A stretch of DNA of 64,000 nt from Psychrobacillus sp. NEAU-3TGS (GTDB lineage: Bacteria > Bacillota > Bacilli > Bacillales_A > Planococcaceae), in contig NZ_JAPNOZ010000012.1 in NCBI RefSeq assembly GCF_029955155.1, positions 999,753 to 1,063,752 of the forward strand, written 5' to 3'. Shown here one piece after another: positions 1 to 64,000 of the stretch (position 1 is its first letter; every line of letters begins with the position of its first letter). The notes beneath the pieces were generated by a model. The model was given only the letters and a program-made list of their open reading frames with translations, was not told where the DNA came from and did not search any database. Both the position numbers and the translations under genes were made by a program.

Positions 1-209
1 CTTGGATGCACATATTTTGGACGCTTCACTTGAATCCATGTTCGTACGAGTTTTTCCCATTCGAGCAATAATTCATCTAGTTGATAGGCATGTGGTTTTA
101 CATCATTAAAAAAATCTGGCTCTTTATCTTCTTCTCTATAAAATTGAAAACGTAATATGCTTTCATCACATTCTTTTAGTAATTGTTCAGTTAAACGCAA
201 TAACGACAT
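1..209 (-). CDS. yppE: YppE-like DUF1798 protein, N-terminal part (cut by window edge)
   Basis: The reverse strand starts with ATG at 209, preceded by a GGGGGA ribosome binding site about six bases upstream, and stays open to the left edge, so only about 69 residues are visible. They are helical and charged, with two tryptophans in LLEWEKLVRTWIQ. This resembles YppE of B. subtilis (DUF1798, a small helical-bundle protein of unknown function), whose gene lies close to recU and ponA there, as here. The assignment rests on recalled similarity plus synteny. The function is unknown in the family. Confidence 0.7.
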   Translation of the reverse strand, partial: MSLLRLTEQLLKECDESILRFQFYREEDKEPDFFNDVKPHAYQLDELLLEWEKLVRTWIQVKRPKYVHP

Positions 210-284
210 TTTAATCCCCCGCATTCTAGTAATAGTGTACCAAATTATAGCTCATATTACTAGTTGCAAACGAACGTACATTCC

Positions 285-440
285 TTATAATTGGTTCTCG
301 ATTTTTTCTAATTTACCAAGCAATCGAAAGGATGATTTACTAAAGTCTTTTTCAAACTGATCTTGTTCATCACTTAGCCGGTCTTCCAGTAAAAATTCTA
401 ATAGCTCCAATTGGTCAATAATACGTTCGATTTTGTTCAT
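285..440 (-). CDS. small conserved-looking protein, 51 aa, unknown function
   Basis: The ATG at 440 follows a strong GGGAGG site and opens a 51-codon frame ending in TAA at 285. The product begins MNKIERIIDQLELL, is acidic and almost wholly helical, and has no membrane segment or cysteine. It lies 75 bp upstream of the yppE-like gene on the same strand, so the two may be co-transcribed. I do not recognise a family. The RBS and codon use make it more convincing than a random frame. Confidence 0.6.
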   Translation of the reverse strand: MNKIERIIDQLELLEFLLEDRLSDEQDQFEKDFSKSSFRLLGKLEKIENQL

Positions 441-670
441 GTTTGTTACCTCCCTTTTTAGAGTATGTTCCCTCTTTTTTTAGAAATCCCTTCCCACTCG
501 ACAAACGTTCTTTCTAATGGACAAAACTAGTAGAATGTCGACAAGTTTTTGCAGAATCATAGCTTTGCGCCTTGCAGGTGCCAACTGTACTATCCCGCGA
601 ATGGATCTTATGAAAGCGGCACTTGCGCCAAGTTCTCTACGACAAATTCATTTGAACTATTTAGAAGAAT

Positions 671-780
671 TGATTGCTTTCACCAGCAATTTGGCTGCTC
701 TTGTGCTGGTTTAATTGCTCTCAGGTAAGAAGGGATTGCTTAGGATGATTGGTTGGTTGCCCTAAGCCATTTACTGGATA
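671..780 (+). repeat. 21-bp-period TTGCTYTC array A (5 units)
   Basis: Cores of the form RTTGCTYTC begin at 674, 695 (CTGCTCTT variant), 715, 736 and 757, so spacing is 21, 20, 21 and 21 bp. Between cores the sequence varies. The last unit is the conserved cap, here TTGCCCTAAGCCATTTACTG. The array lies between divergent genes: the small minus-strand gene starting at 440 and recU starting at 1089. Four related arrays occur elsewhere in the window. Confidence 0.75.
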
Positions 781-960
781 TACGTAACGAAAAAAAACGA
801 ATAAGGCGATACTGAGTAAACAAGCAATTTATTTTATTTCGTAGCAGGTGGCGCTCTTACACGCAAGCAGTGAAGGCTCATCTCGTAGAAGGCGTTCTAT
901 AGTAGCAAAAACGCTACAACACACTATTCCTACATTACCCAGAAAAACTTAGAATACACA
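781..960. other. intergenic stretch without a recognised feature
   Basis: No ribosome-binding-site-supported frame is visible on either strand between array A and the degenerate hairpin repeat. A short hairpin, GTAGC-AAAAAC-GCTAC, lies near 903-918. Nothing else stands out. Confidence 0.5.
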
Positions 961-1062
961 GTGAAACTAAATAGAATCGATTGGCGTCTAATTATCTTGT
1001 GTTGGTCAACAACCCCTTCATTTGGCGATTAAGAGTGGAGTCTTATCACCTAAAAGTGATAA
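961..1062 (+). repeat. possible degenerate copy of the AGTGAAACT hairpin-tail repeat
   Basis: The segment starts with AGTGAAACT, as do the repeats at 32065 and 58975. It ends with GAGTGGAGTCTTA followed by the perfect inverted repeat TTATCAC-CTAAAA-GTGATAA (1043-1062). The tails of the other two copies have the same layout with a different stem sequence, which is what a conserved hairpin would show. The middle does not align, so this is a weak member. It lies directly upstream of recU and could also be an operator or leader hairpin. Confidence 0.4.
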
Positions 1063-1088
1063 ACTAATAGTATAGAGAGGTGAATATC

Positions 1089-1687
1089 TTGGCTATTCGT
1101 TATCCAAACGGGAAACTATACACGCCCAAAAAGGAAACTGAGACTAAAAAAGAAAAGATTATTCCTTTAGTAATAGGGGTAAAACATTAGAAGATGAAAT
1201 CAGCGATGCAAATGAATACTATCTCGTTCATGAAATCGCAGTCATTTATAAAAAACCAATACCGATACAAGTCGTGAAAGTCGATTATCCAAGCAGAAGT
1301 AGCGCCGTTATTAAAGAAGCATACTATCGAACTCCATCTACAACCGACTTTAATGGTGTATTTGAAGGGAAATATATTGACTTTGAAGCAAAAGAAACGG
1401 AAAATAGAACAGCGTTTCCTTTAAAAAACGTCCATCTTCATCAAGTCGAACATATGAGTAAAGTAGTGAAGCAGCAGGGTATCAGTTTTTTACTCGTGCG
1501 TTTTTCTACAGTTGACCGTTATTTTTATTTACCTTTTGACCAATTAAAGGAATATTGGGATAGAATGCTAGCAGGAGGTAGAAAGTCTATTGCTTTAGCG
1601 GAATTCGAGGAACACGCAATAGAAATAATACCCAAATATGCACCTAGGATTGATTATTTAAAAATAGTTAATGACTTACATGCATAA
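1089..1687 (+). pseudogene. recU: Holliday junction resolvase RecU, frameshifted after codon 26
   Basis: RecU cuts four-way junctions during recombination and chromosome segregation. A TTG start at 1089, after an AGAGGTG site, gives a RecU N-terminus (IRYPNGK), but this frame stops at 1190. From 1166 the minus-one frame continues with the expected SNRGKTLEDE and runs to TAA at 1687, including the nuclease signature TTDFNG...DFEAKE with the metal-binding Asp and Glu and the Lys. Restoring one T in the TTT at 1166-1168 would give a full-length protein of about 199 aa. The downstream piece has no good start of its own. The gene lies 21 bp upstream of ponA, as in B. subtilis. Either the gene is broken or a base was missed in sequencing. 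Confidence 0.85.
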
Positions 1688-1708
1688 AGTGAAAGTGAGG
1701 AGAAGTTT

Positions 1709-4435
1709 ATGAGTGAGCAAAGACAAACTCGTGAACAAAGAAGAAAGCAATTACAACAAAAGAAGAAAAAAACGTCCAATACACCAGCTAAGATCTGGAT
1801 TAAACGAATATTATTAGCAATAGTCGCAGTTGGTATCGTAGGTCTTATTGCAGGAGGGTCACTTTTTGCTTATTACGCGAGCTCAGCTCCTAAATTAGAT
1901 GAAAGTTCATTAAAAGACCCAATTAGTCCTAAACTTTTAGATGCCAACGGAGAACTATTTGCGACTCTTGGCGCAGAAAATAGAGAATATGTACCTTTCG
2001 ATGAAATACCTCAACAAATGCATGATGCAATTATCGCTACCGAGGATTCACGTTTTTACGAACATTTTGGGGTGGATTTTTTACGATTAGGTAAAGCTGT
2101 ACTTGCCAATCTCACCCATGGTTTTGGTGAACAAGGAGCTAGTACGATTACGCAACAAGTAATCAAAAACTCTTTTTTAACAAATGAAAAAACGTTAAAA
2201 CGTAAAGCCCAAGAAGCATATTTATCAGTTCAATTAGAACGTAAATATGAAAAAGAAGAAATCTTTGAAATGTATTTCAATAAAGTACTGATGTCCGGAA
2301 GAGTTTACGGATATGGAACGGCTGCCAAGTATTTTTATGGTAAAGAGCTTAAAGATTTAACATTAGATCAGTACGCACTTTTAGCGGGTATATCGCAACG
2401 ACCAAATGCATATAATCCGTTTAAAAATCCTGACCTTGCTGAAAAACGTAGAAATACAGTGCTACATTTAATGAATCTACATGGAAAAATAACAGATGAA
2501 GAAATGAAAGCTGCACAGGCAATTCCAATAGGGGATTCTTTACTTCCTGAGGAAGAACGTGTAGCAAAACAAAACACAAAATATGATGCATTTATTGATG
2601 TCGTTTTGGATGAGTTAGAAAAACATGGAGATGGTGATACCATTTCAGAAGGAATTACTATTCATACAACACTTCAACCAAATGCTCAAAAACAAGTGGA
2701 AGACACATTAAATTCAGATATGTTCCCTACAGAAGATATTCAATCAGCTGTGGCGGTTATTGATACGAAAACAGGTGCAATTGCTGCAGTTGGCGGTGGC
2801 CGTAATTACGGGGTAGAACGTGGCTATAACTACGCATATGATATGAAAGTTAGATCTCCAGGTTCAACTATTAAGCCGTTGCTCGATTATGGTCCAGCGG
2901 TTGAATTTTTAAATTGGTCTACCGGTCAAACGATTGTAGATGAACCAATGAAGTATACAGGTACGGAACAAAATATACGCAACTTTGATGGGAAATATAA
3001 AGGTGCGATGACTATGCGTGAAGCACTTTATAACTCTCGAAATGTTCCTGCCGTGAAAACTTTAAAAGAAGTTGGCACGAAAAACGCGAAAGAGTTTATA
3101 AATCGTTTTGGAATCGATTTAGGAGAAGTGCATGAAAGTTCTGCAATTGGTGGCATTGATAAACCGATGTCCCCTGTTCAAATGGCTGGTGCATACGCAG
3201 CATTCGGAAACGGCGGTGTTCATACAGAACCTTATGCGATCAACAAAATCGTCTATCGAGACGGAAAGACTGAAAAAGATTACCGTCCTGAATCAAATGC
3301 GGTTATGAAAGATTCTACTGCTTATATCGTAACGGACGTTTTACGTGATGTATTAACAAAAGGAACAGCTAAAACTGCTGCAATAAGTGGTTTAGATATT
3401 GCCGGCAAGTCAGGTACTTCTAACTATGACTCTAACCAAATGAAGGAATGGGATTTACCAAGCAGTGCATTTCCAGATGTTTGGTTCGCTGGTTATACAA
3501 CCAACTACTCGATCTCCGTTTGGGCTGGTTATCCAGATATGAAAACACCAATGACAACGAATGAAGAACGTTATTTGCCACAAAAGATTTTCAAGAAAGT
3601 AATGGCGAATATTTCAGAAGACAAGACTACAGAGAAATTTAGCAAGCCAAATTCAGTTGTCGAAGCGACAATCGAAAAAGGTACGAATCCACTTCAATTA
3701 GCAAGTGAATATACGCCAGATGAGTTAAAAAGAACTGAGTTATTTGTAAAAGGTACAGAACCAACAACAGTGTCCGAGGAATTTGAACAATTAGAGCTAA
3801 ATGCTCCAACCAATTTATCCGTTGATTTAGACGAAACTGCTTTAACCGCAACATTAATGTGGGACTACGAACAGCCTGAAGATACTGAACAAGAAGTACA
3901 ATTTGAAGTATCCGTAGCAGTTGATAACGGACCTTCAGAAATTTTACAAACAACCAATCAAACAGGGTTAATTGTACAAAGTCTCATCCCAGGAAGTACG
4001 TATGTATTCTCTGTAACAGCAGTTTCTGGTGAAGTAAGAAGTGAACCTGCTTCCGTGTCACTTACATTAGAAGGATATGAAGAGGAGAACATGGAAGAAG
4101 AACCTCCTGCTGAAACCGATGAAGATGAAAATTCCGGCGATTGGAATAATAACGGAAACGGGAATAACAACGGCAATGGTAATAATAACGGCAATGGTAA
4201 TAATAACGGCGGCAATTGGAACAACAATGGCAATAACAATAACAACAATAATAATGGCAATTGGAACAATAATGGTAACAATAATAACGGTAATAATAAC
4301 GGAAGTGGCAACAATACTGGCAATGAAAGCAATGACACTTCCGATGGAGAAGCAAATCCTGATGACCATACGAATCCGGATGGTACGGATGGTACTAATG
4401 GCACCGGAGAAGAAAATTCTAGCTCCACTCCATAA
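1709..4435 (+). CDS. ponA: class A penicillin-binding protein 1A/1B (PonA)
   Basis: A bifunctional peptidoglycan synthase that polymerises lipid II and cross-links it outside the membrane. The 908-residue product has a basic cytoplasmic N-terminus, one membrane anchor (about 33-57), a GT51 transglycosylase domain (EDSRFYEHFG near 110, QGASTITQQ near 145) and a transpeptidase domain with SPGSTIKP near 381, SRN near 442 and GKSGT near 565. A fibronectin III-like domain follows at about 697-787. The C-terminus is an Asn/Gly tail (about 810-870) and then an acidic Ser/Thr end. The length matches B. subtilis PonA (about 914). The RBS is GTGAGGAG. It is probably co-transcribed with recU and ends at a strong terminator. 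Confidence 0.96.
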   Translation: MSEQRQTREQRRKQLQQKKKKTSNTPAKIWIKRILLAIVAVGIVGLIAGGSLFAYYASSAPKLDESSLKDPISPKLLDANGELFATLGAENREYVPFDEIPQQMHDAIIATEDSRFYEHFGVDFLRLGKAVLANLTHGFGEQGASTITQQVIKNSFLTNEKTLKRKAQEAYLSVQLERKYEKEEIFEMYFNKVLMSGRVYGYGTAAKYFYGKELKDLTLDQYALLAGISQRPNAYNPFKNPDLAEKRRNTVLHLMNLHGKITDEEMKAAQAIPIGDSLLPEEERVAKQNTKYDAFIDVVLDELEKHGDGDTISEGITIHTTLQPNAQKQVEDTLNSDMFPTEDIQSAVAVIDTKTGAIAAVGGGRNYGVERGYNYAYDMKVRSPGSTIKPLLDYGPAVEFLNWSTGQTIVDEPMKYTGTEQNIRNFDGKYKGAMTMREALYNSRNVPAVKTLKEVGTKNAKEFINRFGIDLGEVHESSAIGGIDKPMSPVQMAGAYAAFGNGGVHTEPYAINKIVYRDGKTEKDYRPESNAVMKDSTAYIVTDVLRDVLTKGTAKTAAISGLDIAGKSGTSNYDSNQMKEWDLPSSAFPDVWFAGYTTNYSISVWAGYPDMKTPMTTNEERYLPQKIFKKVMANISEDKTTEKFSKPNSVVEATIEKGTNPLQLASEYTPDELKRTELFVKGTEPTTVSEEFEQLELNAPTNLSVDLDETALTATLMWDYEQPEDTEQEVQFEVSVAVDNGPSEILQTTNQTGLIVQSLIPGSTYVFSVTAVSGEVRSEPASVSLTLEGYEEENMEEEPPAETDEDENSGDWNNNGNGNNNGNGNNNGNGNNNGGNWNNNGNNNNNNNNGNWNNNGNNNNGNNNGSGNNTGNESNDTSDGEANPDDHTNPDGTDGTNGTGEENSSSTP

Positions 4436-4440
4436 TATTG

Positions 4441-4475
4441 AAAAAGAGCAATCCAGCACTGGATTGCTCTTTTTT
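4441..4475 (+). terminator. intrinsic terminator of ponA
   Basis: Twelve-base perfect arms AGAGCAATCCAG (4445-4456) and CTGGATTGCTCT (4459-4470) are followed by a run of T to 4475 and preceded by A5. It lies right behind the ponA stop codon. The symmetric A and T tracts could let it work in both directions. Confidence 0.9.
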
Positions 4476-4509
4476 GGTCGCCTTGATATTCTTCTTAGAT
4501 GTAGTGGCT

Positions 4510-4619
4510 GGTTGCTCTGATAAAACATTTGGTTGCTTTCATGCATGAAATGGTTGCTTTCGTTAAGAGTTTGATTGCTCTCATCGCTATATTGGTTGCT
4601 CTATTCCAGATATTTACTT
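4510..4619 (+). repeat. 21-bp-period TTGCTYTC array B (5 units)
   Basis: TTGCT cores begin at 4512, 4533, 4554, 4575 and 4596, spaced exactly 21 bp. Units read (T)GRTTGCTYTC followed by about ten variable bases. The last unit ends in a looser cap (CCAGATATTTACTTT). The array sits between the convergent terminators of ponA and ypoC, outside both predicted transcripts. Confidence 0.8.
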
Positions 4620-4703
4620 TTCCGCTCGTTATGTTTATTGTTTTTGGTTGGTAACTCCCAATATTGAATTTAATTTCAGCTTGATCCTTGTTAGCTTTAT
4701 CCA

Positions 4704-4738
4704 CAAAAAAAGAATGAGCCATGTGCTCATTCTTTTTT
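4704..4738 (-). terminator. intrinsic terminator of the dnaD-nth-ypoC operon
   Basis: Arms GAATGAGC and GCTCATTC flank the loop CATGT, with A7 on one side and T6 on the other. Read on the minus strand it ends in a T run. It overlaps the last codons of ypoC. The symmetry allows bidirectional action. Confidence 0.85.
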
Positions 4739-5011
4739 CTGTGCTCGAAGACGTGCAATTTTTTTCTTCGTTTCTTTGAATAACTCGTCCAATTGCCTAA
4801 ATGCGGTATAATTATGTTTATTGTTACGAATAAAAGTAAAGCGCTCTGCAAAATTAATAGGAGCTGCTTCCCCTTCTTGTTCTACGATTACTTCTAGCAG
4901 CTGAATACCTTGCTCCATTAGTTCCAATCTAGCAGTATCTTTTTCTTTAAAAAGTACCACTAACTGAATTTGCAAATCGTTCCACTTGTCCAATTCATTA
5001 TGCAGTGACAA
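4727..5011 (-). CDS. ypoC: YpoC-like small protein
   Basis: A 94-residue helical protein with a very basic C-terminus (KKKIARLRAQKKE). It overlaps the end of nth by 14 bp, so it is translated from the same mRNA. B. subtilis has ypoC at this position between nth and ponA, but that protein is longer as I recall it. The name therefore rests on position and weak resemblance. Function is not known. Confidence 0.65.
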   Translation of the reverse strand: MSLHNELDKWNDLQIQLVVLFKEKDTARLELMEQGIQLLEVIVEQEGEAAPINFAERFTFIRNNKHNYTAFRQLDELFKETKKKIARLRAQKKE

Positions 5012-5654
5012 TTTTCTTCATCCTTTTAGCACCTTCTCGACAGACAGATAGCAAAGGACATTCAGGACAGTTCGGATTTTGAGCCTTACAATGATAACGA
5101 CCAAAGAATATCAGCTGATGGTGTGCCTTTGACCATAATTCGATTGGCGTTTTTTTCATGAGCGTTTCTTCCACCTGAAGTACAGAATCTTTCCACCTAC
5201 ATAGTCCTAATCTTTTCGTCACACGTTCTACATGTGTATCGACTGCGATTGCAGGAATATCAAACGCAACAGAAACGACGACATTCGCCGTTTTGCGTCC
5301 TACACCCGGAAAAGTCGTAAGTAAATCTCTGTCTACAGGTACTTCTCCATCATATAAGTCGATCAGCTGTTGACTTAAAGCTTGAATATTTTTTGCTTTG
5401 TTACGATAAAGTCCAATTGATCGGATATCATTTTGTAATTCTTCAATCGGGACGGCTAAATAATCTTCGGGCTTTGTATATTTTTGAAATAAGTCTTTTG
5501 TTACTTTGTTCACCAGTACATCTGTACACTGAGCGGATAATAACGTTGCAACTAATAGCTCAAATGGATTTTTATGAACGAGTTCACAATGCGCATCTGG
5601 GAACATTCGCTCCATCTCATCTAGGCAATAATGCCATTGTACTTTCGTAAGCAA
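4998..5654 (-). CDS. nth: endonuclease III (Nth)
   Basis: A bifunctional DNA glycosylase/AP lyase that removes oxidised pyrimidines in base excision repair. The 218-residue protein has the helix-hairpin-helix FPGVGRKTANVV with the catalytic lysine, the downstream catalytic Asp region (AVDTHVERV), and a C-terminal iron-sulfur loop with cysteines spaced C-x6-C-x2-C-x5-C. Length is normal. It lies between dnaD (11 bp upstream) and ypoC (overlapping), the usual Bacillales order. Confidence 0.96.
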   Translation of the reverse strand: MLTKVQWHYCLDEMERMFPDAHCELVHKNPFELLVATLLSAQCTDVLVNKVTKDLFQKYTKPEDYLAVPIEELQNDIRSIGLYRNKAKNIQALSQQLIDLYDGEVPVDRDLLTTFPGVGRKTANVVVSVAFDIPAIAVDTHVERVTKRLGLCRWKDSVLQVEETLMKKTPIELWSKAHHQLIFFGRYHCKAQNPNCPECPLLSVCREGAKRMKKIVTA

Positions 5655-5665
5655 AATTCTTCCAC

Positions 5666-6376
5666 CTACTCTCTCTCTTCTAACCAGTTATAAAATGAAA
5701 CTTTTGTAGTCCTAGTTGGCAGTTCCATTTGTTTTTGAACTGGTATTTGCTGTCTAAATTGTGCAGTCTGATTTTCGGCTGCATCTACCGTTTTAATATT
5801 TTTCTTTTTCCATTCAAATAAAATACGATCAATATAACGCAGGCTTAGCTTTTGTGATAACACCGCTTCTTTTAATGCTAGTCGAATTAAAGCTGCTGAG
5901 TGTTTATCTTGGTCAAACCACATACCAATTGTTTCGTATTCCATCGGTGATAACAGCCTGCCAAATTCTTGTTCAAACAGTTTATAGATTTCGCCTTCTT
6001 CTTCTTTTACTTGCTCGTTTTCGACTCGATTTTCTTCTTGTTCCACATGATCTACCAAAAGCTCCCATAAATGATGGAAAGCATAATATTCATAGTGAAC
6101 TCCGTCTGCGTCCATATGCTGATCAATTTGCACAAGCCCTTTTTGAACGAGACGTTGTAAGATAGTGACTACTTTATTTTCATTGAAATGCGTGCGATCT
6201 GCTAAATTTTGTGGCGTTGGAAAATGATTTCCTGCTTCTCCATAAGCGATTAAATGCAATAAAAGAATCGCTTCTTCATCTTTAATATTAATCGCTTTGT
6301 AATGACTAAAAAAAAGCTGGGAAATGGTTACATTTCCCTGCTCAGTCCAGATACGGAGTCGATCTCGCTTTTGCAT
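5666..6376 (-). CDS. dnaD: DNA replication initiation protein DnaD
   Basis: DnaD is a primosomal protein that works with DnaB and DnaI to load the replicative helicase at oriC and at restarted forks. The product shows the winged-helix DDBH1 domain in the N-terminal half and the DDBH2 domain, with SPMEYETIGMWFDQD and RYIDRILFEWKKKNIKTV, then a C-terminal FYNWLE motif close to that of B. subtilis DnaD. I chose the ATG at 6376 (protein MQKRDRLRIW) because AAGGAG lies nine bases upstream. An ATG two codons earlier is possible. Confidence 0.95.
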   Translation of the reverse strand: MQKRDRLRIWTEQGNVTISQLFFSHYKAINIKDEEAILLLHLIAYGEAGNHFPTPQNLADRTHFNENKVVTILQRLVQKGLVQIDQHMDADGVHYEYYAFHHLWELLVDHVEQEENRVENEQVKEEEGEIYKLFEQEFGRLLSPMEYETIGMWFDQDKHSAALIRLALKEAVLSQKLSLRYIDRILFEWKKKNIKTVDAAENQTAQFRQQIPVQKQMELPTRTTKVSFYNWLEERE

Positions 6377-6419
6377 ACCCATCGTCTCCTTTTTCTTAAA
6401 TTGCAATGTGAATAAATTA

Positions 6420-7715
6420 TTACGGATATAAACGGTTTAACAGACGTGGGAATGGAATCGTCTCACGAATATGCTCCACTCCACTTAGCCATGCTACTGT
6501 GCGTTCTAAACCTAGTCCAAATCCAGAATGCGGTACAGAACCTTGCTTGCGAAGATCTAAATACCAAGCATAAGCAGCTTCATCTAAACCATGCTCTTGT
6601 ATACGTTGTTTTAAAAGATCATAATCCCAAATACGCTCGGAACCACCAATGATTTCTCCATATCCTTCTGGAGCGATTAAGTCGGCACATAATACAACAT
6701 CATCGCGTGTTGGATGTGGTTGCATATAGAATGGTTTAATCCCTACTGGATAATGTGTGATGAATACTGGTTTATCATAACTTTCAGCAATTGCAGTTTC
6801 ATGAGGAGCACCGAAATCATCTCCCCACACAATGTCATCGAACCCTTTTTCATGTAAAAGTTTAATTGCATCATCATAAGTAATACGAGGGAACGGCGCT
6901 TGAATATTTTCTAATTTCGATAAATCGCGACCAAGACGCTCTAACTCTATTTTACAGTTTTTCAAAACAGCTTGCGCGATAAATGCGACATATTGTTCTT
7001 GTATTTCTAAGTTTTCTTCTAGTTCACAAAAAGCCATTTCTTGTTCAATCATCCAGAACTCGATTAAATGACGACGTGTTTTCGATTTTTCTGCACGGAA
7101 AGTTGGTCCGAAAGAAAATACTTTTCCAAGTGCCATTGCGGAAGCTTCTAAATATAATTGACCAGATTGAGAAAGATATGCATCTTCGTCAAAATATTTC
7201 GTATGGAATAATTCGGACGTTCCTTCTGGAGATGATCCTGTTAAAATCGGCGGATCCGCTTTAATATGACCACTATTATTAAAAAACTCATACGTTGCAC
7301 GAATAATTTCGTTACGGATTTTCATAACTGCATGTTGTTTTCTTGAACGTAACCATAAATGACGGTTGTCCATTAAAAATTCAGTTCCATGCTCTTTTGG
7401 TGTAATAGGGAAATCAACAGCAGCTTGGATAACTTCAATTTCTTTTACTTGTAATTCATAACCAAATGAAGATCTTTCATCTTTTGTTACTTCTCCAATT
7501 ACATACATAGAAGTCTCTTGCGTTAACCCTTTTGCTTTTTGGAAAATATCTTCTCCCACATCTTCTTTTACTACTACGCCTTGTACAAAGCCGGAGCCAT
7601 CACGCAATTGTAAAAAAGCAATTTTTCCGCTTGAACGCTTGTTAGCAAGCCATGCGCCAAGTTTAACTGTTTCGCCTACATGGTTAGACATCTCATTAAT
7701 CATTATTTTCTTCAT
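6420..7715 (-). CDS. asnS: asparaginyl-tRNA synthetase
   Basis: A class II aminoacyl-tRNA synthetase that charges tRNA-Asn in the cytoplasm. The protein of 431 aa has the N-terminal OB-fold anticodon-binding domain ([20 protein letters not shown]), motif 2 ([12 protein letters not shown]) and motif 3 near the C-terminus ([13 protein letters not shown]). The ATG at 7715 is preceded by GTGGAGG; a GTG four codons upstream is part of that site. It precedes dnaD on the same strand with 43 bp between them. Confidence 0.97.
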
Positions 7716-7742
7716 AGTTTCCTCCACAAGTCAAAAGTTTAG

Positions 7743-8231
7743 TTATAAATTCGAGATTTTCTTCCACCAATCTCCATTATCAAATAGTAGATATACATAG
7801 TTGAGATTGTTTTTTTCGTTTACATACGTTATTTCCCAAACAGGACCAACTTCTTCTACGCCGAGCTTTGCATGCAATAATTCGCCATTTTTTTCATTAC
7901 TCATTGCAAGTTCGATTGCTTTCTCTTTAGATATGCCATCCTTTAATTTTACTTCCATTATCGCGTCATCTGTTTTTTTCTCTGGAAGAAAGAACGCTTT
8001 TTCTTCTCCCTTTGCTGTTTTACCGATAACGGTATGGAAAGTATTTGTACTATTATACACATAGGAATCATCTACTTGAGCGAGTAAATGGTTTTTCGTT
8101 ACATAAGTTTCTGCGTTTTCATTTGCTTCTTTGAATGGTATTTTCGCTTGAAAATAAATAAGTAAACTAAGTATCACGGTTAAGCTTAATGCAAATACAA
8201 CGATAAATAGGAGCCATCTTTTAAGTACCAT
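7743..8231 (-). CDS. ypmB: YpmB-like membrane-anchored protein
   Basis: A 162-residue protein with one N-terminal membrane segment (about residues 6-28) and an extracytoplasmic part resembling a PepSY-like/DUF5590 fold, including WEITYVNEKNN and VYLLFDNG. B. subtilis has ypmB directly upstream of the asn locus, as here. It follows ypmA by three bases, so the two are co-translated. The function of the family is not established. Confidence 0.85.
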   Translation of the reverse strand: MVLKRWLLFIVVFALSLTVILSLLIYFQAKIPFKEANENAETYVTKNHLLAQVDDSYVYNSTNTFHTVIGKTAKGEEKAFFLPEKKTDDAIMEVKLKDGISKEKAIELAMSNEKNGELLHAKLGVEEVGPVWEITYVNEKNNLNYVYLLFDNGDWWKKISNL

Positions 8232-8234
8232 ATG

Positions 8235-8405
8235 TTAAGTCCTATAAATTGTAAAAACGCACTTTTCTTGGTCTTCTTTATCAAGTGCCAAGCCAAACAT
8301 CAAATCTTGCTGTTTTAATGTTCGATTTAATGCATCTACTAGTTTGTATAAGTCCGATTGATAATTGACAGTCACAGTAGATAGCACTTCAATTTTGTTT
8401 TCCAT
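8235..8405 (-). CDS. ypmA: YpmA-like small protein (DUF4264)
   Basis: A 56-codon frame whose product begins MENKIEVLSTVTVNY and ends CVFTIYRT, closely matching the remembered 56-residue YpmA of B. subtilis (MFGLALD core conserved). The start ATG at 8405 lies 22 bp downstream of dinG and directly upstream of ypmB, the conserved dinG-ypmA-ypmB order. Cytosolic, with no cysteine motif or membrane segment. Function unknown. Confidence 0.9.
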   Translation of the reverse strand: MENKIEVLSTVTVNYQSDLYKLVDALNRTLKQQDLMFGLALDKEDQEKCVFTIYRT

Positions 8406-8427
8406 ATTTATACCCGCTTTCTAAATC

Positions 8428-11184
8428 TCATCCTTCATTAGTATACCAATTTTCAAGCTCTAAGACCATATTTTCGAGCGTAACTTTCTTAACAGGAATA
8501 TTAGGAATTGCCTGTAAAAAGTCACTTCCATAGGATTTTGTTTCTATTCTTCTATCTAAAACGATAAATACTCCTTTATCATTCGATGAACGTATTAAAC
8601 GACCGAAACCTTGTCTAAATCGTAAGACAGCTTCTGGCAACGAATATGCGGTAAACGGATTTTGACCGTTAACACTAAGCAATTCTGCACGTTTTTTATA
8701 TAAAGGGTCATCTGGTGATGAAAATGGCAGACGAACCATAATAATAACCGATAGAGCATCCCCCGGAACGTCCACTCCTTCCCAAAAACTGTTCGTGCCA
8801 AATAAAACAGATTTCGAGAAGCGTTGAAATGATTTTAATAGACGCATTCTACTTCCTGAAGTCATCCCTTGAGCGAATAACATATAATCTTCAAGTAAAT
8901 TAGTATCTTGAATGATTTCTACTGTTTTCCTTAACATATCTTGAGATGTAAATAAAACAAAGCATCTGCCTTCCGTTATAAGTACAGTTTGAACAATTGC
9001 TTCAGCCACAGCCTCAATATAATCACTTTGAGAAACTTGCTTAATATCTGGCATATCTTCCATGATCAATAGCTCTGCTCCATTGTAATAATCAGCAGCC
9101 GCTCTATATTGCTGAATCGGAATATTCGTACTTAACCCTAATTGAGACGTTATAAAATGACGATTAGATGGCACAGTGAGCGTACCAGAAGTCCAAATAA
9201 CTGCACCAGATAGTCTCAATGGGTCAACTGCTTCTTTAATATCTTTTTGGTAATTTAGAGGTCGTTTGATAATGGTCAAACTGCCCGGAATACTTCTTGT
9301 ATCAATTTCTAACCATTTAGCTTCCACCGCTTCATCAATTAAGAAGATTTCATCCCATTCGCTTACTTTAATCTCAAGCTCTCTTATCCAATATTCCCAT
9401 TCGTTTAATAGCACAATTGCTTGATCATCCAGCTTATTTTTTGCATAAGTAGCTAATATTGATTTGGCAGAGAATATATACGTTTGCATCGCTGTAGCAA
9501 CTGCACGGAAAATCGATGTGTCCAAGTTCAAATCTTCTAAGATCGCCGTTCTTTTTGTACTTTTTGAATAGCTATTTGTAGGCGGTATAGCATCTGTAAT
9601 AGATGAAATAGCTTGATCAAATGTCTCAACTACATCTACATATTGCTTTTCCAATCGAATTCGTAGTGCTAAAGGTATATGTAGAAGTGCCAGCCTACTG
9701 AGCAGTTGGTCCGTATCTAGTGTTCCAAACTGGCCTAATACATATTTCCATGTTGTATAAGAAAAAACGCGTTCTTTACGGGACATACTTGCATGAATGA
9801 CTTGATGAGCTTCGTCTATAATTGTTGCACAGCCGTGTGCCAATAATTTTTTCTCTCGTTCTCGGTCTGCCATAATCATGGCATGATTCGTAACTAAAAT
9901 ATCACATTTTTCGCTTTTACGAAGCGCTCTTTCATAGAAGTCTAATTCCCGCTCTTCCAATACTTTCGAAAGCGACGTTTTTCTAATCTTATCTACGAAT
10001 AATTGTCCACCGCCAGAAACATTTAACTCTGTTAAATCCCCTTCATCCGTTAACGTCAGCCAAACTAATATTTGCATAATCGTAAATGTTTCGTCGTACG
10101 ATTCATCGTCTAGTTGTACATGCTGCCAGAATCGATACAAGTCTATATAATGTTGCATTCCTTTTAGTTTTGCTACACGTATTGGAGTACCTAAAATAGA
10201 TGTTAATTTCGGGATTTCCTCTAACACTAGCTGGTCGATTAAATGAGTTGTATAAGTACTTATAATGACTGGCTTTTGATGACTCAGCCCGTATATGGTA
10301 GCAGGTAATAAATACCCTAAAGTTTTACCGATGCCAGTCTCTGCTTCACATACCGTTTCTGTTTTATTATCTAGCGCATGTTGAATTTCATCCATAAATG
10401 CAAATTGCCCTTGTCTTTCTTCAAAACGGGAAAGTCCTTTTTGAAACAAGTCAATTTTTAGCTCTTTTGTTCGTGGAAAAGGAATCGATATATGACTTGC
10501 AATATGTTCTTTTTCTACTTCTTTTAATGGAATTCCTCGGTACATCAGATAATTAGTAGCATCATATTGCTTTCTTTTCTCCGCTAATACATCAAAAAAT
10601 AAAATCGATAAATTTGATTTTAACTGAAAGGATCTTTTATGTAATAATTCGATTGTTTTTATAGGCAAGCTTTCTAATCGCTCAATACATTTCAATAATA
10701 AATAGGCAGTAGCTAACGCATCGTCGTCCGCTCGATGTGCTGCCTCTAATGGAATATGTAATTCGGTTGCAATATCTTGCAGTTTATAGCTATACAGATT
10801 CGGAAACATAAGTTTAGCAAACTCTACTGTATCCATCGTCTTGCATACAAGCTTTGGAAGCCCTACACGTTGTAATTCTTTCTGCAAAAAGGGCAGGTCA
10901 AAGTGAATATTATGTGCAACAAAAATATGGTCTTGCAGTAAATCTAACACTTTTGATCCGATTGTTTCAAACAATGGTGCATGCTGTACATCTTTGTCTT
11001 TAATTTTCGTTAAATCTTGTATAAAAAAAGGGATTGGTTTTTTCGGATTGATAAAGGTTGTAAACGTATCCACTATGTTGCCATTTTCAATAAATACAAT
11101 TGCAAGTTGAATAATACGGTCACCACTCGTCGATGAATGGCCTGTTGTTTCAATATCAACAACTGCATATTTATGATTTTCCAT
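8428..11184 (-). CDS. dinG: DinG-type 3'-5' exonuclease/helicase-like protein
   Basis: An N-terminal DEDDh exonuclease domain (VVDIETTG at residues 8-15) is fused to an XPD-like superfamily 2 helicase domain with Walker A AETGIGKT (about 280) and DEAH (about 456), then the SGTL and GFGRLIRS motifs. At 918 aa it matches B. subtilis DinG, which as known from the family acts as a single-strand-directed exonuclease. No four-cysteine iron-sulfur cluster, as in E. coli DinG, is visible. The start ATG follows TTGAGGAATA. It heads the dinG-ypmA-ypmB-asnS-dnaD-nth-ypoC gene series. Confidence 0.94.
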   Translation of the reverse strand: MENHKYAVVDIETTGHSSTSGDRIIQLAIVFIENGNIVDTFTTFINPKKPIPFFIQDLTKIKDKDVQHAPLFETIGSKVLDLLQDHIFVAHNIHFDLPFLQKELQRVGLPKLVCKTMDTVEFAKLMFPNLYSYKLQDIATELHIPLEAAHRADDDALATAYLLLKCIERLESLPIKTIELLHKRSFQLKSNLSILFFDVLAEKRKQYDATNYLMYRGIPLKEVEKEHIASHISIPFPRTKELKIDLFQKGLSRFEERQGQFAFMDEIQHALDNKTETVCEAETGIGKTLGYLLPATIYGLSHQKPVIISTYTTHLIDQLVLEEIPKLTSILGTPIRVAKLKGMQHYIDLYRFWQHVQLDDESYDETFTIMQILVWLTLTDEGDLTELNVSGGGQLFVDKIRKTSLSKVLEERELDFYERALRKSEKCDILVTNHAMIMADREREKKLLAHGCATIIDEAHQVIHASMSRKERVFSYTTWKYVLGQFGTLDTDQLLSRLALLHIPLALRIRLEKQYVDVVETFDQAISSITDAIPPTNSYSKSTKRTAILEDLNLDTSIFRAVATAMQTYIFSAKSILATYAKNKLDDQAIVLLNEWEYWIRELEIKVSEWDEIFLIDEAVEAKWLEIDTRSIPGSLTIIKRPLNYQKDIKEAVDPLRLSGAVIWTSGTLTVPSNRHFITSQLGLSTNIPIQQYRAAADYYNGAELLIMEDMPDIKQVSQSDYIEAVAEAIVQTVLITEGRCFVLFTSQDMLRKTVEIIQDTNLLEDYMLFAQGMTSGSRMRLLKSFQRFSKSVLFGTNSFWEGVDVPGDALSVIIMVRLPFSSPDDPLYKKRAELLSVNGQNPFTAYSLPEAVLRFRQGFGRLIRSSNDKGVFIVLDRRIETKSYGSDFLQAIPNIPVKKVTLENMVLELENWYTNEG

Positions 11185-11304
11185 TATTCCTCAACTCGCT
11201 ATCCATTATGTTCTAAAAAAATTGTACCACATTCGAGAAACAGAAACGAAAAATATGCGAAAAAGAAAAGTTGGTTTTTTAATGATTGAGGAATGAATAA
11301 TTCC

Positions 11305-11392
11305 ATAAAATGGTTAAAGGCAACCAACCAACTGTTGTAAGCAACCAGTTGAAGTCTGAAAGCAACTAAATCAACTCTGAGAGCAACCAGCT
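11305..11392 (-). repeat. 21-bp-period TTGCTYTC array C (4 units, minus orientation)
   Basis: On the plus strand GCAAC (the complement of the core) begins at 11320, 11341, 11362 and 11383, spaced exactly 21 bp. Read on the minus strand the units are GGTTGCTCTCAGAG, AGTTGCTTTCAGAC, GGTTGCTTACAAC and the cap GGTTGCCTTTAACCATTTTA. It lies upstream of dinG and beyond the panD terminator. Confidence 0.8.
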
Positions 11393-11437
11393 GTTAATAA
11401 TTCAAGTTGTTTACTGAGTGAGACGAGGATAACTGTT

Positions 11438-11518
11438 ACAACGTTGCGCAAATGGCCGACAATGTTGCGCATATGCCATTCAACATTGCGCGTTGCGGAT
11501 GTTATGTTGCGCGTTTAT
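11438..11518 (+). repeat. 21-bp-period TTGCGC array (4 units)
   Basis: The hexamer TTGCGC begins at 11444, 11465, 11486 and 11507, again exactly 21 bp apart, in units such as ACAATGTTGCGCATATGCC. It differs in core from the TTGCTYTC arrays but shares their period and lies only 46 bp from array C. No coding frame with a ribosome binding site crosses it. Confidence 0.75.
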
Positions 11519-11573
11519 AAAAGTGAGCATACTTTGCCATACGACGCATTATTTCTATAAAGTTACTCTAAAA

Positions 11574-11607
11574 AAGCAAAAGCTCCCGAAATTTAATCTT
11601 CGGGAGC
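11574..11607 (-). terminator. intrinsic terminator of panBCD
   Basis: Perfect nine-base arms GCTCCCGAA (11582-11590) and TTCGGGAGC (11599-11607). On the minus strand the stem is followed by TTTTGCTTTTTT. It lies 14 bp behind the panD stop. Confidence 0.85.
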
Positions 11608-11621
11608 CTACTTTACCAATA

Positions 11622-12005
11622 TTACATTACTGTCGCTTCTGGTTCATAATGAATAATCTGTTTAATGGTGTTGTCTTCATTCATAATGGCAACTGTAGGT
11701 TGATGAGTTGACGCTTCTTCGTTCATCACATAGGCATACGATAGTATGATCACAATATCTCCTCGTTGTACGAGACGAGCAGCTGCTCCGTTTACGCAGA
11801 TTACTCCGCTCCCTCTTTCTCCAGCAATAATATATGTTTCAAAGCGGGCACCATTATTATTGTTTACGATATGCACTTTTTCATTTGGCAACATGCCTAC
11901 AGCGTCTAAAATATTTTGGTCAATCGTAATACTTCCTACATAATTTAAGTCCGCTTCGGTTACAGTTGCACGGTGAATTTTACCGTTTAACATCATTCTT
12001 AACAT
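11622..12005 (-). CDS. panD: aspartate 1-decarboxylase (PanD)
   Basis: Makes beta-alanine from aspartate for pantothenate and coenzyme A. The 127-residue proenzyme has the self-cleavage site Gly24-Ser25 in NYVGSITID, which generates the pyruvoyl group, plus the [15 protein letters not shown] core. Length is normal. It is the last gene of panBCD, with three bases between the panC stop and its ATG. Confidence 0.97.
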
Positions 12006-12008
12006 AGC

Positions 12009-12854
12009 TTACACTTCCTTTACATCTACAAGAATATTATCTATCAAACGCGCTTTTTCAAAGAATACAGCCGTTGCAAATAAGAGCTGGTCCGCATGCT
12101 CTGAAACTTGTTGCAATAACGGATATGTTACAACTTCCAAATAATCTATTTTGCCAGATGTATTTTCCTCGATATGGGCTTTTCCTACCTCAATTGCTTC
12201 AGCCACATTCTTCGTTTGCTTCCAGTGCTCCGTTGCTAATGTAAGAGCTTGGTTTAAATGAATAGCCTCTGCTCTTTCCACTTCACTCAAAAATACATTT
12301 CGAGAACTTTTCGCAAGTCCATCTTCTTCACGAACTGTTGGAACGCGAACAATTTGAACCGGGAAATTATATGCTTGCACAAATGTTTCGATGATGGCTA
12401 GCTGCTGCGCGTCTTTTTGACCAAAATACGCATTTGTTGGTTGGATAAGATTAAATAATTTAGTGATTACTTTTAATACACCGTCGAAATGACCTGGTCT
12501 ACTTTCTCCACATAGTTTGGTAGAGAGCTCCCCTACTTGAATTGTAATTCCACTTTCAAATGGATACATTTCTTCTGGAGTTGGGTTAAATATAAGATCT
12601 ACACCAGCTTCTGTAGCAATTTTCAAATCGCGCTCAATATCTCGTGGATATCTATCTAAATCCTCATTTGGTCCGAATTGGGCCGGATTGACGAAAATGG
12701 TCGCAACTACGAATTCATTTTCTTTTCTTGCTCTATTTAATAATGCTTGATGACCTTCGTGTAAATAACCCATAGTTGGTACAAGGCCGATTGTTTGATG
12801 TTTATTTGCTTCGAGAATAGTTTTTAACTCATCGATTGTTTGAACTGTTTGCAT
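12009..12854 (-). CDS. panC: pantothenate synthetase (PanC)
   Basis: ATP-dependent ligation of pantoate and beta-alanine. The 281-residue protein has the nucleotide-binding HxGH motif HEGH (32-35) in [10 protein letters not shown] and the KMSKS-like LAKSSRN further on, with [18 protein letters not shown] between them, all typical of the family. Its start lies 26 bp inside the end of panB, which implies translational coupling. Confidence 0.97.
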
Positions 12855-13689
12855 GAGTGGTGCCTCCGTACAATTGGTTTAGTTGCTCTTCTTTCATTGT
12901 AAAGGAATGCTCTAAAGCAGGAAAAATTCCGCTTTTCACTTCTTCCACATATTGCTGGATTCCTGCTGCAATCGGCTCGCCGACATTAGCAAATTCCTTT
13001 ACAAATTTCGGAATATGATGCGTGCCGTATTTTACTAAATCGTGAAATACTAATACTTGACCATCCGCTGTAGCACCGGCACCAATACCAATAGTCGGGA
13101 TGATTAGCTCTTCTGAAACTTTTGCAGTTAACTGATGTGGAATACATTCTAAAACGACAGCGCAAGCACCCGCCGCTTCACATTTTTTCGCGTCATCGAT
13201 TAATTTTTCTGCAGCTTCCGCAGTTTTTCCTTGCACTTTATATCCACCAAGCACACCTGCTGATTGAGGCGTTAAACCGAGATGGGCTACAACTGGGATT
13301 CCTGCTGAAGTCAGCTTTTCAATAACTAATATAACATCGTCTGCACCTTCAACTTTTACCGCCTGCGCTCCTGTTTGTTGCATAATTTTCACCGCATTCG
13401 CAAGAGACTGATCTAGTGAGCCGTGATACGTACCAAATGGCATATCCACGACTAAGAACGTATTCGGTGCCCCTCTTCTTGCTGCTTTTCCGTGATGGAT
13501 CATATCATCCATTGTAACTAATACAGTAGAGTCATATCCTAGTACAACCATTCCGACAGAATCTCCAACCAATAGCATGTCGATTCCCGCTTCTTCCGCA
13601 AATTTGGCAGTCGGATGGTCATACGCTGTCATCATCGTAATCTTTTCTTCTTTTTTCTTCATTTCTACAAAATTGCTCGTCGTTTTCAA
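12829..13689 (-). CDS. panB: ketopantoate hydroxymethyltransferase (PanB)
   Basis: Transfers a hydroxymethyl group from methylenetetrahydrofolate to ketoisovalerate, the first committed step of pantothenate synthesis. The 286-residue TIM-barrel protein shows [39 protein letters not shown] and [14 protein letters not shown]. The start is TTG at 13689, seven bases after AGGAGG; the residues after it ([10 protein letters not shown]) align with B. subtilis PanB. It heads panBCD and is preceded by a structured leader with a terminator-like hairpin. Confidence 0.96.
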
Positions 13690-13715
13690 TGAAATTCCTC
13701 CTCTTTTTAAGTGGA

Positions 13716-13790
13716 GAGAAAACCAACTAAAAAGCCCTCTATTCCAAAAGTGGACAGAAGGGCAGAAAATGTAGATTCATAGGTTTTCTC
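13716..13790 (-). promoter_or_regulatory. nested hairpin with terminator in the panB leader (candidate attenuator)
   Basis: Read on the minus strand, GAGAAAACC (13790-13782) can pair with GGTTTTCTC (13724-13716). Inside it lies GCCCTTCTGTCCA...TGGAATAGAGGGC (13763-13734), directly followed by TTTTT, the form of an intrinsic terminator. The outer partner lies after the T run, so inner and outer stems could form alternatives. The structure ends 27 bp upstream of the panB start codon. A weak sigma-A-like promoter (TTGAAT-18-TATGAC) can be read just upstream. No ligand class is recognised. It may instead be a fragment of a mobile repeat, since 14 bp (GGAGAAAACCTATG) also occur at 22759. Confidence 0.45.
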
Positions 13791-14205
13791 CGTCCCTGTC
13801 ATATGCAGATCAAGGCAGACTATTCAATTATTTGCTCGTTGAAACTGGTGCAGTTCAACAAAGGATACTGCCCAACGGTTATAGAATAACAGAAAATGAG
13901 TTTGCCGTCCAAATGATTTTACTTAATCTAAAATTTGAATACATAAATGGAAAAAGACCAATATATGTTCAACCAATTAAAAATGAGGTGAAAGAATGAA
14001 TACCATGTTACTAGCATTCATATGCTTATCTTCTTTTCTTAACTTCCACTCCCCGACATCCATCATTACCAACCAAGGATTATTAGACTCTGAAATCTCC
14101 TCTTTCTCAGGTCGAATATCCGGATAACCAGAGTAAAACTTTTGCAAGGAAAGATGAGTTTTATGCCAAGTTAGATAAGAAGCTCTACATGGAATATGCT
14201 TTCTA
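13775..14205 (+). pseudogene. unidentified gene remnant(s), two or three broken frames
   Basis: From 13775 to 13999 one frame without a usable start reads as ordinary protein (YADQGRLFNYLLVE, NGYRITENEFAVQMILLN). Its stop overlaps, as ATGA, an ATG at 13996 that has GAGGTG upstream and opens a 43-codon frame (MNTMLLAFICLSSFLNF) to 14127. A further in-phase-looking tail in another frame (FARKDEFYAKLDKKLYMEY) ends at 14202. The coupling and codon pattern suggest real genes that have decayed. I do not recognise the family. Confidence 0.4.
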
Positions 14206-14212
14206 AAACGCG

Positions 14213-14244
14213 AAAAAGCTCCCGAAATTATATTTTCGGAAGCT
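14213..14244 (-). terminator. intrinsic terminator of birA
   Basis: Arms AGCTCCCGAAA (14217-14227) and TTTCGGAAGCT (14234-14244) with one mismatch, followed on the minus strand by TTTTT. It is nearly the same sequence as the panD terminator. Confidence 0.8.
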
Positions 14245-14251
14245 GCTTGGT

Positions 14252-15238
14252 CTATTTATTCATTAAATGGATATCCGCCGAGTAAATGCCGCGTATTTCG
14301 CCATTATCTAGTTTAAGCTCTAGCACGCCATCATTGGTAATGCCCATTGCCACACCCTCTAAAGTCTCGCGTAACATATTGGCGCGAATTCGTTTACCAA
14401 TAGTACAATTATAGCTTTCCCAAAGTAATTTAATCGGCTCGAAGCCATTTTCCACATATATATCTGCGTACTTCTCCAAATAATATAGTATTTTAGCAAC
14501 TAGCTCCGCACGGTTTACTTCCTGTCCAGTTTCCATTTTTAATGAAGTCGCAATGGATTGAATCGATTCATCAAATGCCTCTAACTCTTGGTTGACATTT
14601 ACGCCTATGCCGATAATTATTGCTTGCACACGGTCCATATCTGCTTGGAGTTCGGTCAAAATGCCAGTCACTTTTTTACCTTTGATCAATAAATCATTTG
14701 GCCATTTGATTGCTGGAGAACAATCTGTCAGGTCTTCTATTGCGCGTGTAATCGCAACTGCGGATACTAATGTAAATTGAGCCGCATACTGAGGACTGAT
14801 TTCTGGGCGGATGATAACACTCATCCATATTCCTTTACCCGCAGAAGAATCCCACGGGCGTTCTAGTCTACCGCGACCTGCTGTTTGCTGTTCGGTAATG
14901 ATGACTGTTCCATGAGCGGCATGATCACTTGCTTTTTCAGTTGCAATCGTTTGTGTAGATTCACAAACAGGATAATAAATTATATTTCTTCCTATAGACT
15001 TCGTATCTAAATAAGAGGAGATACGTTCTGACGACACAATGTCGGGTATAGACTGCAAAACATACCCCTTTTTCTTAATTGCCTCAATTACATATCCGTC
15101 TTCCTCAATGCCTTTTAAGTGTTTCCAAATCATCGTACGGGAAATGTTTAATTCGTCCGCAAGCTTCTGACCTGAAATTGGTTCACCATTTGCATTAATA
15201 AGTTGGGAAAGTATCTTTTCTTTTATGGACATGTTCAC
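14252..15238 (-). CDS. birA: biotin-protein ligase and biotin repressor (BirA)
   Basis: Activates biotin as biotinyl-AMP and attaches it to carboxylases; with its N-terminal helix-turn-helix it also represses biotin genes. The 328-residue product has the DNA-binding domain (ISGQKLADELNISRTMIWKH, about 18-37), the ligase GRGRLERPW and KWPNDLL motifs, and a C-terminal SH3-like domain. I keep the GTG start at 15238, eleven bases after AAGGA; an ATG two codons later is possible. In B. subtilis birA is followed closely by cca and bshA; here other genes intervene. Confidence 0.95.
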   Translation of the reverse strand: MNMSIKEKILSQLINANGEPISGQKLADELNISRTMIWKHLKGIEEDGYVIEAIKKKGYVLQSIPDIVSSERISSYLDTKSIGRNIIYYPVCESTQTIATEKASDHAAHGTVIITEQQTAGRGRLERPWDSSAGKGIWMSVIIRPEISPQYAAQFTLVSAVAITRAIEDLTDCSPAIKWPNDLLIKGKKVTGILTELQADMDRVQAIIIGIGVNVNQELEAFDESIQSIATSLKMETGQEVNRAELVAKILYYLEKYADIYVENGFEPIKLLWESYNCTIGKRIRANMLRETLEGVAMGITNDGVLELKLDNGEIRGIYSADIHLMNK

Positions 15239-15410
15239 GAAAAAATCATTCCTTTATCTGTTTGTATTGTCAATTCATCAAGACTTTAACCTTATCTTAA
15301 TGATGAATAATCCTTTGTCTCATGCACAACCTATTTCCGTGAATGAAAAAATTTCTGCTGTTACCCATTTACACATTATTTAAAAAACAAACGGAAAAGA
15401 GGAACGCTAA

Positions 15411-16268
15411 TTGTATTACTACAAAGAAGAATTAATAAATGTTATCGCACCAGACCGACCAGATCCCGCAGCTGCTAAAGTATTACAAGAGACATTAGGT
15501 GGACATTACGGTGAAATGAGAACGATGATGCAATATTTTTTTCAAAGTTCAAATTTCCGCGGGAAAGAAACTCAATATAGAGACTTAATTCGTGGGGTTT
15601 TCCTGGAAGAAATCGCTCACGTTGAACTTGTCCAAAATACCATCAATCAATTACTAAATGATTCAGGTGAATCTGCTGTTCCGGGTAACGCTGGTATCGA
15701 CGGGGCTCCACTAAACGACGCCGTAAGACATGCAAACCCTCACCACTTTATTGTTGGTGCGCAGGCTTCCCTTCCTGTTGACGCAGGTGGTATGCCTTGG
15801 AACGGATCTTGGGTCTATGCACATGGAAACTTGATCGCAGATTTAATGGATAATCTTGTACTGGAATCGACAGGTGTACTGCAAAAAACCCGTATTTATG
15901 AAATGAGTTCCAATAAAACACTTCGAGAAACGCTTGGCTTTCTAATCGTTCGTGATAATGCCCATCAAAATGCATTTGCTAAAGCCCTAGAAACACTCGG
16001 TGTAGATTGGGGTAAACTATTCCCAGTACCGAATTACGATATAAATAAGTATCCAGAGTGTAGAAAGTATGTCGAGATGGGATACCATAATGCACAATTC
16101 AACTTTAGATTGGATCCTACACGCATCGGTGAAATATTCCAAGGTCAAACTCCTAGTAGAAATAACGAAACACTTTCCGTAATAGATCCTCCAGCAGGGT
16201 TTCCGGTACCATTAATGCCCGAAATGCCAAATGAACATAGCCCTGGTCTTCAAGATATGAATAACTAA
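15411..16268 (+). CDS. manganese (dimanganese) catalase family protein
   Basis: Decomposes hydrogen peroxide at a di-manganese centre. Ligands expected for the ferritin-like bundle are visible: Glu35 (GHYGEMRTMMQYF), Glu67 and His70 (EEIAHVE), a Glu in NLVLESTG and His in RDNAHQNAF. It is 285 aa and resembles B. subtilis YjqC/YdbD-type proteins more than the shorter spore coat CotJC. The start is TTG at 15411 after AGAGGAAC. It is monocistronic with its own terminator. Related proteins are often linked to sporulation or stress, but nothing here proves that. Confidence 0.9.
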   Translation: MYYYKEELINVIAPDRPDPAAAKVLQETLGGHYGEMRTMMQYFFQSSNFRGKETQYRDLIRGVFLEEIAHVELVQNTINQLLNDSGESAVPGNAGIDGAPLNDAVRHANPHHFIVGAQASLPVDAGGMPWNGSWVYAHGNLIADLMDNLVLESTGVLQKTRIYEMSSNKTLRETLGFLIVRDNAHQNAFAKALETLGVDWGKLFPVPNYDINKYPECRKYVEMGYHNAQFNFRLDPTRIGEIFQGQTPSRNNETLSVIDPPAGFPVPLMPEMPNEHSPGLQDMNN

Positions 16269-16280
16269 TTATTTCATTAG

Positions 16281-16314
16281 CTCCCTAATTGCCTTCGGTG
16301 ATTAGGGGGTTTTT
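16281..16314 (+). terminator. intrinsic terminator of the Mn catalase gene
   Basis: Arms CCCTAAT (16283-16289) and ATTAGGG (16301-16307) around TGCCTTCGGTG, followed by GGTTTTT. Confidence 0.85.
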
Positions 16315-16483
16315 AATTTAATTCACGCATACAAAGAAAATTTATCGATATTTTTGAAATAATCAAAAAGTTATAGTATTATATGGTATGCTAGTATAAA
16401 TGATTTTTTAATCAATTTTTTTATCTAAATAGAAAGCACTAGTTTTTTCTAATAGAGGTGAAATATGGGCGTACTATCTGAAT

Positions 16484-17023
16484 GTGAATATAAAAAATTC
16501 TATGGGGCATATTTATTATCGTTTTATGGACGAGAAAGCATACATAGATAATATTTTTTCTTTTATTCAATCTGGTATTGAAAATAACCAACAAATACTT
16601 ATTATCGAAAATATGCGAAACCTACCAAAGGTACAAGCATTTATTGATTCGTCTTTTAAAGAGAATAAAAATTCTAGTATTAGGTTGGTTAATAACTATG
16701 AGTATTATTTATCTAAAGGAGATTTTAGTACACAGAACATCGTTAGCCATTTTGCAAAAGATCTTTCCTATTTAAATGATTGTAAATCAACGATTCGGAC
16801 TTGGGCACATGTAGAATGGTCTTCATCAAAACCAACTGAAGAGTTGGTCAAAGAATTTGAGTGTGTTGCAGATGACTTTGTAAAAGATTCAAAAATACTT
16901 TCTGTTTGTGCATATCCATCTGCAAGGCTAAACTCAAATTTAAATTTAGCACTTGAGGAATTTCATCAATATGTTATGACTGATAGTACTTTATCTTTAT
17001 CGTCCATCTATCGCAATCTTTAA
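16484..17023 (+). CDS. MEDS-domain (DcmR sensory-type) protein, start region uncertain
   Basis: The 179-residue product matches the MEDS domain: GHIYYRFMDEKAYIDNIFSFIQSGIENNQ near the N-terminus, then QILIIEN and a C-terminal helical end. In Bacillales such proteins occur alone or fused to anti-sigma or kinase modules; their signal is unknown. GTG at 16484 has no ribosome binding site. A well-placed ATG at 16465, after AGAGGTGAA, is in another frame and meets this one at an A6 run (16492-16497); one A less would join them. So the true start may be 16465. Confidence 0.75.
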   Translation: MNIKNSMGHIYYRFMDEKAYIDNIFSFIQSGIENNQQILIIENMRNLPKVQAFIDSSFKENKNSSIRLVNNYEYYLSKGDFSTQNIVSHFAKDLSYLNDCKSTIRTWAHVEWSSSKPTEELVKEFECVADDFVKDSKILSVCAYPSARLNSNLNLALEEFHQYVMTDSTLSLSSIYRNL

Positions 17024-17078
17024 CAAAGTTTCGACTTCCATTTTACATATTTATACAAATAATATACTTAAGTAGTCT

Positions 17079-17191
17079 AGAAGGGGTCTATCCCCTTTCT
17101 GTATCATTTATAAAATTCATTGGATAATAAAAGTATAAATAGCTAGTGACAAGAAAGCGATTCAACAGATTGTAATCTCTTCCTTGTCACT
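17079..17191. terminator. two weak hairpins between the MEDS gene and cca
   Basis: AGAAGGGG-TCTAT-CCCCTTTCT (17079-17100) could end the plus-strand MEDS transcript. AGTGACAAGA...TCCTTGTCACT (17145-17191) lies just behind cca on the minus strand. Neither has a clean T run, so their role is uncertain. Confidence 0.35.
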
Positions 17192-17214
17192 TGCCCGATC
17201 ATCCATTGTTTAAA

Positions 17215-18414
17215 TTAAATTTGAAGGTCATCGTCAATATATTCCTGAAAAAACCATTCCATTATCTCAGCCTTATCATTGACCAACTTACCGTTTACAA
17301 TCATCACTGTTATTTTTTCCATAGCTTCCCGAATCCATGGACCTCTTTTCTTTTTTGTCCACTCCATTAGATCATTGCCATTTACGACTACTTCTTTAGC
17401 GGATGAAATAGGAAGCTTAGCCTTTGTTTGCTGAATTTGTTCTGCTGTGTATACTACTTCGATGTTTAATAGCTGCCTAGCGTAGCTTGAAGCAGCAATA
17501 AGCACCTTTTCCGTAAACTGAAAAAAGCTATAAAGATTCCAGCAGCCTTTTTCTAGCTGTTCAAGTGCCTCTAACACCTGCTTCACATGTGTTTTTTCTG
17601 CGTTTGAGCATTTATAATAAGACAGAAGAGATTCAACTTCAGCATGTGGCTGCATAATTGCAAAAAAAGCCCAGCCGTTTGCAGTGTTACCGAAGCTCGA
17701 AAAACCTCTCCAGCAATTTCGATACGTTTCCCAATCGCCGGGAAAATTATCAGACAAATGACTGGAAACAAATAACTCCATGCCATTCCCCACAAAGTCA
17801 CTGATCCAAATTTTTTCTAGTTCCACTTTCACACGCTCCATCGAAACATGTGCAACCAAATGATGCAACGATTGAATGGCTTCCATTGTTTCTTGTTCAA
17901 GAGAATAATTCAGTTGCGCGGAAAAACGAATAGCTCGTAGCATGCGAAGTGCATCCTCTGCAAAGCGCTGCGCTGGATCTCCCACAGCTTTTATAATTTT
18001 ATTTACAATATCTTCCCTGCCGCCAAAATAATCGATCAGCTCGTCCGATTTGGTTAGTGCCATTGCATTCATCGTGAAATCACGGCGCTTAAGATCTTCC
18101 TGAAGTGAACGAACAAACGTAACGGCATCCGGTCTTCGAAAATCGGTGTATGTAGTTTCGGATCGAAACGTTGTTACCTCAATAGTCTCACTTAAAACGA
18201 CAAGGACGGTACCATGTTCGATACCTACATCAATGGTATGCGGAAATAACTGTTTGACCTCATTCGGTGTAGCATTTGTTGTCACATCCACATCATTTGC
18301 ATCCACGTTTCGAATAAAATCACGGACTGCACCTCCGACAACATAAGCTTGAAAACCAGCATTCTCTAGTTTTTCAATTACTTTATAAGCTTCTGGCCAC
18401 CGAGTTTTCATCAT
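17215..18414 (-). CDS. cca: CCA-adding tRNA nucleotidyltransferase
   Basis: Adds or repairs the 3' CCA end of tRNAs. The 399-residue class II enzyme has the nucleotidyltransferase motif GGAVRD, the metal-binding DVDVTT, DFTMNAMAL and the RRDF helical region, then the RNA-binding body. It starts one base after the bshA stop codon, so both are on one mRNA (dapB-mgsA-bshA-cca). Length agrees with B. subtilis Cca. Confidence 0.96.
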   Translation of the reverse strand: MMKTRWPEAYKVIEKLENAGFQAYVVGGAVRDFIRNVDANDVDVTTNATPNEVKQLFPHTIDVGIEHGTVLVVLSETIEVTTFRSETTYTDFRRPDAVTFVRSLQEDLKRRDFTMNAMALTKSDELIDYFGGREDIVNKIIKAVGDPAQRFAEDALRMLRAIRFSAQLNYSLEQETMEAIQSLHHLVAHVSMERVKVELEKIWISDFVGNGMELFVSSHLSDNFPGDWETYRNCWRGFSSFGNTANGWAFFAIMQPHAEVESLLSYYKCSNAEKTHVKQVLEALEQLEKGCWNLYSFFQFTEKVLIAASSYARQLLNIEVVYTAEQIQQTKAKLPISSAKEVVVNGNDLMEWTKKKRGPWIREAMEKITVMIVNGKLVNDKAEIMEWFFQEYIDDDLQI

Positions 18415-18415
18415 C

Positions 18416-19546
18416 CTATTTCTTCGCCACTCTTTCGTACATCACTTCGTACTGTTCTACTATTTTTTTCGAACTAAATCGTTCTTCGATAAATATTAAC
18501 GAAGTTTCCACCATTTGTTTATGTAAAATAGGATCTTGCAGCAATCGAATCCCATATTCCGCTACTTGTTGAACATCCCCAAGCTCTGCTAAATAACCGT
18601 TTTCACCGTGAATAATTACTTCAGGGATACCTCCGACATTGGTGCCAATACATGGTACTTCACACGCCATCGCTTCTAATAACACTAAACCAAATGATTC
18701 CTTTTGTGACAGAAGGAGCATTAAATCCGAAATAGCATAGAGCTCAGACAAATTTTCTTGTTTTCCAAGAAATAGTACATCGTCTTCAAAAGAAGTTCCT
18801 TTTACATATTCCATTACTGGATGTTTTTCAGGGCCATCCCCTACTAACAGAAGTTTTGCCGGCATTTCTTTGCGGATCAGTTCAAAACTTTTCACGATAT
18901 CTGGAACGCGCTTCACTTTTCTGAAGTTAGAAACATGAATGACTACTTTTTCATCGGGACGTATCCCTAATAATTCTTTCAAATTTCCCGCATCTTTTTT
19001 GGAATATTCTTGTTCATCTACAAAATTGTAGATTGTTTCAATTTCTTTTTGTGGAGCGATTAGTTCCATCGTTTGACTAACTAATGAATGTGATACCGCT
19101 GTAACAATATCCGATTTTTCAATACCATACCGAATAGCTCCAGATAAGGAAGAATCATCTCCTAAAACAGTAATATCTGTTCCATGCAAGGTCGTCACAA
19201 TACCTATATCCGATTTTGCCATATCCTTTGCCAAAATAGCACATACAGCATGGGGCATTGCATAATGCACATGCAGTACGTCTAATTCTTCATCAACTAT
19301 TACTTCTGCCATTTTATTTGCCAAGGCAATATCATACGGGGCATATTGAAACACAGAGTAACTATTTACTTCTACTTGATGAAAAGTAATGGATGGATAC
19401 ATTTTGTTCAAACGAAAAGGCATACTGGAAGTGATGAAATGTATTTCATGTCCTTTTTCCGCAAGCATTTTACCAAGTTCTGTTGCGATTACACCGGATC
19501 CTCCTACTGAGGGATAACAGGTAATCCCTATCTTTAATTTACGCAT
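18416..19546 (-). CDS. bshA: BshA, glycosyltransferase for bacillithiol synthesis
   Basis: Joins N-acetylglucosamine from UDP-GlcNAc to L-malate, the first step of the thiol bacillithiol. The 376-residue GT4 protein begins [21 protein letters not shown], contains HVHYAMPHA and [12 protein letters not shown], and the nucleotide-sugar motif [16 protein letters not shown]. It corresponds to B. subtilis YpjH and keeps its place upstream of cca. The deacetylase gene bshB1, which lies between mgsA and bshA in B. subtilis, is absent. Confidence 0.94.
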
Positions 19547-19558
19547 ATAATCACTTCC

Positions 19559-19966
19559 TTATCGAGCACGTCTTTCTTCCAATAAACGCCAATCTAAAAA
19601 TCCTTCTTCAATTCCTTTTAATAAAATCTCCGCTGTTCCCATATTCGTTGCAAGGGGAATCTGGTATACATCGCAAAGACGGATAAGTGCAGATACATCC
19701 GGTTCATGTGGCTGCGCAGTTAAAGGATCTCGGAAAAAGATAACCATATCCATCTCATTGTTTGCGATTGCCGATCCGATCTGTTGATCTCCACCGAGTG
19801 GCCCAGATTTATATCTAAAAACCGATAATCCAACCTCATTAATAATGCGCATTCCAGTCGTTCCTGTTGCAAATAATTCATGTTCTTCTAAAATAGATTT
19901 ATAGGCCGTTACAAATTGGACTAAATCTTCTTTTTTCTTGTCATGTGCTACTAATGCAATTCTCAT
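19559..19966 (-). CDS. mgsA: methylglyoxal synthase
   Basis: Converts dihydroxyacetone phosphate to methylglyoxal, a glycolytic overflow bypass. The 135-residue protein has the catalytic region [11 protein letters not shown] with the key Asp, IALVAHD at the N-terminus, TTGMRI, and the phosphate-binding NMGTAE. It lies 10 bp downstream of dapB and 12 bp upstream of bshA. Confidence 0.96.
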
Positions 19967-19976
19967 ACCTTCACTC

Positions 19977-20753
19977 CTATAAAATAATCTCTTCTAAGCC
20001 GTATATAAGTGTATTTCGCTTCATTACTTCATGAATCGACAAAACTACACCCGACATGAACGAAGTACGATTAAACGAATCGTGACGCAATGTGAGGAGT
20101 TGCCCATCTCCACCAAGCAAAACTTGTTGGTGTGCGACTAAACCAGGCAAACGGACACTATGAATATGCATCCCCTCAATATTAGCTCCTCTTGCTCCAG
20201 CAAATATTTCTTCTTCTTCCGGGTGGCCCTGTTCAAATGGATTTCGAGTATCTTGAATCATTTGCGCAGTTTTGATCGCCGTGCCTGACGGAGCATCTAC
20301 TTTTTGATCATGATGCATTTCGATTATTTCTACATCTGGCAAGTATTTTGCTGCTGTTTGAGCAAATTTCATCATAAGAACCGCCCCAATGGAAAAGTTT
20401 GGAGCAATAATACATCCAACTTGCTTTTCTTCTACCTTGGTGCGTATCTCGTCTAATTGTAAATCAGTAAAGCCCGTAGTACCAATAACTGGCCTTACTC
20501 CATATTGTAGAGCAGTCATAGCATGCCCATAAACAGCTGTTGGAATCGTTAAATCTACTAACACATCGGGCTCTGTTTGTTCAATGAGCTCCTCCAGTGA
20601 GGTGAAAATTGGAATCATATTTCCTAAATATTCTTCTTCTTTTTTATGATCTAATAAACCGACTAAAAGAAATTCCTCGTTTTCAATAACGGTTGCCACC
20701 GCTTCTTTCCCCATTCTACCTCTTGGTCCTGCTATTGCTACTTTGATAACCAT
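19977..20753 (-). CDS. dapB: 4-hydroxy-tetrahydrodipicolinate reductase
   Basis: A step of lysine and diaminopimelate synthesis, supplying peptidoglycan and, in sporeformers, dipicolinate. The 258-residue protein has the NAD(P)-binding [30 protein letters not shown], and the substrate motif [15 protein letters not shown]. It starts two bases after the ypjD stop with AAGGAGG before its ATG. Confidence 0.96.
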
Positions 20754-20755
20754 AG

Positions 20756-21088
20756 TTAGTCCTCCTTTTTAGTCCATCGATCTTTATCACGTGTATTGTA
20801 TTTATGTAAAACGTTTTGTAAAGATTGCTGTAAATCTATACCCTCCGCATTGGCTAAACATATTAGAACAAAAAAGAAATCTCCCATTTCATCAGCAAGT
20901 TCTTTCTCTACTTCTGTATGCTTCTTTTTCTTTGTGCCATACTTATGTTGAACTTCTCGTGAAAGTTCTCCAAGTTCTTCTGTTAATCTTGCTAATAGCT
21001 CCATTGGAGGAAAGTAACCTTCTTTAAATTGACTTATGTATGCATCGACTTCATGCTGAAGTGCAGATAATGTTTTCTTTTCCGACAT
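20756..21088 (-). CDS. ypjD: MazG-like nucleotide pyrophosphohydrolase YpjD
   Basis: A small all-alpha NTP pyrophosphatase of the MazG family. The 110-residue protein has the expected metal-binding helices: ELLARLTEELGELSREV and EKELADEMGDFFFVLICLAN. The ATG at 21088 is preferred over the upstream GTG because GAGGAG then lies about ten bases upstream. It is the first gene of the ypjD-dapB-mgsA-bshA-cca operon. Confidence 0.9.
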   Translation of the reverse strand: MSEKKTLSALQHEVDAYISQFKEGYFPPMELLARLTEELGELSREVQHKYGTKKKKHTEVEKELADEMGDFFFVLICLANAEGIDLQQSLQNVLHKYNTRDKDRWTKKED

Positions 21089-21195
21089 ATTTTTCACTCT
21101 CCTCTATTCATCGTAATAAATTTACACACCAGTTGTCAAAAGCTATTAAATAAAAGATAATAACTTTAGTATGGACTATTGAAAGAGGTGGGACA

Positions 21196-22065
21196 ATGGG
21201 GCTTGGCTTAAAATTAAAAAATATTATTATGATTGTAATTGGTTCTGCCATTTATAGCTACGGATTTGTTCATTTTAATATGCAAAATGAGCTTGGAGAA
21301 GGCGGTTTTGCAGGGATCACGTTAATCTTATTTTTCGTTTTTAAATGGGATGTAGCGTTAATGAACCTGTTATTAAATATTCCTATGTTCATCATAGGAT
21401 GGAAGCTTTTAGGCAGAAAAGTGTTTATGTATACAATCATCGGCACTGTAGCTGTCTCTATATTTCTGAAAATATTTCAGATTTACGAAGTACAAATTGG
21501 GCTACAAGATGACATGTTTCTTGTTTCTTTATTTGCAGGGGTATTTGTCGGGGCTGGATTAGGTATCATTTTCAGATTTGGTGGAACTACTGGTGGCGTA
21601 GATATTATCGCAAGACTTGGGCAAAAGTATCTCGGCTGGAGCATGGGGAAAACGATGTTCATGTTTGATGCAATTGTCATTTTACTTTCCTGGCTCACGT
21701 TCTTAGATATTAGATCGGTGATGTATACGCTAGTTGCAGTTTTTGTCGGAGCACGTGTGATCGATTTCGTACAGGAAGGCGGCTATGCAGCGCGTGGAGC
21801 ATTTATTATATCTGAACATCAAGATGCAATTGCAAACCGTATAACGAATGAAATGGATCGTGGAGTGACAGTGTTAAAGGGATATGGGCATTACACAAAG
21901 AAAGAACGAGAGATTTTATATTGTGTTATTGCAAAGAATGAAATCGTTCGCCTTAAATCGATTATTACAGCAGTCGATCCGCATGCTTTTGTATCCGTAA
22001 CAGAAACGAATGATGTGATGGGTGAAGGATTCACACTAGATGAAGAGAAAAGGCCGATTGATTGA
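21196..22065 (+). CDS. ypjC: YitT/YpjC family membrane protein
   Basis: A 289-residue integral membrane protein with about five to six transmembrane segments in the first 180 residues (a GGTTGGVDIIARL motif in a loop) and a C-terminal cytosolic DUF2179 domain (RGVTVLKGYGHYT...IVRLKSIITAVDPHAFVSV). Members of this family have no firmly assigned transport substrate. The gene diverges from ypjD, as ypjC does from its neighbours in B. subtilis. The ATG follows AGAGGTGGGACA. Confidence 0.9.
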   Translation: MGLGLKLKNIIMIVIGSAIYSYGFVHFNMQNELGEGGFAGITLILFFVFKWDVALMNLLLNIPMFIIGWKLLGRKVFMYTIIGTVAVSIFLKIFQIYEVQIGLQDDMFLVSLFAGVFVGAGLGIIFRFGGTTGGVDIIARLGQKYLGWSMGKTMFMFDAIVILLSWLTFLDIRSVMYTLVAVFVGARVIDFVQEGGYAARGAFIISEHQDAIANRITNEMDRGVTVLKGYGHYTKKEREILYCVIAKNEIVRLKSIITAVDPHAFVSVTETNDVMGEGFTLDEEKRPID

Positions 22066-22149
22066 GAATTTGCTAGAACAAAACCTGTATTCTATCTTTC
22101 ACAAATGTCTTCGGACAAACTTATCGCTATATTATAAACGATTGATTCT

Positions 22150-22192
22150 AGAGAGGCTGGTCGTGACTAACGTCACAATCAGCCTCTCTTTA
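22150..22192 (+). terminator. intrinsic terminator of ypjC
   Basis: Arms AGAGAGGCTG and CAGCCTCTCT (22150-22159 and 22180-22189), with an inner GTGAC...GTCAC, followed by T-rich sequence. It lies about 85 bp behind ypjC. Confidence 0.8.
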
Positions 22193-22527
22193 ATTGGTAA
22201 TCTTATGGCTTATTTATGTCCTGAGCCCTCTTTCAACAATATGAAAAAGGTTAAGTTCTTTTTGGTTAATTAGTGAAAGAATCCTTTCTAACTCATAAAG
22301 TAAGCACCTGAAGATGAAATTTCAGGTACTTTATCGCTGCTCTATCCAATAGATACTAACTATTTTACTCGTACAAATTACATTATAAATTTTTAAATTT
22401 TTTTAAGGAACAATTAAATTAAGATTAAAACAATTAAAGTGAAGAACATCCTGTACAAAAGTGCTCAAGGTTCTGTCTCCGCTCCAACGTAGTGCAGGGG
22501 AACGATTAATTGGAATGAAGCACATAA
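22193..22527. other. intergenic stretch before the MITE-like element
   Basis: No frame with a ribosome binding site was found. A hairpin ACCTGAA-GATGAAA-TTCAGGT (22306-22327) lies here. This stretch holds the change from the ponA-ypjC gene order to the pdhD gene order. Confidence 0.4.
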
Positions 22528-22984
22528 TAGGGAAACTGTGCGGTAGTGAGTTAAATGAAGTGTCCGCTGGGATTTCCGCTACAGGGTGGACGCTTTCCGC
22601 GGGCACGGCTTCAATCTCCTCGTCGCTTACGCTCCTGCGGGGCTTTCAGCACATGCTGTTCCCGCTGGGGTCGCCACCCGTCCGCTACAATCCAGTAGAG
22701 TTTGCTAATTACTAAGACATAATGCACTAGATCTAGTACTACATTGTTTTTTCTACAGGGAGAAAACCTATGGTTAATTGAATAAGACATACTTTATAGT
22801 GATTATTAGTAGGTTCTATTGATTGGAGTGCAAGGCGGCGACTCCTGTGGGATTAGCGAGACAGGTGAGACCCCGCACGTAGCGTTAGCGGAGGAGGAGG
22901 CTCACCGCTCGCCCCACGGAAAGCGTCCGCCTGGAGCGGAAATCATGGCGAACATCTTAAGATCTTTACCGCGCAGTTTCCCTA
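22528..22984. mobile_element. MITE-like composite element, copy 1 (457 bp)
   Basis: Ends in imperfect 18-bp inverted repeats: TAGGGAAACTGTGCGGTA (22528-22545) and TACCGCGCAGTTTCCCTA (22967-22984), 17 of 18 pairing. Inside are two GC-rich arms in opposite orientation. The left arm (about 22556-22695) contains TTTCCGCTACAGGGTGGACG and CTTTCCGCGGGCACGGCTTC; the right arm (about 22818-22945) contains the complementary form CGGAAAGCGTCCGCCTGGAG. It encodes no transposase. The arm sequence is a known type of GC-rich intergenic repeat in Bacillales, often mis-annotated as small proteins. The terminal repeats suggest a non-autonomous mobile unit. Confidence 0.7.
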
Positions 22985-23071
22985 TACAACGATTAAATTA
23001 AAGCATGCCATTCCTTATGCTCCTTGAAAATAATTATCCCCCCTCTAAATCTTCTATAGTTTCCTAACCAA

Positions 23072-23107
23072 CAAAAAAAGCCTCCCAAAGTAAGAACTTT
23101 GAGAGAC
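23072..23107 (-). terminator. intrinsic terminator of pdhABCD
   Basis: Arms GCCTCCCAAAGT (23080-23091) and ACTTTGAGAGAC (23096-23107) pair with one mismatch and one wobble. Read on the minus strand they are followed by TTTTTTTG. It lies 10 bp behind the pdhD stop. Confidence 0.85.
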
Positions 23108-23117
23108 TCTATCTATC

Positions 23118-24530
23118 TTATTTAGAAAGAATATGAATCGGGTGACCCATAACTACTTCCGCAGCTTCCATTGCAATTTCACCTAAAGTTGGGTGAGCAT
23201 GAATAGTCATTGCGATATCTTCTACTGTCATACCGGCTTCAATTGCTAAACCAAGTTCAGCAATCATATCAGAAGCTCCTTGACCAATGATTTGTGCTCC
23301 AAGTAGTAAACCGTCCTCTTTACGAGAAACAAGTTTTACGAAACCATCTGTAGCGTTAAGTGCAAGTGCACGACCATTTGCTCCAAATGGGAATTTCCCA
23401 GCAGCAACGTCATAGCCTTGTTCTTTTGCTTGTGCTTCGTTTAAACCAACTGTAGCCATTTCTGGGTCTGTAAAGCACACTGCAGGAATTGCTAAGTAAT
23501 CTACAACCGAAGTTTGCCCTGCAATTGCTTCAGCAGCAACTTTTCCTTCGTAAGAAGCTTTATGTGCAAGTTGAGGTCCTGCAACGATATCACCGACAGC
23601 AAAGATATTCTCAATGCTTGTGCGGCATTGCTTATCTACTTCTAATAATCCGCGTTCCGCGAATTTAATACCTAGTTCTTCTAATCCGATTTCATCCGTG
23701 TTTGGACGACGGCCTACCGTTACTAATACATAGTCAGCTTCCACTTTTTTCTCTTCTCCGCCAACTTCATATGTAACTACTACGCCAGTATCAGATTCTT
23801 CCACACCTTTTGCGGAAGCTTTAACTGCAATTTCTACGCCTTTTTTCTTTAGGCCTTTTTTAACGATAGTTGTCATTTGCTTTTCGAATCCAGCTAAAAT
23901 ATCGTCTCCGCCTTCGATAATTGTTACATTTGAGCCTAAGTTAGCGAATGCAGAACCAAGCTCAGTACCAATGTATCCTCCACCGATTACAACTAATTTT
24001 TCTGGAACTTCAGATAAACTTAATGCACCAGTTGAGCTAAGTACACGTTTTGTAAATTTAAATGTTGGAATTTCTACTGGACGAGATCCAGTTGCGATAA
24101 TTGCATGTTTAAATTTATACGTTTGTGCAGAATTTTCATCCATTACACGAACTGTATTTGCATCAACGAAATATGCTTCGCCCATTACTACATCGATTTT
24201 GTTTCCTTTTAATAAACCAGAAACACCACTAGTTAATTTCTTTACAACGCCATCTTTGAAAGCTTGAGCTTTTGAAAAGTCAATTTTCACATCAGTTGCT
24301 GTAATACCCATGTCATCTGAATGTTTTGCATGCTCAAAACGGTGACCCACAGAAATCAAAGCCTTAGAAGGAATACATCCTACGTTTAGACAAACTCCAC
24401 CAATATGCTCTTTTTCTACCACTACTACTTTTTGTCCTGTTTGTGCAGCACGAATTGCAGCTACATATCCTCCAGGGCCTGAACCAATTACTAAAGTATC
24501 TGTTTCGATCGGGAAATCTCCAACTACCAT
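23118..24530 (-). CDS. pdhD: dihydrolipoyl dehydrogenase, E3 of pyruvate dehydrogenase
   Basis: Reoxidises the lipoyl group of the complex with FAD and NAD. The 470-residue protein has the FAD-binding [15 protein letters not shown], the redox-active disulfide CLNVGCIP, the NAD-binding [10 protein letters not shown], the second FAD contact ([13 protein letters not shown]) and the interface His-Glu in HAHPTLGE. It is the last gene of pdhABCD and is followed by a terminator. Its start lies three bases behind pdhC. Confidence 0.97.
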
Positions 24531-24533
24531 TTT

Positions 24534-25868
24534 TTACGCCTCCATTAATAATAGTTCTGGACTGCTAAGCAAACGTTTAATATGGTTCAACGCATGTTGT
24601 GCAGTCGCACCATCGATCATTCGATGATCAAAGCTCAATGATAATGCTAACACAGGAGCAGCTACAATTTCACTATTTTTTATTATTGGTTTCTCTGAAA
24701 TTCGACCAATTCCGAGAATTGCAACTTCCGGATGATTAATTACTGGCGTAAACCATTGACCTCCAGCAGAACCGATATTTGTGATCGAGCATGATGCACC
24801 TTTCATTTCTGCAGGAGCTAATTTACCGTCACGAGCTTTTGTAGCAAGTGCATTAATTTCGTCTGATATAGCAAACACAGATTTGCGGTCTGCGTTTTTA
24901 ATAACAGGCACGAGTAATCCTTTATCTGTATCCGCTGCAATACCGATGTTGAAATAATGTTTTTGAATCACTTCATTTGTTTCATCATCATAAGATGTAT
25001 TTAGTTGCGGGAATTCTCTTAATGTACTTACAAGTGCTTTTACAACATAAGGTAAGTAAGTTAACTTAATATTTTTCTCTGCTGCAATTTCTTTGAATTT
25101 TTTGCGATGGGCAACAAGCTCTGTTACATCTACTTCATCCATCAACGTTACATGCGGAGCAGTATGTTTTGAATGTACCATTGCTTTGGCAATTGCTTTA
25201 CGCATTGGTGAAAGTTTTTCGCGTGTTTCTGGGAATTCTCCTTCAAGTACTACAGGAGCAGCAGTTTTTTCTTCTGCTTTCGACTCTTTTTGAATAGGTT
25301 CCGCTGTTTCTTCTGAAGCGGAAACCTCCGCAGGTTTTTGGTCTCCAGTTAAAAATGCTTCGATATCTTCTTTTAAAATACGACCATTTTTCCCTGAACC
25401 AGTTACATCTGCAATATTTACTTCTTTATCACGAGCAAATTTACGAACAGAAGGCATTGCGATTACGCGTGTTTCACCTTTTGGTTGTTCAGTTGTTGCT
25501 GCTTCTTTTTTAGCAGGAGCTTCCACTGCTTCTTTGTCAATCTCTTGACCACCTTCAGCAGTAGCTTGTACTTGTGCTTCTGTTTTTTCTTCCCCATTGT
25601 CTTGTCCTTTAAACTGAAGATCCTCATATCCAGGAGCATCAATTTTAATAAGCACATCACCAACAACTGCAACTGTTCCTTCGCTAACTAATACCTCTGT
25701 TACTTTTCCTTTAACTGGAGAAGGAATTTCTACCACTGCTTTATCATTTTGTACTTCACATAAAATATCGTCTTCTTGTACTTCATCGCCGGCCTTCACA
25801 AACCATTTAACGATTTCGCCTTCGTGTATACCTTCACCGATATCTGGTAATCGAAATTCAAATGCCAC
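24534..25868 (-). CDS. pdhC: dihydrolipoamide acetyltransferase, E2 of pyruvate dehydrogenase
   Basis: Forms the core of the complex and transfers the acetyl group to CoA. Domains in order: lipoyl domain ([13 protein letters not shown], lipoyl lysine in [10 protein letters not shown]), an Ala/Glu/Lys linker, the peripheral subunit-binding domain ([15 protein letters not shown]), a second linker and the catalytic domain ending in [12 protein letters not shown] with the active-site His and Asp. I chose GTG at 25868 (protein MAFEFRLPD), as in B. subtilis; a GTG three codons upstream also fits. Confidence 0.97.
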
Positions 25869-25897
25869 AGTATTCACCCTTTCTATTTTTAATTTTT

Positions 25898-26875
25898 TTA
25901 GAACGTTAAAACTTTTTTCGCTGTTTCTACTATATCCTTAACACCAGGTAACCAAACCGTTTCTGCTTGAGAGAATGGGTAAACAGTATCTGGAGCCGCA
26001 ACTCGTAAAACTGGAGCTTCTAAACTTAAAATAGCTCTTTCCGTAATTTCAGCAACTACATTGGCAGCAATACCTGCTTGTTTTTGTGCTTCTTGAACAA
26101 CGATCGCACGGTTTGTTTTTTCAACAGATGCAATAATTGTTTCAATATCAAGTGGTTGAATCGTACGTAAGTCAATAACTTCTACTGAGTGTCCTTCTTT
26201 TTCTAACTCTTCAGCAGCTTTTAAGCTTTCGTGTACCATTGCACCATAAGAAATGATCGTTAAATCTGAACCTTCACGTTTTACATCTGCTTTCCCTAGT
26301 GGAATTGTATACTCTTCTTCCGGAACTTCCCCTCGGAATGAACGATACAGTTTCATATGCTCTAAGAAAATAACAGGGTCGTTATCGCGAATCGCAGAGA
26401 TCAATAAACCTTTTGCATCGTATGGAGTAGAAGGAATAACTACTTTTACACCTGGTGTAGATGTCATAAGTAACTCTAAACTATCCGCATGCATTTCTGG
26501 TGTATGAACCCCTCCACCGAATGGAGAACGGATTGTAACTGGCGCATTATATGCTCCTCCTGTACGGAAACGCATACGAGCAAGTTGTCCACTAATAGAA
26601 TCCATAACTTCAAATACAAAACCAAAGAATTGAATTTCAGGAACTGGACGGAATCCTTGAAGTGCTAAACCTACTGCAAGACCACCAATACCAGATTCAG
26701 CTAAAGGTGTGTCAAATACACGGTCTTCTCCAAATTCTTTTTGTAATCCTTCCGTCGCACGGAATACTCCTCCGTTAACGCCAACGTCTTCACCGAAGAC
26801 TAGAACGTTTTCATCATTTTTAAGCTCGGTACGGAGTGCTTCCGTAATTGCTTGAATCATCGTTAATTGTGCCAT
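25898..26875 (-). CDS. pdhB: pyruvate dehydrogenase E1 beta subunit
   Basis: Pairs with the alpha subunit to decarboxylate pyruvate with thiamine diphosphate. The 325-residue protein shows [18 protein letters not shown], the conserved [29 protein letters not shown] and the C-terminal [10 protein letters not shown] region. It starts three bases behind the pdhA stop. Confidence 0.97.
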
Positions 26876-26878
26876 CGG

Positions 26879-28090
<1,212 letters not shown>

Positions 28091-28452
28091 TCATCTAAAA
28101 TCATTGGTTATCCTTAATAGAATATTAAAACTATTACACTCTGTACTAGTCATCAATTATATCTGTATTATATCAGTTTCATAAATTCATAAGAGTTTTA
28201 CATCGTCCAATTAGAAATTCTTCTAGAATTAACTTCTCTAAGGCAAACAGAAAAAGTTGGCGTAGGATTTATTTATACAGTAAGGGATACAGTGTTTTTA
28301 GGAATGGATAGTGAGGCCTCACCGCTTTAGCCATATGGTTCCCCTACTTTACCTCAAGCCTCAAATTATCGGCTGTATTTATTCATTGAATATTAACCAT
28401 CAAGTTCATATTCATTATCAACTCACTTCAAGTAAACTTGTTATTTTGATGA

Positions 28453-28588
28453 TTGGTTGCTTCCAAGTGCCAATTGGTTGCTTTCTCAAGTAATTTGGTT
28501 GCTCATAAACAGATCTAGTTGCTTTCCACATAGAATTGATTGCTTTCAATGACTAATTGGTTGCTCTTATCCATTAACTGGATAAGAG
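28453..28588 (+). repeat. 21-bp-period TTGCTYTC array D (6 units)
   Basis: TTGCT cores begin at 28457, 28478, 28499, 28519, 28540 and 28561 (spacing 21, 21, 20, 21, 21). The cap is the last unit and forms a perfect 10-bp hairpin, CTCTTATCCA-TTAAC-TGGATAAGAG (28564-28588). The array lies between the pdhA promoter region and the ykyA terminator, outside both predicted transcripts. Bases 28091-28452 show no other feature. Confidence 0.8.
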
Positions 28589-28627
28589 TAGGAGCGAAAA
28601 ATTCATCCACAAGGTATATTTCCAAAA

Positions 28628-28675
28628 GTATAAAAATAGAGTATAGGAATCTTTGAAATTCCCATACTCTATTTT
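28628..28675 (-). terminator. intrinsic terminator of ykyA
   Basis: Arms AAAATAGAGTATAGG (28633-28647) and CCCATACTCTATTTT (28661-28675) pair over 15 bp with one wobble. T-rich sequence follows on both strands, so it may act in both directions. Confidence 0.85.
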
Positions 28676-28704
28676 TGCTTTTATAAGCTCTACTATTCTC
28701 TTTA

Positions 28705-29349
28705 TTAATTTTCCTTTTGAAGTGAAGTAAATGTTTCTTCTTTTACTTTATTAAGCTCCGCTGTCAGTTCGTTAAACTTTTCAACTGATTGTTGTACTGC
28801 TTCGTTTTGTTTATTCACTTCATCAACTTGTTTTTGAATGGTCGTTACTTCTGCTTCATCTTCGATCAACATGCTATATAACTTTTCTTGTAAACTAGCA
28901 AGTGTATTATATTGTTCTGTTAAATCGGTGTAGGCAGTGTAGCGATTTTTTAATGCTTCCTCGATTTGTTGAATACTTTCTTTTTCAGATGTTACGTCTG
29001 TTTCCGAGATAAGAACATCAATATCCTTCAATTTTTCAGATGCACTTTTAATAGAAGCTGCTTCTTTTTCCACTAAAACAAGTCTTTCTTCCAGTAGCGC
29101 AGCAGTTTCTTCCACTTGTTTCGTAAGCTCTTCTTTTTGATCTTTCGTTAACTCCATCATGCTTTGAAAATTAGCTTGTTCTTTTTGTTCCGTTTCTGCT
29201 AACTGCGTTTGTACATCTCTATAATCTGCTTCTAAATTATAAATTTCCGTTAAGATGTTAGATAATTTTTTTTCGGTAGTTTCACCAAAAGAACATGCAG
29301 ATAGAAGTAATACAAAGCATAAAGGAACTACGTATTTCCATTTTTTCAT
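28705..29349 (-). CDS. ykyA: YkyA-like lipoprotein
   Basis: A 214-residue predicted lipoprotein: signal peptide MKKWKYVVPLCFVLLLSAC with a lipobox ending LLSAC (Cys about 19), then a long charged coiled-coil rich in Glu, Lys and Gln. B. subtilis ykyA lies in the same position next to pdhA and defB and also encodes a lipoprotein of unknown role. The start ATG at 29349 follows GAGGAGG; a frame extension upstream lacks such a site. Confidence 0.9.
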   Translation of the reverse strand: MKKWKYVVPLCFVLLLSACSFGETTEKKLSNILTEIYNLEADYRDVQTQLAETEQKEQANFQSMMELTKDQKEELTKQVEETAALLEERLVLVEKEAASIKSASEKLKDIDVLISETDVTSEKESIQQIEEALKNRYTAYTDLTEQYNTLASLQEKLYSMLIEDEAEVTTIQKQVDEVNKQNEAVQQSVEKFNELTAELNKVKEETFTSLQKEN

Positions 29350-29423
29350 CACGTAACCTCCTCTAATCATTTCACTATAATTGTTCTGGCTACTAAATTC
29401 AACCGTACAATAGGCTTTTTTTG

Positions 29424-29452
29424 TTTAGCAAAAGATAATTTTTCGGTATAAT
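29424..29452 (+). promoter_or_regulatory. probable promoter of def
   Basis: TTTAGC (29424-29429) and a perfect TATAAT (29447-29452) are 17 bp apart, 30 bp upstream of the def start. The -35 box is weak. Confidence 0.5.
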
Positions 29453-29482
29453 AGGACTAGGAACTCGGAAAGGACGATAAAT

Positions 29483-30040
29483 ATGATTTTAATGAAAGAT
29501 ATTGTGAGGGACGGTCATCCAGCACTTCGCAAAAAAGCAACAGAAATGACTTTTCCTTTATCAGAGGCCGATAAACAACTCGCTAATGATTTATTGGAAT
29601 ATGTGATCAATAGTCAAGATGAAAAAATGGTAGAGAAGCATAAATTACGTCCTGGAATCGGGCTGGCAGCTCCTCAAGTAAACGCTGATAAAAGAATGTT
29701 CGCGCTACATATACCAAATGCAGAGGATGGGGACATCAGCTTTGTTGCAGTCAATCCCAAAATAATTAGCCATTCCGTAGAAAACACTTATATCCCTTCT
29801 GGGGAAGGGTGTCTTTCTGTGGATGAAGTGATTGAGGGATATGTACCAAGACATGCACGTATTACCGCAACTGGCTTTTATCCGGATGGTACACCCTTCA
29901 AAAAACGATTAAAAGGTTTAGCAGCAATTGCATTTCAACATGAGCTAGATCATTTAAATGGCATCATGTTTTATGACCATATTAATAAAGTAAACCCATA
30001 CGCAGAAATACCAAATTCTGTTCCGTATGAACGAGCGTAA
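29483..30040 (+). CDS. def: peptide deformylase (DefB type)
   Basis: Removes the formyl group from nascent N-terminal methionine, using a ferrous or zinc ion. All three family motifs are present: GIGLAAPQV, EGCLSVDE (metal Cys) and FQHELDHLNG (two metal His and the catalytic Glu). At 185 aa it matches B. subtilis DefB (YkrB), and it keeps that gene's place between ykrA and ykyA, though on the opposite strand to them here. AAAGGA precedes the ATG. Confidence 0.96.
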   Translation: MILMKDIVRDGHPALRKKATEMTFPLSEADKQLANDLLEYVINSQDEKMVEKHKLRPGIGLAAPQVNADKRMFALHIPNAEDGDISFVAVNPKIISHSVENTYIPSGEGCLSVDEVIEGYVPRHARITATGFYPDGTPFKKRLKGLAAIAFQHELDHLNGIMFYDHINKVNPYAEIPNSVPYERA

Positions 30041-30042
30041 TT

Positions 30043-30120
30043 AAAATGCGTAAGTGTCTATGTTTAGTTAGGGTTGCGCGACCTCGCGCCGCAATGACTG
30101 ATTGCCCTTTAACGTGCGTA
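30043..30120. repeat. decayed copy of the GCGGAAGCGCC intergenic repeat
   Basis: AAATGCGTAAGTGTCTATGTTTAG (split here as AAATGCGTAAGTG and TCTATGTTTAG) resembles the start of the element at 36163 (AAATGCGGAAGCG, CCTATGTTAGA). It continues with GC-rich GTTGCGCGACCTCGCGCC. The rest has diverged. It lies just behind def. Confidence 0.4.
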
Positions 30121-30139
30121 TCTACTATAGAAAAATATG

Positions 30140-30171
30140 AAAAGCCTGTGCGCATGTGCACAGGCTTTTTC
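30140..30171. terminator. bidirectional terminator between def and the PfkB kinase
   Basis: Perfect 12-base arms AAAAGCCTGTGC (30140-30151) and GCACAGGCTTTT (30158-30169), with T runs available on both strands. It separates two convergent genes. Confidence 0.9.
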
Positions 30172-31104
30172 TTATAAATCGGCTGCTCTTGGCATAGCTG
30201 ATAGAGCTCCAGGTTTGGTTGCACAAATTGCTCCTAGTCTATTGCCAAAAGAGACATAGTCTATCCACTCTTCTCTTGTGCTTGGTTTTCCGCTCATATT
30301 AATTTTAGACAGAATACCTGCCATAAAAGCATCTCCAGCACCCGTTGTATCGACCGGTACCACCTTCTCCACTTTTACGTGGATCGTCTCCTCATCGATT
30401 ACAATATATGTGCCTTCTGCTCCAACTGTAATAAGGACGATCGGAATTTGATAATCCCGAAGTTTTTGAATCCCTTCTTCTCTCGTTGTTGTCTCCGTTA
30501 AGAAGAAAAGCTCCTCTTCTGTTAGTTTCAAAATATCCACTTGTTTAAAAAAGGAACAAATGGTTTCTCTACAAAGTGCTTCGCTTTCCCATCTTAGTGG
30601 ACGAATATTAGCATCGAAAGATAATAACACTTTAGATTTTTCCATTTGATCAACTATTTCGCGAGTCGTCTTGCGTGCTATTGGATGAAATAATGTTCCT
30701 GAACAAAAATGAAAAATGGAGGCTTGCTGAAATGCTTCTTTTTTCAATGTAGTAAAATCCACTTGTAAATCCGGTGTTTCATCCACGTATGTATGGAAGT
30801 GTCGGTCATTATTTTCCGTTAAATGCACATATACACCACTTACTCTTTTTTCAGGAACAATCTGAGCGAAAGTTAAATCTACTCCTTCTAATGTTAACTC
30901 TCTTCTCACAAATTCTGAGGTTTCGTCGTCTCCTGAAATTGTTATAAAAGAGGAAGAAGCCCCAAGTCTTGCTACTCCTGCTGCTACATTTACTGTCGCC
31001 CCGCCTAAAAACTTTGTAAATTGTTTATTTGATTGATCATCTGCAATATAGTCTACAAATACATCACCATATATCAGCACAAACTTATTCCTTAAATCGT
31101 TCAT
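30172..31104 (-). CDS. PfkB family sugar kinase, probably fructokinase
   Basis: A 310-residue ribokinase-fold kinase. It starts LIYGDVFVDYIADD, has the substrate-binding GGATVNVAAGVARLG and the ATP/catalytic motif DTTGAGDAFMAGILSK with the catalytic Asp. The family phosphorylates fructose, ribose or similar; the arrangement near the N-terminus is fructokinase-like, but the substrate cannot be fixed from sequence. It lies 10 bp downstream of ykrA. The sole fairly clear neighbour hint is that partner phosphatase. This kinase is not at this place in B. subtilis. Confidence 0.85.
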   Translation of the reverse strand: MNDLRNKFVLIYGDVFVDYIADDQSNKQFTKFLGGATVNVAAGVARLGASSSFITISGDDETSEFVRRELTLEGVDLTFAQIVPEKRVSGVYVHLTENNDRHFHTYVDETPDLQVDFTTLKKEAFQQASIFHFCSGTLFHPIARKTTREIVDQMEKSKVLLSFDANIRPLRWESEALCRETICSFFKQVDILKLTEEELFFLTETTTREEGIQKLRDYQIPIVLITVGAEGTYIVIDEETIHVKVEKVVPVDTTGAGDAFMAGILSKINMSGKPSTREEWIDYVSFGNRLGAICATKPGALSAMPRAADL

Positions 31105-31114
31105 AAAAACTCCT

Positions 31115-31888
31115 CTAGATTAATTGTAATTTTTTCATGGCATTCACTAAGCCATTTTCTGAAACATGGTCCGTGACAAAGGTAGCGCAGTTTTTTAATT
31201 CTTCTACTGCGTTCCCCATCGCCACACCAGTTCCTACATATTGAAGCATCTCTATATCATTAAAACCATCACCAAAAGCAATCGCGTCATCAGGAGTTTT
31301 ATTCATATAGCGCAGTAATAATTCAATTCCTTTTGCTTTAGAAACACCTTGTGGAAGGACATCACAAGATATCCGATGCCAACGAACAAACTTTAAGTTA
31401 GGAAAAGCTTTCTCATATTCTTTTTGAACATCCATATCGCAAAAGATAAGCGCTTGATGTATATCATTCGTTAAAAAGAAGTTTTCTTCCGTTCTAGGTA
31501 AGGCCATTTTCAAGGAAGAGATGCTTTCGTATACATCCTCGTGATCAGGGACATTTGATACAAATTCTACATCATCCATATAGACAATTGGTTGGTCTCG
31601 TTCCATCGCAAAATCCGTTAAATGCTGTAGTTCCATTGTATCGATAATTCCTTTATGAATAATCTTCCCCTGTAATTGGACGATTTGACCATTGTAGCAT
31701 ATGAATGAATCTATTTTAAGTTGTTCTAAAATTGAGTTTGCTGTAAATGGGGCCCTTCCGGTTGAAATAACTATTTCGTGCCCATTTGCTCTTGCTTGTT
31801 GAATAGATTCTACAACACCTGGTGGAATATTTTTATCATTATCTAAAATAGTCCCATCAATATCAAAAAATAAAACTTTATTTACCAT
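31115..31888 (-). CDS. ykrA: Cof-type HAD phosphatase (YkrA)
   Basis: A haloacid dehalogenase-like hydrolase, subclass IIB. Motif I is FFDIDGTIL with the nucleophile Asp, motif II STGR, the Lys motif SKAKGIELLL, and motif IV FGDGFNDIEML. At 257 aa it equals B. subtilis YkrA and keeps its place between rpoY and defB. Physiological substrate unknown; members dephosphorylate sugar phosphates or flavin precursors. ATG at 31888 follows AGGAG; a TTG directly before it is possible. Confidence 0.9.
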   Translation of the reverse strand: MVNKVLFFDIDGTILDNDKNIPPGVVESIQQARANGHEIVISTGRAPFTANSILEQLKIDSFICYNGQIVQLQGKIIHKGIIDTMELQHLTDFAMERDQPIVYMDDVEFVSNVPDHEDVYESISSLKMALPRTEENFFLTNDIHQALIFCDMDVQKEYEKAFPNLKFVRWHRISCDVLPQGVSKAKGIELLLRYMNKTPDDAIAFGDGFNDIEMLQYVGTGVAMGNAVEELKNCATFVTDHVSENGLVNAMKKLQLI

Positions 31889-31941
31889 CAAAAAAAACTC
31901 CTATTCGCTACGCTAATTATTTGACTTTTCAGTAAGAATCC

Positions 31942-31970
31942 TTTACACATCTCTATTTTTCGTATATAAT
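31942..31970 (+). promoter_or_regulatory. sigma-A type promoter of the 23-codon gene
   Basis: TTTACA (31942-31947) and a perfect TATAAT (31965-31970) are exactly 17 bp apart. The start codon of the small gene follows 22 bp later. Confidence 0.75.
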
Positions 31971-31992
31971 ATATTGTAAGGAGTGAGTTACC

Positions 31993-32064
31993 ATGTTGAA
32001 ACGTCTAAGAAGAAAATGGTTAAGACGACTCGGTGGAATGCTCAGAAACAAAACGATCGCGTAA
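31993..32064 (+). CDS. very short cationic peptide, 23 aa, unknown
   Basis: ATG at 31993 has AAGGAG nine bases upstream and a good promoter just before it, and opens 23 codons to TAA at 32064. The product begins MLKRLRRKWLRRLGGMLR: nine Lys/Arg, no acidic residue, and a spacing that could form an amphipathic helix. A structured repeat begins at its stop codon and its first hairpin could end the transcript. Nothing is known to me under this sequence. The expression signals, not homology, support it. Confidence 0.6.
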   Translation: MLKRLRRKWLRRLGGMLRNKTIA

Positions 32065-32222
32065 AGTGAAACTTCATTTAAGTAGGGGGTTTTACTACCT
32101 CCCCTTACTTAAATGTTAGTTGAACCACTTGGACCTTTACAGGCAGTTTATCTCCACTTATTTTTCCTTGGTTTCCTTGAAATCTTGATGTGGGGATATT
32201 ACTGCCCGTTAAGGCGGGATAA
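32065..32222 (+). repeat. AGTGAAACT hairpin-tail repeat, copy ii (158 bp)
   Basis: Begins AGTGAAACTTCATTT. Its first hairpin pairs CATTTAAGTAGGGG (32075-32088) with CCCCTTACTTAAATG (32101-32115). The second half (CTCCACTTATTTTTCC... CTTGATGTGGGGATATTA) and the final small hairpin ACTGCCCGTTAAGGCGGGATAA match the tail of the copy at 58975. It lies between the small cationic gene and rpoY. Confidence 0.65.
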
Positions 32223-32328
32223 ATTATTTGCCCTTCGAAAAATGGAGGGCTTTTCTTTATTTTAAAGAAGTAGCGTGATAATATAAAGAGAATTGATTTA
32301 TTTTGAACGTGAAAAAGGAGAGTATAAT

Positions 32329-32538
32329 ATGATTTATAAAGTTTATTATCAAGAGAATGCATTGGAAGTTTCAGTTCGCGAAAACACGAAAAGCTTATAT
32401 GTAGAGGCAGAATCTGAGCGTGAAGTACGTTCAATTCTAAAGGATCGCAATTATAATATTGAACTAATTCAATTGCTTGAAGGTAATCATTTAGCATACG
32501 AGCAAGCAAGCCCGAATTATAAAGTAGAGAAGAGATAA
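32329..32538 (+). CDS. rpoY: RNA polymerase epsilon subunit RpoY
   Basis: A 69-residue protein matching B. subtilis YkzG/RpoY in length and sequence ([38 protein letters not shown]). RpoY is a small auxiliary RNA polymerase subunit of Firmicutes that binds near the jaw. The ATG at 32329 follows AAAGGAG. rnjA begins four bases behind its stop, the conserved rpoY-rnjA pairing. Confidence 0.94.
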
Positions 32539-32542
32539 ACAT

Positions 32543-34210
32543 ATGAAATTTGTAAAAAATGATCAAACTGCTGTTTTCGCCCTCGGCGGACTAGGTGAAA
32601 TCGGCAAAAATACGTACGCTGTACAATTTCAAGATGAGATTATTTTAATAGACGCAGGGATTAAGTTTCCCGAAGATGATCTATTAGGTATTGATTATGT
32701 TATTCCAGATTACACGTATCTAGTGAAAAATGTAGACAAGATTAAAGGATTATTTATCACTCATGGCCACGAAGATCATATCGGTGGTATTCCTTATTTA
32801 TTGAAACAACTAAATGTTCCGGTATATGGAGGAAAACTTGCACTAGGTTTACTGCGTAACAAGTTAGAGGAGCACGGCTTACTTCGTCAAACAAAAATGC
32901 ATGTGATTGAAGAAGACGACGTAGTGAAATTTAGAAAAACAGCAGTTAGTTTCTTCAGAACAACACATAGTATCCCGGATGCTTTTGGTATCGTTGTCAA
33001 AACTCCACCAGGTAATATTGTGCATACAGGTGATTTTAAATTTGACTTTACGCCAGTTGGGGAGCCTGCTAACTTAACTAAAATGGCAGAAATCGGTCGT
33101 GACGGGGTTCTATGCTTACTATCAGATAGTACGAATGCAGAAGTTCCGAATTTCACTATGTCCGAACGTAAAGTCGGCGAAAGTATGGATTCTATTTTCC
33201 GTAAAGTGAATGGACGCATCATTTTCGCTACATTCGCTTCCAATATTCATAGACTTCAACAGGTAACGGATGCAGCTGTGCAACATGGCCGCAAAATCGC
33301 TGTTTTTGGTCGAAGTATGGACAATGCGATTACAATCGGTCGTGAGCTTGGCTATATTACAGCTCCTAAAGAAACATTTGTAGATGCGAGTGCGTTAAAT
33401 CGATTACCTGCCAACGAAGTGCTTATATTATGTACAGGCAGTCAAGGTGAACCAATGGCCGCTCTATCTCGAATTGCTAATGGGACACACCGTCAAATTC
33501 AAATTCAACCAGGCGATACGGTTGTATTTTCTTCTTCACCGATTCCAGGAAATAGAGCAAGTGTCAATCGTACTATTAACTTACTATTCCGTGCAGGTGC
33601 AGAAGTAATACATGGTTCCCTAAATAATATTCATACATCAGGTCATGGTTCTCAAGAGGAACAAAAGCTGATGTTACGACTTATGAAACCAAAATTCTTT
33701 ATGCCAATCCATGGTGAATATCGTATGTTGAAAATTCATACGGAACTTGCCGTAGATTGTGATGTATTACCTGAAAATACTTTCATTATGGAAAACGGTG
33801 ATGTGTTGGCATTAAGTGCAAACGAAGCGCATGTTGCTGGACGAATTCCATCTGGAGATGTGTATATTGATGGTAGTGGTATTGGAGATATTGGGAATAT
33901 TGTTCTTCGAGATCGTCGAATCCTTTCTGAAGAAGGACTAGTAATTGTTGTTGTAAGTGCAGATATGGAAAGAAAGAAAATTGTTTCTGGTCCTGATATT
34001 ATTTCACGTGGATTTGTGTACATGCGTGAGTCGGGGACGATGATAAATGAAGCTCAACAGATGTTAAACAAGCATTTAAGGTTCACTTTACAAGATAAGC
34101 CTGCTGAATGGGCTGAATTGAAAAATGAGATTACTGATGTTCTTAGCCCTTATTTATACGAAAAAACAAAACGTCGTCCAATGATCTTACCGATTATTAT
34201 GGAAGTTTAA
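32543..34210 (+). CDS. rnjA: ribonuclease J1
   Basis: A 5'-3' exonuclease and endonuclease central to mRNA decay and rRNA maturation. The 555-residue protein has the beta-lactamase metal motif HGHEDHIGG (about 73-81), the beta-CASP domain with [22 protein letters not shown] and HGEYRML, and a C-terminal domain ending [15 protein letters not shown]. Length equals B. subtilis RnjA. It ends at a strong terminator shared with ktrC. Confidence 0.97.
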
Positions 34211-34230
34211 ACGTTTTATCCATATAACAA

Positions 34231-34266
34231 AATGCCAGAGGGATTTGCTTCCTCTGGCATTTTTTA
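34231..34266. terminator. bidirectional terminator between rnjA and ktrC
   Basis: Perfect 11-base arms AATGCCAGAGG (34231-34241) and CCTCTGGCATT (34251-34261), followed by T6. The two flanking genes converge on it. Confidence 0.9.
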
Positions 34267-34923
34267 TGACAAAACTTTCTTTTCAAATCGGTTAATATCA
34301 ACATCTGCACCAATCATAATTAGTACATCATTCAACTGAAGATTTTCATCTGCCGGCGGTGAAACATTGATACTATTTCCACGCTTGATAGCTACGATAT
34401 TAATGCCATATCTTGCACGGATATCTAAATCAACTAATGATTTTCCTGCAATTTTTTCGTTCACTTTTATCTCCATAATCGAATGCTCATCAGAAAGCTC
34501 TAAGTAATCCAGTACATTTTGCGACAGGATATTATTCGCAATACGAATTCCCATATCTCGTTCCGGATGCACCACTTGGTCAGCACCAATCTTACGTAAT
34601 ACTTTTTCATGGTAATCATTTTGTGCTTTTACCGTAATTTTCTTTACGCCAATTTCTTTTAACATAAGCGTTGTTAAAATACTCGATTGGATATCGTCAC
34701 CAATTGCAACAATGACATGTTCAAAATTTCGGATGCCAAGGGATTTTAATACCGTTTCATCTGTCGTATCCGCCACTACCGCTTGTGTAGCAATTGTAGC
34801 ATACTCATCTACTCTTTCTGTAGCTATATCGACAGCCATTACATCTGCCCCTTGATCGATTAACTCCCGGACGATACTCCCACCGAATCGTCCTAAACCA
34901 ATTACTACAAACTCTTTTTGCAT
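34264..34923 (-). CDS. ktrC: KtrC-type potassium channel regulatory subunit
   Basis: A cytosolic gating subunit for a Ktr potassium transporter. The 219-residue protein has an RCK_N Rossmann domain with GLGRFGGSI (residues 8-16) and the acidic end of strand two (VDIATERVDEY), and an RCK_C domain at about 135-219, which in relatives binds c-di-AMP. No membrane subunit gene is in the window. It keeps B. subtilis ykqB's place next to rnjA. Confidence 0.93.
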   Translation of the reverse strand: MQKEFVVIGLGRFGGSIVRELIDQGADVMAVDIATERVDEYATIATQAVVADTTDETVLKSLGIRNFEHVIVAIGDDIQSSILTTLMLKEIGVKKITVKAQNDYHEKVLRKIGADQVVHPERDMGIRIANNILSQNVLDYLELSDEHSIMEIKVNEKIAGKSLVDLDIRARYGINIVAIKRGNSINVSPPADENLQLNDVLIMIGADVDINRFEKKVLS

Positions 34924-35010
34924 AATAGTGCCTCCTGCTTACTAATCGGATGCACTTAGTTTACCATACCATTTCTAAAAATAGATACTTCATTCGCGAA
35001 TCCGGTATCA

Positions 35011-35451
35011 CTAATCTTTCATTAAAAGGATTAACCTTTTTTCTAACATCCTAAAACCGCTTTCTCCCGTTTGTACGTGACGAAGCAATCCCTTCTTATC
35101 AAACAGATAAAAAGATGGAACAATTCGATTTTGAAATTTGTCAGAAACAACTAAATCGTGATCTAGGTATATGGAGTTCGTCATACTCATTCGTTCAGCC
35201 TTTTGTTTTATAAGAGTATTATTTACATCTTCTTTTGTTATTGGCATATGAATGCCAACTAACTGAAATTTATCACCATATGTCTTTTTCCATCTATTTA
35301 TAATCCCGTAAGTTTTGTCGCATAGATGGCAACTAATAGACCAAAAGTGTATTAATAAAGGTACTTCCCCAATTAATTTTTCTTTCGTTACACTTCCGTT
35401 CAACCATTCCATGTCACTTGAAAACTCGGGTAACTCCTCTCTTAAACGCAA
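35011..35451 (-). CDS. ykuV: YkuV-like thioredoxin-fold protein
   Basis: A 146-residue TlpA/ResA-like thiol-disulfide protein with the active site WSISCHLCDKT (CxxC) and the cis-Pro region VPSFYLFD. Its N-terminus and sequence match B. subtilis YkuV. I chose TTG at 35451 (MRLREELPEF) because GGGGAG lies six bases upstream and homologues start there. There is no signal peptide from this start, so it should be cytosolic. Confidence 0.88.
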   Translation of the reverse strand: MRLREELPEFSSDMEWLNGSVTKEKLIGEVPLLIHFWSISCHLCDKTYGIINRWKKTYGDKFQLVGIHMPITKEDVNNTLIKQKAERMSMTNSIYLDHDLVVSDKFQNRIVPSFYLFDKKGLLRHVQTGESGFRMLEKRLILLMKD

Positions 35452-35550
35452 TGGTGTCTCCCCTTTTCCTTTTCGTCCATAGCTAGTGTATGCGTAGCGA
35501 TAAAAACAGAACGGGACAAAAACCATTTTTTTTTGAATTTATATGAATAA

Positions 35551-35589
35551 GTTGTTAAAGTAAACTTAAAGTTGTGTTAAAATAAACTT
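35551..35589 (+). promoter_or_regulatory. direct repeat upstream of the XRE regulator, putative operator
   Basis: GTTGTTAAAGTAAACTT (35551-35567) and GTTGTGTTAAAATAAACTT (35571-35589) are similar direct repeats immediately upstream of the regulator's ribosome binding site. They probably overlap its promoter and could be an autoregulatory site. Confidence 0.45.
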
Positions 35590-35617
35590 TGTTTTTCAAG
35601 GGAGGAGGGGAACAGTA

Positions 35618-36160
35618 TTGCAAATTGGAAAGAAGATTAAACGATTACGACTGAAGAAAGGTTTAACCCAAGAAGAATTAGGGGAAAGAACTGATTTAAG
35701 CAAGGGCTTTATCTCCCAGCTAGAAAGAGATATAAACTCCCCTTCCATAGAAACACTTTTTTCTATTTTAAATGTACTTGGCTCTAAGCCTAGTGACTTT
35801 TTTGATGACGAACAAGTGCGTACTAAAGTCGTTTTCGAAGCTGCGGAACAAACAATTTACATAGATGAGGAAAAAAACTATCAGCTTCACTGGCTCATCT
35901 CTGAGTCCAATGAAAATGAAATGGAACCAGTCCTCATCACACTAGGTCAAAACGGTCAATTTAAACAATTTGAACCTTCCCTTTCCGAAACGTTTATATA
36001 TGTTTTACAAGGTCGCGTCGAATTAATACTCGGAAAGCAGCAATACTTTGCTTCTAAAGGTGAATCTCTCTACTTTGAAGCAGCTGATGATCATTTATTA
36101 AAAAATGCGGCGGATGAAGAAACACAAGTAATTTATGTCGTAACAAATTCTTATTTATAA
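35618..36160 (+). CDS. XRE-family regulator with cupin domain (PuuR/PotR-like)
   Basis: A 180-residue transcription factor: helix-turn-helix at about 1-60 (LRLKKGLTQEELGERTDLSKG), then a C-terminal cupin fold (about 105-178). This domain pair is typical of regulators of polyamine metabolism and transport, and the next genes are potABCD on the same strand. TTG at 35618 follows GGAGGAGGGG. The 335 bp to potA hold an inserted intergenic repeat, so potA may have its own promoter. Confidence 0.85.
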   Translation: MQIGKKIKRLRLKKGLTQEELGERTDLSKGFISQLERDINSPSIETLFSILNVLGSKPSDFFDDEQVRTKVVFEAAEQTIYIDEEKNYQLHWLISESNENEMEPVLITLGQNGQFKQFEPSLSETFIYVLQGRVELILGKQQYFASKGESLYFEAADDHLLKNAADEETQVIYVVTNSYL

Positions 36161-36162
36161 GA

Positions 36163-36440
36163 AATGCGGAAGCGCCTATGTTAGAGGAATACAGTCTAAA
36201 TTCACGACATCGTCTCGAAACGACTGCATGACCTGCTTCGTGCAGGCCTCCGACAGGCAAATGTGAAAGGAGTAGGTCTGCAAAGTACGCCACATCCTGT
36301 GGCAAAGCAGACATGACCCGCATCGTGCGGACCCAGGAGGCAGCTCCTCAGCCACCACAAGCGATTTTGTTTGCGACGAGCTTTGCGCAGGAGCAGCTAT
36401 TTCACATTTGACCCCGAGGGGTAAGGCGCTGCAGCTGGAC
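36163..36440. repeat. GC-rich intergenic repeat element GCGGAAGCGCC...GGCGCTGCAGCTGGACA
   Basis: Starts AAATGCGGAAGCGCCTATG and ends TAAGGCGCTGCAGCTGGACA; AGCGCCT (36171) and AGGCGCT (36424) are inverted. This type of intergenic element with these ends is familiar from other Bacillales genomes. It contains TTTGCGACGAGCTTTGCGCA followed by GGAGCA (36370-36395), a 26-bp module that recurs exactly at 59113-59138. It separates the regulator gene from potA. Confidence 0.6.
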
Positions 36441-36495
36441 AAATACTAAGTAAGAAAGCCTTCCTTTCTTACAATACACAAATTGGAGGTACATT

Positions 36496-37602
36496 ATGTC
36501 TGAGACACCTATCATTCGCTTTGAGAACGTCACCAAATACTATGATGCTGAAACAACCGTGTTAACGGATATTAACTTTGAATTAGAGCGTGGTAAATTC
36601 TATACGTTACTTGGTCCATCCGGTTGTGGGAAAACAACCATTTTGCGATTAATCGCAGGATTTATGCAGCCTTCTAGTGGAAATATTTATTTTAATGGAA
36701 AACTAATCAATAATGTTCCTGCAAATGAACGTCAAGTTAATACAGTTTTCCAAGACTATGCACTATTCCCTCACTTAAATGTGTTTGAAAATGTAGCATT
36801 CGGTCTTCGTATAAAAAGACTAGGAAAAAAAGAGATTGAAGAAAAAGTGTTAGAGGCACTAAAGTTTGTTAACTTATCAGGTTATGAAAAGAGAGAAATT
36901 GTAGAGATGTCTGGTGGTCAAAGACAGCGTGTTGCAATTGCTCGAGCAATCGTAAATGATCCGGAAATCATTTTACTTGATGAGCCGCTTTCTGCTTTGG
37001 ACTTGAAACTACGTTCGGAAATGCAATACGAGCTTCGTGAGCTTCAACAGCGATTAGGCAAAACGTTTATCTTTGTAACGCATGATCAAGAAGAAGCCTT
37101 AGCTATGTCCGATGAAATTTTTGTACTGAATGCAGGAAATATAGAACAAAGTGGAACACCAATGGATATTTACGATGAACCGATCAATCGATTTGTAGCA
37201 GATTTTATCGGAGAATCGAATATTGTTTCTGGCACAATGGTTGCTGATTTCCGTGTACGAATTGGTGAAAAAGAATTTGAATGTGTTGACCAAGGACTAA
37301 ATCCGAATGAAAATGTCGATATTGTCATTCGACCAGAAGATTTAGAAATTACCTCTGTTGAAAAAGGAAAAATGAAAGTAAAAGTAGATACACAATTATT
37401 TAGAGGAGTTCACTACGAGCTATCTACGTACGATGACGAAGGAAACGAATGGCTAGTCCATTCCACGAAAAAAGCAGAGGTTGGCGCATTTATCGGACTA
37501 GACTTTGATCCTGAAGCAATTCATGTTATGCGTCTGAACGAAACAGAAGAAGAATTTGATAAGCGACTTGAGTCTTACGGAGAAGACGCATATGCAAACT
37601 AA
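36496..37602 (+). CDS. potA: spermidine/putrescine ABC transporter ATPase PotA
   Basis: Energises polyamine uptake. The 368-residue protein has Walker [10 protein letters not shown] (about 41), Q-loop, signature [15 protein letters not shown] (about 136), Walker [13 protein letters not shown] and the C-terminal TOBE-like regulatory domain of the CUT1/PotA group. GGAGG precedes the ATG. It overlaps potB by 11 bp. Confidence 0.95.
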
Positions 37603-38413
37603 AAACACCAAAACATTTTATTTAATACCTTATTTTGCTTGGATAATATTATTTGTCATCGCACCAATTGCTTTAATCGCTTATTACTCCCTTTTTGATT
37701 TGAGCGGAAATTTCACATTTGATAATTATAAGAACTTCTTCACTTCTATTTATTTAAAGTTAACACTTAGCTCATTTTGGTATGCATTTCTTATAACGCT
37801 ATTTTCCTTACTTGTTGCCTACCCAACAGCTTACTTGCTGACAAAAACGAAGCATAAACAGTTATGGTTATTATTAATCATTATTCCATCTTGGATTAAT
37901 TTATTATTAAAAACGTATGCATTCATTGGAATTTTTGGCTTATATGGACCTATTAACGCATTTTTAAATGTATTTGGTTTTGGAGAAACACAAATTTTAT
38001 TTACAGACTTTAGTTTTATTTTTGTATCAGTTTATATTTTTATTCCATTTATGATTCTGCCTATCTTTAACGCTTTGGATAAATTAAATCCATCACTGAT
38101 CGATGCGAGTAGAGATTTAGGTGCATCTAGTTGGACAACCTTTTCAAAAGTCATCTTTCCATTAACGACGAATGGGGTTAAAGCTGGGATTCAAGCAGTG
38201 TTTATCCCTTCCCTTTCCTTATTCATGATTACTCGACTAATCGCTGGAAATAAAGTTATTACACTTGGTACTGCTATTGAGCAACAATTTTTAGTTACGC
38301 AAAACTGGGGAATGGGTTCGACTATTGCCGTATTCTTAATTATATTTATGGTCATTGTCATGATCATTACCGGACAAAGAGATAAGGGGGCTAATACTAA
38401 TGGAAAGAACTAG
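37592..38413 (+). CDS. potB: polyamine ABC transporter permease PotB
   Basis: A 273-residue inner-membrane permease with about six transmembrane segments and the cytoplasmic EAA loop ([22 protein letters not shown]) that contacts PotA. I chose ATG at 37592 (MQTKNTK), which has GGAGA upstream and lies inside the end of potA. It overlaps potC by 14 bp. Confidence 0.93.
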
Positions 38414-39203
38414 TAAAACAGCGAAACTTTATTTAGCCCTTATTTTCATTATTTTATATGCACCGATTTTGTATTTGATCTTTTATTCGTTTAATAGTGG
38501 CGGTTCCATGAGTAATTTCGAGTCGTTTACTTGGGAGCATTATGGTGCTGTGTTTTCCGATACTCGACTGATCATGATTTTGATCAATACAGTCATTGTT
38601 GCACTGCTGTCTGCTCTACTCGCAACAATCATTGGAGTATTTGGTTCGCTAGGCATTGTATATATGCGCAACAAGTCTATACGTAATTCTTTGTTATCTT
38701 TAAACAATGTATTAATCGTTAGTCCAGATGTTGTCATTGGGGCATCATTCTTAATCTTGTTTACAATGATCGGCGTTAAATTAGGATTCGCATCTGTATT
38801 AATCTCGCATATTGCCTTTAGTATTCCGATTGTTGTATTAATGGTATTGCCGAAACTTCAGGAGATGAATAGCTCTTTAATAGATGCAGCAGCAGATCTT
38901 GGTGCAACTAAAGGAGAAATATTACGACGAGTCATTATTCCTTTTATTAAACCAGGGATTTTTGCAGGGTTCTTCATGGCCCTTACGTATTCACTGGATG
39001 ATTTTGCTGTTACTTTCTTTGTAACAGGAAATGGATTTAGTACGTTATCTGTGGAAATTTACTCGATGGCACGTGCTGGTATTACATTAACGATCAATGC
39101 ATTATCAGGCATTATCTTTATCGTGACATTATTCCTTGTAGTGGGCTATTACTTCATTAGCCAAAGAGGGAAAAACCCTGTAGGAATGGGGGTAAGAAAA
39201 TGA
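38400..39203 (+). CDS. potC: polyamine ABC transporter permease PotC
   Basis: The partner permease, 267 aa, about six transmembrane segments, with EAA loop IDAAADLGATKGEILRRVIIP. It begins inside potB and ends with the potD ATG in a four-base ATGA overlap, so the operon is translationally coupled throughout. Confidence 0.93.
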   Translation: MERTSKTAKLYLALIFIILYAPILYLIFYSFNSGGSMSNFESFTWEHYGAVFSDTRLIMILINTVIVALLSALLATIIGVFGSLGIVYMRNKSIRNSLLSLNNVLIVSPDVVIGASFLILFTMIGVKLGFASVLISHIAFSIPIVVLMVLPKLQEMNSSLIDAAADLGATKGEILRRVIIPFIKPGIFAGFFMALTYSLDDFAVTFFVTGNGFSTLSVEIYSMARAGITLTINALSGIIFIVTLFLVVGYYFISQRGKNPVGMGVRK

Positions 39204-40273
39204 AAGACATCGTAAGAGCAGCACTTACTATCATTTTCGTTTGTATCGCACTGTTTTTTGTGAATGACCTATTAGATAAGAATTCAGGAAAAGCTGGTAG
39301 TGATACCGTAACAATCTATAACTGGGGAGAATATATTGATCCAGATTTAATAGCCCAGTTTGAAGACGAATCAGGTTATCGTGTAGTATACGAAACGTTC
39401 GATTCGAATGAAGCAATGATGACAAAAATTGAACAAGGTGGGACTTCTTACGATATTGCAGTTCCATCTGAGTATGCAATCGAGAAAATGAAAGAGCATG
39501 ATTTACTACTTCCGATTGATCACTCGAAGATTCCTAATTTGAAAAATATCGATCCATACTTCTTAGATTTATCGTTCGATCCCAAAAATGAGTTTTCTAT
39601 TCCCTATTTTTGGGGAACTGTAGGTATTGTTTTCAATCCTTCCTTACTGGATGGTCAAACATTTGATAGCTGGGACGCACTATGGGACCCTTCCTTAAAA
39701 GGACAAGTGTTGCTAGTAGACAGTGCTCGTGAAGTTATTGGAATGGGGTTAAATAGCTTAGGCTATTCTCTAAACTCTACCAATGAAAAAGAATTGCAAG
39801 AAGCTTCTGAGAAACTAAACAAACTTACACCGAACGTAAAGGCAATCATTGGAGATGAAGTAACACAGCTTATGGTAAACCAAGAAGCTGCTGTTGCTTT
39901 GACATGGTCTGGCCAAGCTGCAGATATGATGTGGGAAAACGAAGAACTTGACTATTCTGTTCCTGAAGAAGGATCTAATTTATGGTTCGATAATATGGTT
40001 ATTCCTAAAACTGCAGCGAATATAGAAGGTGCTCATGCATTTATAAACTTCATGTTGGATGCTGAAGTAGCCGCTCAAAATGCAGATTATGTTGGTTATT
40101 CCATACCAAATGCAGCCGCTGTGGAATTGATGGATGAAGAAGTTACATCAGATGAACGCTTTTATCCTACCGAAGAAACAAGAGATAATTTGGAAGTTTA
40201 TAATAATCTAGGTCTTGAAATGCTTGGAGTTTATAATGAGTTATTTTTAAAGTTTAAAATGGGAACAAACTAA
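39200..40273 (+). CDS. potD: polyamine-binding protein PotD, membrane-anchored rather than lipoprotein
   Basis: A 357-residue extracellular solute-binding protein that delivers spermidine or putrescine to PotBC. TIYNWGEYIDPDLIAQFE, SYDIAVPSEYAIEKM and LWFDNMVIPKTA are typical of PotD. The N-terminus (about 8-24) is hydrophobic, but its only Cys (residue 15, in IFVCIALFF) is not in a lipobox, so it looks like an uncleaved anchor. Its sequence is otherwise complete and it ends at a terminator. Confidence 0.93.
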   Translation: MKDIVRAALTIIFVCIALFFVNDLLDKNSGKAGSDTVTIYNWGEYIDPDLIAQFEDESGYRVVYETFDSNEAMMTKIEQGGTSYDIAVPSEYAIEKMKEHDLLLPIDHSKIPNLKNIDPYFLDLSFDPKNEFSIPYFWGTVGIVFNPSLLDGQTFDSWDALWDPSLKGQVLLVDSAREVIGMGLNSLGYSLNSTNEKELQEASEKLNKLTPNVKAIIGDEVTQLMVNQEAAVALTWSGQAADMMWENEELDYSVPEEGSNLWFDNMVIPKTAANIEGAHAFINFMLDAEVAAQNADYVGYSIPNAAAVELMDEEVTSDERFYPTEETRDNLEVYNNLGLEMLGVYNELFLKFKMGTN

Positions 40274-40276
40274 CAG

Positions 40277-40310
40277 ATAGAGTTGCCTTCAACCGGGCGG
40301 CTCTATTTCT
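40277..40310 (+). terminator. intrinsic terminator of potABCD
   Basis: ATAGAGTTGCC (40277-40287) pairs with GGCGGCTCTAT (40296-40306) with G-T wobbles, followed by TTCTTATTTT. Confidence 0.75.
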
Positions 40311-40423
40311 TATTTTCCAAATTAACAAATATTAATTTTTCGTGTCGCGAAAGTTTTTATTATCTTTATAATATGGTAGAATCGATAGACGCATACTAAG
40401 TATTTTAAGAAAGCAGGAATCAT

Positions 40424-41611
40424 ATGGCGAAGAAACCATCACAATTTGCACTATATATATTGATGTTTAATATGTTTATCGCTATGGCAGGAATTGGACT
40501 AGTTATTCCCGTCATGCCGCAGTATCTAGAAACGTTTGGCGTAGCAGGTCAAGCGCTAGGATTTATCATTGCATCATTTGCTTTAGGACAGTTTTTATTT
40601 TCACCATTAGCGGGTGATCTATCCGATACTTTTGGACGTAAAAAACTTATTATTGTTGGATTAGTTATTTTTTCAGCTTCTCAATTTTGGTTCGGCATGG
40701 CAACTCACGAATGGATGTTATATGCTGCACGCTTTATAAGCGGTATTGGGGGGGCTTTTTTAATCCCCGCTACGATGGCATTTGTTGCCGACATTACCTC
40801 TCTTGAGGATCGCGGAAGAGGAATGGGCTTACTTGGAGCCTCGATGTCTTTAGGATTCATGATAGGTCCAGCGATAGGCGGATTTTTGGCAAAAGTTAGT
40901 TTAACTTTTCCTTTTTATATGGCTGCTATTGCAGCAATTCTTTCAGCTGTAATTTCTTTTGTCATTTTACCGGATATCAAAAATGCGATTTCTGTAAATC
41001 CTGAGATGAAGAAAAAAAGAGAAAATATACTTGTTCAAATGAAAAACTCGATCAAAACTCCCTATTTTATGATGCTCATCATTATTTTCGTATTCTCTTT
41101 CGGGATTGCAAATTTCCAAACAACTTTTTCTCTTTACGTAGATCATAAATATAATTACACTCCGCAAGATATCGCTATTGTATTAACGGTTGGAGGATTT
41201 GCCGGTGTTATTGTGCAAACCTTAATTGTTAATAAATTATTTAAACGATACGGTGAATTGAATGTAATTTTAGTCAGCCTTGTCGGTGCAGCATTATCCT
41301 TATTAGCGTTTTTCTTAGTAGACGGTTTTGTGCTAGTATTGTTAATAGCTACTATATTCTCAACAGCAACTACTTTAATCCGCCCTGCTGTTAATACAGT
41401 CGTATCGAAGCTTGCCGGAGATGAACAAGGGTTTGCAGCTGGGATGAATAATGCGTATATGAGTTTAGGAAATATGGTTGGACCAGCACTTGCAGGAATG
41501 TTTTTTGATATTAATATTAACTTTCCTTTTGTCATAGGTTCTTTCATTTTACTTTGCTCTTGGGGAATCACTATTATTTGGATTAAGAGGAAAAGACCAG
41601 TTATTGCTTAA
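40424..41611 (+). CDS. Bmr/NorA-type MFS drug efflux protein
   Basis: A 395-residue major facilitator of the 12-helix DHA1 group. It shows motif A DLSDTFGRKK, the antiporter motif C region GASMSLGFMIGPAIGGFLA, and an N-terminal helix with GIGLVIPVMPQYL, all as in Bmr, Blt and NorA multidrug/proton antiporters. The substrate cannot be read from sequence. It is monocistronic; GCAGGAA precedes the ATG. Its place next to potABCD recalls the B. subtilis Blt pump, which also exports spermidine, but that link is only suggestive. Confidence 0.85.
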   Translation: MAKKPSQFALYILMFNMFIAMAGIGLVIPVMPQYLETFGVAGQALGFIIASFALGQFLFSPLAGDLSDTFGRKKLIIVGLVIFSASQFWFGMATHEWMLYAARFISGIGGAFLIPATMAFVADITSLEDRGRGMGLLGASMSLGFMIGPAIGGFLAKVSLTFPFYMAAIAAILSAVISFVILPDIKNAISVNPEMKKKRENILVQMKNSIKTPYFMMLIIIFVFSFGIANFQTTFSLYVDHKYNYTPQDIAIVLTVGGFAGVIVQTLIVNKLFKRYGELNVILVSLVGAALSLLAFFLVDGFVLVLLIATIFSTATTLIRPAVNTVVSKLAGDEQGFAAGMNNAYMSLGNMVGPALAGMFFDININFPFVIGSFILLCSWGITIIWIKRKRPVIA

Positions 41612-41631
41612 ATTTAATAGAGTAAATGAAG

Positions 41632-41671
41632 CGAGCAGAAAGTGATTATTTCACTTTTCTGCTCGTTTTTA
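41632..41671 (+). terminator. intrinsic terminator of the MFS gene
   Basis: CGAGCAGAAAGTGA (41632-41645) pairs with TCACTTTTCTGCTCG (41651-41665) with one bulge, followed by TTTTT. Confidence 0.85.
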
Positions 41672-41797
41672 TTGACGAATATGTGTAGCGATTTCCCTAA
41701 AAACCTCCGCCCATATTAAGACCCTAGCCGAGCATAAATCAATGCCATACGAGCCCCCCTTCACCCGTATTAAAATATTTCCCTCTTAGAAAAGCAA

Positions 41798-41840
41798 CAA
41801 ACACCCGAAGCAAATACGCTCATTTGCATCGGGTGTTTTT
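41798..41840 (-). terminator. intrinsic terminator behind the VWA operon
   Basis: ACACCCGAAGCAAAT (41801-41815) pairs with ATTTGCATCGGGTGT (41822-41836) with one mismatch. T runs are available on the plus side and a weaker T-rich run on the minus side. It lies 86 bp beyond the end of the VWA operon, so repeat array E would be in that operon's 3' untranslated region. Confidence 0.7.
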
Positions 41841-41842
41841 CA

Positions 41843-41929
41843 TTTGGTTGCTTAAGTAGCAAATTTGGTTGCTCTCTACTTCAAATTGATTGCTTTCAAT
41901 CCTAACTAGTTGCCCTTAACCATTTACTA
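41843..41929 (+). repeat. 21-bp-period TTGCTYTC array E (4 units)
   Basis: Cores begin at 41848, 41869, 41890 and 41910 (spacing 21, 21, 20). The last is the cap TTGCCCTTAACCATTTACT, which runs into the stop codon of the VWA gene on the other strand. The array lies between that stop codon and the terminator at 41798. Confidence 0.8.
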
Positions 41930-44527
41930 CCTTTTCTTTTTTCCTTTCACAAGCTTTTCCACATAACTGGTACTAGCCGTGCTCTCTACCATTTTCTTTT
42001 TCTTGCCTTTTATATTAAATGGTGCGAGTAATTGTCTAAAGCCAAATCTTCGAATCGTAATATCGATGAAAAACAATAGGATTGCCGCCAGGATGAGCAT
42101 TTGCTGTATCGATTGTCGCTCTGAGCTTTTTAAATCGATTGTTCGGAATACTTCAGATGCATCGGTAAGCATTTTGCCGCCCGCTCGATTTGCAATCGTT
42201 TCTAGCTTATTTGTATTTGGCTTTTGTACTTTGTATTCTTCACTATATGGAATAGAAATACCAGCTTGATAAACAGCATCTTCCTCATTGGACACTCGGA
42301 AAAATACAAGACCTGGATCACTTTCCACCGTTACACGTGATTTACCTGGTGCAAGTGGTTCGGATGAAACTGGTAGCTCTTCCCCTTTTTCATTTACTGC
42401 TGCTACTTCTAGAAAAGAAGATTTCCCCGAGGGATCTGTTACTGTGTAACTACCATCGCTGGCTTTTTGAATCGTAAAAGGTACTTCGCTATAAGCTGGT
42501 AACAGACGGGATACCGCAGTGTTCCAAAAGTCTCCCCAATGATTCCATCTAGCAAAATCACCGCTCCATTCCCCAGTAGAATCGGAAGTGAACGCCATTG
42601 TTCTTCCTAGTCCATACATCCACTCTATAAGCACTGGATCTTCTTTTTCACTTTCGGCAATAATGGATGCCGTTTGCTTTGGTGTAGTTGCAATATATGC
42701 GTTCATTTGCGGTACTCCATCTGTAAACAAACTTGTCCAAGCAGCATCGCCATAAATAATCGGATAGAATGGATTATCCTCGATATAGGTTCGGGAAATC
42801 ATCGCCGTCTCCGTAGACATAATGGCTGGGATAGTCGATTCATCCGCTACATCGTAAAATGTTCCTCCGCCCATTTCGGCTAAACTTTCAAGTAGCGCTC
42901 GATCGGCATCTTGCCCAACCGCTACAGTTGTAACGGTGATTAAATCTTTGGAGCCTTCTTCAATTAATGTTTGGTAATCGCCACTTGAAGCGGATTGTCC
43001 ATCTGTCAATAAAATGACATGCTTACGTTGTAACTTTAAAGGTGCCAAGTTTTCATAAGCTAATGCTAAACTCGAGTAAATTTCGGTTCCACCGCCTACT
43101 CCAACGGATAATATGGTGTCTAATGCTTCTTGCTTATTCGAAAGAGGTGCCGTTTCGATTATTTCCCAAGGACGATCATCAAATGCGATAAATCCAAGAT
43201 TATCCCCTTCTCGAAGCATTTCGACTGAACGAGCTGCCGCTTCTTTTGCATATTCGAATTTAGAACCACTCATACTGCCTGAACGGTCCATTACGATAAC
43301 TAAACCGAGCGATGGCATCTGGTGTTTTCCTTTAATCTCCATCTCAACGGGTAATAATTTTTCGATAGGCGTTTTAAAGTATCCACCTAACCCAAAACTA
43401 TTTGTTCCTCCGACCATCATAAAGCCGACTCCGAAGTTTTTCACCGCTTGTTCAATTACGGTCATTTTTTGTTCGCCTACTGCATGGCCTGGTACATTAT
43501 CAAAAATAATCGCATCGTACCTTAAATAATTCGAGAGATCAAACGGCAGTGCACTTGTATCTATCACATCCGTTTGAATGGCAGCTTGGTCAATGACAGT
43601 TGGAATATTAGAGCGATTTCCATCATGTGTGACAACTAAGAGATGAGGAGAACTTTCCACATTTGTTACACTTGTCAATTTATTGTTCTCGATTAATCCA
43701 TCGCCACTCACGACAACTTGAACTTCATATTTTAATAAACCTTCTCCACTAGAAGCATTCCTAAACGTAAAACTATTCGCTCCTTGTTCTAGTGTTATTT
43801 GTTCACGAGATAATAATTGATCGTTTTCATATAGTAGTAGTTCACCAGTTGTATTAGTTGTCGCCTCTAACTTGACATTTAGTTGTTGCTGCTCCCCTTC
43901 AAATGCAATTGGTGGTGTTTCAAATGAAGTAATCGCAACATCCTCAGAAGAAACTCGTTCAAGTTGTACGACATCAATCGTCACGTTTCCACCAGTAATT
44001 TTCACTAGCTCATCTTGTACGGAGCCACTCGTTTCCAATCCATCTGTGAAAAGGACTATCCTTGTCGCTTTCGATGGTTCTACAATTCCGGTTGCTAATT
44101 GTAATGCTCTTGCTATATCTGTGTTACCTGGCGCTTTCATCGGTGTAAAAACAGGTAAATTTACTTCCCCTGCAGTTAAAGCCACCTCCGACTGGAAGTC
44201 TTCCGCAAATGTGTACACACCTACGAGCTGTGTGTTTTTTCGCGATGATAGACTTTGTTCGATAAACGAAGTCACCTGGCTGTCTGTTCCTTGTACAGAA
44301 GCAGATCGATCGACTAAGAAAAGCACCTGTTCCTCTTTAATAGGCAATAAAAGATAAGGATTAGTTAACCCTAAAATTAAACAAAAAATAGCAAGAAGGC
44401 GAAGAAAAAATACCACTCTTCCTTCTTTTCGAAAGACTTTCTTCTCTTTTTTCCATGTCCACATAAAATAAATAAGAATAGGAACTAGTAACAATAGCCA
44501 AAGTGGTTGGTCAACTCGTAAATCCAC
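41927..44527 (-). CDS. large VWA-domain membrane protein, last gene of the MoxR-DUF58 operon
   Basis: An 866-residue protein: two N-terminal membrane helices (about 9-24 and 37-58), a VWA-like domain beginning FLVDRSASVQ (about 70), a Rossmann-type region with VGGTNSFGLGGYF, a second VWA domain with intact MIDAS residues VMDRSGSMSG (about 410), a beta-rich part and a C-terminal helix (about 813-833). This layout matches the BatA/YfbK-like membrane proteins with glutamine-amidotransferase-like fold found beside MoxR ATPases. Its start overlaps the previous gene by 17 bp. Role in family: poorly known, linked to envelope stress. Confidence 0.85.
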   Translation of the reverse strand: MDLRVDQPLWLLLLVPILIYFMWTWKKEKKVFRKEGRVVFFLRLLAIFCLILGLTNPYLLLPIKEEQVLFLVDRSASVQGTDSQVTSFIEQSLSSRKNTQLVGVYTFAEDFQSEVALTAGEVNLPVFTPMKAPGNTDIARALQLATGIVEPSKATRIVLFTDGLETSGSVQDELVKITGGNVTIDVVQLERVSSEDVAITSFETPPIAFEGEQQQLNVKLEATTNTTGELLLYENDQLLSREQITLEQGANSFTFRNASSGEGLLKYEVQVVVSGDGLIENNKLTSVTNVESSPHLLVVTHDGNRSNIPTVIDQAAIQTDVIDTSALPFDLSNYLRYDAIIFDNVPGHAVGEQKMTVIEQAVKNFGVGFMMVGGTNSFGLGGYFKTPIEKLLPVEMEIKGKHQMPSLGLVIVMDRSGSMSGSKFEYAKEAAARSVEMLREGDNLGFIAFDDRPWEIIETAPLSNKQEALDTILSVGVGGGTEIYSSLALAYENLAPLKLQRKHVILLTDGQSASSGDYQTLIEEGSKDLITVTTVAVGQDADRALLESLAEMGGGTFYDVADESTIPAIMSTETAMISRTYIEDNPFYPIIYGDAAWTSLFTDGVPQMNAYIATTPKQTASIIAESEKEDPVLIEWMYGLGRTMAFTSDSTGEWSGDFARWNHWGDFWNTAVSRLLPAYSEVPFTIQKASDGSYTVTDPSGKSSFLEVAAVNEKGEELPVSSEPLAPGKSRVTVESDPGLVFFRVSNEEDAVYQAGISIPYSEEYKVQKPNTNKLETIANRAGGKMLTDASEVFRTIDLKSSERQSIQQMLILAAILLFFIDITIRRFGFRQLLAPFNIKGKKKKMVESTASTSYVEKLVKGKKKR

Positions 44528-46268
44528 GTCTTCTTTGCACCTCCCACTCTATGACAAATAATAACAGCAATAATAGTAAGATATATGGAACAAATGAATG
44601 TTGTGAATAATTTTCACTCATTTTTATTTGCTCGCCGCTTACTTTGTATGTTTCTCCTTTTTCTATTTCTTTTTCTTTTTGAGATAAAGCAACAGAAAAG
44701 TTTTTTTCAATGTCATTGGAACGAAGAACGTATAGCCCCGGTCTCTTCGGTGCTATAAAGGCTCCACCATTTTCGATAGAATATTGATAGGAATCCTCCA
44801 TCGTGTAAATTTCCCATTCATTTACTGTACTTCCTAGTGATTGTGGTCTTCTTTCATTAGGCGTAAACGTGCCTAAATACGTATTCCCAGCAGAAAGCTG
44901 TTCCTTTACGCTCCACATAAAGAGTGGGAAGGAAGGATGAAGCGGCCAATCGGTCATTTGGATATCCGCTAATACGACAATATCTCCTCTAGGAGATACT
45001 TGTATGAACGGCTCATCTCCCACCGTTGCAATCGTTGTATAGCCTTGAATTTCCGGATAAACACTACTCACATAAATATCAGATAAATTAGCGAAAGAAA
45101 AAAGCGCATGTTCACTTGTTTGTACTCCACCATTTACTTCTATTGGACTAATGTCGTTTCTTCCGATGAATAATGCAGGACGTTCTAGTTGATCTACTAG
45201 ACCAAACTGATTTGTGACAACAATTCCTTCTTCCGTAAGTAGTCCTATTTGTTCAGTTGGTACGCTGCTTACTTCAATATCCATTGACTGAAATGCAGTT
45301 CTCACTAGCGCATGTAGCCCACTATCGACAAATACGGTCGATAATTGGTCCTGCATAAAAACTGTCATCGTATTGTCTAATGCATATCCATCATTTGCAT
45401 GAAGGGATGCCTTTAAAAAAGTCGATTCCGCTAGTTCATCAAATGATAACGTAATTGTTTCATTTGGTGGAATGGTTACGTTTTCTTTCAAAAGCTCCTT
45501 TTTTTCATTCGCTAATACAAGTGCGGTTGTTTGCTCGTTGTTCGATTGATTTTCTAATTGGATTAATGCAGAAATGCCCATATTTGTTTTAGTTGCACCG
45601 AATCGTTTAATCGAAAGGTTCACTACTTCTGACGTTAGTCCTTCAACTTGCCAAGTTACATTTTCATATTGCAAGGGGAGTTCCTGTCGATCTAGTACGT
45701 CTGTAAAAACATAAACGGAGGTCGATAAATTTTGAAAAAATGATTGGGCAATATCCAAGGATTTTGATATATTTTCCTCTTCATAACTGACTTCCAATTT
45801 TTCAATCTCGCTTTTAATTTGATCGATATTCGTTTCCGCACGCAGTACCACGGTCGGTTCATTGCCAGTTGTAATGATGGTGAGCGGCTTGCCAGACAAG
45901 CTTTCTGCAAGTTGTAACATTTGTTTTTTATGTGTGTCGAAAAGAGTGGTTTCGTTTGTATTTACTTCCATCGATGCAGAAGTATCCACGATAAACACAA
46001 TTTGTTCCCCCGCTAGTGCCTTCGTTTTCCAAAAAGGCTGAAGTAAAGCAAAAACAAGTAAAATCATCGCGATCATTTGTAAGTAAAATAAAGCATTCCG
46101 CTGTAAATGCTGCAAATAAGGAGATGCTTTTGTTTCTCTCATTATTTCTTGCCAAAAAAGCGTAGAGGAGACAGGTTGCTTTGTATATTTTTTTCGAAAG
46201 AAATAATAAAGTAATACAGCAATCGGAAAAATAGCAGTCCATAAAAATAGTAGTTGATTAAAACCCAA
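44511..46268 (-). CDS. BatA-like VWA membrane protein
   Basis: A 585-residue protein with the BatA N-terminal domain: two membrane helices (about 5-24 and 56-80), the FWQEIMRE stretch between them, then a VWA domain starting FIVDTSASME (about 95). A long beta-rich extracytoplasmic part follows, and a C-terminal helix (about 558-574) with basic end. It lies 11 bp behind the DUF58 gene. Such proteins are predicted to bind metal-dependent ligands at the membrane and to be substrates or partners of MoxR. Confidence 0.85.
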   Translation of the reverse strand: MGFNQLLFLWTAIFPIAVLLYYFFRKKYTKQPVSSTLFWQEIMRETKASPYLQHLQRNALFYLQMIAMILLVFALLQPFWKTKALAGEQIVFIVDTSASMEVNTNETTLFDTHKKQMLQLAESLSGKPLTIITTGNEPTVVLRAETNIDQIKSEIEKLEVSYEEENISKSLDIAQSFFQNLSTSVYVFTDVLDRQELPLQYENVTWQVEGLTSEVVNLSIKRFGATKTNMGISALIQLENQSNNEQTTALVLANEKKELLKENVTIPPNETITLSFDELAESTFLKASLHANDGYALDNTMTVFMQDQLSTVFVDSGLHALVRTAFQSMDIEVSSVPTEQIGLLTEEGIVVTNQFGLVDQLERPALFIGRNDISPIEVNGGVQTSEHALFSFANLSDIYVSSVYPEIQGYTTIATVGDEPFIQVSPRGDIVVLADIQMTDWPLHPSFPLFMWSVKEQLSAGNTYLGTFTPNERRPQSLGSTVNEWEIYTMEDSYQYSIENGGAFIAPKRPGLYVLRSNDIEKNFSVALSQKEKEIEKGETYKVSGEQIKMSENYSQHSFVPYILLLLLLLFVIEWEVQRRRGFTS

Positions 46269-46279
46269 GTAATCTCACC

Positions 46280-47155
46280 TCATTGCACCCAATTTGCACG
46301 TAATAGCTGTTGAAACAGTACATGCGAAATTCCATCATCAGCATTTACTTGAAGTAATCTTGCACCGAATTTATTGCACAGTAATTCCAGTCCATGCTGA
46401 TGTAGTTTTCTTTTTTCTTCGTACGAATCGAGCACTCGCGAAGAAATAGAAACATTTAACTGATTGGAAGTTTCTACATCTACTACTTGCACATCCCCAG
46501 TATAGGCTGGAGCTAATTCGTCATTTGTTACTACTTGCAAAATACGAATATCTCCTGCAAACTTTGGCAGTTTCCGAAGTAAACTTTCCCAAGATTCCAA
46601 ACTCTCCAAGCAGTCTGATATAACAAATAAAACCGTACTATCCTTCGGTAAAAAAGGAACTGCGTTTTCTGCAAATGAGGCCGTCATCATAGGTTCATTT
46701 AAATCAGAAATAGTTTTCGTAAAAGCTTTCCGATAAGTAGCACCTTTTCGTCTAAACGGTGGCTTCAAATAATCACATACAGCTGAAAAAGACAAACGAT
46801 CATCTCGTTGTAAAACGAGTATACCTAGAGATACCGCAAGCTGTTTTGCAAATGTCCATTTCAGTGGGTCACTCATGGATCTCGTACAATCAAGCAAAAT
46901 ATGTACGCGCATTTCTTGTTCATCTAAAAAACGTTTTATAAAGTACTTATCCGTTCGTGCATAGACATTCCAATCTATTTGGCGCACATCATCACCTGGG
47001 CTATACTCTCTAAAATCGGAAAAATCAAGAGATGCTCCGAAGCGCTGTGAACGATGTGAGCCTTTATGCTGTCCACGCAATTTGGATTTAGTAGAAATAG
47101 ATAATCTACTCAGTTTACCTGCCCAATCTTTTGGCACTAGATGCTCAGTACTCAT
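46280..47155 (-). CDS. DUF58 protein
   Basis: A 291-residue cytosolic protein with the DUF58 signature GSHRSQRFGASLDFSDFREYSPGDDVRQIDWNVYART split by the family's Y-PGDD core, and a degenerate VWA fold beginning HILLDCTRSM. DUF58 genes almost always follow a MoxR gene. Here it overlaps the MoxR gene by four bases. No membrane segment, unlike the second DUF58 gene at 62741. Confidence 0.9.
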   Translation of the reverse strand: MSTEHLVPKDWAGKLSRLSISTKSKLRGQHKGSHRSQRFGASLDFSDFREYSPGDDVRQIDWNVYARTDKYFIKRFLDEQEMRVHILLDCTRSMSDPLKWTFAKQLAVSLGILVLQRDDRLSFSAVCDYLKPPFRRKGATYRKAFTKTISDLNEPMMTASFAENAVPFLPKDSTVLFVISDCLESLESWESLLRKLPKFAGDIRILQVVTNDELAPAYTGDVQVVDVETSNQLNVSISSRVLDSYEEKRKLHQHGLELLCNKFGARLLQVNADDGISHVLFQQLLRANWVQ

Positions 47156-48147
47156 ACGTTTTGTCCCTGTTTAATCGTTTGCATCACGATATCTATTAGC
47201 TCATCTGCTGTTTTTCCTTCTGCTTCTCCTTCGTAATTAAGTAATAAACGATGTCTAAGCACCGGTTTTGCAACAGATTTAATATCTGCAATCGATACAT
47301 GATAACGTCCAGCAACTAACGCACGCGCTTTCGCTAGTTTGATAAGACTTTGCAAACCACGTGGCCCACTTCCATACTGAACATATTGTGCAACCTCAGG
47401 GATGATAGCAGCTTCGGGATGTGTAGCAGCTACTAGATCTACTGCATATTCCAGCATATCATCTGCTATTAGCACTTCTTTTACCATTTGCTGTGCATGT
47501 ACGATTTCTGTCGCATTCATAATTTTATTCAACTGAATGGACTCCCCGCCCGTCGTTCGCTTAGTAATCTCCATCAGCTCTTCCTTAGATGGATAGGAAA
47601 CAAGAATTTTACATAAGAAACGGTCCATTTGAGCTTCTGGTAATGGATATGTCCCTTCCATTTCAATTGGGTTTTGTGTAGCAAGAACGAAAAAAGGTTT
47701 ATCCATTTGCTTCGTTTCTCCAAGAACTGTTACCGTTTTTTCCCCCATTGCTTCTAAAAGCGCACTTTGTGTTTTCGGTGTTGCTCGGTTTATTTCGTCT
47801 GCTAAAACCATTTGACTAAAAATAGGTCCTTTTTGAAATGTAAATTGCTGTTTACCATTTTCCAATCTTTCGATCATACTCGTTCCCGTTATATCGGATG
47901 GCATTAAGTCTGGTGTAAATTGAATTCGCGAAAAGGATAAATCGAGCACTTCAGAAATTGTCCGAATAAGCATAGTCTTTCCTAGCCCTGGCAGCCCTTC
48001 AAGTAGCGCATGACCATCGGCTAATACACAGTAAATGGAAAACTCTACAGCTTCTTTTTGACCTACGATAAAGTGACCTATTTCTGCTCGAACTTCCTCT
48101 AAACGTTTACTTATATTTGTGTAATCCTCTGTTGTAAAAGTCATCAT
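47152..48147 (-). CDS. MoxR-family AAA+ ATPase
   Basis: A 331-residue ATPase with Walker A EGLPGLGKT (about 55), Walker B VLADEINRA, sensor 1 ATQNPIEMEGTYPLPEAQMDRF and a C-terminal lid domain. MoxR ATPases act as chaperones that mature VWA proteins, and two VWA genes lie in the same operon. It starts nine bases behind the Gly-Gln-repeat gene. A second MoxR gene runs off the right edge of the window. Confidence 0.94.
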   Translation of the reverse strand: MMTFTTEDYTNISKRLEEVRAEIGHFIVGQKEAVEFSIYCVLADGHALLEGLPGLGKTMLIRTISEVLDLSFSRIQFTPDLMPSDITGTSMIERLENGKQQFTFQKGPIFSQMVLADEINRATPKTQSALLEAMGEKTVTVLGETKQMDKPFFVLATQNPIEMEGTYPLPEAQMDRFLCKILVSYPSKEELMEITKRTTGGESIQLNKIMNATEIVHAQQMVKEVLIADDMLEYAVDLVAATHPEAAIIPEVAQYVQYGSGPRGLQSLIKLAKARALVAGRYHVSIADIKSVAKPVLRHRLLLNYEGEAEGKTADELIDIVMQTIKQGQNV

Positions 48148-48156
48148 TATCCTCCC

Positions 48157-49551
48157 TTATTCACTATTTTCAACGGTTGAAAAATAATCCTGAACGATTC
48201 GCTGTAAATCTGACGGCAGTTGCAAGCGCTCAGAGCTTTTTATATAGGAATCTGCATACTCATTAACAACTTCTTCATACGGCTTCGCTGAACCACGTGT
48301 CACTGGTACCTCGCCAGGTTGCTCACTAGCGGCTTCTCCCTCTCCTAGCTCTCCTCCATCTACAGAAGTGTCACCAGTTCCTCCGATTCTTGATGGAATG
48401 GAAAGAAGATCCCTTCCACCAGAACCCTTACCTGCTCCTTGACCTTGACCTTGGCCCTGACCTTGACCCTGTCCTTGGCCTTGTCCCTGACCTTGGCCTT
48501 GTCCCTGACCTTGGCCTTGTCCCTGACCTTGACCCTGTCCTTGGCCTTGTCCCTGACCTTGACCCTGTCCCTGGCCTTGGCCTTGGCTCTGACTTTGGCC
48601 TTGTCCTTGATTTTGTCCCTGGCTTTGGGTAGACTGATTAGGATTTTTTGGCGTATTGGCGTTGGAACTACTCTGCGCTATTTGATTAGAAGTAAAAGGA
48701 AACGATTTTCCCATCTTGCTTAAAGCGGTTTGGGAGGTAGCTGCACTTTTTGATAAAGCGCTTACTGTATCTTCTAGAGAAGCAAGCTCTTTTTGTTCCT
48801 CTGCCGATAGAGATGATTCAGTTGAGTCCCCTTGCTCTGCAAGCTCCTTCTTCTTTTCTAACTTTTGTTCTTTTAAAGCTAATTCTTTTTGCTTTTTCAC
48901 CATTTCACGTAAAGCTTCTTCTGCAGTTTCTACTTCTTTAAGCTTCTCTTTTAATTCTTTTATTTCTTTTTTTACGGGCTTTGCTAGATTTTTTTTCTCT
49001 AATTTATCTACTTCTTTTTTCATTTCCTTCACAATTTGATCTTCTTTCTCTATATCCTTCGCTTCCAACTGGGTTGCTGCTGGAAATGCATATAGGACAA
49101 GGGCTGCAGTAAAAGCAATGACAAATCCAATAATCCATTTAGGCTGCATATAGCGCTTTTCTCGTTGCTTAAATTGTACAAATGCTTTTTCACTACTTTT
49201 CTCGGCTTTATCAAGTAACTCCTTAATGATTGGAGATTTCTTGTGCAAGAAAGAAACTGCTGTTAACAACAAATTATCCGGAAAGTAAGCATCCAGTTTT
49301 CGAGCCGCAGCTTCCTTAGAAGGTCTTTTCCAAAATGCATACAGAAAAACAGCAATAAAAACAATGCTACCAACAAGCACAGAAATTCGAATATAATATG
49401 GAAATACAAATAACCTGGAGACGAGTAGAATAGCCGCAACAGAAGTAAATCCATAAAACAATGCCGCTTGGAGCATTCTAATATAATGCTCCAATGCGAG
49501 ACGACTTTTAGCTTTTCCGATATAACGAATTAACTTGTGTGGGCTACTCAT
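48157..49551 (-). CDS. coiled-coil membrane protein with Gly-Gln repeats (DUF4175-like)
   Basis: A 464-residue protein. Three membrane helices (about 30-48, 54-72 and 138-156) with WKRPSKEAAARKLDA between them; a Lys/Glu coiled coil (about 165-245); a Ser/Asn stretch; about 60 residues of Gly-Gln dipeptides (about 310-372); then an acidic Gly-rich part and a conserved-looking C-terminus (YEEVVNEYADSYIKSSE). The C-terminus and helices recall DUF4175 proteins found near MoxR-VWA genes. The repeat may be a flexible extracytoplasmic spacer. Function unknown. Confidence 0.8.
   Translation of the reverse strand: MSSPHKLIRYIGKAKSRLALEHYIRMLQAALFYGFTSVAAILLVSRLFVFPYYIRISVLVGSIVFIAVFLYAFWKRPSKEAAARKLDAYFPDNLLLTAVSFLHKKSPIIKELLDKAEKSSEKAFVQFKQREKRYMQPKWIIGFVIAFTAALVLYAFPAATQLEAKDIEKEDQIVKEMKKEVDKLEKKNLAKPVKKEIKELKEKLKEVETAEEALREMVKKQKELALKEQKLEKKKELAEQGDSTESSLSAEEQKELASLEDTVSALSKSAATSQTALSKMGKSFPFTSNQIAQSSSNANTPKNPNQSTQSQGQNQGQGQSQSQGQGQGQGQGQGQGQGQGQGQGQGQGQGQGQGQGQGQGQGQGQGQGQGQGAGKGSGGRDLLSIPSRIGGTGDTSVDGGELGEGEAASEQPGEVPVTRGSAKPYEEVVNEYADSYIKSSERLQLPSDLQRIVQDYFSTVENSE
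48436..48621. repeat. variable-number tandem repeat encoding Gly-Gln
   Basis: Six-base units (plus strand CCTTGA/CCTTGG/CCCTGA/CCTTGT, complement coding Gly-Gln) repeat about thirty times and combine into longer blocks such as GGCCTTGTCCCTGACCTT, which occurs several times. Near-identity of neighbouring blocks points to recent slippage. Units are in-frame multiples of six, so copy changes keep the reading frame. Confidence 0.85.
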
Positions 49552-49564
49552 CTTAACTTCCTCC

Positions 49565-50406
49565 TCATCTCGTACGTTTCATATTGACACGTAATTTTTT
49601 CACAGCAATAAAGATCGAGAAAACTGTTATACATATATAGAAAATCGTATATCCAATCCAAATCGGAAGATCCACTTTCGTTGATTCTGTTATAAAGCTA
49701 TCCGAACCTGGCGAAATTAACGTAAGCATTAAAACAACTGGATTAATACTTGCAAAAAATGAGCAATAGGTGATGAAGCTAAAGTTCCTGCTGCCATGCT
49801 ATTCATACCAGTTATAACTAGGTAAATAAATCCGGTAACTGCAGTGAAAAAAATCATCGTTCCATAGGTCGCGATCATCGCAACAATTGTTTTACGAATT
49901 ATAGTGGAGTACATAATGCCGATCCCACCGATAGCAAGCATCGTTAAAAAGAAAAACAAGAAAATAATCCCTAGTTGCCCTGGAGATACCCCTCCAAAAA
50001 GGAAAACTAAACTATAAATAGGTAAACCCGCTACAACCAATAACAAAAGAAAAGCAATGGACGAAGTTAGCTTTCCGAAAATAATTTGAAAAGAGGTTTG
50101 GGAAGTTGTCAGCAAAATATTTAACGTTTGCTTCTCCCGCTCCGAACTAATGGCACCTGCAGTCAAGCCTGGTGTGATAAACAGAATGAGGCCAAGCTGA
50201 ATATAGGAAAGCATTGCAAACATGAAGAAACTTTCTTCTGGTCGGAAATAACCAGTACCAGTAAACGATGTAGTCAGCATGATAAAGCCGAATACAAATA
50301 TACACATTGCGATTAAATAAAAGAGAATACCCGTAAAGCTTTTTAACGAGCGAAAGCGTAGCTTTATTTCCTTTACTAATACGGGATTTGCAAGTAATTG
50401 CTTCAT
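49565..50406 (-). pseudogene. ABC-2 type permease, frameshifted near C-terminus
   Basis: The first 225 codons encode a membrane permease with about six helices and the conserved AGAISSEREKQTLNILLTT. The frame stops at 49729. If the T6 run on this strand (plus 49754-49759) had one more base, it would continue ASINPVVLMLTLISPGSDSF, a further membrane helix (WIGYTIFYICITVFSIFIAV) and a basic end, stopping at 49565, 13 bp before the next gene. The permease pairs with the ATPase gene just upstream. Whether it is a true mutation or a read error cannot be told here. Confidence 0.8.
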
Positions 50407-50408
50407 CC

Positions 50409-51338
50409 TTATTTCACCCCTTTCGTAATTTCCATGAACACATCTTCTAAGTCCGTCTCTGTTTCTGAAAAAGAAATAATTTTCAAGGATTGGTCTAGTG
50501 CCTTTCTCAGCAAATTAATTTGATCCTCTTCTGTACCTCTATAATTAAATGTAATGGAATTTTTCTCCACCTCTAATTCTACTTTAGAGACAAAAGGATC
50601 CTCTTCGAAAAACTGAACAGCATTTTCTAATAATCCTTTTAGCTTCACCGTTATTTGTTTTTCTCCCGCAAGCTGCGCTTGAATATCTGCAACGGATCCA
50701 TGCGCGATTAATCTTCCACCATCGATAACGCCAATTTCATCACACATTTCTGCTAGCTCAGGCAATATATGAGAGGATATAAGAATCGTTTTGCCCATTC
50801 CTTTTAATTGTCTTAGAATATCTCTCATTTCAACGCGAGCTCTTGGATCTAATCCAGAAGCCGGTTCATCCAGGATTAACACCTTAGGATCATGAATAAG
50901 TGAACGCGCCAAACATAAGCGTTGCTTCATCCCCCGAGAAAGCAGATCAACATAGTCATAGCGTTTATGGCTTAAATTCACAAGCTCTAGTAATTGAGGT
51001 ATTAAAACTTCTCTTTCTTTTTCTGAAATACCGTAGCTCGCTCCATAAAAATCTAAATACTCATTTGCTTTTAATTGGTCGTAAACACCGAAAAAGTCAG
51101 GCATATAACCAATTTGTTTTCGCACTTCATGTGCATCAGTTTTTACACTTTTTCCATTAACAAAAGCATCGCCAGAAGTAGGTTGAAGTAGTGTCGCCAA
51201 TATTGAAAAAGTAGTGGATTTTCCGGCTCCGTTTGCTCCTACAAATCCAAAGACGGTACCTTCTTCTAAAGTAAGGTTTAAGTCATTCAATGCATAAAAA
51301 GAGCCGTACTTTTTCGTTAATCCTTTTATTTCAATCAT
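50409..51338 (-). CDS. NatA-type ABC transporter ATPase
   Basis: A 309-residue ATPase: Walker A GANGAGKST (about 37), Q-loop GYMPDFFGVYDQL, signature LSRGMKQRLCLARSL, Walker B VLILDEPASGLDPRA and a C-terminal domain typical of ABC-2 exporters. It is followed by its permease two bases later and overlaps the upstream membrane-protein gene by four bases (ATGA). Substrate unknown; context with MoxR-VWA proteins suggests an envelope function, as gliding-type and Gld-like ABC-2 systems have. Confidence 0.92.
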   Translation of the reverse strand: MIEIKGLTKKYGSFYALNDLNLTLEEGTVFGFVGANGAGKSTTFSILATLLQPTSGDAFVNGKSVKTDAHEVRKQIGYMPDFFGVYDQLKANEYLDFYGASYGISEKEREVLIPQLLELVNLSHKRYDYVDLLSRGMKQRLCLARSLIHDPKVLILDEPASGLDPRARVEMRDILRQLKGMGKTILISSHILPELAEMCDEIGVIDGGRLIAHGSVADIQAQLAGEKQITVKLKGLLENAVQFFEEDPFVSKVELEVEKNSITFNYRGTEEDQINLLRKALDQSLKIISFSETETDLEDVFMEITKGVK

Positions 51339-53746
51339 TGCGTAACATCTCCTTTCAAACGTACCTCTGGAAGTCTCGAATATGAATCACCTTGGACCGA
51401 TTTTTTTTGCAATTTATAATATATTTCGCCTTTATCATTGATATAATTTTGGATGTTTTCCGTATTAGTGAATCTGCTTTCCGTTATTGCTTCAAAGCTC
51501 TCTGTTTCCATATTCCATATTTCAATTGTTTGGGAATTTCGATCTGTATTAGCAATTTGTAATTGTGTCCAATTTACTCGATCTAATGGGATTGTATCAG
51601 GGATTTTCCAATACACATTATACTCTCCATCATCTAAATACCACTCCAAACTATTGTTCATTACTGGTTCCATATGTTTCCCATATTCATCCGTATTGAC
51701 ATTAACAGTGAACATATTCGCAGGTAATACAAATTCTCCCGCAAAGACTGTTTCTGCTGTGAATGGCTGTATGAGTAAATGAAGAGCGGACATCTCAACT
51801 TTTTTATCCTTTAACGTAATAGGCACAATATTATCCTCTGCAAAACCAGTAATTACAGGACTCTTACCATATTGGTCTCCCATTAGGCTAGCTGAATACA
51901 TCGATTGCTTTCGTTGTTCTATTAAATCAATGGAAGTACCTGAGTTTATTCCATAGTTTTGATTGATATATGGATTTGAAATTGGCATTAACATAACTGA
52001 GCTTAACTTTTTATTTACTTCCAGTTTTTCTCCTGGTTCAAGATCACCAAGCGGGATTAATTTACTTCCAGACCATACGGAGACTTCTTTTACGACAAAA
52101 GGAAAATTATTTTGTACAGTTCCAGTAAGCTGGCTTGCCTCTACTCGAAGGTCTACATCAAAATTTCCTACTTCCGGTATTTGGGTTTCTCCGAACAAGG
52201 AGGAAACGGACCAATAACCTACGTCTCTAAATGTTAGCTCACTATTCGATGCGTGTTTTTCCATAATTGCATTTTCATGTACATTTGGCGATTGTCCTGT
52301 AAATGTATTAAAATTCCGCTTTGCAACCATGGTAGTAGTAGTCGGAGCTTCAAACGTGAAATCACCACTTTTGTTACTTAAAAGGGACTCAGCATAATAG
52401 CCTTGCAAGCTTTTATCCTCATTTACATGTAAAAAGGAAGATTGTTGTACTTGAGGACGTGCAATTCTATCTCTTGCCCCATAACCGAAAATAGCAGCAG
52501 AAGCAATGATTGCTGTGAGTGGTATAATTCCCCAAGCATACTCTCTCTTGTCTTTTCTTTTCAATATGATATAGAGCAGAGGCACAATAATTATCATATA
52601 AACGACTACAATTCCAATCATCAATGGAGTAGAAACTTTAAACGAACTAAATAAGGAATTCGTGTCTCCTAATTCATAAACGAGTTGGTCTTTACTATTA
52701 GTATAGCCGTACATATTTGGTGTATTTTGTACATTCACTGACTGTAAAATAGTTGACATCAAATCACTATAAACTGGATCTTTCGCTAATGGATCGTCAC
52801 CAAGAGAAAAGGTCGTTTGGATAATCGCACCACTGCCCATTTGTTTCTTTGCAGCTAGGATGGTTCCATCTACTTTAAATAAAGGTGTGGCACCTTCGTT
52901 TAATTTTGCATTATGCACAGTTAAATCATTCGTTAATGTATTATTTGCAGTAAATGCGCGCATCTTCTCTGGCGTTAAATTTTGAGTTGTTGTTTCTAAC
53001 GTTAAAGGCAAGTATTCCCCTAACTTTCCTACTTCGGCTATTAGATTATCAGAAGCGCCTATTACGATATTTCCGCCTGAATTGACATAATCAATAAGTG
53101 CTTGTTGCTGTGCATCAGCTAAATCTGCTAATACAAATTCATCTAAAATAATATAGTCAGCCATTTCCCATGCTACCGCCTCGTTTGGTAAAGAAAAATT
53201 ACTTAGCTGGGCAACATGGATCACTTCATCATTTATTTGGTTTGGTTGTTTAATCTGATTCAAAGCCTTTAGTCGGTCCGCACTGTCTGTCAGCGTAAGA
53301 TAAAAAATAGTCGTAGGATCATAAAAGTTTGTTCGTAAATTTTTGGTTCCCTTGAAATCGATAGATTTTCCTTTTTCCCATCCACCTTCAAAAAAATGTA
53401 TCAACTGAACAGTTGACCCTTGGTAACTATAGTCTTCTCCCAAGCCACTTACCGCAACTTGAACAGTTTTCGTTTCTCCTGCTCCGATTTCAAACGGAAT
53501 AGCGATTGCATTTCCTAGGTTGTACGATTCCACAGTATCTAACACGAGATCTCCAGAAAATGCCTCTCCCTTGTTTTCAACAGTTAAGGTAATCGGTAAA
53601 CCTTCCCCATATTTTGCTTTTCCATTGAATCCAGTCGTCACCTTAACATTCAAGTTAGGTGCTGCAAGGACACTTACTGTTGGTAATATTGTAAAATAGA
53701 TAAATAGTGCTGAAATAAATAACGTTAACTTCCGAATATGCATCAT
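51335..53746 (-). CDS. large signal-peptide membrane protein, first gene of the ABC-MoxR-VWA operon
   Basis: An 803-residue protein. Signal peptide with likely cleavage after SVLAAP (about residue 29), a beta-rich ectodomain of some 350 residues starting LNVKVTTGFNGKAKYGEG, with a GASDNLIAEVG Rossmann-like part, then two membrane helices (about 380-400 and 412-430) and a second long beta-rich region. GldG-like or DUF7408-like proteins in ABC-2 operons have such a layout. I chose ATG at 53746 since GGGGGAAAA precedes it; the open frame extends upstream into ccpC. Function unknown. Confidence 0.8.
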   Translation of the reverse strand: MMHIRKLTLFISALFIYFTILPTVSVLAAPNLNVKVTTGFNGKAKYGEGLPITLTVENKGEAFSGDLVLDTVESYNLGNAIAIPFEIGAGETKTVQVAVSGLGEDYSYQGSTVQLIHFFEGGWEKGKSIDFKGTKNLRTNFYDPTTIFYLTLTDSADRLKALNQIKQPNQINDEVIHVAQLSNFSLPNEAVAWEMADYIILDEFVLADLADAQQQALIDYVNSGGNIVIGASDNLIAEVGKLGEYLPLTLETTTQNLTPEKMRAFTANNTLTNDLTVHNAKLNEGATPLFKVDGTILAAKKQMGSGAIIQTTFSLGDDPLAKDPVYSDLMSTILQSVNVQNTPNMYGYTNSKDQLVYELGDTNSLFSSFKVSTPLMIGIVVVYMIIIVPLLYIILKRKDKREYAWGIIPLTAIIASAAIFGYGARDRIARPQVQQSSFLHVNEDKSLQGYYAESLLSNKSGDFTFEAPTTTTMVAKRNFNTFTGQSPNVHENAIMEKHASNSELTFRDVGYWSVSSLFGETQIPEVGNFDVDLRVEASQLTGTVQNNFPFVVKEVSVWSGSKLIPLGDLEPGEKLEVNKKLSSVMLMPISNPYINQNYGINSGTSIDLIEQRKQSMYSASLMGDQYGKSPVITGFAEDNIVPITLKDKKVEMSALHLLIQPFTAETVFAGEFVLPANMFTVNVNTDEYGKHMEPVMNNSLEWYLDDGEYNVYWKIPDTIPLDRVNWTQLQIANTDRNSQTIEIWNMETESFEAITESRFTNTENIQNYINDKGEIYYKLQKKSVQGDSYSRLPEVRLKGDVTQ

Positions 53747-53792
53747 TTTTCCCCCTTTACTTCTTAGTACGCTATTAATGGGGGAAAGTTCC

Positions 53793-54668
53793 TTATTGAA
53801 AAATTTGTGCATGTTTTTTTACAATACTTACGAAAGCTTCCACTTGGGGTAGTTCAAAGGCTGCATCGTAACCAATAAGCCAAGTATCTCTAGTTAACTC
53901 AAACTGCTCTTCGTTATTTGTTAACGGAATTTTATGCACATCTTCCTGCCCAGTCAAAGTAATGGATGGCAAAATGGCATAACCAATCCCATTTAAGGCC
54001 ATTTGCTTACATGTCTCAATTTGATCGACAATTATTTGTCTTTTTGGATTGCTAGAGAAATGTTTTTGCCACCATTGCTGAATTTCCTGATAATAGTTTG
54101 AATCACTCTTAAATTGAATAAATGGCTTATCTGTTGTTAGCACATCGTCTATAGAAGTCATTTCTTTATCCACTAAATAAAGTGTATCTCGAAAAAGGTG
54201 TATTTTATTTCCTTTCCAGTCTGTTTGCCCACGCACAATACCAATTTGCGCCTCTCCATCATAGATGGCTTTTACAATTTCTGAGCTCCAGCCAGTTAAA
54301 AGAGATACCTTTGCTTCTGGATATGTTTGGACAAAATCCTTCAATACTTTTGGCAACCAATTTTGCCCGACTATCGAGGCACAAGCAATTTTTAGCGTCC
54401 CATGCACTTTAGAGGTTAGCGATTGAATTGTTTCATATAGCGCTTCTTTTTGTTGAATCATATTTGACGCAAACTCAATAACCAATTCGCCTTCTGGTGT
54501 AGCAGTCAACCCTTTTTGAGAACGTAAAAAAAGCTTGGTATTCCACTCTTTCTCAATCGTTTGAAGTCGTTGTGAAAGTGCAGGCTGAGACAAAAATAAC
54601 CGCTCTGCTGCTTTTCGCATATTTTGTTCTTCTGCCAATGTTTTAATAACTAGAAAATCAGAAGTCAT
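53793..54668 (-). CDS. ccpC: LysR-type regulator CcpC
   Basis: A 291-residue LysR regulator. N-terminal winged helix KTLAEEQNMRKAAERLFLSQPALSQRLQTIE (family positions 5-35) and a substrate domain with ASIVGQNWLPKVLKDF, FIQFKSDSNYYQEIQQWW and DQIETCKQMALNGIGYAILPS, which agree closely with B. subtilis CcpC, the citrate-responsive repressor of citB and citZ. It keeps its place behind ykuL/darB. AAGGAGG precedes the ATG. The minus-strand operon below starts 46 bp after its stop, so read-through is possible. Confidence 0.92.
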   Translation of the reverse strand: MTSDFLVIKTLAEEQNMRKAAERLFLSQPALSQRLQTIEKEWNTKLFLRSQKGLTATPEGELVIEFASNMIQQKEALYETIQSLTSKVHGTLKIACASIVGQNWLPKVLKDFVQTYPEAKVSLLTGWSSEIVKAIYDGEAQIGIVRGQTDWKGNKIHLFRDTLYLVDKEMTSIDDVLTTDKPFIQFKSDSNYYQEIQQWWQKHFSSNPKRQIIVDQIETCKQMALNGIGYAILPSITLTGQEDVHKIPLTNNEEQFELTRDTWLIGYDAAFELPQVEAFVSIVKKHAQIFQ

Positions 54669-54687
54669 TTTTTATCCTCCTTACATG

Positions 54688-54719
54688 AAAAAGAAGGCCC
54701 TTAATCGTAAGAGGCCTTC
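54688..54719 (-). terminator. intrinsic terminator of darB
   Basis: GAAGGCC (54693-54699) and GGCCTTC (54713-54719) flank a 13-base loop; on the minus strand TTTTT follows. It lies between darB and ccpC. Confidence 0.8.
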
Positions 54720-54734
54720 ACTACTTTTACATAA

Positions 54735-55187
54735 TTATACTTGAGTTTCTTGTGTTTGGTATAAATACTTTTTCATTTGTTTTAAGATGACTCTTCTTGT
54801 TAAAATTCCTAAAAAAGTTCGCTCGTCATCTATTACGCATATATAAGGATTATTCACTAACAAATCTAATCCTTTTTGAAATTTTTCTTTTATGTGAATA
54901 ACCGCTACGTCTGTTTTCATTATATCGTCAACTTTTAGTTCAGGTAATCGTTCATATTCAATATGTTCAAGTCCTAAAATTTCATCAGTGATTTGTTGTG
55001 AGCTTATTAATCCATGTAGTCTGTATTTCACGTCTAGAACTGGAATAGAAGAATACCCAGTTTTAGTTAATACTAATAATGCATGTTCTGCGTTATTACC
55101 TAGTTGTACATGTGCTACTTTTTCTGCTGAAATAATATATTCCTCTATTGGAATTTGTAAAAAATCTTTACTGTTTGCGACTATCAT
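54735..55187 (-). CDS. darB: DarB/CbpB, CBS-domain c-di-AMP receptor
   Basis: A 150-residue protein of two CBS domains, matching B. subtilis YkuL/DarB in length and in KVAHVQLGNNAEHALLVLTKTGY, YRLHGLI and FLGILTRRVILK. In B. subtilis and Listeria this protein binds c-di-AMP; when free it binds and stimulates Rel, and DarB also affects pyruvate carboxylase. AAAGGAG precedes the ATG. It keeps its place beside ccpC. Confidence 0.93.
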   Translation of the reverse strand: MIVANSKDFLQIPIEEYIISAEKVAHVQLGNNAEHALLVLTKTGYSSIPVLDVKYRLHGLISSQQITDEILGLEHIEYERLPELKVDDIMKTDVAVIHIKEKFQKGLDLLVNNPYICVIDDERTFLGILTRRVILKQMKKYLYQTQETQV

Positions 55188-55485
55188 AGCATTCTACTCC
55201 TTTGTCTGTTTTCGTTTTAAGAAAACATACCCTATGAAACTATGATAGCATATGAATGGATAAAAAAACTATGGAATCGCTTACATTTATTTTTTATTTT
55301 TTGTGTGATATGACTAGACATTTCATTTCGGCCATTCTTTTCAATGTACTAAAAAATTCTGATTATCAAAATGGATTAGTCAAACAATACTGTGGCATTC
55401 CACTGATGTCATTGCTGGATGAAGATCGATGTAACTTAATGACTATGATAACTGTAACTAGGTTCTAACCGCTTTTTTCGCAGTC
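55188..55485. other. intergenic stretch upstream of darB
   Basis: It holds the darB promoter region. A plus-strand frame of 70 codons from 55256 has no ribosome binding site and no recognisable product. Nothing else is evident. Confidence 0.4.
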
Positions 55486-56144
55486 TAGAGAAACTGTGCG
55501 GTAGTGAGTTGAATGAAGTGGACGCTTGGATTTCCGCTACAGGGTGGACGCTTTCCGCGGGTACGGCTTCCATCTCCTCGGAGCTCCGAAAACAAATGCT
55601 CCTACGGTTACTCGTCGCAAAGACATTGGTCAAACAAAGTTCGACCAATGTCTTTCCTGCGGGGCTTTCAGCTCGTACTGTTCCCGCTGGAGTTGCCACC
55701 CCTTCGCTACAATCCAATAGAGTTTGCTATTTACTCCATAATGAGACACTAAATTTAGTACTATGTTGCATTTTCTATGGGTGAAAACCTTTGATTAGTT
55801 GAAAAGATATACTATCTAGCGATGGTTATCTATTGTTGGGACCCATTACTTGAATAGCTAATAGCAACTTCCCTATAATTTATACTGTACATAAAATGAT
55901 TTTAAATAAGAAACAGCTGGACAGTGGTAAATAAATTAAAGAGCTTTTTTGCATTTAATTATCGATTAGTCAGCAAGTTCTATTGATGGAAGCGCAAGTT
56001 GGCGACACCTGCGGGATCAGCGGGACAGGTGAGACCCCACAGGAGCGTGCGACGAGGAGGCTCACCGCCCGCCCCGCGGTAAGCGTCCGCCTGGAGCGGA
56101 AATCAATTCCCTTTGCCGTATCTCTTTACCGCGCAGTTTCCCTA
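55486..56144. mobile_element. MITE-like composite element, copy 2 (659 bp)
   Basis: The same architecture as copy 1: terminal inverted repeats TAGAGAAACTGTGCGGTA (55486-55503) and TACCGCGCAGTTTCCCTA (56127-56144), 16 of 18 pairing, around inverted GC-rich arms (left about 55515-55728, right about 55978-56105). The central AT-rich spacer is partly conserved (AAAACCTTTGATTAGTTGAA-like against the corresponding part of copy 1). The left arm carries an extra insert with a perfect 13-bp hairpin, AAAGACATTGGTC (55619-55631) and GACCAATGTCTTT (55643-55655). No transposase is encoded. Confidence 0.7.
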
Positions 56145-56204
56145 TACTCCAAATCACAAAAGGGTCAACTAGTTGTCGTTTGGTAAAAGCTAAGCTCCCT
56201 AAAA

Positions 56205-56242
56205 TACAAAAAAACCGTAAATTTAAAGTACAATTTACGGTT
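56205..56242 (-). terminator. intrinsic terminator of the GGDEF-EAL gene
   Basis: AACCGTAAATTT (56213-56224) pairs with AATTTACGGTT (56232-56242); on the minus strand T7 follows. It overlaps the stop codon of the gene. Confidence 0.8.
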
Positions 56243-58292
56243 GGGTAGTTGTCATATAGGATTGGTTAATGTCGTCTATCGGTACTGGGCGACTAAAAAA
56301 GTAACCTTGAGCTTTTTGGCAATTGGCCGATTTTAATATTTCGACCTGTTGGTCCTTCTCTACGCCTTCTGCAATAACCTCCATACCTAAACTATGGGCT
56401 AGTTGGATGATTGTCGTGGCGATAGCCGCATTTTTTTCATCCAGCTCCATATCCTTTATAAACGACTGATCAATTTTAATAATATCGATAGGATACTTTT
56501 TTAAATAGCTAAGGGAAGAATAACCTGTTCCAAAGTCGTCTATCGAAATAACGACTCCAATATCCTTTAATTCTTTTAGCATGGCAAAAGTATCTTGCAT
56601 ATCTGTCATTGCACTTTCGGTAATTTCTACTTCTAATGAATCTGGAGTAATCCCATGTTTACCTATTTTTTCACGAATTTTAATCGCAAAATTTTCTTGT
56701 TTAAATTGTTTAGGTGAAATATTAACAGCAATCCGCACAGGACGATACCCCTTTTGCTGCCAGTATTCTAATTGCTTACATACTTCATCTAAAACCCAAT
56801 CGCCAATTTGCATAATTATCCCTGACTCTTCAGCGAGCGGGATAAAATTCATCGGTGACACATAACCAAACTTTCGATTATTCCAGCGTAACAATGCTTC
56901 AAAGGAGTTGATCTCTCCAGTAGCTAAATTTACTTGTGGCTGATAATGTATGGACAATTCTTCTTTTTCAATAGCTCTTCTTAAATGAGATTCCATTAAA
57001 GCTTCATTTGGAAACGATAAATTCATCTGTTCCTGAAAATAACGGAAATGTGCCCTTCCTCTATCTTTTGCCACAAACAAAGCTTGATCTGCTTTAATAA
57101 GCAATTCATCTAAATTCTTTCCATCAATCGGATACATAGAAATACCGATAGAAGCAGTCACAAAATATTCTTGATGATCTAGATAAATGGGTTTGGACAA
57201 TTCACTCAATAGATTTTCAGCAAAACTACTAGTCTCTTCACGGGTTTTATCTTTCAAAATAAATACAAACTCATCGCCACTTTGTCGATACAGGTTAGAT
57301 GATTTATTGATAAAAAGACTTAATCTATCAGCTATTTTCTTTAGTAAATCATCGCCATGATTATAGCCTAGTGATTCATTTATCAGTTTAAAACGATCCA
57401 AGTCAATCCGCATAATCGCTATTTGAGTTTTTTTATTGATAGCGTCGATTAAATTATCACGCAAATGCTCTTTTAACGCACGTCGATTCCATAAACCGGT
57501 TAAATGATCGTGATATGCCAAATAATATAATTGATCTTTATCGTTTGCACTTATTGACAGATCTCTTAGTACTAGATGAAATTCTTTTAGATTCCCTTGG
57601 TCGTGAATAGGAATTGCTTTTAAGTATACGTTTACATAATGACCGTTCACATGCTTAAAAGAACATTTTTGCAGTTCAGTTGGATAGCCACTCAATGTTT
57701 GCTTGATCATAAGCTGAAAATTGCTTAGCGAATTACTCTCGATAAATTGTTCAATCGGTTGATGGAGGAGTTTATCTAGGTCGTATCCTAACACCTTTCG
57801 TGTAACGACGTTTGCAAATTGAATTATTCCTCTTTCATTTATTAAAAAAACGGAATCGGTATTATGATTTAACAGGGACAAATATTTTTCCTTTATATCT
57901 ACTAAAGCTTGATTTTCAACTAAATCACTTTTATTATCGTGCATTGTTAATCCATAAAAAGGTTTATCTTTATTTTGTAAGGAACAAATAGAAATACCTA
58001 CTGAATATAATTGTTTTTGCAATGTAAGGTTCAAACTAGTATGTAGAGTCTTTTTCTCGATTTCCAAGCTATCTAATAGTACATATAACTGAGTCCACAC
58101 TTCTGCTGAAAAAAACTGTTGTGGTTCGCTACTTGTATTTTCAAAAAAGCTTGCTGCAGCGTGATTAACATAGATTACAGATAATTTTTTTTCGCTTTGT
58201 CTTTCTAATAAAATAAAAGGTAGTGGATTTTCATCCATTAGATCACCTATATAATGATTCATCATAAGTTTTGGTTTTACTGAGTTGTCCAT
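56235..58292 (-). CDS. PAS-GGDEF-EAL protein (c-di-GMP turnover)
   Basis: A 685-residue protein without membrane helices. An N-terminal PAS-like region and a clear PAS domain (about 125-245, DSVFLINERGIIQFANVV), a GGDEF domain (about 255-415) with site YRQSGDEFVF, and an EAL domain (about 430-680) with FEALLRW, DDFGTGYSSLSYLK and EGVEK. The cyclase site is SGDEF, a variant still found in active enzymes; no RxxD inhibitory site precedes it. The EAL residues look complete. It lies where B. subtilis has the EAL gene ykuI but is much larger. GGAGG precedes the ATG at 58292. Confidence 0.93.
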   Translation of the reverse strand: MDNSVKPKLMMNHYIGDLMDENPLPFILLERQSEKKLSVIYVNHAAASFFENTSSEPQQFFSAEVWTQLYVLLDSLEIEKKTLHTSLNLTLQKQLYSVGISICSLQNKDKPFYGLTMHDNKSDLVENQALVDIKEKYLSLLNHNTDSVFLINERGIIQFANVVTRKVLGYDLDKLLHQPIEQFIESNSLSNFQLMIKQTLSGYPTELQKCSFKHVNGHYVNVYLKAIPIHDQGNLKEFHLVLRDLSISANDKDQLYYLAYHDHLTGLWNRRALKEHLRDNLIDAINKKTQIAIMRIDLDRFKLINESLGYNHGDDLLKKIADRLSLFINKSSNLYRQSGDEFVFILKDKTREETSSFAENLLSELSKPIYLDHQEYFVTASIGISMYPIDGKNLDELLIKADQALFVAKDRGRAHFRYFQEQMNLSFPNEALMESHLRRAIEKEELSIHYQPQVNLATGEINSFEALLRWNNRKFGYVSPMNFIPLAEESGIIMQIGDWVLDEVCKQLEYWQQKGYRPVRIAVNISPKQFKQENFAIKIREKIGKHGITPDSLEVEITESAMTDMQDTFAMLKELKDIGVVISIDDFGTGYSSLSYLKKYPIDIIKIDQSFIKDMELDEKNAAIATTIIQLAHSLGMEVIAEGVEKDQQVEILKSANCQKAQGYFFSRPVPIDDINQSYMTTTQP

Positions 58293-58471
58293 GGAATCCT
58301 CCAATTTGAATCATAACTAGCTAGAATGAAACAGTTCTTCACCTTATATTATCGACATTATTGAGCATATCTTTAGTCCAGCACCAAATATTGCTTTTTT
58401 AATTTGTGTATACAATTTAATTGGAAATTGGTATGATATACTAAATATAAAATATATTGAGGGAGGATCTT

Positions 58472-58939
58472 ATGACAACCAGCACAGAAGATGAACGAAT
58501 AGCGACAGCAATTTATACAGTCAATCGCCATGCCAAAACTGCCATTGATAAAAAGCCGTTATACCTGTTAAAAAAACTAGCTATTGATAAAATGTTGGAA
58601 GAAGACAGAGCACAAAAGATGGGTCTACATTTTGTTCGAAATCCAAGGAATAGCCAACAGCAATCCTCCGTATTAATTCAATGTGCAGACTACTACTTTC
58701 ATATGATCCCAACAAAAGAGGACTTTAAACAATTGCCGCATCTTGGACATCTAGATGATACTTATAGAAATCCTATAAGGAAGATGAATTTAAAAATGGC
58801 AAAACAAGTACTTACTGATTACATTGGACCTCAATCTACGTTGAAGAATCCCTCTAATCAACCTACATTATGCACGCAATCATATGCAAGACAAACCAAT
58901 CGAAGAAAACAAACAATGAAATCATACTTAGATTCTTAA
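58472..58939 (+). CDS. ykyB: YkyB-like protein
   Basis: A 155-residue protein matching B. subtilis YkyB: IYTVNRHAKTA, LYLLKKLAI, GLHFVRNPRNSQQQSSVL, YYFHMIPTKEDFKQLPHLG. GGGAGG lies six bases before the ATG at 58472; an upstream TTG in frame overlaps that site. The N-terminus and basic C-terminus suggest a cytosolic protein. Function is not established. It keeps its place next to cheV. Confidence 0.9.
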   Translation: MTTSTEDERIATAIYTVNRHAKTAIDKKPLYLLKKLAIDKMLEEDRAQKMGLHFVRNPRNSQQQSSVLIQCADYYFHMIPTKEDFKQLPHLGHLDDTYRNPIRKMNLKMAKQVLTDYIGPQSTLKNPSNQPTLCTQSYARQTNRRKQTMKSYLDS

Positions 58940-58974
58940 TGTTCCATGTCTCCAAAAGACATAATTAAATATAC

Positions 58975-59264
58975 AGTGAAACTCAATCAGTGGAGGTTTT
59001 TCGACGCACAGGACGTGCTAGTGAGGACGTCGCGCTTTTAGTCATCCTCCACTGATTGTTAATTGTGACCCACACGATGGGGGTCACACAGACGTTGCAA
59101 ACGTTCTTTTATTTTGCGACGAGCTTTGCGCAGGAGCAACACGATGTTGCGTACTTAGTCTGGAATCATTTCATCAGGCGCATGCCAGCAGTGGATCACC
59201 CACTTATCTTTTCGTCTTTCTTGAATCTTGAAGTGGGAGTCTTACTGCCGTTAATGCGGGATAA
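58975..59264 (+). repeat. AGTGAAACT hairpin-tail repeat, copy iii (290 bp)
   Basis: Begins AGTGAAACTCAATCAGTGGAGG. The first hairpin has perfect 13-bp arms CAATCAGTGGAGG (58984-58996) and CCTCCACTGATTG (59046-59058), not the arm sequence of copy ii. The tail (CCCACTTATCTTTTCG..., TTGAATCTTGAAGTGGGAGT, CTTACTGCCGTTAATGCGGG, ATAA) aligns with copy ii. The middle carries the 26-bp module shared with 36370. No gene lies from 58940 to 59516. Confidence 0.65.
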
Positions 59265-59347
59265 TACAAGTCACTAGCTATATGATGCTTAAATGTATAC
59301 GGAATGCTTTAGACCGAAAGAATTCTACACCATTCCCGTAACTTCTT

Positions 59348-59392
59348 AATGCGAAAGAGATGCGATAAACGCACAACTCTTTCGCATTTTTT
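59348..59392 (+). terminator. strong plus-strand hairpin terminator
   Basis: AATGCGAAAGAG (59348-59359) and CTCTTTCGCATT (59377-59388) are perfect 12-base arms with an inner TGCG...CGCA, followed by T6. It is 400 bp behind ykyB with the repeat between them, and may end the ykyB transcript. Confidence 0.8.
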
Positions 59393-59462
59393 GGATAACC
59401 CTATGAAATTCAGTTGTTGCTCTAACTAGCTCCGTCCCTCTCTATCCTACCTTTAATTAGCC

Positions 59463-59497
59463 AAAAAAAAGACACTTCCTGCATATCGAACAGGAAG
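59463..59497 (-). terminator. intrinsic terminator of cheV
   Basis: CTTCCTG (59475-59481) and CAGGAAG (59491-59497) with nine-base loop; on the minus strand the outer part GTC is followed by T8. It lies 20 bp behind cheV. Confidence 0.8.
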
Positions 59498-59516
59498 CAT
59501 CTTATCTCATATAGAT

Positions 59517-60422
59517 TTATAAAATATATTGATCTATCTTTAAAACTAATTCTGCAATTTCCGGTTTACTAATTTGATCTTCTGCCCCTACTTGATCGCC
59601 TTTATGACGAAGGTCATCGGTTATGAGGCTAGAGAAAATGAGGACTGGAAGTTTAGCTAAATTGCTATCCTCTTTTATTTTGCGAGTTAATGCATGTCCA
59701 TCCATTTGGGGCATTTCAATATCTGTCACCACTATTTGCACTTGTTCCGCGATATTAGAAGACTCTTTTTCTAAGCTTTCTAAGTAGGCTAATGCATCTT
59801 TTCCATTTTCAAAAAAATCTAGGTTAACATAGCCCGCTTCATGCAATGTGTCATGTAAAAGCTTGCGAAGTAATGGTGAATCCTCTGCAATAACGATTTT
59901 TTTATTGGAACGCTCTCGTTCGCCAAGCTTTTTGACTGATTCAATACTTATCCCCGATCCTGGACTTATATCTACAATTATCCGCTCGTAATCTAATAAT
60001 AGAACCATTTCATCTCCGCGTTTTATGACTCCGATGACATGAGAAGTACCACCTTGATAAATATCACTTGGCTTTTCAATTTGCTCCCAAGAGATTCGGT
60101 GAATTTGCGTCACATTATCCACATGGAATACTACTCGTTGCTTGTTAAATTCGGTTACTATATATTTTTCTTGGTCCTTTTTGTTTAATTCCGGGAGACC
60201 AAGTACCCTAGCCATACTTACTACTGGCAGCACTTCTCCTCGTAATTGTACAATTCCCTCCACATGTGGATGTGCATGCGGGATAAATGTAACCGGAATT
60301 GGTTGTATTATTTCTTTTACTTTAATAACATTAATACCGAATTTGCTAGAGCCAACTTGAAATTCTACTATTTCTAGCTCATTCGTACCGCTTTCTAGCA
60401 ATATTCCTTTATGATCGTTCAT
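59517..60422 (-). CDS. cheV: chemotaxis coupling protein CheV
   Basis: Couples chemoreceptors to CheA and takes part in adaptation. The 301-residue protein is a CheW domain (about 10-150, IVEFQVGSSKFGINVIKVKEI region) fused to a receiver domain (about 175-300) with the phosphoacceptor in VVTDIEMPQMDG. I chose ATG at 60422 (MNDHKGILLE), with GAGAGGG upstream, which fits the 303 aa of B. subtilis CheV. It implies a motile organism with a CheA system elsewhere. Confidence 0.95.
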   Translation of the reverse strand: MNDHKGILLESGTNELEIVEFQVGSSKFGINVIKVKEIIQPIPVTFIPHAHPHVEGIVQLRGEVLPVVSMARVLGLPELNKKDQEKYIVTEFNKQRVVFHVDNVTQIHRISWEQIEKPSDIYQGGTSHVIGVIKRGDEMVLLLDYERIIVDISPGSGISIESVKKLGERERSNKKIVIAEDSPLLRKLLHDTLHEAGYVNLDFFENGKDALAYLESLEKESSNIAEQVQIVVTDIEMPQMDGHALTRKIKEDSNLAKLPVLIFSSLITDDLRHKGDQVGAEDQISKPEIAELVLKIDQYIL

Positions 60423-60490
60423 ATGATTCGCCCTCTCTATTAACACTACTATAGCTCGATTGTATCATAAAGTGGTTAATAGTTCCTACT

Positions 60491-61360
60491 TCATTCGTAT
60501 GATTTTATAAGTGCTTGTGTCCCATTTTCTTCATAGCCTTTTGCAACGAGTTCGTCATACATAGATTTTGCTAGTTGTAGACCTGGAAGTTGTAAATTCA
60601 TTTTTTCTGCTTCTTCTAACGCTATTTTCATATCTTTTACAAAATGTTTAATATAGAAACCAGGTTCAAAATTACCTGCTATCATGCGAGGCGCCAAATT
60701 ACTTAAAGACCAAGAACCAGCTGCACCAGTTGAAATAGAAAGTAACACTTGTTCTAGATCGAGTCCAGCTTTTTGACCGTAAGCTAATGCTTCACAAACC
60801 CCTATCATTCCAGTTGCAATCGTTATCTGGTTACACATTTTTGTGTGCTGTCCCGCCCCTGCGGTACCTTGATATAAGATCGTTTCACCAAAAAGGTTTA
60901 GTATAGGCAAAACTTTCTCAAAAGTTTCTTTCTCTCCCCCACACATAATCGATAATTTCCCTAATTGCGCCCCAATATCTCCTCCCGAAACCGGTGCATC
61001 AAGGGCATGCATTCCTCTTTCTCTTGCAGCCACATCTATTTTTTGAGCGAGAGTTGGAGTAGATGTCGTCAAATCGATGATCACTAAATCTCTATTGTCC
61101 GCAGCAAAAATGCCTTCTTCTCCAAAATATATCTCTTCCACATCATGCGGATACCCTACCATTGTAAATACTAATTGCGTATTACTTGCTACGTCACTCG
61201 CACGCTCTACCCAAGTAGCTCCAAGTGAAATAAGTTCATTTGCTTTTTCCTTTGTTCTCGTATAAATAACTACTTCATGGCCAGCATTTAGTAAATGCTT
61301 AACCAAGCTTTTCCCCATTACACCCGTACCGATAAATCCAGTTTTTAATTTTTCTCCCAT
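60491..61360 (-). CDS. ykwC: beta-hydroxyacid dehydrogenase (YkwC)
   Basis: An NAD(P)-dependent oxidoreductase of the 3-hydroxyisobutyrate dehydrogenase family, 289 aa. Motifs: GFIGTGVMGKSLVKHLLNAGH (dinucleotide site, residues 9-29), substrate-binding DAPVSGGDIGAQLGKL, and the catalytic lysine in GAGQHTKMCNQ. It matches B. subtilis YkwC, whose gene is in the same neighbourhood as cheV. Physiological substrate unknown. Confidence 0.92.
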   Translation of the reverse strand: MGEKLKTGFIGTGVMGKSLVKHLLNAGHEVVIYTRTKEKANELISLGATWVERASDVASNTQLVFTMVGYPHDVEEIYFGEEGIFAADNRDLVIIDLTTSTPTLAQKIDVAARERGMHALDAPVSGGDIGAQLGKLSIMCGGEKETFEKVLPILNLFGETILYQGTAGAGQHTKMCNQITIATGMIGVCEALAYGQKAGLDLEQVLLSISTGAAGSWSLSNLAPRMIAGNFEPGFYIKHFVKDMKIALEEAEKMNLQLPGLQLAKSMYDELVAKGYEENGTQALIKSYE

Positions 61361-61512
61361 GTCATTACCCCCAAATCATATTTTCATACCTCTAGTGTAC
61401 CAAAAAAGAGAGATATCCAAATAGCTTTTGGATGATCCTTAAAAGGGGGAAATGAGAATGTTGCTGTGTTCTTTATTACTATGCCCGTTTCTCCATTTAT
61501 TAAACATCTTTT

Positions 61513-62741
61513 TTAAAAAATTTTTCTTTTTTTTATGGATTCTAAGTTTTCAACGAACAAAGCTGCCTTTTCAGAGCTAATTGTCTTGCTACCATATCTT
61601 ATTTCTTCGTACGTTTGAAAAAATGTGGTATCTACTTTCCATTGTTGACGTTTAAACCACTCTCTAACAGTTTCGCTTTTATTTCTAATATAGTCATGTG
61701 CATGTGCTTCTATTTCAAACTGTGCGTATTTCTCTCGTAAAAAAGAAGTTTCTACTTGATATAAAGAGCTATGATACGTTGTTTCTTTATCTTCTGCATC
61801 ACTTATTTGTTTATTTTCATACTGTATATTTTGTAACTCTGCATTTAAATGCATTGGTTTATTTTTTAATAAATATCGAATAAAAAAGAGAATTGCAGCA
61901 ATAGCTAATCCAATAAAGATCCATTCAAATGGAAAATTTATAAGCGATTCTTTCGTTGTAAGCTCCTTTTGCTCTATTTCTGCTAGCTCCTCAGCTGGTA
62001 TCCGTATGATCTCTTCTTCCTCTTGTACTGGTAATCCTTTAATAAAATCTTCTAAATATCCTATTAACGGAGCAAAAGGAATGAGTGCCACACGGATAAC
62101 CTTCTCAAATAACTGATCGACTACTTTCCGAAAGAATGGCACTAAAAGATAAATCACAGCGGATAGACTGAAAACGCCAAACATGCTAAGCAGGTAAATG
62201 CTAAAGAGTTTCGTTTTTTTTATTGTATTTTGAGAGTTTGCGTTCATAGAAATAGCGAATAATCGAACACCAACAAAAAGCGCTACTCCGATGAGAAACA
62301 CTGCGTAGAGGAGAAATTGGTATCCCTCGTAGCCTAAAAGAAAACTGACAAAGTGGACTCCTAAAAAAGTAAAAAATAATAAAGTGTAAATGGACTATCC
62401 ATTGTTTGTTCCTCTTGTCGCGTATTAAATCTTACATGTATGCGCCATGCGGAAAAAACAACACTTCCTAAAAATAGCCATATGGAAGAATTAAATAAAA
62501 ACAAAGATAACAGAATAAAAAAAGGAATAACAAAAGGGAAGATCCTATTCGGACCGGTTTTTCCGAAAGTGAATAAGCTAACTATTGCGACAATTAATTG
62601 CAGTAAAATCCATATAAGAGGTAAATCTACCGTCGTTTCACTTCGTATCAATACAAACAGTAATGCTACAAACCAAGTATCTCGCAAATAGTTTCCAAAT
62701 GATTGGGCTTGAATCTTAATACTAAAGGGTGAATTATGCAT
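61513..62741 (-). pseudogene. DUF4129 membrane protein, split by a frameshift
   Basis: Codons from 62741 give a membrane protein with three to four helices that stops at TAG 62361-62363 in an A-rich stretch. One additional T on the coding strand in the T6 run at plus 62363-62368 (or the next, 62371-62376) would continue LGVHFVSFLLGYEGYQFLLY into the frame that ends at 61513. The joined product is about 409 aa: TgpA-like N-terminal membrane part, a further helix (about 275-295) and a C-terminal DUF4129 domain (WFKRQQWKVDTTF). No transglutaminase core is present, unlike B. subtilis YebA. It shares one base with the DUF58 gene. Confidence 0.8.
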
Positions 62742-63895
62742 TATAAGACTCCCTCCGAAATGATACCGGTTTCATATAAAACGTTTGTACGCTTTTCTAA
62801 ACGGTTTAGTAAGGCCACATACTTTTCTACATGATGTGTCATAACATATACTGTTACGGGTAACTCTACATTTGTATCTATATAGGCAAGAACCTTTTCA
62901 AAAGGTATTAAATTATCTGCCCGAGACAAAATAGCAAGAAGTTCTAATGCTTGCTTTCGATGAATATCTCCACTACCTAAAGGTAAATAAACTAAAGGAA
63001 ATTTACCATATGTTCTTACATTAATTGCAAAAGAATAAGGGATATCATTTTTATAGCATTCCTCTAATCGAGAAGCCAGCCACTCAATTTTTTCTTCAAA
63101 ATCTATCACTACCCCATGTCTCTTCTTCACATTTACAACAAATAAAATAGAGACATTTGCTACTTTAGTAAATATTTTAGTTTGGAGCTGTTGCGATTTA
63201 GCGCTAGCCTTCCAGTGTATATGATGGAATTGGTCTCCTGGTGTGTACTCTCTTGTACCTATCGGAAAAAAGGGATCTTCATATAAGGATGAATTCAATT
63301 CCAAATAGCCTTCTTTTAACTTAGAGGGAGTAAGTTTTTCATTTACTTTAGAAATTTGCGGATATACAATAGCATCCGTTAAGATCATCGGTTTAAATTC
63401 GAGCGTAACGGATCCATCTGTAAATGGATGCGGGATTTGAATTTCCAATTGTTTGATCTTAGCAAGTCCTCTATGAACTCCCTCAATTGGAATCTTAATA
63501 GTTACTTGCTTCTTAAAACCAATAGAAAAGGGCAATTTTACTTCGTGAAAACCAGCTGTAGTTATATGTTCGATTCCATTTGGAGCTATACTAGTTTGGA
63601 AAGATATTAAAAGAGTTGCATTCCAAATAGGTAGCCCTTTGTTTTGGAAAGTGAGTACCAAATTAGATGTTGAATGCTTCAGTAAACGTACTCTCTTTTT
63701 TTCATTGACTAGTTCTAGCCTTTCGCCAACATGCCGGTAATAATACAAATTTAAACAATCAATAATTAGTAAGAATGAAAAAACAGCAAAAAGTATATAT
63801 TGCTTAAACAAGAAACTAGCTATTAAAACAACAGTTAAAATTTGGACATAGTTTTTTGTATTATTCGTTCCAAAATCCCTTCGAAGCCAGTTCAT
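62741..63895 (-). CDS. membrane-associated DUF58 protein
   Basis: A 384-residue protein with two N-terminal membrane helices (about 17-45), a beta-rich middle and the DUF58 core GTREYTPGDQFHHIHWKASAKSQ (about 215-237, here written across its family motif), then a degenerate VWA fold. It resembles B. subtilis YeaD, which follows a MoxR gene (yeaC). Here its ATG overlaps the stop of the partial MoxR gene. It is a different subtype from the DUF58 gene at 46280. Confidence 0.9.
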   Translation of the reverse strand: MNWLRRDFGTNNTKNYVQILTVVLIASFLFKQYILFAVFSFLLIIDCLNLYYYRHVGERLELVNEKKRVRLLKHSTSNLVLTFQNKGLPIWNATLLISFQTSIAPNGIEHITTAGFHEVKLPFSIGFKKQVTIKIPIEGVHRGLAKIKQLEIQIPHPFTDGSVTLEFKPMILTDAIVYPQISKVNEKLTPSKLKEGYLELNSSLYEDPFFPIGTREYTPGDQFHHIHWKASAKSQQLQTKIFTKVANVSILFVVNVKKRHGVVIDFEEKIEWLASRLEECYKNDIPYSFAINVRTYGKFPLVYLPLGSGDIHRKQALELLAILSRADNLIPFEKVLAYIDTNVELPVTVYVMTHHVEKYVALLNRLEKRTNVLYETGIISEGVL

Positions 63896-64000
63896 CGACT
63901 ATTTGCCTCAACAGGTGCTTCAATTGTCTTTAAAAGTTCTTTCATCACTTCTGCAATGTCGTGAATTAACATTCCTTCTGTGGATAGTTTCATTCGGTGT
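63892..64000 (-). CDS. MoxR-family ATPase, C-terminal end (cut by window edge)
   Basis: The minus-strand frame entering from the right edge encodes HRMKLSTEGMLIHDIAEVM and ends at TGA 63892 in an ATGA overlap with the DUF58 gene. An HR-x-L segment followed by an amphipathic helix is typical of the end of MoxR ATPases, and MoxR-DUF58 is a near-invariant gene pair. Only 35 residues are visible, so the call leans on context. Confidence 0.7.
   Translation of the reverse strand, partial: HRMKLSTEGMLIHDIAEVMKELLKTIEAPVEANSR

Follow-up and report, generated by a model that had tools for sequence, protein, structure and literature searches.

Five arrays of short direct repeats in a Psychrobacillus genome (G000; 4.42 Mb, 16 contigs) are copies of one dispersed, apparently non-coding element of ~110-190 bp, and the TTGCTYTC core of this element is one of many cores that recur at the same 21-bp period in the genus. 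The arrays lie in the window, the whole stretch of 64,000 nucleotides that was analysed (G000:C4:999753-1063752). A preliminary description of this DNA had reported five intergenic sites with four to six core copies each; its 21-bp period, conserved cores with diverged spacers, lack of any sign of recent tandem duplication, gene-independent orientation and recurrence across the genome are all supported here, and what it missed is that the sites belong to a single dispersed element and that many other cores exist. All five arrays are present, and the figure of four to six copies holds when imperfect cores are counted. They comprise 24 cores, exact TTGCTYTC in 12 of these, separated by 19 steps, of which 16 measure 21 bp and three 20 bp. 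Exact TTGCTYTC occurs 18 times in the window (7.3 expected; maximum of 14 in 100 shuffles), and 12 of the 18 matches fall inside the five arrays.

The same spacing holds beyond the window. Searching the whole genome for three exact cores 20-21 bp apart returned 22 matches, with overlapping triples counted, against 0 for the reversed pattern, and two cores returned 58 against 1. When distances of 14-31 bp between successive cores were tabulated over the Psychrobacillus loci and the window, 206 of 271 were 21 bp, 33 were 20 bp and 6 were 22 bp, in a locus set mostly fetched by the same pattern, which overstates the frequency of exact-core steps of 20-21 bp; the core used for this count was looser than the fetch pattern. 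Any value besides 20, 21 and 22 bp occurs at most 6 times, and the reversed core gives 0-3 per distance.

Copy 1 (665..785, plus strand) has five cores at 674, 695, 715, 736 and 757, with steps of 21, 20, 21 and 21 bp, and ends in the right anchor TAAGCCATTTACTGGAT; it lies upstream of recU (plus strand) with a minus-strand ORF (1-224) to its left, a divergent context. Copy 2 (4509..4619, plus strand) has five cores at 4512, 4533, 4554, 4575 and 4596, all 21 bp apart, followed by a degenerate right anchor; no left signature was seen, and the copy sits between a PBP gene (plus) and nth (minus), with a short minus-strand ORF (4727-5011) before nth. Copy 3 (11287..11439, minus strand) bears both a left signature (CGTCTCACTCAGTAAAC...) and a right anchor around four cores at 11379, 11358, 11337 and 11316, again with all steps of 21 bp, and separates the 3' end of panD from the 5' end of a dinG-like gene, both on the minus strand. 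Adjoining it on the opposite strand is a different 21-bp array (11443..11512, plus strand) of four RTTGCGC cores at 11443, 11464, 11485 and 11506, with three steps of 21 bp; GTTGCGCAT-type cores at 21 bp are also found in L233 from the same genome and in L254 from G123. Copy 4 (28406..28593, plus strand), between ykyA and an E1 dehydrogenase gene, opens with the left signature CAACTCACTTCAAGTAAACTTGTTATTTTGATGATTGG, continues with six cores at 28457, 28478, 28499, 28519, 28540 and 28561 (steps of 21, 21, 20, 21 and 21 bp) and closes with a right anchor at 28563-28587 that is an inverted repeat, CTCTTATCCA gttaa TGGATAAGAG; the right anchors of the other window copies are partly palindromic at most. 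Copy 5 (41839..41934, plus strand) has four cores at 41848, 41869, 41890 and 41910, with steps of 21, 21 and 20 bp, and the right anchor AACCATTTACTA. This anchor overlaps the stop codon (41927-41929) of an ORF on the minus strand that encodes a VWA domain and converges with an MFS gene, so that the earlier label of intergenic applies to this array only in part. The anchor segment at 41920-41929 contains the TAG stop, and the element thus forms the 3' end of that frame. A GC-rich second dispersed repeat (GCTGCAGGCGGCGACTCC-like) was seen by eye in several of the same intergenic regions that hold arrays, for example in L163, L173 and L203.

In general, the element begins with a left signature, continues through 1-7 cores and ends in a right anchor, GCCATTTAYTGGAT; some copies are missing one end. 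Each core spans ~12-13 bp (TTGRTTGCTYTCA) and follows the last at 21 bp, sometimes at 20 bp. Aligned copies from Psychrobacillus soli have in common the left signature GTCTCACTCCAAGTAAACTTGTTATTTTAAGAATTGG, ordered units and the right anchor TTGCCCTAAGCCATTTACTGGAT; the second of their units is often 20 bp long, which accounts for the occasional 20-bp steps. With 16 P. soli copies as its training set, an HMM recovered 97 stretches from the locus set, six of which together cover every array of the window (best E per array 2.7e-29 to 5.7e-12): 2.3e-28 for copy 1, 3.3e-12 for copy 2, 1.9e-21 for copy 3, 2.7e-29 and 8.8e-9 for copy 4, and 5.7e-12 for copy 5. A second, sequence-only model with rough E-values, R1, was trained on 31 copies, including copies 1, 3 and 4 of the window; it scored these three at 84.2, 73.8 and 81.6 bits, and the two arrays outside the training alignment, copies 2 and 5, at 50.7 and 54.2 bits. 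With 150 candidates scored per genome, so that high counts are lower bounds, R1 matched at least 105 times in G000, at least 100 in G158, at least 155 in G141, at least 151 in G041 and at least 90 in G117; G153 gave 34 matches, G129 19, G023 13 and five other genomes 3-10. The expectation that the pattern would recur across the genome is thereby borne out. No copy was detected by R1 in 6 of the 19 Psychrobacillus genomes, and the element is therefore not essential to the genus.

Among the matches listed, the same arrays are carried by P. soli, P. lasiicapitis, a strain recorded under the name Bacillus sp. FJAT-22090 and P. psychrodurans, the last with one array whose core is a variant. The TTGCTYTC form was present in 9 of 200 genomes scanned in the family, of which 7 belong to the genus, itself represented by 19 genomes; the reversed control gave 1 match in 200. 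Orthologous sites differ in whether they hold a copy. Over the 1.5 kb downstream of panD, steps of 20-22 bp between cores are seen in G000, G158 and G141 and are absent from 16 of the 19 genomes; G153 has there, by eye, a one-core stretch with an anchor-like end. Such steps are missing from the nth site in 14 of 19 genomes and from the 1.5 kb downstream of ykyA in 16 of 19, with more than one step at the latter in G000 only. Because the arrays all represent a single dispersed element, their similarity is partly due to common descent, and the same holds for part of the conservation of their cores.

The presence and absence of copies at orthologous sites bears on the main rival explanation, that of a selfish dispersed element whose own mobility protein reads the array. 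On this view a non-autonomous mobile element would have the array as its recognition end, with several transposase or recombinase sites lying two turns apart as in Tn7-like ends, and transposition, as the presumed means of spread, would maintain it regardless of any use to the host. The copy number in G000 and the unit order maintained between copies accord with this; 30 of 50 left-end matches are two-ended, with a core and the right anchor behind (1-7 cores between), the remainder having a core only (12), an anchor only (2) or neither (6). The ends TCCAAGTAAAC and, inward from the other side, TCCAGTAAAT also resemble, by eye, imperfect terminal inverted repeats. There is, however, little trace of a target-site duplication: exact flank matches reached at best 9/30 at 3 bp, 5/30 at 4 bp and 2/30 at 5 bp, in a comparison in which TCTCAC on the left is largely constant. 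The transposase comparison across genomes, which covered Mu_transpos_C (TnsB-type) only, found no such gene in the copy-rich G141 and G117 and found it in the copy-free G111 and G078. The selfish reading also leaves unexplained why unrelated cores, described below, have the 21-bp period in common, and we consider it possible but unlikely.

Tn7-like transposon ends, which carry several transposase sites ~22 bp apart, are similar to the arrays in having repeated sites at a comparable spacing. They differ in that no cargo lies between the ends of the 30 two-ended copies (search span up to 330 bp), no clear target-site duplication is seen and TnsB-type genes do not match copy number. A Tn7-like TnsB was rejected as partner of the element, as its gene presence is uncorrelated with copy number. 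An open frame of 719 aa elsewhere in the analysed genome itself contains a Mu_transpos_C (TnsB-type) domain at G000:C11:117099-117296.

The closest known architecture is the STAR element of staphylococci. The Staphylococcus aureus repeat is described as an intergenic, dispersed direct repeat of unknown function (PMC3532100, PMC5294841); at the gapR locus it has a start signature followed by 1-6 motifs with their spacers, the final spacer being a distinctive anchor, and the spacers are kept within lineages (PMC3532100). The Psychrobacillus element resembles STAR in its start signature, several cores, distinct final unit and mostly intergenic position, with some copies lacking one end. Its core, TTG[GA]TTGCTYTCA, differs from the GC-rich STAR core T(G/A/T)TGTTG(G/T)GGCCC(C/A) given there (PMC3532100). 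The same account places STAR spacers at 40-44 bp, whereas the predominant step in Psychrobacillus is 21 bp and many cores occur at that period.

The preliminary description held that the core is kept while the rest varies and that the arrays are not recent tandem duplications. Adjacent spacers in the TTGCTYTC arrays keep their length and are dissimilar, with an identity of 0.37 over 103 pairs compared with 0.43 for random spacer pairs and 0.27 for letter-shuffled ones; the random-pair value is raised by copies with common unit types, and the comparison shows only that neighbours are no closer to each other than to others. Among 206 units, the information content is 1.3-1.8 bits at positions 1, 9, 20 and 21, which are free in the core pattern, compared with 0.03-0.46 bits at positions 11-16, positions 2-8 being fixed by the search pattern and without weight as evidence of conservation. 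The invariant columns in the alignment of 31 copies sit in the cores and the right anchor. Between G000 and G158, copy 2 and its ortholog at the nth-pbp site are identical at 93 of 101 bases, with 8 substitutions and no indels; two of the eight differences are in cores (2 changes in 40 positions against 6 in 61 elsewhere, split by eye), and the cores are not clearly slower to change. Recent tandem duplication of the TTGCTYTC arrays is thus unlikely, and the earlier statement stands.

These measurements also bear on neutral tandem-repeat turnover, in which slippage would make arrays of ~21-bp units that subsequently decay, the period being a by-product. Core number does differ between orthologs, and L251 of G123 and L296 of G129 have near-identical units or larger repeated blocks. 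Neighbouring units alike over their full length, as expected of a VNTR, were not seen in the 103 pairs, though L251 and some other arrays come closer to this. Against turnover stand the dissimilar adjacent spacers, the constancy of core columns while several others vary, and a period of 21 bp that dominates the range of 12-60 bp, with steps that stay at 20-22 bp; we judge this explanation improbable. MmeI-like (type IIL) enzymes cut ~20 bp from their site. They were rejected as makers of the arrays, since the family matched in 1 of 19 genomes only, G096, which is itself without the element.

The 21-bp period is not confined to the TTGCTYTC core. Twenty stretches of 20 kb were sampled from each of four Psychrobacillus genomes, and the recurrence of intergenic 6-mers at a distance of 21 bp was 73, 230, 134 and 90, compared with medians of 17, 17, 19 and 19 over distances of 10-79 bp and a maximum of 26-30 in 40 dinucleotide shuffles. 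Regions with at least three matches numbered 7, 11, 8 and 7 at 21 bp, 1, 4, 2 and 5 at 20 bp, and 1, 2, 1 and 2 at 22 bp. A mechanical array rule applied to 792 intergenic regions, which also catches stretches resembling missed coding DNA (for example L284 and L247), called an array at period 21 in 27 regions, at 20 in 6 and at 22 in none; periods 41 and 53 gave 6 each, the harmonic 42 gave 12, and every remaining period from 12 to 60 gave fewer than 6. A renewed search for period-53 arrays with a narrower rule gave none.

Unrelated cores that carry the 21-bp peak include GTTGCGCAT, CTTGCGATT, TTATGTGG, ATTCGACCGAT and CGCTCGAG, and about ten core families are present in the four-genome samples. 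G000 has CTTGCGATT and RTTGCGC in addition to TTGCTYTC; G123 has TTATGTGG, CGCTCGAG, TTTACTTGC, GTTGCGCAT and others; G153 has cores of the ATTCGACCGAT, CCCCATAAA and GCGACAAA types; and G129 has AACCAACCGATTAT and alternating TTGCTTTC/GGTCTCGCTC. G123 and G129 lack an exact TTGCTYTC triple and give 6 and 19 R1 matches, respectively. The nth-pbp site holds TTGCTYTC arrays in G000, G158 and G141 and a CTCTCGTATAG array in G123, showing that different cores can occupy the same place. Nine arrays, mostly of other core families and with 2-6 units each, have 7-16 of 21 columns constant and 1-9 columns below 60%. Two of the sampled genomes contain longer tracts: in G129, blocks of ~173-194 bp with alternating TTGCTTTC/GGTCTCGCTC at 21 bp recur at L296:796-1542 and 16108-16393 like a higher-order repeat, and in G153, 21-bp units whose cores are of the CCCCATAAA type abound in ~1.2 kb of intergenic DNA (L279:2221-3424).

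Samples of 80 kb from other genera of the family contained 21-bp arrays in G020, G018 and G181 and none in G010, and of six genomes from other families with samples of the same size, G292 gave a single 21-bp call and the remaining five gave no call, the peak being absent or weak. A class-wide scan for three TTGCTCTC cores matched 0 of 398 genomes with a pattern so strict that G000 itself was missed, and the same strict pattern matched 4 of 261 genomes at the level of the order. Candidate tandem TTGCTCTC arrays of other Bacilli, among the matches listed in a very large scan without a control and therefore given no evidential weight, are L013, L042, L060 and L077 (Pseudogracilibacillus), L053 and L120 (Amphibacillus), L081 and L020; nearly all have a period of 20 bp (20-21 bp in L020). 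Eleven stretches in viral contigs are also on record.

Gene context speaks against a promoter function of the arrays. The midpoints of 73 of 78 TTGCTYTC element hits lie outside ORFs of at least 100 aa and 5 lie inside. Where both neighbours of the element are known (n=61), 39 contexts are tandem, 20 convergent and 2 divergent, against a background by gap length of 65%, 25% and 11%, so that the element alone shows a mild convergent excess (20/61, or 33%, against 25%). Arrays of any core with both neighbours known (n=38 in the four samples) divide into 20 convergent, 16 tandem and 2 divergent, against 19%, 58% and 22% by gap length; arrays sharing one intergenic region were counted separately here, and the counts are not independent. 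Divergent regions are avoided in both sets, copy 1 of the window being an exception; a strong surplus of convergent contexts is seen only in the second set, that of arrays with any core. Orientation is independent of the transcription of neighbouring genes, as previously claimed, with 18 elements in the same and 21 in the opposite direction in tandem contexts and a split of 29/32 relative to the majority gene strand.

This lack of strand bias argues against action at the RNA level, whether as a 3' UTR regulator, a terminator helper or an sRNA sponge. Most copies do adjoin the 3' end of a gene on one side or both, the context being tandem or convergent in 59/61 elements and 36/38 arrays. Folding of 40 of the 61 elements nevertheless gave mean z values of -0.01 and +0.28 on the two strands, RNAalifold found no consensus pairs over the 61, and no array in the window matched Rfam at gathering scores, making an RNA element very improbable. 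The Rfam matches in the window lie elsewhere: a pan motif RNA on the minus strand (13786-13874), upstream of ORFs leading to panD, and three Bacillaceae-1 RNAs, two as a tandem pair (36180-36246 and 36263-36331) and one at 59069-59174.

Least probable of all, and scarcely credible, is a coding origin, in which 21 bp would represent seven codons of a heptad-repeat peptide. The period is a multiple of three, and over 110 bp two or three open frames are found in 27 of the 61 elements (44%, against ~19% of composition shuffles), one in 15 and none in 19; this surplus over the shuffles is not fully explained. The 19 elements with all six frames closed stand against coding, as do three of the window copies, 1, 4 and 5, with every frame interrupted by stops; copy 2 has two open frames and copy 3 one. 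The 20-bp steps found in copies 1, 4 and 5 would in addition break any frame.

The explanation we favour, albeit at slightly less than even confidence, is that the 21-bp arrays are phased protein sites on one face of the DNA, situated outside promoters and architectural in role, with the dispersed element as one member of the class. We infer, as the preliminary description did from the two-turn spacing of the cores, that an array may be bound by a DNA-binding protein. The conserved block of 12-13 bp, the freer gap of 6-8 bp and the two-turn spacing common to unrelated cores agree with a row of protein sites along the same side of the helix. Each core would be the site of a sequence-specific DNA-binding protein, the two-turn spacing would set successive sites on the same helix face, and bound subunits could then touch to form a stiff or bridging filament. 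An architectural role, with the arrays acting as nucleoid or topological boundaries that separate transcription units, would be likelier than promoter control, because the arrays avoid divergent promoter regions and favour convergent ends without strand bias. The cost of the protein-site reading is that unrelated cores would need several proteins or a fast-changing specificity.

Plasmid iterons are direct repeats bound by Rep and spaced ~two helical turns apart on one face. The Psychrobacillus arrays are similar in their direct repeats two turns apart and differ in their many chromosomal copies and in their surroundings, as no rep gene is present among the ten proteins beside the five window arrays (recU, PBP, HhH-GPD (nth), dinG-like, panD, E1 dehydrogenase, YkyA, MFS, VWA and one ORF without a Pfam match). 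Like REP/BIME sequences, the element is dispersed between genes in high copy; unlike these palindromic repeats, its array has no detectable hairpin (z ~0 and no alifold pairs), only the right anchor being weakly palindromic. The regular alternation of repeat and spacer is reminiscent of CRISPR, but the unit is 21 bp, the spacers are common to element copies and the loci are many. Intergenic direct-repeat arrays are already known, and the new part is a locked period with exchangeable cores, which was found in none of the open-licence PMC literature searched, where titles and the starts of abstracts held no description of such arrays.

Bacterial intergenic repeats are common, and their mechanism is seldom evident from their spacing. 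An exact two-turn period across unrelated motifs separates a constraint on geometry from a constraint on sequence. It is tentatively proposed, as a rather doubtful extension, that helical phase (21 bp) is the conserved feature and the core is exchangeable, that each family is probably read by its own or a fast-evolving filamenting protein at gene-end boundaries, and that the arrays would constitute a categorically new chromosomal element. The phased-site reading predicts that protein binding would depend on phase. If it is right, Psychrobacillus would harbour DNA-binding proteins or boundary elements of a class not recognised so far; a wrong reading would mean that some process generates repeats by a two-turn ruler, and that would be no less unexpected.
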